From Pseudomonas sp. ACM7 (GTDB lineage: Bacteria; Pseudomonadota; Gammaproteobacteria; Pseudomonadales; Pseudomonadaceae), in contig NZ_CP024866.1 in the NCBI RefSeq assembly GCF_004136015.1, positions 3,768,028-3,804,179 of the forward strand: a stretch of DNA of 36,152 bases, written 5' to 3'. Both the position numbers and the translations under genes were made by a program. Of the stretch, positions 1 to 36,152 are shown in pieces. The notes below the pieces were generated by a model. That model searched no databases, was not told the origin of the DNA, and was given only the letters and a program-made list of their open reading frames with translations. How positions within the stretch are numbered: position 1 is the stretch's first letter; every line of letters begins with the position of its first letter.

Positions 1-116
1 GCGGTGTGTGAAGACGAAACGAACCGAAAGTTCGAGATACTCACAAAACACCCAACTATCGCATACCCATTCGCTGGAGCGTGAACCTGAAAAGGCCCAC
101 GACCTGGCTACCGAAT
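1..116 (+). other. 23S-5S rRNA internal spacer (3' part)
   Basis: This stretch lies directly upstream of the 5S rRNA and has no credible coding frame. A reading frame that starts at 8 runs straight through the 5S gene and so is not a gene. The context fits the end of an rRNA operon spacer entered from the left edge of the window. The 23S gene itself would lie outside the window. This is inferred from position rather than from a recognised 23S end. Confidence 0.6.
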
Positions 117-236
117 TTCTTGACGACCATAGAGCATTGGAACCACCTGATCCCATCCCGAACTCAGCAGTGAAACGATGCATCGCCGATGGTAGTGTGG
201 GGTTTCCCCATGTGAGAGTAGGTCATCGTCAAGATT
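117..236 (+). rRNA. rrf: 5S ribosomal RNA
   Basis: The stretch has the canonical bacterial 5S elements in order: a 5' strand (TTGACGACCATAGAG), the loop sequence GGAACCACCTGATCCCATCC, the CCGAACTCAG block, the GAAACG segment, GATGGTAGTGTGGGG, and a 3' strand ending GTCATCGTCAAG that pairs back with the 5' end. It is about 120 nt, the normal length, and matches the Pseudomonas 5S as I remember it. A terminator follows within 10 nt, so this is the last gene of its rRNA operon. The exact mature ends may be off by 1-2 nt. Confidence 0.96.
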
Positions 237-244
237 AAATTCCG

Positions 245-280
245 AAACCCCTATCTGCGTATGCAGGTAGGGGTTTTGTT
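245..280 (+). terminator. Rho-independent terminator of the rRNA operon
   Basis: A 14-bp stem (245-258 pairing with 263-276, one G-T wobble) closes a 4-nt loop and runs into a T-rich tract (TTTTGTTTTG). It sits about 9 nt after the 5S 3' end, as expected for the end of an rrn operon. Confidence 0.93.
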
Positions 281-383
281 TTGTCCGCAGGAAAGTGGCT
301 TTCAGTTAAAGCACAAATTTGCACAGTTATTTTCGATCCATGACACTAGAATAGGTCCAACTTTTTTGGAGGCCAGATCCTTT

Positions 384-1043
384 ATGCCAGATCCGGTTGA
401 CGCCCCAGGGCTGTCAGAATTACCGCTGGACGACTTGGTAGCGTGTCATGAGTGCGACTTGCTGATGCGCAAGCCCGAACTCGCCCATGGCGAGAAAGCC
501 CTCTGTCCGCGCTGCGGCTACGAGCTCTACGCCCATCGGCATAACGTCGTACAGCGCAGTCTCGCCCTGGTTATCGCCGCTCTGTTGTTGTATATCCCGG
601 CGAACTTTTTACCCATTATGCAGCTCCATCTACTCGGGCAGTCATCGCATGACACTGTCTGGACTGGTGTTGTTGGCCTGTTCAATACCGGAATGCAGGG
701 CGTAGCAGTCGTGGTGTTTCTCTGCAGTATGGGAATTCCGCTGCTCAAGCTGCTTTGCCAACTGGGTGTACTGCTGAGTATTCGTTTTGATATCGGACGC
801 AGTTACGGCCTGTTGCTCTACCGCATTTATCACCATTTACGCGATTGGGGGATGCTCGAGGTCTACCTCATGGGCGTACTGGTGGCGATCGTCAAACTGG
901 CAGATATGGCAGCAATTACCGTCGGGCTTGGCCTGGCGTGCTTTATCGGTTTGTTGTTGGTTCAGGTCTGGTTGGAGGTTGTGATGTCACCCCATCAGAT
1001 CTGGCAGGCTTTATCAGGAGAGGATGCCCATGCGGGCGATTGA
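384..1043 (+). CDS. LetA/PqiA-type inner-membrane protein, first half-size copy
   Basis: This 219-residue protein belongs to the PqiA/LetA family, inner-membrane partners of MCE-domain lipid-transport tunnels. It opens with a zinc-ribbon of two CxxC pairs (C21/C24 and C41/C44). Four hydrophobic segments follow (about residues 58-78, 98-125, 145-165 and 170-205). An upstream in-frame start at 261 falls inside the rRNA terminator, so the ATG at 384 with GGAGG at 368-372 is preferred. It overlaps the next gene, a second copy of the same unit. E. coli LetA (YebS) and PqiA are about twice this length and carry two such units in one chain, so this looks like the N-terminal half of a split LetA. It probably hands lipids to or from the MCE tunnel encoded at 1646. 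Confidence 0.88.
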   Translation: MPDPVDAPGLSELPLDDLVACHECDLLMRKPELAHGEKALCPRCGYELYAHRHNVVQRSLALVIAALLLYIPANFLPIMQLHLLGQSSHDTVWTGVVGLFNTGMQGVAVVVFLCSMGIPLLKLLCQLGVLLSIRFDIGRSYGLLLYRIYHHLRDWGMLEVYLMGVLVAIVKLADMAAITVGLGLACFIGLLLVQVWLEVVMSPHQIWQALSGEDAHAGD

Positions 1044-1653
1044 TGCAGGCATTTTGATTTGCGCCGAATGCCATGAATTGAACAAGCAGGAAGCCGACAC
1101 CGACGTACAGGTCTGCACCCGTTGCGGTGCGCTGGTTCACGCCCGTCGCCCGAACAGCGTGATGCGTACCTGGGCGTTGCTGGTTACCGCGGCGGTTCTC
1201 TACATCCCTGCCAATGTGCTGCCGATCATGACCGTCAGTTCACTGGGGCAGGGCGATCCCAGCACGATCATGTCCGGTGTGATCCAACTGGTTCAACACG
1301 GCATGATTCCAATCGCCGCCGTGGTTTTTATCGCCAGTATCCTGGTACCAACGTTCAAATTGGTGGGCATCGCACTGCTGTTGTTTTCCGTGCAGCGTCG
1401 CCAGCCACTCTCGGCTCGCCAGCGCATTTGGATGTACCGCTTTATTGAGTTCATTGGCCGCTGGTCGATGCTCGATATTTTTGTGATCGCCATCCTGGTG
1501 GCGGTTGTGAATTTCGGACGGCTTGCCAGCGTCGAAGCCAATCTTGGCGCCATCGCTTTCGCCAGTGTGGTGATTCTGACAATGCTTGCCGCAGTAACTT
1601 TCGATCCCCGACTGATTTGGGATAACACGGAGTCGGACGACGACCATGACTGA
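1030..1653 (+). CDS. LetA/PqiA-type inner-membrane protein, second half-size copy
   Basis: This 207-residue protein has the same build as its upstream neighbour: a zinc-ribbon (C11/C14 and C29/C32) followed by about four membrane segments with the family pattern YIPANVLPIM after the ribbon. Two ATGs are possible, at 1024 and 1030. AGGAG at 1016-1020 is 3 nt from the first and 9 nt from the second, so 1030 is preferred. The gene overlaps the end of the first copy and also overlaps the start of the MCE gene (ATG at 1646), which points to translational coupling of all three. It corresponds to the C-terminal half of E. coli-type LetA/PqiA. The two halves probably assemble in the membrane; that is an inference. 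Confidence 0.88.
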   Translation: MRAIDAGILICAECHELNKQEADTDVQVCTRCGALVHARRPNSVMRTWALLVTAAVLYIPANVLPIMTVSSLGQGDPSTIMSGVIQLVQHGMIPIAAVVFIASILVPTFKLVGIALLLFSVQRRQPLSARQRIWMYRFIEFIGRWSMLDIFVIAILVAVVNFGRLASVEANLGAIAFASVVILTMLAAVTFDPRLIWDNTESDDDHD

Positions 1654-3949
1654 TTTGCCTACAGCAAAAACCCGACCGGCCTCGAACTGGTCAGCCATTT
1701 GGGTGTTGCCCCTGATCGCCCTGATCATCGGCGGCTGGCTTGGCTGGCGTGCCTACAACGAGACCGGCATCGAGATTCAGGTGCGTTTCGAAAGTGGTGA
1801 AGGCATTCAGGCCAACAAGACCGAAGTCGTCTACAAAGGCATGTCGGTGGGTAAGGTAAAGACTCTAAAACTTGATGACGAAGGCAACTCCAAAGGCGTG
1901 ATCGCCACCGTCGAGATGAACAAGGACGTGGAGCCATACCTGCGGACCAGCACCCGTTTCTGGCTGGTCAAGCCGAGCGTGACGCTGGCCGGCATCACTG
2001 GTCTGGAGACGCTAGTCTCGGGGAACTACGTCGCGATAAGCCCGGGCGAGGGTGAGCCGACTCGCAAGTTCAAGGCCTTGGCCGAAGAGCCGCCGCTGTC
2101 GGACGCACAGCCCGGTTTGCACCTGACCATCAAGGCTGATCGTCTCGGTTCACTCAATCGCGGTAGCCCGGTTTTCTATAAGCAGATCAGGGTTGGCCAG
2201 ATCAAAAGTTACTTGCTCTCCGAAGACCAAAGCACCGTTGAACTCAAAGTCTTCATCGAGCCCACTTACGCCAAACTGGTCCGCAAACACACACGTTTCT
2301 GGAACGCCAGTGGCATTAGCATTGACGCCAACCTGTCGGGTGTGAAAGTGCGCAGCGAGTCCCTGGCGAGCATCGTCGCCGGCGGTATCGCGTTCGCCAC
2401 GCCGGAGAACCGCAAGGACAGTCCGCCCACCGATCCAAGTCTGCCGTTCCGTCTCTACGAAGATTTCGATGCAGCCGCCGCCGGTATTCGGGTCAAGGTC
2501 AAACTCAGCGACTTCGAAGGAATGCAGGCGGGTCGCACACCGGTTATGTACAAAGGCATCCAGGTCGGCAATCTGAAAGCGCTCAAGATAGATCCTGATC
2601 TATCCAGTGCCACTGCCGAATTGACCCTCGATCCTCTAGCTGAAGATTACCTGGTCGAAGGCACCCAGTTCTGGGTGGTCAAGCCGTCGATTTCGCTTGC
2701 CGGTATCACTGGTCTCGAAGCGTTGGTCAAAGGTAACTACATCGCCGTGCGTCCGGGAGACAAAGGCGCCGCACCGCAGCGCGAGTTTGTCGCACGGCCG
2801 AAGGCACCGCCGCTCGACTTGCGTGCACCGGGATTGCACCTGGTGCTATTCACCGAAAACCTCGGTTCACTGGAGGTCGGCAGCCCGATTCTCTACAAGC
2901 AGGTCAAGGTTGGTTCGGTCCAGAGCTATCAGTTCTCACGCACTAAAAAGCAGTTGGTGATTGGTGTACACATCGAGAAGGAATACGAAGGTCTCGTCAA
3001 CGCCTCGACACGGTTCTGGAATGCCAGCGGCATCACGCTGACCGGTGGGTTGACCGGTGGAATCCAGGTCAAAAGTGAGTCGCTGCAAAGCCTGATGGCT
3101 GGCGGCATTGCCTTCGAAACCCCGGAAGTCAAGGCACCATTGCAGAAGCGGATTCCGCGTTTCCGTTTGTTCGCCAACCATGACGAGGCCAACCAAAAAG
3201 GCACCGTGGTCACGATCAAGGTTGATCGCGCCGATGGTTTACGCAACGGCACACCTGTGAGATTCAAAGGCCTGGATGTCGGCAAAATTGAAGACGTCGA
3301 CCTCACGGATGACCTGCAATCGGTGATGCTGACCGCAAGAATCACCGAAGTGCCGGAGCGCATCGCTCGGGTGGGCAGTCAGTTCTGGGTAGTCAAACCT
3401 GAACTGGGTCTGATCAAGACGTCCAACCTCGAAACGCTGGTCACTGGCCAATACATCGAAGTGCAACCGGCCGCGAAAAACCTCGGCTCGCAGAAGAACT
3501 TCGTGGCCTTGGCCAATCCGCCGGAAACCGCTAAACAAGAAGCCGGTTTGAGTCTGGTGTTGAGCGCTGCCCGCCGTGGTTCGCTGAAAACAGGTGTGCC
3601 GGTCACTTATCGCGAAATCACCGTGGGCAAGGTGACAGGCTATGAACTCGGCCAGACGGCGGATCGTGTGTTGGTGCACATCCTGATCGAGCCGAAGTAC
3701 GCGCCGTTGGTGCGCAGCGGCACGCGTTTCTGGAACTCCAGTGGTTTTGGCTTTGATTACGGCTTGTTCAAAGGTGCGACGATGCGTACCGAATCGCTGG
3801 AGACGCTGATCCAGGGCGGCATCGCTTTCGCCACGCCGGACGGTGAGCGTATGGGCAGTCCGGCGCGAGCTGAGCAAACGTTCCCGCTGTTCGATAAGTT
3901 CGAAGACGAATGGCTGACCTGGGCGCCGAAGATTTCAATCGGCAAGTAG
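1646..3949 (+). CDS. LetB/PqiB-type MCE lipid-transport protein with six MCE domains
   Basis: This 767-residue protein has one N-terminal membrane anchor (about residues 15-37) and then a periplasmic part made of six MCE (MlaD-like) domains. I count them from the repeated pattern 'G-hydrophobic strand, then P-V-x-Y/F-K-G/Q-I-x-VG': starts near residues 41, 157, 280, 397, 520 and 637. MCE proteins form hexameric tunnels that carry phospholipids between the inner and outer membranes. E. coli PqiB has three MCE domains and LetB (YebT) seven, so this six-domain protein is closer to LetB. It overlaps the second letA-like gene by 8 nt. No PqiC lipoprotein gene follows; the operon ends at the REP pair and terminator. 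The name pqiB, often used in Pseudomonas annotation, is therefore not ideal. Confidence 0.92.
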   Translation: MTDLPTAKTRPASNWSAIWVLPLIALIIGGWLGWRAYNETGIEIQVRFESGEGIQANKTEVVYKGMSVGKVKTLKLDDEGNSKGVIATVEMNKDVEPYLRTSTRFWLVKPSVTLAGITGLETLVSGNYVAISPGEGEPTRKFKALAEEPPLSDAQPGLHLTIKADRLGSLNRGSPVFYKQIRVGQIKSYLLSEDQSTVELKVFIEPTYAKLVRKHTRFWNASGISIDANLSGVKVRSESLASIVAGGIAFATPENRKDSPPTDPSLPFRLYEDFDAAAAGIRVKVKLSDFEGMQAGRTPVMYKGIQVGNLKALKIDPDLSSATAELTLDPLAEDYLVEGTQFWVVKPSISLAGITGLEALVKGNYIAVRPGDKGAAPQREFVARPKAPPLDLRAPGLHLVLFTENLGSLEVGSPILYKQVKVGSVQSYQFSRTKKQLVIGVHIEKEYEGLVNASTRFWNASGITLTGGLTGGIQVKSESLQSLMAGGIAFETPEVKAPLQKRIPRFRLFANHDEANQKGTVVTIKVDRADGLRNGTPVRFKGLDVGKIEDVDLTDDLQSVMLTARITEVPERIARVGSQFWVVKPELGLIKTSNLETLVTGQYIEVQPAAKNLGSQKNFVALANPPETAKQEAGLSLVLSAARRGSLKTGVPVTYREITVGKVTGYELGQTADRVLVHILIEPKYAPLVRSGTRFWNSSGFGFDYGLFKGATMRTESLETLIQGGIAFATPDGERMGSPARAEQTFPLFDKFEDEWLTWAPKISIGK

Positions 3950-3972
3950 TTTATTGGCGTCTGTGATGACGC

Positions 3973-4055
3973 CTTCGCGAGCCAGCTCGCTCCCACATTG
4001 AGCCGCGTTCGTTCAGACAACTCGGTCAAATGTGGGAGCGAGCTGGCTCGCGAAG
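3973..4055. repeat. REP-like inverted pair
   Basis: A 25-nt sequence at 3973-3997 (CTTCGCGAGCCAGCTCGCTC...) is repeated as its exact reverse complement at 4031-4055, separated by 33 nt. Sequences with this GCGAGC/GCTCGC core are abundant REP elements in fluorescent pseudomonads and usually sit between convergent genes, as here. Confidence 0.88.
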
Positions 4056-4100
4056 AGGCCCTCAAGTTCAATGAAAGTCTCAAGTCAGCACACAAAAAAA

Positions 4101-4130
4101 GGCCGCGATCCATTGGATCGCGGCCTTTTT
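4101..4130. terminator. Bidirectional terminator between letB-like gene and mksB
   Basis: A perfect 11-bp stem (4101-4111 with 4115-4125) and 3-nt loop are flanked by seven A on the left and five T on the right. It can therefore stop transcription from both the lipid-transport operon and the convergent condensin operon. Confidence 0.92.
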
Positions 4131-4148
4131 CGTATCTAACGGTTCAAA

Positions 4149-6989
4149 TCAAACCGCATCCAGCTCCGGCTCATCCGCTTCAACGGTAACGGCAGCCTTC
4201 ACTTCATCGTGACGACGGATGTACTTCCAGTCCGCCTCGTCGATGTAGATCCCGTTCGGGCCGCTGCCACCTTCCAGGTCGATGGCGACACTGGCGCAGA
4301 CCTGCGGCTTAACACTCGCCAGGATCGGTACGAAGCCCAGTTGCAGGCTGGTTTCCAACAGCGCTGCCTGGTTCTTCTCGTCGATGTCCGCTGCCTCGTC
4401 GAGGTAGTACGGCAGGCGCACGCGACCGGCCTGGTCGCGGTCCATCAAGTGCAGCAACAAGTACATGTTGGTCAGCGCCTTGATGGTCATGGTCGTACCG
4501 TTGGAAGCGGCACCGTCGATGTCGGTGTGGATCACCGGCTGACCGTTGACCTTGGTGATCTCGAACGCCAGCTCGAACAGATCCTTGAGACCGAGCTGGT
4601 TGTGGTTCGCCGCCACCAGCCGTGCCAGATACTCCTTGGCTTCTTCGTTCTTGTTGTCCTGATCAGCGCTTTGGCTCAGGTCGAAGACCGAAAGGGTTTC
4701 GCCTTCTTCATACTGACCGGCGCTGTGGATGATCTGGTCGATGTGCTTGAGCGCTTCTTTGTTCGGGGCTAGCACGATGCGGAAGCTTTGCAGGTTGGAG
4801 ACCTGACGCTTGTTGATCTCGCGGTTGAACAACGCCAGTTGATGTTCGAGGCTGTCGTAGTCGCTGCGGATGTTGCGCAGGGTCCGGGCAATGTCGGTAA
4901 CGGCCGCACGACGCGCCTTGCCAAGGGTCAGTGCTTCGTCGGTACGGTGCGCGTAAGCGTTGATCAACAGTTGCAGGCGACGCTCCATATCGTCTTCGCT
5001 GTCGAACTTTGCCACACCCTTGAGGCGGACCTGAGCGTACAGCGCCTCGATCTGACCATCGCTGCGTTGCAGACCCTGCCAGCTGTCCTGATAGTCATTG
5101 AGCAGCGGCAGCAGGTTGTCCATGGAGTCGTCGATCGGGTCCATGAACGGCGTACCGAACGGCAGGTCTGCGGGTAACAGCTGACGGCGGCGCAGGGCGT
5201 CGTCGAGGGTGCGTTGCTTGGCTTCCATGTCGCCGATCTGCCGGCCGACCAGTTGTAGCTTGGCCGACAGTTGCTGGACGCGTTCGGTGAAGGCGTCGCT
5301 GGAACGCTTCAACTCGTCCTGCGCCGCTTCCATCTGCGCCAATTGCTCAAGCTTGTCGCCTTCTTCGGCGCTCAGGGTTTGCGCGCGGCGGAAATCTTCC
5401 AGCGCTTTCTGCGCATCCAGCACTTGCTGGTACAGCGCTTCGGTCTGGGTCTTGCTCGCGGCGCGGTCGGCGGCCACGGCTTGCTGGGTTTTCAGTTGCT
5501 TGAGTTCTTTATCCAGACGCTCTTTCTGATCGCGCAACGCCGCGCGGTCAGCCAGGGCTTGCAGGGCCGGCGGTTCGATGTGCGAGATGTCGATGGACAG
5601 GCCCGGCACTTCGAAACGCTCGCCCTTGAAGCCGTCGAGGATCAGTTCCATGGATTTGACCCACTGACCGTCCTCGTCCAGCGTAATACCGTGCTCACCC
5701 AACGGCAGGCTGAACAGCGCGCTGTTGAACAGGCGCATCAGGCGCTCGACATCCTGTTGCGAGAACTCTTCACGCAGACGGGCGTAGCTGTTGTTGTCGG
5801 CATGATCGAGTTGCTGTTTGACCGACTTCAGGCGTTTTTCCAGATCCCGCAGACGCTCTTCCAAATCTTCGGCGCTGAACTGCCGCGACTGCGCCAGCGC
5901 ACCGGCCAGTTCATCGTGCGCATCCTTGGCCGCGAGCAGTTGCTGCTCAAGCACTTTGACGTCATCGACCAGTGCGAAGCGATGCTTGAGCACCGACAGC
6001 TCGCCGAGCCAGCGCTGGATGCCGGTGATTTCCCGCTCCAGGCGCATCAGTTCCTGAGTGCCGCCGCGCTGATCGTTTTGCAGCGCGTCTTGCTCGTTGC
6101 GGTAATGCTCGGCCTGAATCGTCAGCTCTTCCTTGCGCGCACTGGCGTAGTCCGACCAAGTGCCGAGCAGGGAGTCGAGCAGCGGCGAAATGCGGTGCAG
6201 TTTGCCGCGCAGGATATTGCGCTGGGTCACGCCTGCCGCAAGGGCTTCGACCAATGGGCCGGCAGTGACCAGCGAGTTGTAATCCTGCTCCATGCGTCGT
6301 ACATCGCGGAACGCTTCTTCGCACGCGGCGATGTAATCGACGCTGCCGGAACGCAGGCTGTGCTCGAACGCATCGAGGAACAATTGCTTGAGCTTGGCCG
6401 CGGTGATTTCGCGCATGTGCAGCAGGTTGATGAACAGCGCGCGGAACGTCTTCAGGCTCTGCTCGCTGGTGGAGCGCAGCGGGATCAGCGTCAGGTCCAG
6501 CGGGATCGAGGTGTGACCACCGACCAGCAAACGACGCAATTCATCCGGTTTGAGCTCGTAGGCTTTCAGGCCTTCGCGCTCAAGGTTGGTGAACAATTCT
6601 TTCTGACGCAGGCAGGTGTCGTTTTTCTGGTAATGGGCCAGATCCAGTTTGCCGGCGTAGGCAAAGAACTGGTGACCGAAACCACCGCCCGGGCCGCGAC
6701 CGACCACACCAATCACATGTGGACCGTGAGGCAGCGAGACTTCGACCAGGATGTAACTGGTGTCCGAGGCGAAGTAGAAGCGCCGGGATTGCTCCAGGCT
6801 GTACTTGCCGAAACTCATGTCCGACATGCGCGCCAGGATCGGGAACTGCAAGGCGTTGATCGAGGCGGATTTTCCGAGGTTGTTCGCGCCGTAAACCGAC
6901 AACGGTTCTTCCAGCGGGAACAGGCCGAGGCTGTAACCGGCGGTGTTCAAAAGGGCGAAGCGGCGAATGCCGTAGCGTTCCTTGCTCAT
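4149..6989 (-). CDS. mksB: MksB condensin ATPase (SMC-like)
   Basis: This 946-residue protein is the ATPase subunit of an MksBEF condensin, a distant relative of MukB that compacts and helps segregate the chromosome. The Walker A loop GANNLGKS is at residues 34-41, and the Walker B run YYLDEAADID near residues 861-870 has the acidic pair D864/E865. Between them, about residues 280-760 are rich in Leu, Glu, Lys, Arg and Gln with heptad-like spacing, the signature of a coiled-coil arm. The start overlaps the stop of mksE by 4 nt (ATGA). It is the last gene of the operon: the terminator at 4101-4130 follows. A long open frame on the opposite strand (5271-7229) is a high-GC shadow. No mksG (TOPRIM nuclease) gene follows. 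Confidence 0.93.
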   Translation of the reverse strand: MSKERYGIRRFALLNTAGYSLGLFPLEEPLSVYGANNLGKSASINALQFPILARMSDMSFGKYSLEQSRRFYFASDTSYILVEVSLPHGPHVIGVVGRGPGGGFGHQFFAYAGKLDLAHYQKNDTCLRQKELFTNLEREGLKAYELKPDELRRLLVGGHTSIPLDLTLIPLRSTSEQSLKTFRALFINLLHMREITAAKLKQLFLDAFEHSLRSGSVDYIAACEEAFRDVRRMEQDYNSLVTAGPLVEALAAGVTQRNILRGKLHRISPLLDSLLGTWSDYASARKEELTIQAEHYRNEQDALQNDQRGGTQELMRLEREITGIQRWLGELSVLKHRFALVDDVKVLEQQLLAAKDAHDELAGALAQSRQFSAEDLEERLRDLEKRLKSVKQQLDHADNNSYARLREEFSQQDVERLMRLFNSALFSLPLGEHGITLDEDGQWVKSMELILDGFKGERFEVPGLSIDISHIEPPALQALADRAALRDQKERLDKELKQLKTQQAVAADRAASKTQTEALYQQVLDAQKALEDFRRAQTLSAEEGDKLEQLAQMEAAQDELKRSSDAFTERVQQLSAKLQLVGRQIGDMEAKQRTLDDALRRRQLLPADLPFGTPFMDPIDDSMDNLLPLLNDYQDSWQGLQRSDGQIEALYAQVRLKGVAKFDSEDDMERRLQLLINAYAHRTDEALTLGKARRAAVTDIARTLRNIRSDYDSLEHQLALFNREINKRQVSNLQSFRIVLAPNKEALKHIDQIIHSAGQYEEGETLSVFDLSQSADQDNKNEEAKEYLARLVAANHNQLGLKDLFELAFEITKVNGQPVIHTDIDGAASNGTTMTIKALTNMYLLLHLMDRDQAGRVRLPYYLDEAADIDEKNQAALLETSLQLGFVPILASVKPQVCASVAIDLEGGSGPNGIYIDEADWKYIRRHDEVKAAVTVEADEPELDAV

Positions 6990-7687
6990 GCGTCGGTCTC
7001 CTGTTCTTCGGCAATGGCGCGGGCCATGGCGTCTTCTTCGCTTTCTTCTTCGAAGTCACTCAAATCCAGCGGGTCATCGGTTTCCAACAGCTTTTCGTCG
7101 CTGTCGTCGTCGATCAGCACCGGAACCGGCAGAGGCAACACGCTGTGCAGGCTGGCGGCCAGATCACGGTCTTGTTGGACCGACAGGCAGACATCGAGGA
7201 AACGGTGCATCGGCGGCAGGAAACGGTAGATGCCGTTTTCTTCACCGGCGAAACCGAGCTGAGTCATGCGGCGCATGATTTTTTCTTCGAGTTCTTCGAC
7301 GGTCTGCACTTCGGCCTGGATGAACAGGTCGCGGTACTTTTCCAGTAACGATGGCAATTCATCGCGGCCAAGGCTGCCACCGTCGAGCACGGCGACCGGG
7401 TCCCGGCCCTGATCGGCCAGGTGCTCGACGAGAATGAAGGTGAACAGCGCCAGACGTTGCGCGGTCTTGTTCACTGCTGCGGCGGCGAGGTCCGGCACGA
7501 AGTAGTAGAAACCACGGGTGTCGCAGACCAATTCAAAGCCCAACGCCTTGAACAGCGTGCGGTACTGGTCCTGGAAGTTCGACAGTTGCGCGTACAGCTC
7601 CGGATCGCGGCGGCTGACGTGGTAACCCTTGAATAGCTCGCGAAAGATCGGCGCCAGCTGGGACAGTTCGTTTAGATCAAGATGCAT
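6986..7687 (-). CDS. mksE: MksE condensin accessory subunit
   Basis: This 233-residue protein lies between mksF and mksB, overlapping each (11 nt and 4 nt). In MksBEF and MukBEF systems, the E subunit is a small winged-helix protein that binds the kleisin (F). The N-terminal half is globular, with aromatic-rich segments (around residues 25-70), and the last 35 residues are strongly acidic. The identity rests mainly on its fixed position between a clear MksB and the F subunit and on its size. The ATG at 7687 is the only sensible start given the overlap. Confidence 0.88.
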   Translation of the reverse strand: MHLDLNELSQLAPIFRELFKGYHVSRRDPELYAQLSNFQDQYRTLFKALGFELVCDTRGFYYFVPDLAAAAVNKTAQRLALFTFILVEHLADQGRDPVAVLDGGSLGRDELPSLLEKYRDLFIQAEVQTVEELEEKIMRRMTQLGFAGEENGIYRFLPPMHRFLDVCLSVQQDRDLAASLHSVLPLPVPVLIDDDSDEKLLETDDPLDLSDFEEESEEDAMARAIAEEQETDA

Positions 7688-8954
7688 TTGGAATGCTCGC
7701 AGAATCCTCGGCGGCGGTGTCGGCGGCCGAGAGCAGGGCGAAGGAGCGCAGGCTGACCTGGTGCTCGTGAGTGTGGTAATCGCGGCGTTCCAGACGCTCG
7801 CGTGTGAAGCGTTTTTCCCGCGACAGGCGCGAGAACCAATACAGCAATTCGTCGGTAGCGCCGTCCGGCTCCTGCTCCAGCAGCCAGGTCATCAGGTCCG
7901 GCATCGGCAGGGCGTCTTCGCAGCGTTCGAGCATTTCCCGAACCGTGCGTGGCGCGCGCGGCGCTTCGCCTTTCTGCGTCTTGTGCGCCTTGGGGAAGCG
8001 CGCCGGTTTCGGCTCGAAACGGGCCAGCGCATAAACGTAGGCTTCGACCTGACTGGCGCTACCCAAGAAGGTGCTTTGCGGCCGAGTGAACATCGGCATC
8101 GCCGCTTGTGGCACCGCATCGATGCCTTTGCGACGGATGGCCGACAAAGCCAGCGCCGCGCCACGGGTCACGGCGTTGTGCCGACGGGCTTCTTCACGCA
8201 GCGGCAGCAGCAGTTCGCGGGCATGACGCAGCGTCAGCTGGGCGCTGGTCTGCATTTCGAGGATGCGCGCGTGGGTGCGCAGCAGCATGTCGTCATCGAC
8301 CAGGTGGCCGAGGCGTTGCTGCTCGGTGAGCATCTTCAGCAGCACGTTCTCGACCTTGCGCACGCCTTGTTCGAAGGCGCCGTCGGCGTTCACCAACTGG
8401 ATCATCGGTTCGACGTATTCGTCCCAGGTCGCCAGTACTTCGGCGTAACGCTGACGCAGCGGGATTTGCCGGTCGCTGGTCTTGGCCCGCTCGGCGACGG
8501 CCACCAGGGCCTGTTCGTCGTTGGCGAGTTTCTTCAATACGTCCCGTACGCGCATGTCGAGCAGGCGCAACTGGCGCGCCAGGTCGTGGCCGTCGCGGAT
8601 GTCGAAGGCGTCCTGGATATAACCGGCCAGGCGTTCGAGGTGACGCAAATAGGCTTCGATCTCCAGGCACAGGCCCAGGCGGTGCTCACGGCGCAGGTAG
8701 GCGAGGAAGTCGTGGATTTGCGCGTTGAGCTCGAAACGGTTCGGGCTTTTCGCCACGGGAACCAGAATGTCGAGGCGAATCCACACGTCCAGCAGGCTGG
8801 TGATGTCCTGCGGCGTACTGTCCAGTTGCTGGGCGGCCAACTGTGAACGCAATTCGTTGAGGCTCAAGGTGCCTTGGTCGAAGTGCTCGCACAGTGGCTC
8901 CAGAAGTGCCCAGTGTTCAGCGAGGGCGCGCAAGACGCGCTTGGGTTCGATCAT
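7677..8954 (-). CDS. mksF: MksF condensin kleisin-like subunit
   Basis: This protein is 425 residues if started at the ATG at 8954. A GTG at 9020 would add 22 residues. I prefer the ATG because the extension looks non-conserved, but neither start has a strong ribosome-binding site. The chain is almost wholly helical and rich in Leu, Arg, Glu and Ala. It fits a kleisin that bridges MksB heads, with an N-terminal winged-helix-like part and a long helical middle. It is the first gene of mksF-mksE-mksB and is divergent from holD. The shared intergenic stretch (8955-9121) holds the DnaA box at 9101-9109. Confidence 0.87.
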   Translation of the reverse strand: MIEPKRVLRALAEHWALLEPLCEHFDQGTLSLNELRSQLAAQQLDSTPQDITSLLDVWIRLDILVPVAKSPNRFELNAQIHDFLAYLRREHRLGLCLEIEAYLRHLERLAGYIQDAFDIRDGHDLARQLRLLDMRVRDVLKKLANDEQALVAVAERAKTSDRQIPLRQRYAEVLATWDEYVEPMIQLVNADGAFEQGVRKVENVLLKMLTEQQRLGHLVDDDMLLRTHARILEMQTSAQLTLRHARELLLPLREEARRHNAVTRGAALALSAIRRKGIDAVPQAAMPMFTRPQSTFLGSASQVEAYVYALARFEPKPARFPKAHKTQKGEAPRAPRTVREMLERCEDALPMPDLMTWLLEQEPDGATDELLYWFSRLSREKRFTRERLERRDYHTHEHQVSLRSFALLSAADTAAEDSASIPNAS

Positions 8955-9100
8955 CGGAATGGCCGGCTGGTTGACGAATAAAAGCAGCGATTGTACTGCA
9001 TCACGCCCGTTGCGATTCACTCTCGGGACGGACAGTTGGCTTTCTATCGATCAAGCGTGGGCGATCTTGAGCGAAGGGCGGTAGAATCACCGCACTTTAG

Positions 9101-9109
9101 TTATCCACA
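9101..9109 (+). promoter_or_regulatory. Perfect DnaA box (TTATCCACA)
   Basis: The nonamer TTATCCACA, the strongest consensus DnaA-binding site, lies 13 nt upstream of the holD start and between two divergent chromosome-maintenance genes. Only one copy is visible, with no AT-rich unwinding region, so this is not an origin. It could be a regulatory site. A random perfect match somewhere in a window this size is not improbable. Confidence 0.45.
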
Positions 9110-9121
9110 AGTGGCCGACCT

Positions 9122-9910
9122 TTGCTTATCGAGTCCCGTCGCCGCGCTTATTTGACCGCCATGCAGGTGGTCAACTGGCTGCCGCGCACCGAATTGCCCT
9201 TTGCTGCGCCTTCGCGGCCCGAATTGCTGGAGATGCCCGAGCCGTTGGTCGTCGCGCCGGTTGCTCCGGTTGCGCCCGCGCCTGTGGCTGATTCACCCGT
9301 GGAACCGCTGGTCAAACCGGCCGAACGGGTGAAAATCGAGGTGCCACGGCCATCGCTGGCCAGCACGCGTACGAATGCCAAGGTTGAAGAAGAGGCCGCT
9401 CCGGTTGTGGCCAAGGCGCCAGTCGTGCCGCCACCGCGTTTCGCTCTGCAATTGCTGCGGGCCGGGCGTTGCTTGCTGCTGGTGGAGTTACCCACAGGCG
9501 AATCGTTCCAGACCCGCGACCCCGCCTATCTGTTGCTCAAAGACATGCTGCGCGCCGCCGGTCTGCCGGACAGCCCGCAGATCGTCGGCGAGCCGGTGCG
9601 TTGGCCGCTGTTGTCTCGGGGCACCATGGATCAAGGCCCGGAAGCAGCTCGCGACTTCGTGCAAGGTTTTCTCTCGGCCCGGCTGGAAGACGCACCGTGC
9701 GTCTGCGTGTGGCTGATCGGCTTGCCGGCGGTGCGTTTCGCCGGTGAGGCGAACGCCGAATCCTTCAACCGTGAACTCCAGGTCGAAGGCCTGGGCTCGG
9801 TCTGGGCCCTGCCGGGTCTGGAATTATTAATGGAAGAGCCACAGCGTAAGGCTGATGTCTGGCAAGCCATGCGTCGGCTGATGGCGCGCTGGAAAGAATC
9901 GAATGAGTGA
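9122..9910 (+). CDS. holD: DNA polymerase III psi subunit (HolD), long pseudomonad form
   Basis: This 262-residue protein starts with TTG. The alternative ATG at 9161 would remove the segment carrying SRR and YL, which resembles the N-terminal clamp-loader-binding segment of E. coli psi (SRRDW..L..GI..W). That resemblance supports the TTG start. Residues about 35-105 are a Pro/Ala/Val-rich linker. Residues 106-262 form a folded domain, whose end (a W followed by a helix) also resembles E. coli HolD. Psi bridges chi (which binds SSB) to the tau/gamma clamp loader. As in E. coli, the gene lies directly before rimI, here overlapping by 8 nt. I recall that a cryptic pseudomonad psi was identified experimentally, and I believe it is this locus. 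TonB-like labels would reflect only the proline-rich linker. Confidence 0.8.
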   Translation: MLIESRRRAYLTAMQVVNWLPRTELPFAAPSRPELLEMPEPLVVAPVAPVAPAPVADSPVEPLVKPAERVKIEVPRPSLASTRTNAKVEEEAAPVVAKAPVVPPPRFALQLLRAGRCLLLVELPTGESFQTRDPAYLLLKDMLRAAGLPDSPQIVGEPVRWPLLSRGTMDQGPEAARDFVQGFLSARLEDAPCVCVWLIGLPAVRFAGEANAESFNRELQVEGLGSVWALPGLELLMEEPQRKADVWQAMRRLMARWKESNE

Positions 9911-10355
9911 CGCTGTATCGTTCCGCCCAATGACCGAGGCGGACCTGGACGCTGTACTGAAAATCGAATACGCGGCTTACAGCCATCCCTGGACTCGCGG
10001 GATTTTTCTCGATGGGCTGGGTAAATATCAGATATGGCTGATGTTTGAAGGCCAGCAGCAGGTCGGCCATGGGGTGGTGCAGATCATCCTTGATGAAGCT
10101 CATCTGCTGAACATCACCGTCAAACCGGAAAACCAGGGCCGTGGCCTGGGCTTGACGTTGCTGGAGCATTTAATGTCCCGGGCGTATGACGCCAAGGCGC
10201 GGGAGTGTTTCCTTGAAGTGCGCGACAGCAACCGTGGCGCGTTCAAGTTGTATGAGCGTTATGGGTTTAACGAGATTGGTAGGCGGCGCGATTACTACCC
10301 GGCAGTTGGCGGGCGGGAAGATGCTGTCGTCATGGCCTGCACTTTGGTCGATTGA
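9903..10355 (+). CDS. rimI: Ribosomal protein S18 N-terminal alanine acetyltransferase RimI
   Basis: This 150-residue GNAT acetyltransferase has the usual length for RimI. The acetyl-CoA pyrophosphate loop QGRGLG is at residues 78-83. The RimI-type catalytic positions are present as E105 (FLEVRDSN) and Y117 (KLYERYGF). It acetylates the N-terminal Ala of ribosomal protein S18 and possibly other proteins. Its ATG overlaps the end of holD, the same gene order as in E. coli. Confidence 0.95.
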   Translation: MSDAVSFRPMTEADLDAVLKIEYAAYSHPWTRGIFLDGLGKYQIWLMFEGQQQVGHGVVQIILDEAHLLNITVKPENQGRGLGLTLLEHLMSRAYDAKARECFLEVRDSNRGAFKLYERYGFNEIGRRRDYYPAVGGREDAVVMACTLVD

Positions 10356-10368
10356 ACAGCGATCCCGT

Positions 10369-10456
10369 GTAGGAGCTGCCGAAGGCTGCGATCTTTTGAT
10401 CTTTTGTTGTCACGACACAGGAAGATCAAAAGATCGCAGCCTTCGGCAGCTCCTAC
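10369..10456. repeat. Large inverted repeat (REP-type hairpin)
   Basis: The sequence beginning GTAGGAGCTGCCGAAGGCTG at 10369 returns as its near-perfect reverse complement ending at 10456, giving a stem of about 35 bp around a short loop. GTAGGAGCTGCCGAAGGCTGCGAT-type sequences are a widespread intergenic repeat class in fluorescent pseudomonads. It lies between convergent genes (rimI and the acidic protein) and may also end their transcripts. Confidence 0.88.
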
Positions 10457-10481
10457 ATTCCGATCCTCTCAGACAGATAGA

Positions 10482-10886
10482 TCAACGATTACCGTCCATC
10501 GGATCCCGCCGCGCCAGTTCCTCTTCATCCAGCCCATTGCCCCCGCCGATGTCGTCTTCATCGACAATGCTCAAATCCCAATCGGCCTGGCCACCTTCAC
10601 CCGCTTCGTGGGCGTCCCGTGCGCCGTCTTCATGGATCAGGGTTTCCGGGCTCATGTCGTCGTCGGTGGACTCATGGTCATCGGTCGAGGCCCCGGTCAT
10701 GCCGGCTTCACGTACGCGTTCCCGAGGCATCAGGCGTTCACGCTCCGCTTGCGTCAGCTCGTCGCCGATTTTGGCGCTGGGTTCTTCCTCGTCGAAATCC
10801 AGCTCATGCATCGAACCCATGCGGTCTTCGTTGTCATCGATGGGCTCGGGTTGCACCGCATCGTACGGACGTCGTGATTCAGTCAT
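10482..10886 (-). CDS. Small acidic, probably disordered protein conserved beside rimI/can
   Basis: This 134-residue protein is extremely rich in Asp and Glu, with almost no hydrophobic core and many Gly, Ser and Pro. It is expected to be largely disordered. It has a good ribosome-binding site (GAGGAA) before its ATG at 10886. I recall homologs next to rimI and the carbonic anhydrase gene across Pseudomonas, some labelled serine kinase/phosphatase; nothing in this sequence shows a kinase or phosphatase fold. Function unknown. Confidence 0.8.
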   Translation of the reverse strand: MTESRRPYDAVQPEPIDDNEDRMGSMHELDFDEEEPSAKIGDELTQAERERLMPRERVREAGMTGASTDDHESTDDDMSPETLIHEDGARDAHEAGEGGQADWDLSIVDEDDIGGGNGLDEEELARRDPMDGNR

Positions 10887-11038
10887 GGCAATTCCTCATA
10901 CTGTAGGCCTTACTAGGGTGGACCCCCTGGGCTGCTGAGAATTCCTCCGGCATGGAAAACCGGGTTTCTGCATCTGGCGCGTGACCCCGACAGATGGTTG
11001 TCTGTCATAGAAGCGCATCATTCTCGAGGTTTCATTGC

Positions 11039-11683
11039 ATGAACGAATTACAAGATCTGATTGATAACAACGAGCGCTGGGCTGACGCGATCACCAAAGA
11101 AGATCCTGATTTCTTCGCCAAGCTGGCCCGTCAGCAAACCCCGGAATACCTGTGGATCGGTTGCTCCGACGCCCGGGTGCCGGCGAACGAGATCGTCGGC
11201 ATGCTGCCCGGCGATCTGTTTGTCCACCGCAATGTGGCCAACGTAGTGCTGCACACCGACCTCAACTGCCTGTCGGTGATTCAGTACGCGGTCGACGTGC
11301 TGAAGGTCAAACACATCCTCGTTACCGGCCACTATGGCTGCGGCGGCGTGCGCGCCTCGATGCAGGACCGTCAGCTGGGCCTGATCGACGGCTGGCTGCG
11401 CTCGATTCGCGATCTCTATTATGAAAAACGCGAAGAACTCGCCAAGTTGCCCACCGAAGAGGAGCGGGTCGACCGCCTCTGCGAATACAACGTGATCCAG
11501 CAAGTGGCCAATGTCGGGCACACCAGCATTGTGCAAAACGCCTGGCACCGCGGGCAGAGCCTGTCTGTTCACGGCTGCATCTATGGCATCAAGGACGGTC
11601 GCTGGAAAAGCCTGAACGCCACCATCAGCGGTTTCGAGCAATTGCCGCCGCAATACCGTCTGCGTCCGGTCGAGACGTTGTAA
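11039..11683 (+). CDS. can: Beta-class carbonic anhydrase
   Basis: This 214-residue cytoplasmic enzyme interconverts CO2 and bicarbonate. The beta-class zinc ligands are all present: C42 and D44 (GCSDARVP), and H98 and C101 (GHYGCGG). The Asp-Arg dyad (D44-R46) is intact. The ATG at 11039 has GAGGT at 11025-11029. An in-frame start at 10994 is less likely because it adds an unusual 15-residue tail. The gene ends 6 nt before the convergent SET-domain gene. Confidence 0.96.
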   Translation: MNELQDLIDNNERWADAITKEDPDFFAKLARQQTPEYLWIGCSDARVPANEIVGMLPGDLFVHRNVANVVLHTDLNCLSVIQYAVDVLKVKHILVTGHYGCGGVRASMQDRQLGLIDGWLRSIRDLYYEKREELAKLPTEEERVDRLCEYNVIQQVANVGHTSIVQNAWHRGQSLSVHGCIYGIKDGRWKSLNATISGFEQLPPQYRLRPVETL

Positions 11684-11689
11684 CGCCCT

Positions 11690-12214
11690 TCAGCATAGAC
11701 TTCGCCGGCGCCAGTGCTGCAGAAACAACTGGCCGTCGGCGTTCGGCGGTTCATCGTAGCCGGTGATCCAGCCTCGGCAGTCGAACGAGCCGCACTGGCA
11801 GGCGAACTGACGCAAGAGTTTGTCTTCGGTGGAAGCGTAGTCCATCGTCAGTCGGTCGCCTTTTTTGATGTCCTTCAGCGCCCACAACCACAGCTCGCTC
11901 ATGTCGAGAAATACGTTTGGGTCGCAGGAGTGTCGCAGCAGGCCGCAGAAGCGCGGGTCGTAGACATGGATGCCACGGGCCAGTTGCCGGGTATGCCGAC
12001 AGCGATAAGGCAGCAAGTGCCCTGACGCCCGACAAATTCGGCTGATACGGGGGAAGTCCCGAAGTGCGGCGACGGCTCCCGCCGATCCGTTGGTGTTGTC
12101 GATAATCTCGAAGTCGGCCCGGGAGGGGAATCCAAGGCGAACGGGCAGCTCCGCAAATGGATAAATCCCGTCGGGAGGTTGTGCAAGCGTCTCGTGCAGG
12201 GCGTGGGTTTTCAT
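11690..12214 (-). CDS. SET-domain protein (putative lysine methyltransferase)
   Basis: This 174-residue protein has a compact SET-like fold. Its N-terminal part leads to the core motif RHSCDPNVFLD (the bacterial form of the NHSCxPN motif that binds S-adenosylmethionine). Then come GDRLTMDYAS (the catalytic-tyrosine strand) and a post-SET-type cysteine cluster, CQCGSFDCRG. The ATG at 12214 is preceded by AAGGA and preferred over the upstream in-frame codon at 12271. Bacterial SET proteins may methylate proteins, but the substrate is unknown. The gene is convergent with can, and an inverted repeat lies upstream (12252-12269). Confidence 0.87.
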   Translation of the reverse strand: MKTHALHETLAQPPDGIYPFAELPVRLGFPSRADFEIIDNTNGSAGAVAALRDFPRISRICRASGHLLPYRCRHTRQLARGIHVYDPRFCGLLRHSCDPNVFLDMSELWLWALKDIKKGDRLTMDYASTEDKLLRQFACQCGSFDCRGWITGYDEPPNADGQLFLQHWRRRSLC

Positions 12215-12251
12215 AACGATCCTTGTCGGCTGGGTGCTGCGACCTCCATCA

Positions 12252-12269
12252 GCTGACAATCCTGTCAGC
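12252..12269 (-). promoter_or_regulatory. Inverted repeat upstream of the SET-domain gene
   Basis: GCTGACA at 12252-12258 and its exact complement TGTCAGC at 12263-12269 are separated by 4 nt, 38-55 nt upstream of the start codon. It could be an operator or an RNA hairpin. No regulator can be assigned. Confidence 0.35.
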
Positions 12270-12309
12270 ACTGCAACACATGGGAACGACTCAAGCCTCT
12301 CGCAAATGA

Positions 12310-12351
12310 AACGGCGGGTCTACTGTCAGTTATGACAGTAGACCCGCCGTT
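12310..12351 (-). terminator. Strong hairpin after the exported-protein gene
   Basis: A perfect 19-bp stem (12310-12328 with 12333-12351) around a 4-nt loop (GTTA) begins 8 nt past the stop codon of the minus-strand gene at 12359. The T-run on that strand is short (TTTCATTT), so termination is likely but not textbook. Confidence 0.8.
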
Positions 12352-12358
12352 CATCGTT

Positions 12359-13531
12359 TTACAGAGGCGGGACAGGGATCGCAGTCGCGGGTACTGGGGC
12401 TTTCAGCTGTTTGAGTTGAGATTTGATCGGTGCCGTCGCGCACTTGGCCACGGCTTTTTCGGGCGTCAGGTTGCGGATCGAGGTATAGAACAGCTCGCAG
12501 GTTTTTTCTGCCTGAGCCACTTGCCAGGTTTGGGTGCAACTTCTCAGTTCAATGTCGGGATTACTGTCCGGTTGGCGGCCCATGGCGGCCTGCCAGCACG
12601 CGGCACTCAAATCCTGACCCATGACTTTAAGGCCAGCCGCGTCGGCCTTGGCCTGGGCATCGTTGCCGGTATAGCTTTGCGGGTCGGCGGCGTACCAAAT
12701 GTAGCTTGGGTGGTTGGAACCCAGCACTGGCACTTTCACCCCGTCGCTCGGACTGATGCTGACCAGGCCCAGCACGTTCACGGTCGGCCCGTATTGCTGC
12801 TTGATCCAGTTACGCACCGGCGCGCCGAAGGCGACCATCGGCAACGCCGCACCACTGGCGTTCTGGCTGAGTTGCTTGACCATGGTGGTCTGGTAGTCCT
12901 TGAAGTAGTCGTAGACGCCTTCCAGATCTTTGCCAGCGTTGGACGGCGCGGCAATCGGTGCGATGTCGATGATGGTCTGGTAGCCCGGCGTCTGGTCGGC
13001 CGGAATTCCGTTGTCAGTCAGCAGTGTGGCCCAGCGATCGGTGGTGGCGGATCGCAGGTAATCCTGAGCCTGGGTCAACGAATAGTCGGGTGGAAAGTGC
13101 AACAGTTCAACGCTTTTGCGGTTTTCCAGAGCCATGCCCAGTGGCAGGAACAGATACCAGCTGTAAGCCCACTTGCCATCGGCATTCAGCTTGCTGGCGC
13201 CGGTATAGGCCAGATCACCGGCATCGAGCAACGCCGCCAACGGTTTTTCATAGCCACGGGGTACGCCGCTGATTTCGGCGTAGAGCTGATTGTTATCGGT
13301 TTTGACCAGCACTTTCGCCGCGCTGTAACCATCGCGCTGCACGCTTTGGGTCAGGTAATGCTCGACCGTTTGCTCCAGCGTCCAGTTGCGAAAGCAGATC
13401 ACGTTGCAGTTGTTGGGATAGGCGAACAGGCGGGTGACGCGTTCGGTACTGCCCAGCTTCAGGTCGACATCGGCATGGGCGGCGGCACTCAGGGTGAGGG
13501 CCGCGAGGGTGAGGCCTGCGAACTTGAACAT
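12359..13531 (-). CDS. Exported protein of unknown function
   Basis: This 390-residue protein has a clear Sec signal peptide (MFKFAGLTLAALTLSAAAHA, cleavage after AHA, residue 20). The ATG at 13531 is chosen because it places the signal at the N-terminus and has AAAGGA upstream. The mature part has several Cys residues (for example, in the segment NNCNVICFRNW and near the C-terminus) that could form disulfides in the periplasm. It ends in a Pro/Ala-rich tail. I do not recognise the family. The gene is single, flanked by its own terminator downstream and a gap upstream. Confidence 0.85.
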   Translation of the reverse strand: MFKFAGLTLAALTLSAAAHADVDLKLGSTERVTRLFAYPNNCNVICFRNWTLEQTVEHYLTQSVQRDGYSAAKVLVKTDNNQLYAEISGVPRGYEKPLAALLDAGDLAYTGASKLNADGKWAYSWYLFLPLGMALENRKSVELLHFPPDYSLTQAQDYLRSATTDRWATLLTDNGIPADQTPGYQTIIDIAPIAAPSNAGKDLEGVYDYFKDYQTTMVKQLSQNASGAALPMVAFGAPVRNWIKQQYGPTVNVLGLVSISPSDGVKVPVLGSNHPSYIWYAADPQSYTGNDAQAKADAAGLKVMGQDLSAACWQAAMGRQPDSNPDIELRSCTQTWQVAQAEKTCELFYTSIRNLTPEKAVAKCATAPIKSQLKQLKAPVPATAIPVPPL

Positions 13532-13716
13532 GCTCAGATCCTTTTCAGCGTGGTCCCGTTGATTGGGGTACGCGACATACTGGATCACCGGCGTTACACA
13601 GAACAGTGTGTACGTGTAGTTTTTTTGCTTAGAGCTTGCGCTGTGTATGCCAGGAGCTCTTAGTTATGGAGGCCGGCCCGGGCTTAATGTTTATGGGCCG
13701 GACGGAGATTGAAGCG

Positions 13717-14049
13717 TTACAACAGCTTGAGTGCCAGATGAGTGCCGGCGCGCAAGTACTCGACCTGTGCAAATACGGCATCCTTGACGATGGCCTCTCC
13801 TGTATCGGTCAGTTTGGCTTTTTTGGCATCAATGATGGACGTTTGCGTTAATTGCATCACTACATCCATCGCTTTTTGAAGGGCGGTCAGATTGTTGTGC
13901 TGGCCGAACTCGCGGACGACAGCATCCATACGGCGATCTGCATCATCACGCAGCTTTTTATATTCAACGACTGAAACCTTACCGTCCTGGTAAATCTCGT
14001 TAATCATCTCTTCCAGCGTTTTCGATATTAAAGACATGTGTTTGTTCAT
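13717..14049 (-). CDS. Small helical protein of unknown function (second gene of a pair)
   Basis: This 110-residue protein is predicted mostly helical, with a charged N-terminal half (TLEEMINEIYQDGKVSVVEYKKLRDDADRR) and no signal or membrane segment. The segment 'YQDGKVSVVEYKKLRDDA' resembles a pair of helices around a short turn, but I cannot name a family. Its ATG overlaps the stop codon of the upstream 49-residue gene as ATGA, a classic coupled arrangement. The alternative ATG at 14037 is also possible. Confidence 0.6.
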   Translation of the reverse strand: MNKHMSLISKTLEEMINEIYQDGKVSVVEYKKLRDDADRRMDAVVREFGQHNNLTALQKAMDVVMQLTQTSIIDAKKAKLTDTGEAIVKDAVFAQVEYLRAGTHLALKLL

Positions 14050-14195
14050 CCTTGGTCAGTGCTGTCTTGCTTTAAAAAGTTTGTGAGCTGTCGGAGTTTA
14101 CTCAGCGATTCATAGGTTGGAGATAAGAACTCTCCGGGTTTCATGTCAGGCGGAATCGAGCCTGTATGTAGGATAAATCTAGGCGTTTGTTTCAT
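14046..14195 (-). CDS. 49-residue protein of unknown function (first gene of a pair)
   Basis: The chain MKQTPRFILHTGSIPPDMKP... is 49 residues, with several prolines in the first half and a charged helix in the second. An in-frame start at 14240 lies inside a hairpin and is less likely. Its stop overlaps the next start by 4 nt (ATGA). Pairs of tiny overlapping genes are typical of toxin-antitoxin or regulator/effector cassettes, but neither protein shows a recognised motif. The reality of the gene rests on the coupling alone. Confidence 0.5.
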   Translation of the reverse strand: MKQTPRFILHTGSIPPDMKPGEFLSPTYESLSKLRQLTNFLKQDSTDQG

Positions 14196-14213
14196 GCTCA
14201 AGCCGGGTGAACT

Positions 14214-14242
14214 GATTGCACCTGCCCGCAGCAGGTGCAATC
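14214..14242. terminator. Perfect 12-bp hairpin downstream of the AtoE-type transporter gene
   Basis: GATTGCACCTGC at 14214-14225 pairs exactly with 14231-14242 around a 5-nt loop. It lies 10 nt past the transporter stop on the minus strand. It has no T-run, so it may be an attenuator or an mRNA 3'-end stabiliser rather than a strong terminator. Confidence 0.6.
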
Positions 14243-14251
14243 ACTTACGTG

Positions 14252-15670
14252 TTACGGCATCACCGGTGCCGTATACGTCAGCGTCGTTCCCAACGCCCAC
14301 AGCAGAAACAGCACCAGCGGCGTGTGCACCAGCAGTTGCACGAACGAAAACCCGATCAAGTCCCGCGCCTTCAACCCGAGCACGCCCAGCAGCGGCAGCA
14401 TGTAGAACGGGTTGATCAAATTCGGCAAGGCTTCGGCGGCGTTGTAGATCTGCACGGCCCAGCCCAGGTGGTAGTTCAGGTCGGTGGCCACTTGCATGAC
14501 GTACGGCGCTTCGATGATCCATTTGCCCCCGCCGGAAGGGATGAAGAAACCGAGGATTGCCGAGTACACGCCCATCAGCAGCGCGTAGGTGTCGTGGGAC
14601 GCGATTTGTACGAAAAAGGTCGAGATGTGGTGAGCCAGCGTCTGAGCGTCAGTCCCTTTGACGGTGGTCATCAGCGCCGCGATCGAGCCGTACAGCGGGA
14701 ATTGAATCAGTACGCCCGTGGTGGTCGGCACCGCGCGGGACACAGCGTCAAGGAAGCTGCGCGGGCGCCAGTGCAGCAGCGCACCGAGCATGATGAACAG
14801 GAAGTTGTAGGTGTTCAGCCCGGAAATCGCACTGATCGCCGGTTTGGTCGAGAACTCGTGGAACAGCCATCCGGCCGCCAGCAGCACCAGCAAAATCGTC
14901 AGCAGCGGGCTGTGCTCCAGCCATTCACCGGGGCGGGTGCGCGGTTGCAAGGGTGGCAAGTTAAAGCTCGGATCGATGCCGCAGGCTTTGGCATCACGGG
15001 CCGAGTTCGGGCCGGGTGCAGTGGCGTAAGCAATGATCAGCGAGATCACGATCAGCGCCAGCAACATCACGCCGGACTGCCAGAGAAAAATAGTTTGCGT
15101 GAAGGGAATGACCCCAGTGATCGACAGAATCGACGGCGGCAGGCTGGCCGGGTTGGCCTGCAATTGCGCGGCGGACGAGGACAGGCCCAAGGCCCACACC
15201 GCGCCGAGACCCAGATAGGCGGCGGCACCGGCGGCACGGTAATCCATTTTCAGATCGGTACGGCGGGCGAGGGCGCGCACCAGCAAACCGCCAAACACCA
15301 GCGACAGCCCCCAGTTCAGCAGCGAGGCGACCATGGAGATCAACGCAACCCAGGCCACGGCCGAGCGGCCGTTTTTCGGGATCCGCGCCAGCCGGTCGAT
15401 CAGTTTCACTGCCGGTGGCGAGCTGGCGACCACATAACCGCCGATCACCACGAAAGCCATCTGCATGGTGAACGGGATCAGGCTCCAGAAGCCGTCACCG
15501 AAGGCCATGGCGGCGTCGGTGGGTTTGGCGCCCATGAACAGGGTGGCCACGGCGACGATAATCACCGCCAGTGCGGCAAACACCCAGGAGTCGGGGAACC
15601 AGCGTTCGGCAAAACTTGAGCAGCGCAGGGCAAAGCGGGCAGAGCGGGTATCTTCGATATCAGCGGCCAC
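14252..15670 (-). CDS. atoE: AtoE-family short-chain fatty-acid transporter
   Basis: This 472-residue membrane protein has about 11-12 hydrophobic segments. It matches the AtoE (short-chain fatty acid uptake) family in length (E. coli AtoE is about 440) and in motifs such as GFFIPSGGGKWIIEAPYV and the INPFYMLPLLG segment near the end. I chose the GTG at 15670 because GAGGT precedes it and the ATG at 15751 would add an atypical Cys/Trp-containing leader. It probably brings acetoacetate, butyrate or similar acids into the cell. No CoA-transferase genes are alongside. Confidence 0.88.
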   Translation of the reverse strand: MAADIEDTRSARFALRCSSFAERWFPDSWVFAALAVIIVAVATLFMGAKPTDAAMAFGDGFWSLIPFTMQMAFVVIGGYVVASSPPAVKLIDRLARIPKNGRSAVAWVALISMVASLLNWGLSLVFGGLLVRALARRTDLKMDYRAAGAAAYLGLGAVWALGLSSSAAQLQANPASLPPSILSITGVIPFTQTIFLWQSGVMLLALIVISLIIAYATAPGPNSARDAKACGIDPSFNLPPLQPRTRPGEWLEHSPLLTILLVLLAAGWLFHEFSTKPAISAISGLNTYNFLFIMLGALLHWRPRSFLDAVSRAVPTTTGVLIQFPLYGSIAALMTTVKGTDAQTLAHHISTFFVQIASHDTYALLMGVYSAILGFFIPSGGGKWIIEAPYVMQVATDLNYHLGWAVQIYNAAEALPNLINPFYMLPLLGVLGLKARDLIGFSFVQLLVHTPLVLFLLWALGTTLTYTAPVMP

Positions 15671-15871
15671 GGGTGTACCTCGAATTTTTATGTTTGTTGT
15701 GGTCTTCAGGACCGCAAAGGCCCGTCTAGACAGGTGCCAACAGTAAAACAATCGGCTCTATTTTTTGACGAAGTTTTACGAGTCTAGGACTTTGGTCTAA
15801 CGGGTTGTCCGTTGGCGCGTTTGCGTAGACCATGGGCGCCTTGGTTTTTTGCCTATGCCAGAGTTCTTTTC

Positions 15872-17185
15872 ATGACCGCCAACACCCACTCGCGCCCGGC
15901 GCCGTTCGCCCGCTCGGATTACAAGACCCTCGGCCTTGCGGCCCTTGGCGGCGCGCTGGAAATCTACGATTTCATCATTTTCGTATTTTTCGCCCTGACC
16001 CTCAGCCAGCTGTTCTTCCCCCCGGAAATGCCCGAGTGGCTGCGACTGCTGCAAAGCTTCGGGATCTTCGTGACCGGTTATTTGGCGCGGCCGTTGGGCG
16101 GGATTCTGATGGCGCATTTCGCCGACCGGCTGGGCCGCAAGAAGGTCTTCAGCCTGAGCATCCTGATGATGGCGCTGCCGTGCCTGTTGATCGGCATCAT
16201 GCCGACCTACGCCCAGATCGGTTATTTCGCACCGCTGCTGCTGTTGGCCCTGCGAATCCTCCAGGGCGCGGCGGTGGGCGGCGAAGTGCCGAGCGCCTGG
16301 GTATTCGTCGCCGAGCATGCACCGGCCGGGCATCGCGGTTATGCCCTCGGTTTCCTGCAGGCCGGGCTGACGTTTGGTTACCTGATCGGCGCCCTGACGG
16401 CGACTTTTCTGGCGCAGGCGTTCACCCCGGCAGAAATCCTTGATTACGCCTGGCGTTACCCGTTCCTGCTGGGCGGCGTGTTCGGCGTAATCGGCGTCTG
16501 GCTACGCCGCTGGCTCAGCGAAACCCCGGTGTTCATGGCCATGCAGGCGCAACGTGATGAGGCCGTCGAGCTGCCGCTGCGCACGGTCTTGCGTGAACAC
16601 CGTCTGGCCATGCTGCCGGCGATGATCCTCACTTGCGTACTGACCTCGGCGGTGGTGGTGTTCGTGGTGATCACCCCGACCATGATGCAGAAAACCTTCG
16701 GCATGACCGCCAGCCACACCTTCGCCCTGAGTGCCTTGGGTATTGTTTTTCTGAATATCGGCTGCGTCCTCGCCGGGCTGCTGGTCGACCGCATTGGCGC
16801 CTGGCGCACGGTGATGCTCTATAGCCTGCTGCTGCCACTGGGCATCGGCGTTCTCTATACCTGCCTGATCATCGGTGGCAACTGGATCGGCCTGGCGTAC
16901 GCGGTGGCCGGTCTCGGTTGTGGGGTGGTCGGCGCGGTGCCGTCGGTGATGGTCAGCCTGTTCCCGGCGCGAATTCGTGTCTCGGGGATTTCCTTCACTT
17001 ACAACATTGCCTACGCCGTCTGGGCGAGTATCACACCGTTGTTGCTGATCGGTCTGATGCCATGGAGCCCATGGATCTGTGTGATCTTCTGCGCGGTGAT
17101 GGGGACTGTGGGTGTGAGCAGTGCGGCGTATTTCGGGACGCGGATGCCAGGAGTTGGCAGCTGCTCGACTGCTGGCGCGATGTAA
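15872..17185 (+). CDS. MFS transporter, metabolite:H+ symporter (MHS/ProP-like) type
   Basis: This 437-residue protein has 12 predicted membrane segments. It carries the loop motif ADRLGRKKVF between helices 2 and 3 (about residue 85-95), and the early segment GGALEIYDFIIF is typical of the metabolite:H+ symporter branch, which carries organic acids, betaines or shikimate. The ATG at 15872 gives a normal N-terminus; an in-frame codon at 15812 is less likely. It is divergent from the AtoE-type gene with about 200 nt between them, so the two may share control. The substrate cannot be read from the sequence. Confidence 0.9.
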   Translation: MTANTHSRPAPFARSDYKTLGLAALGGALEIYDFIIFVFFALTLSQLFFPPEMPEWLRLLQSFGIFVTGYLARPLGGILMAHFADRLGRKKVFSLSILMMALPCLLIGIMPTYAQIGYFAPLLLLALRILQGAAVGGEVPSAWVFVAEHAPAGHRGYALGFLQAGLTFGYLIGALTATFLAQAFTPAEILDYAWRYPFLLGGVFGVIGVWLRRWLSETPVFMAMQAQRDEAVELPLRTVLREHRLAMLPAMILTCVLTSAVVVFVVITPTMMQKTFGMTASHTFALSALGIVFLNIGCVLAGLLVDRIGAWRTVMLYSLLLPLGIGVLYTCLIIGGNWIGLAYAVAGLGCGVVGAVPSVMVSLFPARIRVSGISFTYNIAYAVWASITPLLLIGLMPWSPWICVIFCAVMGTVGVSSAAYFGTRMPGVGSCSTAGAM

Positions 17186-17314
17186 TCGAAGGTAGCACCG
17201 TACGTGTAGCAACTATTTTTGTAGGACAACCCTGAAACACTCTTCAGAAAATATCCCTGAGGCCGATGGTTAGGCTGCATACCGCTTTCTATCCCTGTCC
17301 ATCGGTGTATCCCC

Positions 17315-18631
17315 ATGTTCAACAAACGCTTGAAGCAGGAGCTGTCGGCTCTTCGCGAAGAACTCTCCAGCCTCCAGCAAGTGAAGGAAAGTCTGGAAAG
17401 CGAGATGCTGGTCCTGACCCTCGATGCCGATGGGCGGATTCAATCGGTCAACCAGAACTTCATCGGTGAGATGCTCTACAAAAGCAGCGACCTGATAGGG
17501 CGACACATCGAAGACATCGTCCCGGCCCATGTGAAGTCGGACGAATTCCACCAGCGCTTCAAGGTCTCGTTGACCCGTGGCGAGCACTTTGCCGGCACGG
17601 TGCGTTTGTTGCGCGGCAATGGTCAGGAAGCCTGGCTGCGCTCGATCGTGCAGCCGGTCCGGTCCGCGGACGGGCGGATCAAACACTTCTCGATTTACTC
17701 CAGTGACCTGACCCGCACCATCGAGGCATCTCGTGAGCATGAGAACCTGATCGGCGCCCTCGTGCGCTCCACGGCAGTGATCGAGTTCGATCTCAATGGC
17801 AACGTGTTGGCGGCCAACGAACGGTTTCTCAGCGGCATGGGTTACAGCCTGGCGCAGATCAAGGGCAAACATCACCGCATGTTCTGCGAACCCGAGGAAT
17901 ACAACAGCGCCGGGTATCAGGACTTCTGGCGTCGCTTGAATGCAGGCGAGTTCTTCGCCGAGCGTTTCAAACGCGTCGACAGCCACGGCCGCGGGGTCTG
18001 GCTGGAGGCGTCCTACAACCCGGTGATCGATGCCAACAACAAGCTCTACAAAGTGGTGAAATTCGCCACGGTGATCACCGATCAAGTCAATCAGGAACAA
18101 GCGGTCGCCGAAGCGGCCAACATTGCCTACAGCACCTCGCAGCAAACCGACAGCAGCGCGCAGCGCGGTAACGCGGTGGTGACTCAGGCGGTCAACGTGA
18201 TGCGTGACCTTGCCAGGCACATGCAGACCGCCGGCGAAGGCATCGAAGCGCTGAACGAGCAGTCGGTGGTGATCGGCACCATCGTCAAAACCATCAGCGG
18301 GATTGCCGAACAGACCAACCTGCTGGCGCTCAACGCGGCCATCGAAGCGGCTCGGGCCGGGGAACAGGGGCGTGGTTTCGCGGTGGTGGCGGATGAGGTC
18401 CGGCAATTGGCTTCGCGCACCAGCCAGGCAACCGATGAGATTGTTGGCGTAGTCCGTCAGAACCAGGACATGGCGCGCAACGCCGTGGCGCTGATGACCG
18501 AGGGCAAACTCCAGGCTGAACAGGGGCTGGCGCTAGCGGCAGAGGCGGGTACGGTGATTGTCGAGATTCAGGACGGTGCACAGAAAGTGGTGAATGCGGT
18601 CGGCCAGTTTGCCAATCAGTTGGCGACTTGA
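17315..18631 (+). CDS. bdlA: Soluble PAS-PAS chemoreceptor resembling BdlA
   Basis: This 438-residue protein has no membrane segment. A short coiled coil (residues 1-30) is followed by PAS domain 1 (about 28-130), PAS domain 2 (about 150-255) and a methyl-accepting signalling domain (about 265-438). The signalling hairpin tip is unmistakable ([20 protein letters not shown] and [15 protein letters not shown], about 329-365). This layout and length match Pseudomonas BdlA, which links redox and c-di-GMP cues to biofilm dispersal. Other short double-PAS receptors share the architecture, so the symbol is a likely, not certain, call. It stands alone, with no che genes nearby. Confidence 0.78.
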
Positions 18632-18688
18632 TGCCTGCCATCGCGGCGTAAATCGCTACAATCGGCGTTTTCCCCAGGAGCAGCCATC

Positions 18689-19288
18689 ATGAGCGTTTCC
18701 CACCGCCGTCCGGTTCCCTTGGCCAAGGCGTATCGTCTGCTCAATCACGGCCCGACCGTGTTGGTCAGCGCGGCTCATGATGGCCAGCGCAACATCATGG
18801 CGGCGGCCTGGGCCATGCCGCTGGATTTCGAGCCGCCGAAAATTGCCGTGGTGCTGGACAAGTCCACCTGGACACGGCAATTGCTGGAGGCTTCGGGCAC
18901 GTTTGTGCTGAATGTTCCCTGCGCCGCCCAGGCCGATATCGTCCAGACCGTTGGCTCGACGTCCGGCCTGGAATTGACCCGGGACCAAGGCCGGGACAAA
19001 TTCCAGGTCTATGGCTTGGCGACCTTCAGCGCTGAGTTGATCGATGCGCCGATGCTCGAAGGCTGCGTCGCCTGGCTGGAGTGCCGACTGCTGCCGGAGC
19101 CAGGCAATCACCAGCAGTACGATCTGTTCCTGGCCGAAGTGATTGCCGCTCAGGCAGACGAGCGCGTGTTCAGTGACGGTCGCTGGCACTTCGAAGGGCA
19201 AGACACGTTGCGCACCTTGCACCATGTGGCTGGCGGGCATTTCCTGAAAATCGGCGATCCAGTGGACGGTAAAACCTTGCAGCCTTAA
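18689..19288 (+). CDS. Flavin reductase-like FMN-binding protein
   Basis: This 199-residue protein matches the flavin reductase-like/flavoredoxin split-barrel family. Features are the N-terminal TVLVSA strand, the AAAWAMPLDFEPPKIAVVL segment that lines the FMN site, and the NVPCAAQAD motif. It has a strong ribosome-binding site (CAGGAG). It likely binds FMN and reduces or transfers electrons to an unknown partner. The frame is convergent with the cupin gene (12-nt gap). Confidence 0.88.
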   Translation: MSVSHRRPVPLAKAYRLLNHGPTVLVSAAHDGQRNIMAAAWAMPLDFEPPKIAVVLDKSTWTRQLLEASGTFVLNVPCAAQADIVQTVGSTSGLELTRDQGRDKFQVYGLATFSAELIDAPMLEGCVAWLECRLLPEPGNHQQYDLFLAEVIAAQADERVFSDGRWHFEGQDTLRTLHHVAGGHFLKIGDPVDGKTLQP

Positions 19289-19300
19289 GCAGTCGGCCTT

Positions 19301-19669
19301 TCACACCCAGACGTCATTCTGCGCCGTGCGCTCGCCACCTTCGTTACCCGTGTTCAGCACACCCTTGGGCTCAATCAGCAGGAGTTTCACCTCCTGCTCG
19401 GCGAACGGTTTGTGCTCGACACCTTTTGACACCACATACATTTCGCCAGCGTTCACCAGCACGTGGCCATCGCGAAAGTCGATGCGCAGTTGCCCTTCGA
19501 GGACGATGAAGGTTTCGTCGGTATCAAGGTGATCGTGCCAGATAAAATCCCCCAGCAGTTTCACCACCTTGAACTGGTAGTCGTTCATTTCGGCGATGAC
19601 CCTAGGCGTCCAGTACGGGCCGATCCTGTCGATTTTTTCAGCGAAATTCAGGCTTTCGTAAGCTTTCAT
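19301..19669 (-). CDS. Small single-domain cupin protein
   Basis: This 122-residue protein is one cupin barrel. The first metal motif reads WHDHLDTDETFIVLEG (H45, H47 and E52 as likely ligands) and the second ends in KGVEHKPFA with its His. These proteins bind metal and either act as dioxygenases or isomerases or bind small ligands. The AraC-type regulator gene lies immediately upstream on the same strand (77-nt gap), so the two may form a unit. No substrate can be assigned. Confidence 0.88.
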   Translation of the reverse strand: MKAYESLNFAEKIDRIGPYWTPRVIAEMNDYQFKVVKLLGDFIWHDHLDTDETFIVLEGQLRIDFRDGHVLVNAGEMYVVSKGVEHKPFAEQEVKLLLIEPKGVLNTGNEGGERTAQNDVWV

Positions 19670-19745
19670 GAAGCAGCTCTCGTGGTTGATCGTAAATCCA
19701 CGATAGCCCGCGCATCGGTGTGCTTCTTGAACGATTGTGCGTGGC

Positions 19746-20555
19746 TCAGCAGCGGTGCATTTTCATCCAGCGGGCTGGCGACAGACCGTAGGTTTTGCTG
19801 AACTGCCGGGTCATGTGGCTCTGATCGGTGAAGCCGGCGATCAGCGCGGCGCTGACCAGTGACTGGCCCTGAATCAGCAGTGAGCGGACCAGGTCCAGGC
19901 GGCGCATGGTCAGGTATCGATAAGGGCTGGTGCCGAACAACAGGCGAAAATCCCGCGACAGACTCCAGCGATCGCGACCGCTGTGTTGCGCCAGTTCTTC
20001 CAGCGTCACGGTGCGATCCAGGGCGCTATGAATGAATTCCCGCGCGCGTTCGGCGGCCACGTAGTCGAAGCTCTGGCGGGTGGCAGACACGCCGGAAACG
20101 CTGTTCAAGGCTTGGGCCAGATCGAACAGCGCATCCTGCTCTTCCAGAGGCTCGAGGGGACAATCAAGGCTTCGCAGCAGCACGGCGGTGGCGGCGAACA
20201 AACGTGGATCGGCTGACAGGCCGGTCTTGATAAACGGCAATGGCTGGCCGCCGAGCATCTGCTGGATCAGCGCCGGCTCGATGTACATCATTCGGTATTG
20301 AAAGCCGGTCTCGGTGCCGGCTTCGCCATCGTGAACTTCGTCCGGGTGCAGCACCATGGTCCCGCCCGGCAGGCTGTGGCGCCAGCCACCGCGGTACTGA
20401 AAACTCTGCACACCGGCCAGGGTATGGCCGATGGCGTAGGTGTCGTGGCGGTGAAGGTCGTAGCCGTGGCCTGCAAAAAACGCCTCGAAACGCTGAAGCC
20501 CGCCAACGTCGGGCGCGCGGTGGAACCAGTCGTGGTGAATGATTTTTTTGCCCAT
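19746..20555 (-). CDS. AraC-family transcriptional regulator
   Basis: This 269-residue regulator has an N-terminal cupin-like sensing part (His-rich segment HGYDLHRHDTYAIGHTLAG around residues 29-50) and a C-terminal AraC DNA-binding domain (about 165-265) with two helix-turn-helices. The hallmark GFTDQSHMTRQFSKTYGLSP lies near residue 240-262. It reads in the same direction as the cupin gene and away from the DUF2975 gene. Confidence 0.93.
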   Translation of the reverse strand: MGKKIIHHDWFHRAPDVGGLQRFEAFFAGHGYDLHRHDTYAIGHTLAGVQSFQYRGGWRHSLPGGTMVLHPDEVHDGEAGTETGFQYRMMYIEPALIQQMLGGQPLPFIKTGLSADPRLFAATAVLLRSLDCPLEPLEEQDALFDLAQALNSVSGVSATRQSFDYVAAERAREFIHSALDRTVTLEELAQHSGRDRWSLSRDFRLLFGTSPYRYLTMRRLDLVRSLLIQGQSLVSAALIAGFTDQSHMTRQFSKTYGLSPARWMKMHRC

Positions 20556-20651
20556 CCGAGGATGCTCGATCGCCTTGAAGCTGTGAGTGGAACATTACCC
20601 CAGGGGGGGGCTTTATGTCTGCGGAAGCGTTTCTATGTGTGTATTACAGTA

Positions 20652-20678
20652 ATAAATTATTGTTTTGCGATAATTTAT
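20652..20678 (+). promoter_or_regulatory. AT-rich palindrome, likely operator of the DUF2975/Xre pair
   Basis: ATAAATTAT at 20652-20660 and its exact complement ATAATTTAT at 20670-20678 flank a 9-nt spacer, ending 42 nt before the start of the DUF2975 gene. Dyads of this form are typical binding sites for small Xre-type regulators, one of which is encoded as the second gene of this pair. Confidence 0.6.
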
Positions 20679-20720
20679 GGTTTAGCGTTTGCTCACATTC
20701 ATTCCCTGTGAGGTGTTGCC

Positions 20721-21281
20721 GTGACTTCCAATCGTCTCGCTCAATTGAGCCAACGCATGGCTGCTGTAACTCTTTTTCTTATCGTCGCAATGCTGGCGAT
20801 CAATGTTGTGCTTTGGCTCTTTCCTTTCCTGGCTGCGAAGGATGGATGGGGGCTCGGTTTTGCGCTTACCGATCGCCAGCTCTCGCATATCACCGATAAA
20901 GCGATGTTGTTCCCGTGGTGGCAAATACTAGGCGGCATTCTGCTGTCGAGCGTGCCATTGCTGGCACTGGCATACGGCTTGGGAAACTTGCGTCGACTGT
21001 TCCGGAACTATTCGCGCGGTGAGTATTTTTCCAGTGAGTCGGCTGTTCATTTAGGTCTGGTCGGAAGGGGCGTGGCGCTCTGGGTGTTGCTTGATTTCTT
21101 GTGCGAGCCCGTGCTCAGCTTCTGGGTGACAATGAATGAGCCGGTCGGTGAACGGCTGATTACCCTCAGTGTCACGGCTCCCACCTTTGTCGCGTTGTTC
21201 CTGGCTGCGTGTATATCGATCATTGCGCGTATTCTCAGGCAGGCCAGTGAAGTGGACTCTGAATACCGCACCTTTGTTTGA
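20721..21281 (+). CDS. DUF2975 four-helix membrane protein
   Basis: This 186-residue protein has four hydrophobic segments (about residues 13-35, 62-85, 108-132 and 145-170) and the segment LRRLFRNYSRGEYFS, typical of DUF2975. It starts with GTG at 20721 after GTGAGGTG. DUF2975 genes commonly sit next to a small YozG-like Xre regulator, as here (next gene 7 nt away). Its function is unknown; the pairing suggests a membrane protein tied to a small DNA-binding partner. Confidence 0.85.
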   Translation: MTSNRLAQLSQRMAAVTLFLIVAMLAINVVLWLFPFLAAKDGWGLGFALTDRQLSHITDKAMLFPWWQILGGILLSSVPLLALAYGLGNLRRLFRNYSRGEYFSSESAVHLGLVGRGVALWVLLDFLCEPVLSFWVTMNEPVGERLITLSVTAPTFVALFLAACISIIARILRQASEVDSEYRTFV

Positions 21282-21288
21282 GAATTTT

Positions 21289-21501
21289 ATGTCAATTGCC
21301 ATTCAGCTGGACGTGATGCTCGCACTGCGCAAAGTCAAATCCAAAGACCTCGCCGCCGCTATCGGCATTACCGAAGCGAACCTGTCGCTGTTGAAGCAGG
21401 GCAAGGTCAAGGGGCTGCGCCTGGCGACGCTGGACGCGATCTGCAAACATTTGAATTGTCAGCCGGGTGACCTGTTGATCCATGTGCCTGACGTCGAGTA
21501 A
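21289..21501 (+). CDS. Small Xre/YozG-like helix-turn-helix regulator
   Basis: This 70-residue protein is essentially one helix-turn-helix domain. The pattern (KVKSKDLAAAIGITEANLSLLKQG, then LDAICKHLNCQPGDLL) is that of the YozG-type Cro/CI regulators paired with DUF2975. The ATG at 21289 follows the DUF2975 stop by 7 nt, so the two are cotranscribed. It likely represses its own operon through the palindrome at 20652-20678. Confidence 0.9.
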   Translation: MSIAIQLDVMLALRKVKSKDLAAAIGITEANLSLLKQGKVKGLRLATLDAICKHLNCQPGDLLIHVPDVE

Positions 21502-21628
21502 AAGTAAGCGCTCCATTGCGCCTGCTTGTTGTGCTGCGTCCACATTTTAACGCCTCGGCGGTGTGTTGCTGGCAGCGGCTGGCGACTGTTCGGCGCGCAT
21601 CTGGTGGCCAATCGTTGAGGAGTTCTGA

Positions 21629-22723
21629 ATGAGCAAACTGCGGGTAGGCATTATTTTTGGTGGTCGTTCGGCTGAACACGAAGTGTCGCTGCAATCGGCG
21701 AAAAACATCGTCGATGCATTGGATCGGTCGCGCTTCGAACCGGTGCTGATAGGCATCGACAAGCAAGGTCACTGGCATCTGAACGACCCTTCGAACTTCC
21801 TGCTCAACCAGGAAAACCCGGCGCTTATCACCCTTAATCAATCCAACCGTGAACTGGCCGTCGTGCCGGGCAAGGTCAGTCAGCAATTGGTGGAAACCTC
21901 CGGTCAGGAACTGCTGGGCCACGTCGATGTGATCTTCCCGATCGTCCACGGCACCTTGGGCGAAGACGGTTGCCTGCAAGGCTTGCTGCGCATGGCTGAT
22001 CTGCCGTTTGTCGGCTCTGATGTACTCGGTTCGGCCGTCTGCATGGACAAGGACATCAGCAAGCGTCTGCTGCGTGACGCCGGGTTGGCGGTCACGCCGT
22101 TCGTCACCCTGACCCGCGCCACCGCGGCGCGCACCGGGTTCGCCGAGGTGCAAGGCAAACTCGGCTTGCCGCTATTCGTCAAACCGGCGAACCAGGGATC
22201 TTCCGTCGGCGTGAGCAAGGTGAATGACGAAGCCGAGTACGCGGCAGCAGTAGAACTGGCCCTGGGTTTCGATGAGAAAGTCTTGGTCGAGTCCGCCGTC
22301 AGCGGCCGCGAGATCGAATGCGCGGTACTCGGCAATGAAAACGCCATCGCCAGCGGTTGTGGCGAGATCGTGGTGCGCAGCGGGTTTTATTCCTACGACA
22401 GCAAATACATCGACGCTCAAGCGGCTGAAGTGGTGGTGCCGGCAAATATCAGCATCGAGGCCAGTGAACGCATCCGCGCCCTGGCCGTCGAGGCGTTTCA
22501 GGTGTTGGGCTGTTCCGGGCTGGCGCGGGTCGACGTGTTCCTGACCGAGAGTGGCGAAGTGCTGATCAATGAGATCAACTCGTTGCCCGGCTTCACCCGC
22601 ATCAGCATGTACCCCAAGCTATGGCAGGCCACCGGTATGACGTACAGCGAGCTGGTCAGCCGTTTGATCGAGCTGGCGCTGGAGAAGCATAAGGCGCGGC
22701 AAACGCTGAAGATCTCTCGCTAG
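21629..22723 (+). CDS. ddlA: D-alanine--D-alanine ligase
   Basis: This 364-residue ATP-grasp ligase joins two D-alanines for peptidoglycan. The N-terminal [15 protein letters not shown], the [12 protein letters not shown] motif, the ATP-binding [15 protein letters not shown], the omega-loop [10 protein letters not shown] and the metal-site [11 protein letters not shown] are all present. The Tyr in the omega loop fits D-Ala-D-Ala rather than D-Ala-D-Lac formation. Length and motifs place it in the DdlA branch, encoded outside the mur/fts cluster. It stands alone between the Xre gene and the molbindin gene. Confidence 0.95.
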
Positions 22724-22759
22724 GCTCAATACAACAATAATTATTCGAGGAGACACGTC

Positions 22760-23188
22760 ATGAAAGTCAGCGCACGTAACGTATTCAAAGGCATCATCAG
22801 TCAATTGCAACCCGGCGCGGTAAATGCCGAAGTCTCACTGAAGCTGTCAGGCGGTAATGAACTGGTGGCCGTGGTGACCATGGAAAGCGTGAAGAACCTC
22901 GGCCTGGCAGTTGGCAAGGAAGCGATCGCGCTGGTGAAGGCGCCGTGGGTCATGTTGATGACCGAATCCAGCGACATTCGCCTTTCGGCGCGCAACTGCC
23001 TGGAAGGCAAGGTCACCAGTGTCATCGATGGCGCCGTGAACGCCGAAGTGGTCATCCAGCTCGACGGCGGCACCGAAGTCTATTCGATCGTGACACGTCA
23101 GGCTGTGGCAGAACTGGGCCTGGCGCCGGGCGTGAGTGCGACGGCGGTGATCAAGGCGTCGCATATCATTTTGGGTGTGCCGGCTTGA
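22760..23188 (+). CDS. Molbindin with two TOBE/Mop domains
   Basis: This 142-residue protein is two tandem Mop (TOBE) domains of about 68 residues. The first begins KVSARNVFKGIISQLQPGAVNAEV, the second LSARNCLEGKVTSVIDGAVNAEV, each ending in a VIKA/LVKA-type strand. Such proteins store or buffer molybdate and oxoanions in the cytoplasm. A strong ribosome-binding site (GAGGAGA) precedes the ATG. No mod transport genes are alongside. Confidence 0.93.
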   Translation: MKVSARNVFKGIISQLQPGAVNAEVSLKLSGGNELVAVVTMESVKNLGLAVGKEAIALVKAPWVMLMTESSDIRLSARNCLEGKVTSVIDGAVNAEVVIQLDGGTEVYSIVTRQAVAELGLAPGVSATAVIKASHIILGVPA

Positions 23189-23229
23189 TTTAAACCCGGA
23201 GGTGGCTGTTCCAGCCTTCGGTATTTTCG

Positions 23230-24042
23230 TCAGTCTTTGAGCGGGATGTACAACTCGACCACGCTGTCGGGGTGCATTGGCCCGAAAAAGCGTTCGCCGC
23301 AGTATTCGAATTCGATACCTTCAGCTGGCGCCATTCCCGCAGCAGGTAACCATTCGCTATAGGCGGCCCGGAACGTTTCCGGCAGGGTGGTGACCGTCCC
23401 GTGGTGTTCGACCCGGGCGTACCGGCGAGCGGGTATCTCCATCTCCACCATGCCTTGAACAAGCGGGGCGTGCGGTCCTACCGGTAGTCCGGCGATGTAG
23501 CGCCATTGACCGTCATCCAGCGGCTGGCACACACCAAAAGTGCCCATCGGATCGGTCAGACGATCGATTTCCTCCTCGCGCGGCACAAAGCGCTGCCACA
23601 TCTCGGCGATGGTGTCGTCGTCGTCCTGTTGCCAACTCATGCCCATGATCCGCAAGGCGGGGTAGGCGATTCGCGCCGGCGTTTGCATGGGTGGCAGGCT
23701 GCGCTCTGGTTGCGCCAAGTAGCGGGTCAGTTGCCCCAGGACTTGCTCGCTACGCTGGATGTCGGCTCTCAACTGCCGGGCATGCCCTTCGAGGGATTCG
23801 CGCAGGCTGGCGACGCTGTCCAGCCCGCCGTTGACCGCAAGGGCTCGAATATCCTCCAGCGCCATGCCCAGTTGTTTGAGCCAGACGATCCGCCCCAGTG
23901 TGACGATCTGTTCGGGGCGGTAATAGCGATAACCATTGTCGCGACCGGTCAGCGCCGGGATAAACAGGCCGATGCTGTCGTAGTGGCGCAGGGTTTTGGT
24001 GGTGAGCCCGTGGCTGCGGGCCATTTGTCCGATGGTAAGCAT
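23230..24042 (-). CDS. MerR-family regulator with GyrI-like sensor domain
   Basis: This 270-residue regulator starts at the ATG at 24042, which has a strong AGGAGG upstream; an in-frame upstream codon lacks the MerR start. The N-terminal MerR helix-turn-helix (LTIGQMARSHGLTTKTLRHYDSIGLF) is followed by a coiled-coil helix (about 75-120). A GyrI-like small-molecule-binding domain (about 130-270) includes FEYCGERFFGP near the end. The layout is like BmrR/SoxR-type drug-responsive activators, without visible Cys ligands for metal. The target genes are not apparent. Confidence 0.92.
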   Translation of the reverse strand: MLTIGQMARSHGLTTKTLRHYDSIGLFIPALTGRDNGYRYYRPEQIVTLGRIVWLKQLGMALEDIRALAVNGGLDSVASLRESLEGHARQLRADIQRSEQVLGQLTRYLAQPERSLPPMQTPARIAYPALRIMGMSWQQDDDDTIAEMWQRFVPREEEIDRLTDPMGTFGVCQPLDDGQWRYIAGLPVGPHAPLVQGMVEMEIPARRYARVEHHGTVTTLPETFRAAYSEWLPAAGMAPAEGIEFEYCGERFFGPMHPDSVVELYIPLKD

Positions 24043-24120
24043 ATGAAACCTCCTTTTAGACTGGTCGGGGGCCACGATAGAGCTTGCCGTAGGGGCAAGC
24101 TCAAGTCCCTGTGTGCGCCG

Positions 24121-24339
24121 TCAAACGATATCGATCACTACTTTGCCCAGTGCCCGCAGCCGGAGTATTGGTAGATCGACTGGGAACCGGTTCGACTCAT
24201 ACGCCTCGATGAGGGTGATCATGATGTCAAAGTAATCACCCTCGGGTGTGCCTGGCTCAGGCTCATTGTCGAAGAGTGCAGACACATTCTTGAGCGCTGT
24301 ACGGTAGTCCTCGTCGGTGTGAATGGGGCGTACGTTCAT
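24121..24339 (-). pseudogene. higA: Truncated HigA-like antitoxin, apparently fused to an oxidoreductase tail
   Basis: The first ~55 residues (MNVRPIHTDEDYRTALKNV..., then the EPGTPEGDYFDIMITLIEAYE stretch) match the N-terminal domain of HigA-type antitoxins. The Xre helix-turn-helix that should follow is missing. Instead, after 'FPVDLP' the reading frame ends with RALGKVVIDIV, which resembles the C-terminus of zinc-type quinone oxidoreductases (…GKVVIDI). This suggests a deletion joined two genes in frame. The N-terminal assignment is fairly firm; the oxidoreductase tail is an inference from a short motif. Confidence 0.6.
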
Positions 24340-24342
24340 GGG

Positions 24343-24411
24343 TTACTCCATCTCGACGGTATCAGCGTCGATCGCGTCGTAGTGTTTGTGGATGCCGACA
24401 ATTTCCACACT
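24343..24411 (-). pseudogene. higB: 3' remnant of a HigB-type toxin gene
   Basis: Immediately upstream of the HigA-like start, in its own frame, 22 codons end SVEIVGIHKHYDAIDADTVEME then stop. The stretch GIHKHYDAIDADTV matches the C-terminal tail of HigB mRNA-interferase toxins (G-T-H-x-x-Y-D-x-I-D-x-x-T). The frame is closed by a stop just before (24412-24414), and nothing further upstream continues the toxin in any frame I could follow. With the antitoxin fragment downstream, this is a decayed higBA locus. Confidence 0.6.
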
Positions 24412-24482
24412 CTATCGAAGAAGCAGTCATTTGCGGGTAGGAAAAGGCTGCGCGAGATTGCCGATCAGTATTCGTTAGCTAT

Positions 24483-24512
24483 AAAAAAGGGCCTACGTCC
24501 CGGTAAGCCCTT
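24483..24512 (-). terminator. Terminator of the ggt gene
   Basis: Read on the minus strand, AAGGGCTTAC at 24512-24503 pairs with 24496-24487 (one mismatch) around a 6-nt loop. The stem is followed by TTTTTT, 20 nt after the gamma-glutamyltransferase stop. Confidence 0.85.
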
Positions 24513-24531
24513 GCTCATTCCCGCGTACGAC

Positions 24532-26364
24532 TCAATCCCCCAACGCGGCCCCCTCACGCCGCGGATCGGCCCCACCCGCCCACGACGTTTTCCCCTGCGC
24601 ATCCTTGACCCGGACAATCGCCTGAGTCCCGCTGGTCATGTCGATCTCGTTCAGGCTGTGCCCTTTGTCTTTCAGCGCCTGAATCAGCGCCGGGCTGAAC
24701 TGTCCCTGTTCCAGTTCGGTCGGGCCGTTGCGGCTGCCGAAGTTGGGCAGGCTGATGGCGGCTTGTGGGTCGAGGTTCCAGTCGAGCAGGCCGATGGTGG
24801 ATTTGGCGACGTATTCGATGATCTGCGAGCCGCCGGGGGAGCCGATGGTGGCGAGGAATTCGCCGCTCTGACGGTCGAAAATCAGGGTCGGTGCCATGGA
24901 CGAGCGTGGGCGTTTGCCGGGTTCGACGCGGTTGGCAACCTTCTGGCCATTCTCTTCGGGGATGAACGAGAAGTCGGTCATCTGGTTGTTCAGCAGGAAA
25001 CCCTGAACCATCAGGTGCGAGCCAAACGCGGATTCCACGGTGGTGGTCATGGACACGGCGCCGCCTTCGTCATCCACCGCCACCACTTGCGAGGTGGAGA
25101 TGCGCAACGGCGAACGGTCCGGTGCGTAGGCGACCTGAATGCCTGGCGGGGTGCCGGGTTTGGCCGTGCCCATGCTGCGATCCCCAATGAGCGCGGCGCG
25201 GCTGGCCAGATAAGTCGGGTCCACCAGACCTTTGACGGGGACGGGCACGAAATCTGCGTCGGCCACGTAGAGCGCGCGGTCGGCGTAGGCCAGGCGCTCG
25301 GCTTCGGAGATCAGGTGCACGGCTTCAGGCGCCGGCTCAACGCCCGCAGGTTGGCTGGTCTTGACCGGTTTGAGCGGCGCCAGGGCAAAACGCGGGTCAC
25401 GGGTTTCCAGAGCCTGCAGGGTGCCGAGGATCTGCGCCACGGCGATCCCGCCTGACGACGGCGGCGGCATGCCGCAGACCTGCCAGCGTTTGTAGTCGGT
25501 GCACAGCGGCGCGCGCTCCTTGGCGGTGTAGCCTTTGAGGTCGTTCAGCGACAGGCTGCCGGGGTTGGCGTGGCCCTGAACCTTGGCAACGATCTCTTGT
25601 GCGATGGGGCCTTTGTACAATGCATCCGGTCCTTCCTTGGCGATGCGTTTGAACACGGCGGCCAGCGCCGGGTTTTTCAGTTGCGTGCCTGCGGCTTTCG
25701 GGCTGCCATCGGCATTCAGGAAGTAGGCCGCCATGTCCGGCGAGCGTCGAATGGACGAGTCCGAGGCGATCAACTGGTGAAGGCGTGGCGAGATGGCGAA
25801 GCCTTGCTCCGCGAGTTTGATCGCCGGTTCGAACAGCCGCGCCCATGGCAGATGACCGTGTTTCTGATGGGCCAACTCAAGCGCTCGCAACACGCCCGGT
25901 GTCCCCACCGAACGACCGCCAATCTGCGCCTGGGTGAACGGCATCGGTTTGCCGTCGGCTTGCAGGAACAGCCTCTCGGTGGCGCCGGCCGGAGCGGTTT
26001 CGCGTCCGTCATAAGTGCGCACAGCCTTGCCATCCCAGAGCACGATCAACGCGCCACCGCCAATGCCCGAGGATTGCGGCTCGACCAGCGTCAGCACGGC
26101 CTGCATCGCAATTGCGGCATCGATTGCCGAACCGCCCTGACGCAACATCTCCCGCCCGGCCTCGGCCGCCAGCGGATTGGCCGCGGCCGCCATGTGTTTT
26201 GAGGCGTATTGGGTCTGCAGGTCAGTGCGATAACCTGACGCGATTTCCGGCGCAACAGGCAACGTCGAAGAGGTCGGAGCACTACAGGCTGCGAGGGTTA
26301 AAGCAGCGGCGATCAGCGAAAAGGCTGACAGGCGATAGTGGCTCAAGTGGAAGGTTGAGAACAC
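24532..26364 (-). CDS. ggt: Gamma-glutamyltransferase, lipoprotein form
   Basis: This 610-residue enzyme cleaves or transfers the gamma-glutamyl group of glutathione and related compounds. A lipobox (LTLAAC, Cys27) replaces an ordinary signal peptide, so it should be membrane-anchored on the periplasmic side. The chain matures by cutting before the catalytic Thr. That residue is most likely T424 in ISTSQVVAVDDEGG, the place of E. coli T391 in TTHYSV. The neighbouring LLNNQMTDFS, PRSSMAPT and GSPGGSQI motifs that build the gamma-glutamate site are intact. Length and motif order are normal for the family. The terminator at 24483-24512 follows. Confidence 0.93.
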   Translation of the reverse strand: MFSTFHLSHYRLSAFSLIAAALTLAACSAPTSSTLPVAPEIASGYRTDLQTQYASKHMAAAANPLAAEAGREMLRQGGSAIDAAIAMQAVLTLVEPQSSGIGGGALIVLWDGKAVRTYDGRETAPAGATERLFLQADGKPMPFTQAQIGGRSVGTPGVLRALELAHQKHGHLPWARLFEPAIKLAEQGFAISPRLHQLIASDSSIRRSPDMAAYFLNADGSPKAAGTQLKNPALAAVFKRIAKEGPDALYKGPIAQEIVAKVQGHANPGSLSLNDLKGYTAKERAPLCTDYKRWQVCGMPPPSSGGIAVAQILGTLQALETRDPRFALAPLKPVKTSQPAGVEPAPEAVHLISEAERLAYADRALYVADADFVPVPVKGLVDPTYLASRAALIGDRSMGTAKPGTPPGIQVAYAPDRSPLRISTSQVVAVDDEGGAVSMTTTVESAFGSHLMVQGFLLNNQMTDFSFIPEENGQKVANRVEPGKRPRSSMAPTLIFDRQSGEFLATIGSPGGSQIIEYVAKSTIGLLDWNLDPQAAISLPNFGSRNGPTELEQGQFSPALIQALKDKGHSLNEIDMTSGTQAIVRVKDAQGKTSWAGGADPRREGAALGD

Positions 26365-26529
26365 GTGGGGGGCACTCCGTCCGTGGGAAAGATCAGGGGA
26401 CTTTATCGGCCGAAAGGAAGTGACGCAAACCAGGGGCTACAGTAAAGACACTTTCGCCCTTCATGAGTCCGCGGATTTTCTGTAGGTTCGAGGGCAACAG
26501 ACTGGCCATAAGATCAACAAGAGGCAGAC

Positions 26530-27639
26530 ATGCAGACCGAGTTCCCCACCCAGCCAAGTTACCGCACCCAGCGTGATCAATTTCTGGCCGCCGCGACCGC
26601 GGCCGGCGCGACGCTGACCGAGTACCCGCATCCGCTCAAAGGGCCGTTCGGTGAGTCGTTGAGCACCGATGTGGCCGTGCTGGGTGATCCGGGCGCCAAG
26701 CGTTTGCTGATTGCGCTGAGTGGCACTCATGGCGTCGAAGGCTTCTATGGTTCGGGATGTCAGATCAGGTGGTTGCAGGAGTTGGGCAAGCGTTCGCTGC
26801 CGGCCGATGTCGCGGTGGTGATGATCCACCTGATCAATCCGTGGGGCACTGCGTGGCTGCGTCGGGTCAACGAAGACAACATCGACCTGAACCGCAATCA
26901 CCTGAACTTCGACCACGCATTGCCAGATAACCGGGCCTACGCAGCGCTTCATGAAATCTATGCCTGCACGCAGTTGCGGGGCTCGGAGCGTGATCGCGCC
27001 GATGCCTTGCTCGACGAACAGATTAGCGAACACGGTTGGCCAGCGGTGATGTCGATTGTCGAGGGTGGCCAGCACCGTCATCCCGATGGTTTGTTCTACG
27101 GCGGACTGGCACCGAGCTGGTCGAACCGCACGTTGCATCAGATCATTCAAAAGCATGTTTCCCATGCCGAAGTGGCGATGTGTTTCGACTTGCACACCGG
27201 TGCCGGGGAATACGGTCATCCGATGTTGCTGACCATTACCGAGTCGGCGTATCCGGCGCTTGCGGATGCGCAGGCCATCTATGGTCCCTGGCTCTATACC
27301 TTGCACACGGGCGCCGACACGCTGAGCGAAACCGGCGTTGCAGCCACGGCCACCGGCTACACCTCCCAGGCGTTGATCAACGCGCTGCCGCACGCGCGGT
27401 TGATGCCGTTTGTGATCGAGTGTGGGACGTATCCCGGCGCCGAGGTTCATCGTCATCTGCGCGATGATCACTGGCTGCACCTGCACGGCAATCCGAGAGA
27501 TGCCGTGGGGCGCGGGATCAAGCTGAATCTGGTGGAGCAGTTCTATCCCGCCGACAGCGACTGGCAGGCGATGGTCTGGCTGCGCACCTGGCAGATTTGG
27601 GAGCGGGCATTGTCAGCGTTGCCGGCGATTTGTTCCTGA
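26530..27639 (+). CDS. DUF2817 metallopeptidase-like protein (M14 fold)
   Basis: This 369-residue protein matches the DUF2817 family, zinc carboxypeptidase-like hydrolases. The first zinc motif HGVE gives H67 and E70 (SGTHGVEGFYGSG). The Arg/Asn segment NEDNIDLNRNH is near residue 114-124, the third zinc ligand is H222 (CFDLHTGAGEYG), and the probable general base is E297 (FVIECGTYPGAE). It has no signal peptide, so it likely acts in the cytoplasm on peptides or N-acyl amino acids; the substrate is unknown. A ribosome-binding site (AAGAGGCAG) precedes the ATG. Confidence 0.9.
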   Translation: MQTEFPTQPSYRTQRDQFLAAATAAGATLTEYPHPLKGPFGESLSTDVAVLGDPGAKRLLIALSGTHGVEGFYGSGCQIRWLQELGKRSLPADVAVVMIHLINPWGTAWLRRVNEDNIDLNRNHLNFDHALPDNRAYAALHEIYACTQLRGSERDRADALLDEQISEHGWPAVMSIVEGGQHRHPDGLFYGGLAPSWSNRTLHQIIQKHVSHAEVAMCFDLHTGAGEYGHPMLLTITESAYPALADAQAIYGPWLYTLHTGADTLSETGVAATATGYTSQALINALPHARLMPFVIECGTYPGAEVHRHLRDDHWLHLHGNPRDAVGRGIKLNLVEQFYPADSDWQAMVWLRTWQIWERALSALPAICS

Positions 27640-27945
27640 TGCGACTTCTTGGGTGGCTCGGCGTAGGGGCACGCCTCACAGTTCGCTCCTCCGGAAAGTT
27701 CGCGCACTTCAAGGTGCGTGAAGGGTGTGCGCGAAACACTGCGCGAAAACATGCCGGCCGGTACTTGACGCGAGCCTTCCATGGGGTTGTTTCCCCAAAT
27801 GGGGGAGAATGAACACTTCAGTTCTGAGTAGAGCAGTTTTTGATTCACTCCAGTGCCCCGCAAACGAGATGCGCCCGACACATGGGATGCGTCGGAGGCA
27901 ATGGCAACGCCCTTCCTAAAATCGAGCACATTGGTCCTTCAGTAC
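27640..27945. other. Non-coding stretch with several inverted repeats
   Basis: This 306-nt gap between the DUF2817 gene and the WYL regulator holds no credible gene. It contains three small dyads: TTCGCGCAC/GTGCGCGAA at 27699-27707 and 27727-27735, CCCCaaatGGGG at 27793-27804, and CGACACAT/ATGCGTCG at 27876-27894 (one mismatch, 3-nt loop). The last two lie within 155 nt of the WYL regulator start and are reasonable operator candidates. Confidence 0.5.
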
Positions 27946-28650
27946 ATGCGTAAATCAGATCGGCTATTCCAGGTAGTAAACCTGATCCGGGTACATCAGC
28001 CGATTACAGCGGAAGACTTGGCGGGGCGTATCGGGGTCTCAGTCCGCACGATTTATCGGTATATCGACGACCTGTCTGTGAGCGGTATTCCTCTCTATGG
28101 CGTCGCTGGCGTTGGGTATGCTCTGCACGAAGGGTTTGAGTTACCGCCTCTGACACTCACCCAGGATGAACTCGACGCGCTGATGTTGGGCGTTGAGATG
28201 CTTTCAAATTCCGCAGGCACTGAACTCGCTTCTTCTGCAAGGACGCTGTTGAGCAAAGTTGCTGCCGTATTGCCGTTTCGCAATACAGAACCATCACTCT
28301 CCAATATCCGCGCGTTGAGGGCTAAGCCCGTCACACCAGACCAACGATATTTGGACGATCTCCACCGCGCTATTCAGCAGGCGAGAGCCGTCCACTTTTC
28401 ATATTTCAGCTTGAGTGAAGAGATCTCGGGCAGGACGGTGTTCCCCTTGGGCCTTTTCTACTGGGGAGGAAAGTGGACTGTCGGAACATGGTGTACGTCC
28501 AGAAAGGCATACAGAGACTTTCGAGTTGACCGGATACGAAGCCTGCAGATCATGACGGATGGACAGAAGCTTGAGGCGGAATGGAACCTGCGGTCATACA
28601 TGCAGTTTCAGTCTGATCAATGGACGGCCCAACAACCTCTCAAGCACTGA
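27946..28650 (+). CDS. YafY-type WYL-domain transcriptional regulator
   Basis: This 234-residue regulator has an N-terminal DeoR-like helix-turn-helix (residues 1-60; MRKSDRLFQVVNLIR then EDLAGRIGVSVRTIYRYIDDLS) and a C-terminal WYL domain (about 138-215, with FPLGLFYWGGKWTVGTWC and FRVDRI). The ATG at 27946 gives the family's normal start; the in-frame codon at 27853 adds a leader with no homology I recognise. Base composition is lower in GC than its left neighbours. It likely controls the small monooxygenase gene that follows 63 nt downstream. Confidence 0.92.
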   Translation: MRKSDRLFQVVNLIRVHQPITAEDLAGRIGVSVRTIYRYIDDLSVSGIPLYGVAGVGYALHEGFELPPLTLTQDELDALMLGVEMLSNSAGTELASSARTLLSKVAAVLPFRNTEPSLSNIRALRAKPVTPDQRYLDDLHRAIQQARAVHFSYFSLSEEISGRTVFPLGLFYWGGKWTVGTWCTSRKAYRDFRVDRIRSLQIMTDGQKLEAEWNLRSYMQFQSDQWTAQQPLKH

Positions 28651-28713
28651 CAGTACGGTGTCAGTACGACCCCAAGATACTGGTCGCTCCTCACCACACA
28701 ATTGGAGTGACAT

Positions 28714-29016
28714 ATGACGCAGAACAGCCATGTACTCGAGCTAGCAATCTTTACCGTCAAGGAAGGCTTCGAAAGCCAAATGCCTGAGTTGCGGTTGATG
28801 CTTCGGGAAACCCTCAAAGGGTTTGATGGGTTGATTGAGTTCTCAGGTTATTGTCCCGAACCACAAGGCCGTGTTTTCGCTGACTTGGCTAAATGGGACA
28901 ACCTTGAAAATGCTCAGAAAGTCGCACAGGCATTCGAGGGTGGAGATCCGAGATTTGCCCCTTACGCCCAGGCGATTGAAGCGCTTACGTTCATGGGACA
29001 TTTTTACCCCGAGTAG
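28714..29016 (+). CDS. Antibiotic biosynthesis monooxygenase (ABM)-like small protein
   Basis: This 100-residue protein has the ferredoxin-like ABM fold pattern: a beta strand (LELAIFTVKEG), a helix (EGFESQMPELRLMLRETLK), strands through GLIEFSGYCP, then ADLAKWDNLENAQKVAQAF. The W and the helix are typical ABM features. ABM proteins act as quinol or cofactor-independent monooxygenases, or simply bind small molecules. The gene follows the WYL regulator in the same direction, in a pair commonly seen as an inducible unit. Confidence 0.85.
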   Translation: MTQNSHVLELAIFTVKEGFESQMPELRLMLRETLKGFDGLIEFSGYCPEPQGRVFADLAKWDNLENAQKVAQAFEGGDPRFAPYAQAIEALTFMGHFYPE

Positions 29017-29099
29017 AAGCTCAGCGCCCTGCTCTTAGGCTCCCTTCGCGCCAACGCGGTATCGGAAAGGGGGCGGCGTTTTATCTCGGATCGCTTCAT
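29004..29099 (-). pseudogene. 5' stub of a P4-type tyrosine integrase gene
   Basis: On the minus strand an ATG at 29099 opens MKRSEIKRRPLSDTALARREP, which closely resembles the N-terminus of P4/CP4-57-type integrases (MKRSEIKRRPLADTVLA..LEP). The similarity ends after about 21 codons; the frame closes at 29004 and overlaps the end of the ABM gene. So the gene was cut off at its very beginning. It lies next to the 3' end of tRNA-Met, oriented as such integrases usually are at their attachment site, which fits an island whose integrase was lost. Confidence 0.72.
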
Positions 29100-29105
29100 T
29101 TGGGC

Positions 29106-29154
29106 TTGTATCCCCTCGGTTCAATTATTTGTCGAGGATACACAGGGGATACAC
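29106..29154. repeat. Clustered direct/inverted repeats by the integrase stub
   Basis: GGATACAC occurs twice (29136-29143 and 29147-29154), and the inverted form TTGTATCCCC is at 29106-29115, upstream of the integrase stub and toward tRNA-Met. Repeats of this kind next to integrase starts are often integrase arm-binding sites. This reading is an inference from position. Confidence 0.4.
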
Positions 29155-29201
29155 GGAGGGAAGGTATAGAGAGATACAGGGAGAGATAGCCAGAAACAAG
29201 A

Positions 29202-29225
29202 AAGCCCGCACTAGGCGGGCTTCTT
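29202..29225. terminator. Hairpin terminator downstream of tRNA-Met
   Basis: AAGCCCGC pairs with GCGGGCTT around a 5-nt loop (stem 29202-29209 with 29215-29222). A-rich sequence on the left (AAACAAGAAA) supplies a T-rich tail on the minus strand, so it can end the tRNA transcript. Confidence 0.78.
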
Positions 29226-29268
29226 GAGGTTGTTTAGAGACTCATGGAGACATCTGTAAACAGGTACT

Positions 29269-29345
29269 TGGTGGCTACACAGGGACTTGAACCCCGGACC
29301 CCAGCATTATGAATGCTATGCTCTAACCAACTGAGCTATGTAGCC
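29269..29345 (-). tRNA. tRNA-Met (anticodon CAT)
   Basis: Read on the minus strand the sequence folds into a full cloverleaf: acceptor GGCTACA/TGTAGCC, D-arm AGCTCAGTTGGTTAGAGC, anticodon loop TTCATAA with anticodon CAT, T-arm GGGGTTCAAGTCCC and an encoded CCA end at 29271-29269. It is 77 nt including CCA. The first base pair is a normal G-C, so it is an elongator rather than an initiator type (initiator tRNA has a mismatched first pair). It could in principle be an isoleucine tRNA with modified C34, which sequence alone cannot exclude. Confidence 0.95.
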
Positions 29346-29356
29346 AAGTGGCGCGC

Positions 29357-29385
29357 ATTATTGGCTCGTAACGATGATGTGTCAA
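29357..29385 (-). promoter_or_regulatory. Sigma-70 promoter of tRNA-Met
   Basis: On the minus strand a perfect -35 TTGACA (29385-29380) is followed by a 17-nt spacer and a -10 AATAAT (29362-29357), one mismatch from consensus. A GC-rich discriminator (GCGCGCC) separates it from the tRNA, a pattern typical of stringently controlled stable-RNA genes. Confidence 0.88.
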
Positions 29386-29461
29386 GCGTAAATCTAAAAT
29401 ATTTCTCTACGCTTTCAACCGCTTATCCAGCTGACCCGAAAAACCGGGCGAGGGGAGGGCG

Positions 29462-31519
29462 TCAACTGAGCTGAAATCTCCCGGTATTGGCACTCAATGC
29501 CTTACTGCCCTGGCTCAAGGTGTCCGCTGCCAGGTTCACCGCCCGCGCGCCTTCGAGCAAGCGTACCGCCGCCTGATCGACTTGCTGGATATTGCCGCTG
29601 ACCTCGTCGGCGGTGGTCGCTTGCTCGTCGACCGCTGTGGCGATCTGCGCCAGGGTGTCAGTGACACTTTGCACGGCACTGGCAATTTCCCCCAGGCGTT
29701 CGCCGAGGCCAGTGACGGCTTGGGCGTCGGACTGAGCCTGGCCGCAAGCGGCTTCCATCAGGCTCACCGCTTCGTTCACCGTGTTGCGCAGGCTGTCGAC
29801 TGTGCCGGCAATCTGCGCGGTGGAGGACTGGGTGCGTTGCGACAGGCTGCGCACTTCATCGGCCACCACCGCAAAGCCGCGACCTTGTTCACCCGCGCGC
29901 GCGGCCTCGATGGCGGCGTTAAGTGCCAACAGATTCGTCTGCTCGGCAACCCCGCGAATGGTGTCCACCACCAACTGAATCTGCTGCCCTTGCTCGCTGA
30001 CACGGCCCAGTGCTGCAGCGGTGTCGTTCAAGCGCTGATTGAGTTGCTGAATACTCGCCGTCGTGCGCTGGCTGTCACGGCTGCTGTCGGCGGCGATGCG
30101 CTGGGTGTGTTGAGCGCTGCCGGAGGCCTGTTCGCAACTCTGTGCGACCCCTTGAGAGGTCGCGGCCAATTGCGTGGCTGCCGCCGCGATCTGGCTGATC
30201 TGCAACTGCTGGGCTTCGACTTCCCCAAGGGCACCGCTGGAGTGATGGTTGAGGGTGCGCACCGCGTTGCTCAGCTGCAAGGTTTCATGATCGACCCCCA
30301 GCAGGCTGTTGCGCAGTTGCACCACCGCGACGTTGAGGGCGGTGCTGATGGCGGCCAGTTCGTCGCGGCCTTGCACCGGTACTTGCAGGCTCAGATTGCC
30401 GTCGCGCAAGGCTTCGGCCAGCAGGGTGATGCCGCTGGCGCTGCGACGGATCGACGCCTGTAAACAGATGAACAGGTACAGCGCGGCCAGCAGCAGGCAG
30501 CCAAAAATGGTCGCTACCAGGATGAACTGGCGGATGGCAGAACCGTGGTAATAGTCCAGACGCTGATCCAGCGACACCAACGACTGCTGACGCAGCGAAG
30601 AGAAGTCGGCGAGCAGGGCGTCGAGGCTGCGTTCGAACTCTTCCGGCTTGAGCTTGATGCTGCCGCCGAACACGCCGTCATCGAGGACTTTCAACTCGGC
30701 GTCCAGGTGCTTGAGGCTGTCATGGTATTGCCCGGCCCAGGCTTGCAACGCGCTGGGCAGTCGCGCTTCCAGCAGGCTTGCGGTTTTGACCAGCTGCTCC
30801 CGGGCATCGCCGATGCGGCTGCGCAAGTCGCGCAATTGCAGACGGCTTTGCAGGGTGAACTGGCCAGATACCACTGACGCCTGGCCGACGCTGGCGAGAC
30901 GGCCGACTCGCTCAATCAGGTCTGGCGCGTGCTGCGTGGAGATCTGGGTCAGCAGATACGTTTCCAGCCACGGTGCGAGAGTCAGGCGATTATCCATGGC
31001 GATCTGCTCGCGCAAGGCTTGCAGGGCACTCAAGGCATTGGTGAAACGATCGTAACCGTCCGGCCACCAACCGACGCTGCTCAGGCTTTTCGAGTCCAGG
31101 CCGTTGAGGGCTGTTTGCAGGGTTTGATAACGGGCCAGGGTTTCGCCCTCGGCGCCTTCGGTTTGCAGTGCGTTGCCGAGGTCCGAGGTGGCTTGGGCGA
31201 CGGCGGGCTGAACCGTATCGAAAGCAGCCATCGCCGCGATCGTCGCAGGTGTCGGCTGACGATTGGTTTCCGTGGCGCGCCAGCGAGCCGCGCGGTCACG
31301 CTGAGCCGCGAGCAGATTATCCAGAGCATCCAGGGCGAGCAGTTGCCGAACCCCGGCACGTTCGCCGGAGATCAGGTTCAGTTTGTCGCGATAGTCCTGA
31401 CCGATCATCCACAGACTGCCCGTCAGCGGAAGGATAAACAGCAGAAATAACAGCTGAAATTTGCGTGCGAAGCCAAAACGCCCCAGCAACCCGATCCCCG
31501 GTGATAAAAAAGCCTGCAT
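29462..31519 (-). CDS. Methyl-accepting chemotaxis protein (transmembrane)
   Basis: This 685-residue chemoreceptor starts at the ATG at 31519, which has GAGGAG upstream. TM1 is at about residues 18-40, then a long periplasmic sensing part (~41-330) rich in helices, TM2 (~335-360), a HAMP segment, and the cytoplasmic signalling domain. The conserved tip reads [20 protein letters not shown] and [14 protein letters not shown]. The large helical sensor is not a Cache/PAS type I can name, so the ligand is unknown. An upstream in-frame extension (to 31657) is rejected because it would put a leader before TM1. Confidence 0.93.
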   Translation of the reverse strand: MQAFLSPGIGLLGRFGFARKFQLLFLLFILPLTGSLWMIGQDYRDKLNLISGERAGVRQLLALDALDNLLAAQRDRAARWRATETNRQPTPATIAAMAAFDTVQPAVAQATSDLGNALQTEGAEGETLARYQTLQTALNGLDSKSLSSVGWWPDGYDRFTNALSALQALREQIAMDNRLTLAPWLETYLLTQISTQHAPDLIERVGRLASVGQASVVSGQFTLQSRLQLRDLRSRIGDAREQLVKTASLLEARLPSALQAWAGQYHDSLKHLDAELKVLDDGVFGGSIKLKPEEFERSLDALLADFSSLRQQSLVSLDQRLDYYHGSAIRQFILVATIFGCLLLAALYLFICLQASIRRSASGITLLAEALRDGNLSLQVPVQGRDELAAISTALNVAVVQLRNSLLGVDHETLQLSNAVRTLNHHSSGALGEVEAQQLQISQIAAAATQLAATSQGVAQSCEQASGSAQHTQRIAADSSRDSQRTTASIQQLNQRLNDTAAALGRVSEQGQQIQLVVDTIRGVAEQTNLLALNAAIEAARAGEQGRGFAVVADEVRSLSQRTQSSTAQIAGTVDSLRNTVNEAVSLMEAACGQAQSDAQAVTGLGERLGEIASAVQSVTDTLAQIATAVDEQATTADEVSGNIQQVDQAAVRLLEGARAVNLAADTLSQGSKALSANTGRFQLS

Positions 31520-31851
31520 GCCCCAAAACTCCTCTGGACACCACGCGCCATTGGCGTGCGTCGCAACCGTTGCGGCCGCGACCTGTGCCCTTTTAAAAGG
31601 CCTCGAAAGTTCACCCTCGTCAGCTCTGTAGGCCGGCTCTGTAGCGAAACTTCCCATTCTCGGTCCCCTTTGTAAGGGGCCGCGTTGAAGCGGATTACCA
31701 AGGCAAGATTCAGACCATGGCGTTGCGCTATCACCTTTTCAGCGATGAAAGTCGAGGTCGTTAGCAGGCTAAGGGGATGGCGCTGCTGCACTGAAAAATG
31801 GCACATTGACGCACCTGCCCGTGTGCACCCATCTGATGTACGGAAACTCTT
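31520..31851. other. Divergent intergenic stretch with stem-loops
   Basis: This 332-nt stretch separates the chemoreceptor (minus) from the MFS gene (plus). It contains a hairpin at 31662-31681 (CCCCTT/AAGGGG plus GG/CC, with one bulge), a palindrome TTTTAAAA near 31592, and a GTCGC...GCGAC stem near 31560-31582. The layout suggests a structured leader or operators for one of the two genes. No recognised riboswitch class is visible, and no gene. Confidence 0.5.
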
Positions 31852-33066
31852 ATGGCTATCAGCAATGTCCAGACCGGCGCGCAGCCGGCATCCGCGACTT
31901 CACAAAGCAGCCCTTTGGTCATGCGTATCATCGGCGCCGTGGCGCTGGCGCATTTGATCAACGACTTGATCCAGTCGGTGCTGCCGTCGATCTATCCGAT
32001 GCTCAAGGCCAACTATGGCCTGACCTTCACCCAGGTTGGCTTGATCACTTTGACGTTCCAGCTGACGGCTTCGCTGTTGCAGCCGTGGGTCGGTTACTAC
32101 ACCGATCGGCACCCAAAACCCTGGCTGCTACCCGCCGGGACGATTTGCACATTGATCGGCATTTTGATGATGTCGGTGGTCGGCAGTTTTCCGATGATTT
32201 TGCTGGCTGCAGGGCTGATAGGTATCGGCTCCTCGACCTTTCACCCGGAAGCTTCTCGCGTGGCGCGATTAGCGTCTGGCGGGCGGTTTGGTTTGGCGCA
32301 GTCGACATTTCAGGTCGGCGGCAATGCAGGCTCAGCCTTCGGTCCGTTGCTGGCTGCGGCGATCATCATTCCTTTCGGTCAGGGCCATGTGGCCTGGTTC
32401 GGACTGTTCGCAGTGTTTGCGCTGTTCGTGCTTTATCGGATCAGCCGCTGGTACGCCAACCACTTGAGCCTGTTCAAACTCAAGCAAGGCCAGGCGGCGA
32501 CACATGGCTTGTCGAAGAACCGCGTGATCAGTGCGCTGGTGGTACTCGGGCTGCTGGTGTTCTCCAAGTATTTCTACATGGCCAGTTTCACCAGTTACTT
32601 CACTTTCTACCTGATCGAGAAATTCGACCTGTCGGTGGCGAGTTCGCAGTTGCACCTGTTCCTGTTTCTTGGCGCGGTCGCGGCGGGGACCTTCTTTGGT
32701 GGGCCGATAGGCGACAAGATCGGGCGTAAGGCCGTGATCTGGTTCTCGATCCTCGGCGTAGCGCCGTTCACCCTGATCCTGCCTCATGTGGACCTGTTCT
32801 GGACCAGCATCCTCAGCGTCGTGATCGGCTTCATCCTGGCGTCAGCTTTCTCGGCGATCGTGGTGTATGCCCAGGAACTGGTGCCGGGCAATGTCGGGAT
32901 GATTGCCGGCGTGTTCTTCGGATTGATGTTCGGCTTTGGCGGGATTGGTGCGGCGTTGCTTGGGCATCTGGCGGACATACACGGCATCGAATACGTGTAC
33001 CTCCTGTGTTCGTTCCTGCCGTTGTTCGGGGTGTTGGCGATCTTCCTACCCAGAACCAAAAATTAG
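31852..33066 (+). CDS. fsr: Fosmidomycin-resistance-type MFS efflux protein
   Basis: This 404-residue protein has 12 predicted membrane segments and matches the Fsr (fosmidomycin resistance) family. Features are ALAHLINDLIQSVLPSIYPMLK at the start, the loop YYTDRHPKPW after helix 2, the FHPEASRVARLASGGRFGLAQS segment typical of the family, and IGDKIGRKAVIW after helix 8. Members export fosmidomycin and some other drugs. It is divergent from the chemoreceptor gene and ends in a small hairpin (33063-33087). Confidence 0.93.
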   Translation: MAISNVQTGAQPASATSQSSPLVMRIIGAVALAHLINDLIQSVLPSIYPMLKANYGLTFTQVGLITLTFQLTASLLQPWVGYYTDRHPKPWLLPAGTICTLIGILMMSVVGSFPMILLAAGLIGIGSSTFHPEASRVARLASGGRFGLAQSTFQVGGNAGSAFGPLLAAAIIIPFGQGHVAWFGLFAVFALFVLYRISRWYANHLSLFKLKQGQAATHGLSKNRVISALVVLGLLVFSKYFYMASFTSYFTFYLIEKFDLSVASSQLHLFLFLGAVAAGTFFGGPIGDKIGRKAVIWFSILGVAPFTLILPHVDLFWTSILSVVIGFILASAFSAIVVYAQELVPGNVGMIAGVFFGLMFGFGGIGAALLGHLADIHGIEYVYLLCSFLPLFGVLAIFLPRTKN

Positions 33067-33087
33067 CCTCTAGAGATTAGAGGCTAA
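33063..33087 (+). terminator. Perfect 10-bp hairpin at the fsr 3' end
   Basis: TTAGCCTCTA at 33063-33072 pairs exactly with 33078-33087 around GAGAT. It starts at the fsr stop codon. It lacks a T-run, so it may be a weak terminator or 3'-end stabiliser. Confidence 0.6.
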
Positions 33088-33126
33088 TAGATTATGGGGG
33101 AAGGTGGTTAACCTCAATGCTTTAAA

Positions 33127-33690
33127 TTATCCTGTTTGTACGGACAGGAAGCCGGATTTGTATTCGGTAATATTTAATTGGGTGTGATGCGTATTTGGAG
33201 CCGTGAAGGCATAAGGTAGTATTTTTTTACACTGCCGTAGTAGGTCTTCGTTGTCGAAGAAAAGAATGATTGGCCTCCCGTCAGTTTCTAAATTAGAAAG
33301 ATAGTGATCTAGGGATTTTAAAAAGGCATCATCCATTTGCTCCATAGATCTATTTGTATTTATTCCGGCCCTTCCAAAAATATCTAAATATTCAACATGT
33401 AGTTCGTCAAATAACTTGAAGGCTCTAACTCTAGAGCCTGCAAAGAAATCTAAACGAGGAGAGAATCGAAAGTCTAGTATGCAGCGAGGTCGAAATTTTC
33501 TCGCGAAATCTGCGAAAGAGCCATTTTTTTCGATTTCAACTTCTCTCATAAGCACAACAGTTCTCATGGAAGAATTTGTTGATGAAAGAACAGGCATTGG
33601 GGTTTCCTCAATCGCTGATTGAGCATGTGTTGCATTTTTTGAGCTTGCAACAAGTCGTAAGATGCTCGGCTTTCTTGTGTTATTTTTCAT
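33127..33690 (-). CDS. Unknown protein coupled to the AvcD-like deaminase, faintly DUF488-like
   Basis: This 187-residue protein starts at an ATG (33690) inside the end of the deaminase gene, overlapping it by 11 nt; a GTG at 33699 is also possible. The first 40 residues are Ser/Thr-rich. From residue ~45, the order 'SFADFARKFRPRCILDFRFSPRLDF … VRAFKLFDELHVEYLDIFG … GRPIILFFDNEDLLRQC' recalls the DUF488 layout (a strand, DVR.FPRS, L…GI.Y, then a late strand before a Cys). The resemblance is weak. The tight overlap and shared AT-rich composition suggest that it works with the deaminase or came in with it. Confidence 0.65.
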   Translation of the reverse strand: MKNNTRKPSILRLVASSKNATHAQSAIEETPMPVLSSTNSSMRTVVLMREVEIEKNGSFADFARKFRPRCILDFRFSPRLDFFAGSRVRAFKLFDELHVEYLDIFGRAGINTNRSMEQMDDAFLKSLDHYLSNLETDGRPIILFFDNEDLLRQCKKILPYAFTAPNTHHTQLNITEYKSGFLSVQTG

Positions 33691-35088
33691 GTGGAGCACT
33701 TGCCAGGTTTTCTAATAGGCGGTTTTCAATTTCTTTATAGCTAATTCGTAGTAGACCAGAAGCCCATTCCGGTTCGTGAAACTGCATTGTGCCTTCGTTG
33801 TTTTTAAGCTTTCTGCTTTTTATGAAGGCTCTTTTGTAAAGTCTAGGAGCAACCCCTGTAAATGGACGGAACAAAACTCGAGGGTGTGCCTCGCCTTGCG
33901 CTGATATCGTCTCGCTTGGCGCGCTCCAGTTACTTTTTGATTGCGCGATTGCATCACCGTGTAGAGTAAGCGCCAAGCTTTTCGGATAGGGTTCGATGTA
34001 TTGAACTTCATCTATTCCTGCTGACACGATATGTCTTGCGCAGTAGTGGCAAGGAAATATTGTGACGAACAGTCTGCCACCTACCGGTGAAGTTCCTTTG
34101 CGCGCAGCGCTTAAAAGTGCATCCATTTCGGCATGTACTGCCCGGCTGAACTCTAAGAGACGACCGATGCCAGTTTTCTTAAGTTGTTCTTTTAGCTTCG
34201 TAAATGTAACTCTTTTTAGTTCTGGGATCGTAGAGATTAATTCATTTATTATAATGTCTTGGTGTTTGTTGCTGCTGCAGTACTTATTGGTAATTGCGCA
34301 TCTATGATCTTGTGGAGGTGTTTCCGTTTGAGTTGAGAAATTACTGCCGTAAACACCGCCTCCTGCACTAGGAACTTCATTTGTTCCAGTGGATACCAGG
34401 TTTCCAGATTTATCCATTAGTGCGGCGCCCACTTGGCGAGATAAGCAGGCACTGCTCATTTGTGCGCCATACGCATGAAACATACCTGTTTCGCTTGGGG
34501 AAGGTCGAATGACTTTTTTATGTGTAAGAATATCAATTAATCGTCCGAGTTGGTCGTTGACGTCCCACTCTCGATTCTCTTGCTTTTTTTCGTCATCTAG
34601 AAATCTATTAGGAGAGTTGTCGACGAAAAAATCTGCTAAATGGAAGGTGTCCGCTACCTTTTGGCCATATGTAAGTCCAGAATCTTCGTCTCTAGCTATA
34701 AAAACATCAATTTCCGTGCTTGTCGAAGAATGGCATTTCTCGTCGCGAAGCCTTGCTTTTCTCGTCTTTGTCTCGCAAACGACACCAACTAAGCAGAACG
34801 CTTCTTGATATACAGCCCTTAGAAGAGAAACCTCTGCGGGGTGTTTTAATGAGTCAAGGATATAAACTCTTGTTTTTTTGGGGGCGTTTGCTTGAGATGG
34901 GTCTTGCTCTGCGATGGTTCGGGATTTTTTAATTTCTGATATTAGGCTCACCGCAACGCCAGCTGGATCAGATTTTCTAATTTTATCGCCTGCATCTTGA
35001 AGGGATTTAGCTCGTTCTAATCTATTTTTCTCTTTGATTGTGAAACTGTTAGAGGATGCCCAATTAAATATGGGGGCGGCCGCGGAAA
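33680..35088 (-). pseudogene. avcD: AvcD-type anti-phage dCTP deaminase, 5' truncated by IS30
   Basis: Residues 210-400 form a deoxycytidylate-type deaminase with zinc motif HAE (323-325) and PCHYC (350-354), preceded by the lead-in FHAYGAQMSSACLSRQVGAALMD and NEVPSAGGGVYGSN, and a Cys pair C268/C275. Upstream are the conserved DAGDKIRK and VYILDSLKHPAEVSLLRAVY of AvcD/dCTP-deaminase defence proteins. The N-terminal P-loop (GPxGxG…) that family members carry is absent: only about 15 codons lie between WASSNSF and the IS30 inverted repeat, and the only start codon there (GTG) is inside the repeat. AvcD enzymes deplete dCTP after phage infection. AT-rich composition unlike the rest of the window suggests horizontal gain. 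The next gene overlaps its end. Confidence 0.8.
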
Positions 35089-36136
35089 CTGAGTGCAACA
35101 CCTGACCTTTCCGGTACGGTGTTGCCCCTATGTCCTATCACGAACTTAGCGTCGAAGAGCGCGTAACCATCCAACTCGGTCACGTCCAAGGCTTCAGCCT
35201 GCGCAGGATTGCCCTCTTGATCAAGCGCTCGCCCTCAACCATCAGCCGGGAGTTGAGGCGTAATGGGGAGCGTTGCGGCAGTTACTCAGCCCACACTGCT
35301 CAGCACTCTATGCGGGTTCGTCGTCGCCCCTGCCGCACTTGGTGTCTCATATGTTGCGTGAGCGTTTGTCTCCTGAGCAGATTGCCGGCAAGCTGCGCAG
35401 CATGAATATTCCCAGCTTGAAAGATGCCTATGTTTGCCGAGAGACGATCTATAGCGCGGTCTATGCCCTGCCCGTTGGTGAGTTACGCAAAGAGCTAATC
35501 ATCTGCCTGCGTCAGGGCAAAAGCACGCGCCGCCCTCGTGCCGCAGGGGTAGATCGGCGCGGCCAACTTCCTGATATGGTCAGTATCCACGTGCGCCCGC
35601 CGGAGATTGAAGACCGTCTGATGCCCGGTCATTGGGAGGGAGACCTGATCAAGGGTAAGGCCAACGCCTCGTCCGTCGGCACGTTGGTGGAGCGCACCAG
35701 TGGTTACCTGATGCTGGTGAAGATGCACGACGCGACGGCGACCTCTGCGGTGGAGGGCTTCAGCGCAGCGCTCAATCGTATGCCGCTGGCGATGCGTAAG
35801 AGCATGACCTACGACCAGGGGCGGGAGATGGCACGGCATGCGGAAATTACCCAGAAGACTGGCGTCGCCATCTATTTTTGCGACCCGCACAGCCCTTGGC
35901 AGCGCGGCAGCAACGAGAACATCAATGGTTTGATCCGCCAGTACCTACCCAAGGGCACAGACTTGTCGAAACACAGCCAGGAAGAACTGGATGCCATAGC
36001 CCTGCAATTGAACATGCGCCCACGTAAGCGTTTCGATTTCAAATGCCCCATCGAAATGATGGGCCAAGTGATGCAAGAGGCCATCGCTTGGCGGCATGAT
36101 GCCCCAACTTCAATTCAATAACCGTGTTGCACTCAG
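35089..36136 (+). mobile_element. IS30-family insertion sequence, 1048 bp
   Basis: The inverted ends are CTGAGTGCAACAC at 35089-35101 and its exact complement GTGTTGCACTCAG at 36124-36136. Inside is an IS30-type transposase in two frames. The outer flanks (GGAAA on the left, CTCCAG on the right) show no matching target duplication. The element sits inside the 5' part of the avcD-like gene. Its GC content is close to the chromosome's and unlike the AT-rich gene it interrupts. Confidence 0.88.
35130..36121 (+). pseudogene. IS30-family transposase, frameshifted
   Basis: Two frames together make one IS30 transposase. The first (from ATG 35130) holds the N-terminal helix-turn-helix (MSYHELSVEERVTIQLGHVQ…, SPSTISRELRRNG). 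It derails after MRVRRRPCR near 35330, where the frame runs on to a stop at 35405. The second frame carries the rest, from PHLVSHMLRERLSPEQIAGK through GHWEGDLIKGKA (first catalytic Asp), MTYDQGREMARH (second Asp) to DPHSPWQRGSNENINGLIRQYLPKG (catalytic Glu) and ends at 36121. Compared with intact members as I remember them, a short segment between CR and HLVSHML looks missing, with a net frame change. The full-length enzyme therefore cannot be made without frameshifting. Confidence 0.88.
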
Positions 36137-36152
36137 CTCCAGCATCCGCCAA

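Follow-up and report, generated by a model that had tools for sequence, protein, structure and literature searches.

The DNA analysed here, referred to as the window, is a 36,152-nucleotide stretch of Pseudomonas sp. ACM7 that corresponds to positions 3768028-3804179 of a 6.6-Mb single scaffold. An open reading frame of 473 codons occupies positions 33680-35101 of the minus strand, with its stop codon at 33680-33682. The frame was matched by the PADLOC dCTPase profile (E 3.7e-143, profile positions 196-548 of 630), by the NCBIfam model NF041025 for anti-phage dCTP deaminases (407.4 bits against a cut-off of 400, from profile position 38), which places it in this family, and by PF00383 (E 1.3e-12). 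Two zinc motifs of the deaminase domain are intact, the catalytic HAE motif (34127-34135, minus strand), which is invariant in the aligned homologs, and the zinc-binding PCHYC motif (34040-34054, minus strand), which is invariant or nearly so. The stretches LQDAGDKIRK and VYILDSLKHP are both present. These results verified an earlier reading made from the sequence alone, which had recognised an AvcD-type deaminase with HAE, PCHYC, DAGD…LRK-like and VYILDSLKHP stretches. The same reading had reported a missing P-loop region, and no P-loop was found upstream of the zinc motifs in this frame, which thus lacks the N-terminal P-loop kinase-like region that is joined to the deaminase in this family. 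Judged by its sequence, the locus is classified as a broken avcD gene and not as a working AvcD.

A database search with the frame scored 7996 candidates, of which 4415 proteins reached E 1e-20 or better. The closest of the 120 matches listed was P0001, a protein of 533 amino acids that is 91% identical to the surviving part. An N-terminal GPxGSGTS P-loop was present in all 14 aligned close homologs (P0001 and 13 others), which start about 60-70 residues before the window frame; the window protein is the sole row without it. Within the genus, avcD-like genes at E 1e-40 or better were detected in 22 of 398 genomes, the own genome included, and the others are 34-42% identical.

The frame is preceded by an IS30-family element of 1076 bp with imperfect inverted ends (35075-36150, plus strand). 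Its transposase scored 291.1 bits with NF033563 (cut-off 80), which confirms the family named in the sequence-only reading. The boundary given there, position 35101, had to be moved. Related copies at E 1e-50 or better were found in 45 of the 398 genus genomes, own included, and the best full-length relatives (1113-1116 bp) match the query 35074-36152 from base 1 or 2 to base 1077-1079. The element therefore starts at about 35075, and the GTG start and first nine residues (MLHSVSAAA) of the 473-codon frame are encoded by the left end of the element read outwards (35075-35101, minus strand). A purine-rich GGAAAGG lies just 5' of this GTG. What belongs to avcD is the stretch 33680-35074 (minus strand), which holds codons 71-533 in P0001 numbering, with the deaminase domain and what is left of the kinase-like domain, and one further codon in the place of codon 70. 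This remnant has no start codon of its own before the GTG of the element.

The transposase gene is split into two frames (35130-35405 and 35273-36121, plus strand), because about 37 bp are lacking from it in the window copy. This stretch is present in two other copies of the same genome (L007 and L008) and in six aligned relatives, in which the longest open stretch comprises 350-354 codons. An assembly artefact is possible at the missing bases because there are contig breaks in this part of the two other own copies as well. Both of these copies end in gaps of 100 N (L007 4262-4360, L008 3362-3461). Past the gap in L008 the sequence is unrelated, and the scaffold therefore hides content at this IS30 repeat. 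The window copy agrees with the IS30 family in its transposase match and inverted ends, but differs by its split transposase frame and by its flanks, where inspection by eye found no 3-bp target duplication. Such duplications were read by eye at 7 of 16 related insertions (L069, L070, L071, L079, L081, L083 and L084); several of the other nine have common flanks and are not independent. The missing duplication is read as a sign of later rearrangement and not as a ground to doubt the IS30 assignment.

Past the end of the window, the scaffold continues with 100 N, once more an IS right end, and then host sequence. There, beyond the element, residues 1-22 of P0001 are encoded at 3804568-3804633 with 95% identity. 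This 5' part of avcD ends after MAVAKQTIHTASNESHQGSNILGGCWS and reads five residues into the element before a stop, which gives a stub of 27 residues in all. On the near side, agreement of the frame with P0001 begins at residue 71 and continues to the end of the protein, with a Pro codon in place of Ala70; the search reported the match from residue 66, but residues 66-69 pair with residues encoded by the element. P0001 residues 23-65 had no match anywhere in the assembly. The lost block accordingly comprises codons 23-69 or 70, about 141-144 bp or approximately 47 codons. In the predicted structure of P0001 (pLDDT 80.3) it covers a strand (30-36), the P-loop, a helix (43-57) and a second strand (60-66), and the best Foldseek matches of this model were the dCMP deaminases 2hvw and 7fh4 and the adenylate-kinase-related protein 3lw7. 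The sequence-only reading had the element starting in the middle of the P-loop region and advised looking for the missing 5' part beyond position 36136. The element does disrupt avcD and the first 22 codons do lie beyond it, outside the window; the insertion is more than a start inside the P-loop region, as the assembly lacks about 47 codons that belong between the two flanks.

The interval 33127-35101 given in the sequence-only reading holds two genes, avcD and a second one that this reading had left aside and that is the less expected part of the locus. Downstream of avcD, and overlapping its 3' end by 11 bases, lies an intact frame of 187 codons (33127-33690, minus strand, ATG at 33690), here called the partner gene. 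No PADLOC or NCBIfam model matched it, and a single-sequence search returned 13 proteins, own included. Three partner homologues and avcD homologues come from equally sized longest contigs (17838, 3798 and 4910). For the own partner protein (P0121), a contig of 6602660 bases is listed, 100 more than the 6602560 of the genome record G000. The partner was present at all ten avcD relatives found in genome contigs (L033-L042) and at the three best plasmid relatives that were opened out of 61 matching records. A profile of 17 rows (A3), searched against 398 genomes of the phylum, hit five places in four genomes, own included, and avcD was directly upstream at every one; at one of them (L125) the contig end truncates avcD, and there is one stop in the partner. 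As A3 was built from eight of the ten genome loci and all three plasmid rows, only L039, L040 and L122-L125 count as independent. Among 121 loci scanned in all, A3 had no match at 32 loci with more distant deaminases (L010-L020 and L047-L067), several of which represent the same places. By its gene neighbourhood, the small gene is a conserved partner of avcD, in distant bacteria too.

Some of these loci have peculiarities of their own. In Rhizobium gallicum (L118 3770-5387), the annotation divides avcD into two overlapping genes that lie in different frames; this copy may therefore also be broken, and the TIR-partner gene behind it is still open. In a Bryobacteraceae MAG (L041 2326-3793), the avcD match likewise consists of two pieces that differ in frame, either through a real break or through a sequencing error. 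Near avcD and the partner in Rhizobium sp. CIAT894 (L119) and Pseudosulfitobacter (L120), a pair of multiubiquitin and ThiF genes was seen.

The predicted fold of the partner had no significant match in the PDB. In L034, L035 and L042 the partner forms the front part of a protein of approximately 640-650 amino acids with a TIR_2 domain (PF13676), and the next gene in L118 is annotated as TIR. When the first 185 residues of the protein from L042 were used as a query against long candidates only, 14 proteins were found and all 14 carried TIR. Some homologs thus resemble TIR-domain proteins, with TIR_2 behind a common N-terminal part, whereas the partner in the window is free-standing and without such a domain. 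Profile-profile comparison also gave a weak alignment with DUF488 (PF04343) over 50 columns on a common D-x-R..P-R stretch (hhalign E 0.0083, probability 4.8). Membership in this family is not claimed, since PF04343 matched none of the 17 partner sequences at E up to 1, and the alignment is kept as a lead only.

The base composition supports the description of the locus as AT-rich and foreign-looking (GC 0.434 in the avcD part and 0.388 in the partner gene, against 0.581 in the window). On one side the segment is bounded by a native MFS transporter gene (31852-33066, plus strand), and on the other by ychF, which was present in all 59 genus genomes searched, own included. The ychF locus was obtained for 30 of them, again counting the own genome. 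Of the loci of the 29 relatives, 13 have the MFS gene beside ychF without avcD, the others having been read only in part, and among the rows listed the distance between the two genes is 70-207 bp in 12 of these 13. In the same 13 loci, similarity on the MFS side ends where the MFS gene does; for the sequence separating the element from ychF, the own locus was the only match among the 30. Because the flanking genes adjoin without avcD in these relatives, the operon is, on comparative grounds, an acquired segment. In Pseudomonas pudica (L033), too, avcD and its partner come after ychF; behind them the 3' part of ychF, read by eye, occurs a second time (7633-8247), which looks like an entry of the segment at the end of ychF. 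Because of this arrangement, ychF may be a repeated acquisition point.

Taken together, avcD was very probably broken recently by an insertion and an adjacent deletion, and most likely is a recent pseudogene. An acquired two-gene anti-phage operon, avcD with its small partner gene, would have stood between the MFS gene and ychF. An IS30-family element would then have entered avcD behind codon 22, and a deletion of about 141-144 bp next to the element would have removed codons 23-69 or 70 and with them the first strand, P-loop, first helix and second strand of the kinase-like N-terminal domain. This would leave the 27-residue stub before the element and, after it, a deaminase frame without its own start codon, with the partner gene intact but cut off from its original upstream region. 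Insertion and deletion beside the element would explain both the missing codons and the missing target duplication. The order ychF, avcD 5' part, element, 3' part, partner and MFS gene agrees with the neighbourhood of MFS and ychF in the 13 relatives. Against this reading, 100 N follow directly after the element and the next contig starts inside an IS right end, so that the junction is not read through. As the codons between the flanks are absent from the assembly, they must either have been deleted or be hidden in the scaffold gap. In the latter case nothing would have been deleted: two IS30 copies would sit in avcD with codons 23-69 between them, and the middle piece would have fallen into the gap. 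The position of the gap exactly at the end of the element fits such an arrangement, as does the fact that the visible flanks are not paired by any target duplication, but it requires two insertions within about 145 bp, and no other left end flanked by avcD sequence was seen among the five matches to the element listed in the assembly, nor was any piece of the segment encoding codons 23-69 found there. Both absences are weak evidence, as a short contig may have been dropped. This arrangement is regarded as improbable; the missing codons probably represent a true deletion rather than an effect of the assembly gap, and activity would be lost. Judged from the two flanks, avcD is broken under both readings.

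A further question is whether the deaminase still functions, as the sequence-only reading had considered in the form of a deaminase persisting without its sensor domain. The remnant would then be expressed from the GTG of the element and work without the P-loop. The 473-codon frame is open, its zinc motifs are intact, GGAAAGG precedes the GTG, and the conserved columns have not decayed: in 185 columns identical in the other 13 rows, there was one change unique to the window and one unique to P0001. Such a lack of decay would be expected after a recent break, and just as much in a gene that is still constrained. The one window-only change, however, is T to I and adjoins PCHYC. In a simple scan, the minus strand of the element showed no promoter-like site, and over 4 kb the scan returned a single site, beyond the element and the gap (shuffled mean 4.7). 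According to the structure prediction, the first strand-helix-strand of the kinase-like domain would also be gone, and P-loop mutants of AvcD are reported to be inactive. Expression of a functional remnant from the element is therefore given very little credence, and a working deaminase free of a P-loop is possible but unlikely. A natural AvcD family that lacks the P-loop and starts where the window frame starts can practically be dismissed, as it is contradicted by the P-loop of every aligned close homolog and by the own genome, which keeps the matching first 22 codons beyond the element. Close homologs starting at this place without a P-loop, which would have spoken against the sequence-only reading, were thus not encountered. 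Its suggestion that costly dCTP depletion caused the loss found nothing to support it.

The surviving part of avcD can be compared with the AvcID system of Vibrio, in which, according to the portions of the reports available, AvcD is paired with the RNA antitoxin AvcI of a minimum of about 171 bases (PMC10511110, PMC12409362, PMC9455884). It has the same deaminase domain with zinc motifs as AvcID (available portions of PMC10511110 and PMC12409362), with similarity over the whole surviving part and family models above cut-off, but lacks the P-loop segment. It also differs by the second protein gene overlapping the avcD end, which is not mentioned for AvcID in the available portions of PMC10511110, PMC12409362 and PMC9455884. 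A literature search, which left out two 2022 primary papers, returned no paper on the partner gene, and the gene is not claimed to be undescribed. Upstream of avcD (L006 4560-4960), no Rfam match was found, in a collection that may not include AvcI, and the RNA fold there had a z of -1.69. In P. pudica, ychF and avcD are separated by only 117 nt.

The position of the partner directly beside avcD at all five profile matches, together with the TIR fusions of some homologs, suggests a variant of AvcD to which a second protein belongs. It is tentatively proposed, as an idea that may well prove wrong, that this AvcD clade forms a two-protein defence, in which the partner, free-standing in Pseudomonas and TIR-fused in rhizobia and others, would control the deaminase or sense for it in place of the AvcI RNA, or would add a TIR-type effector responding to the nucleotide change. 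In the strain studied here, the deaminase is most likely broken while the partner remains.

Disruption of a defence gene by an insertion sequence is common, and the window locus alone is chiefly a record of a deaminase defence lost in one strain. Of wider interest is that the AvcD deaminases of a clade are accompanied by a second gene, conserved and unnamed, in some cases with a TIR domain. If the partner is a required component, defence by dCTP deaminases would not always be a one-gene or RNA-controlled affair, and the PADLOC and NCBIfam models searched, which recognise the deaminase and not the partner, would see part of the system only.
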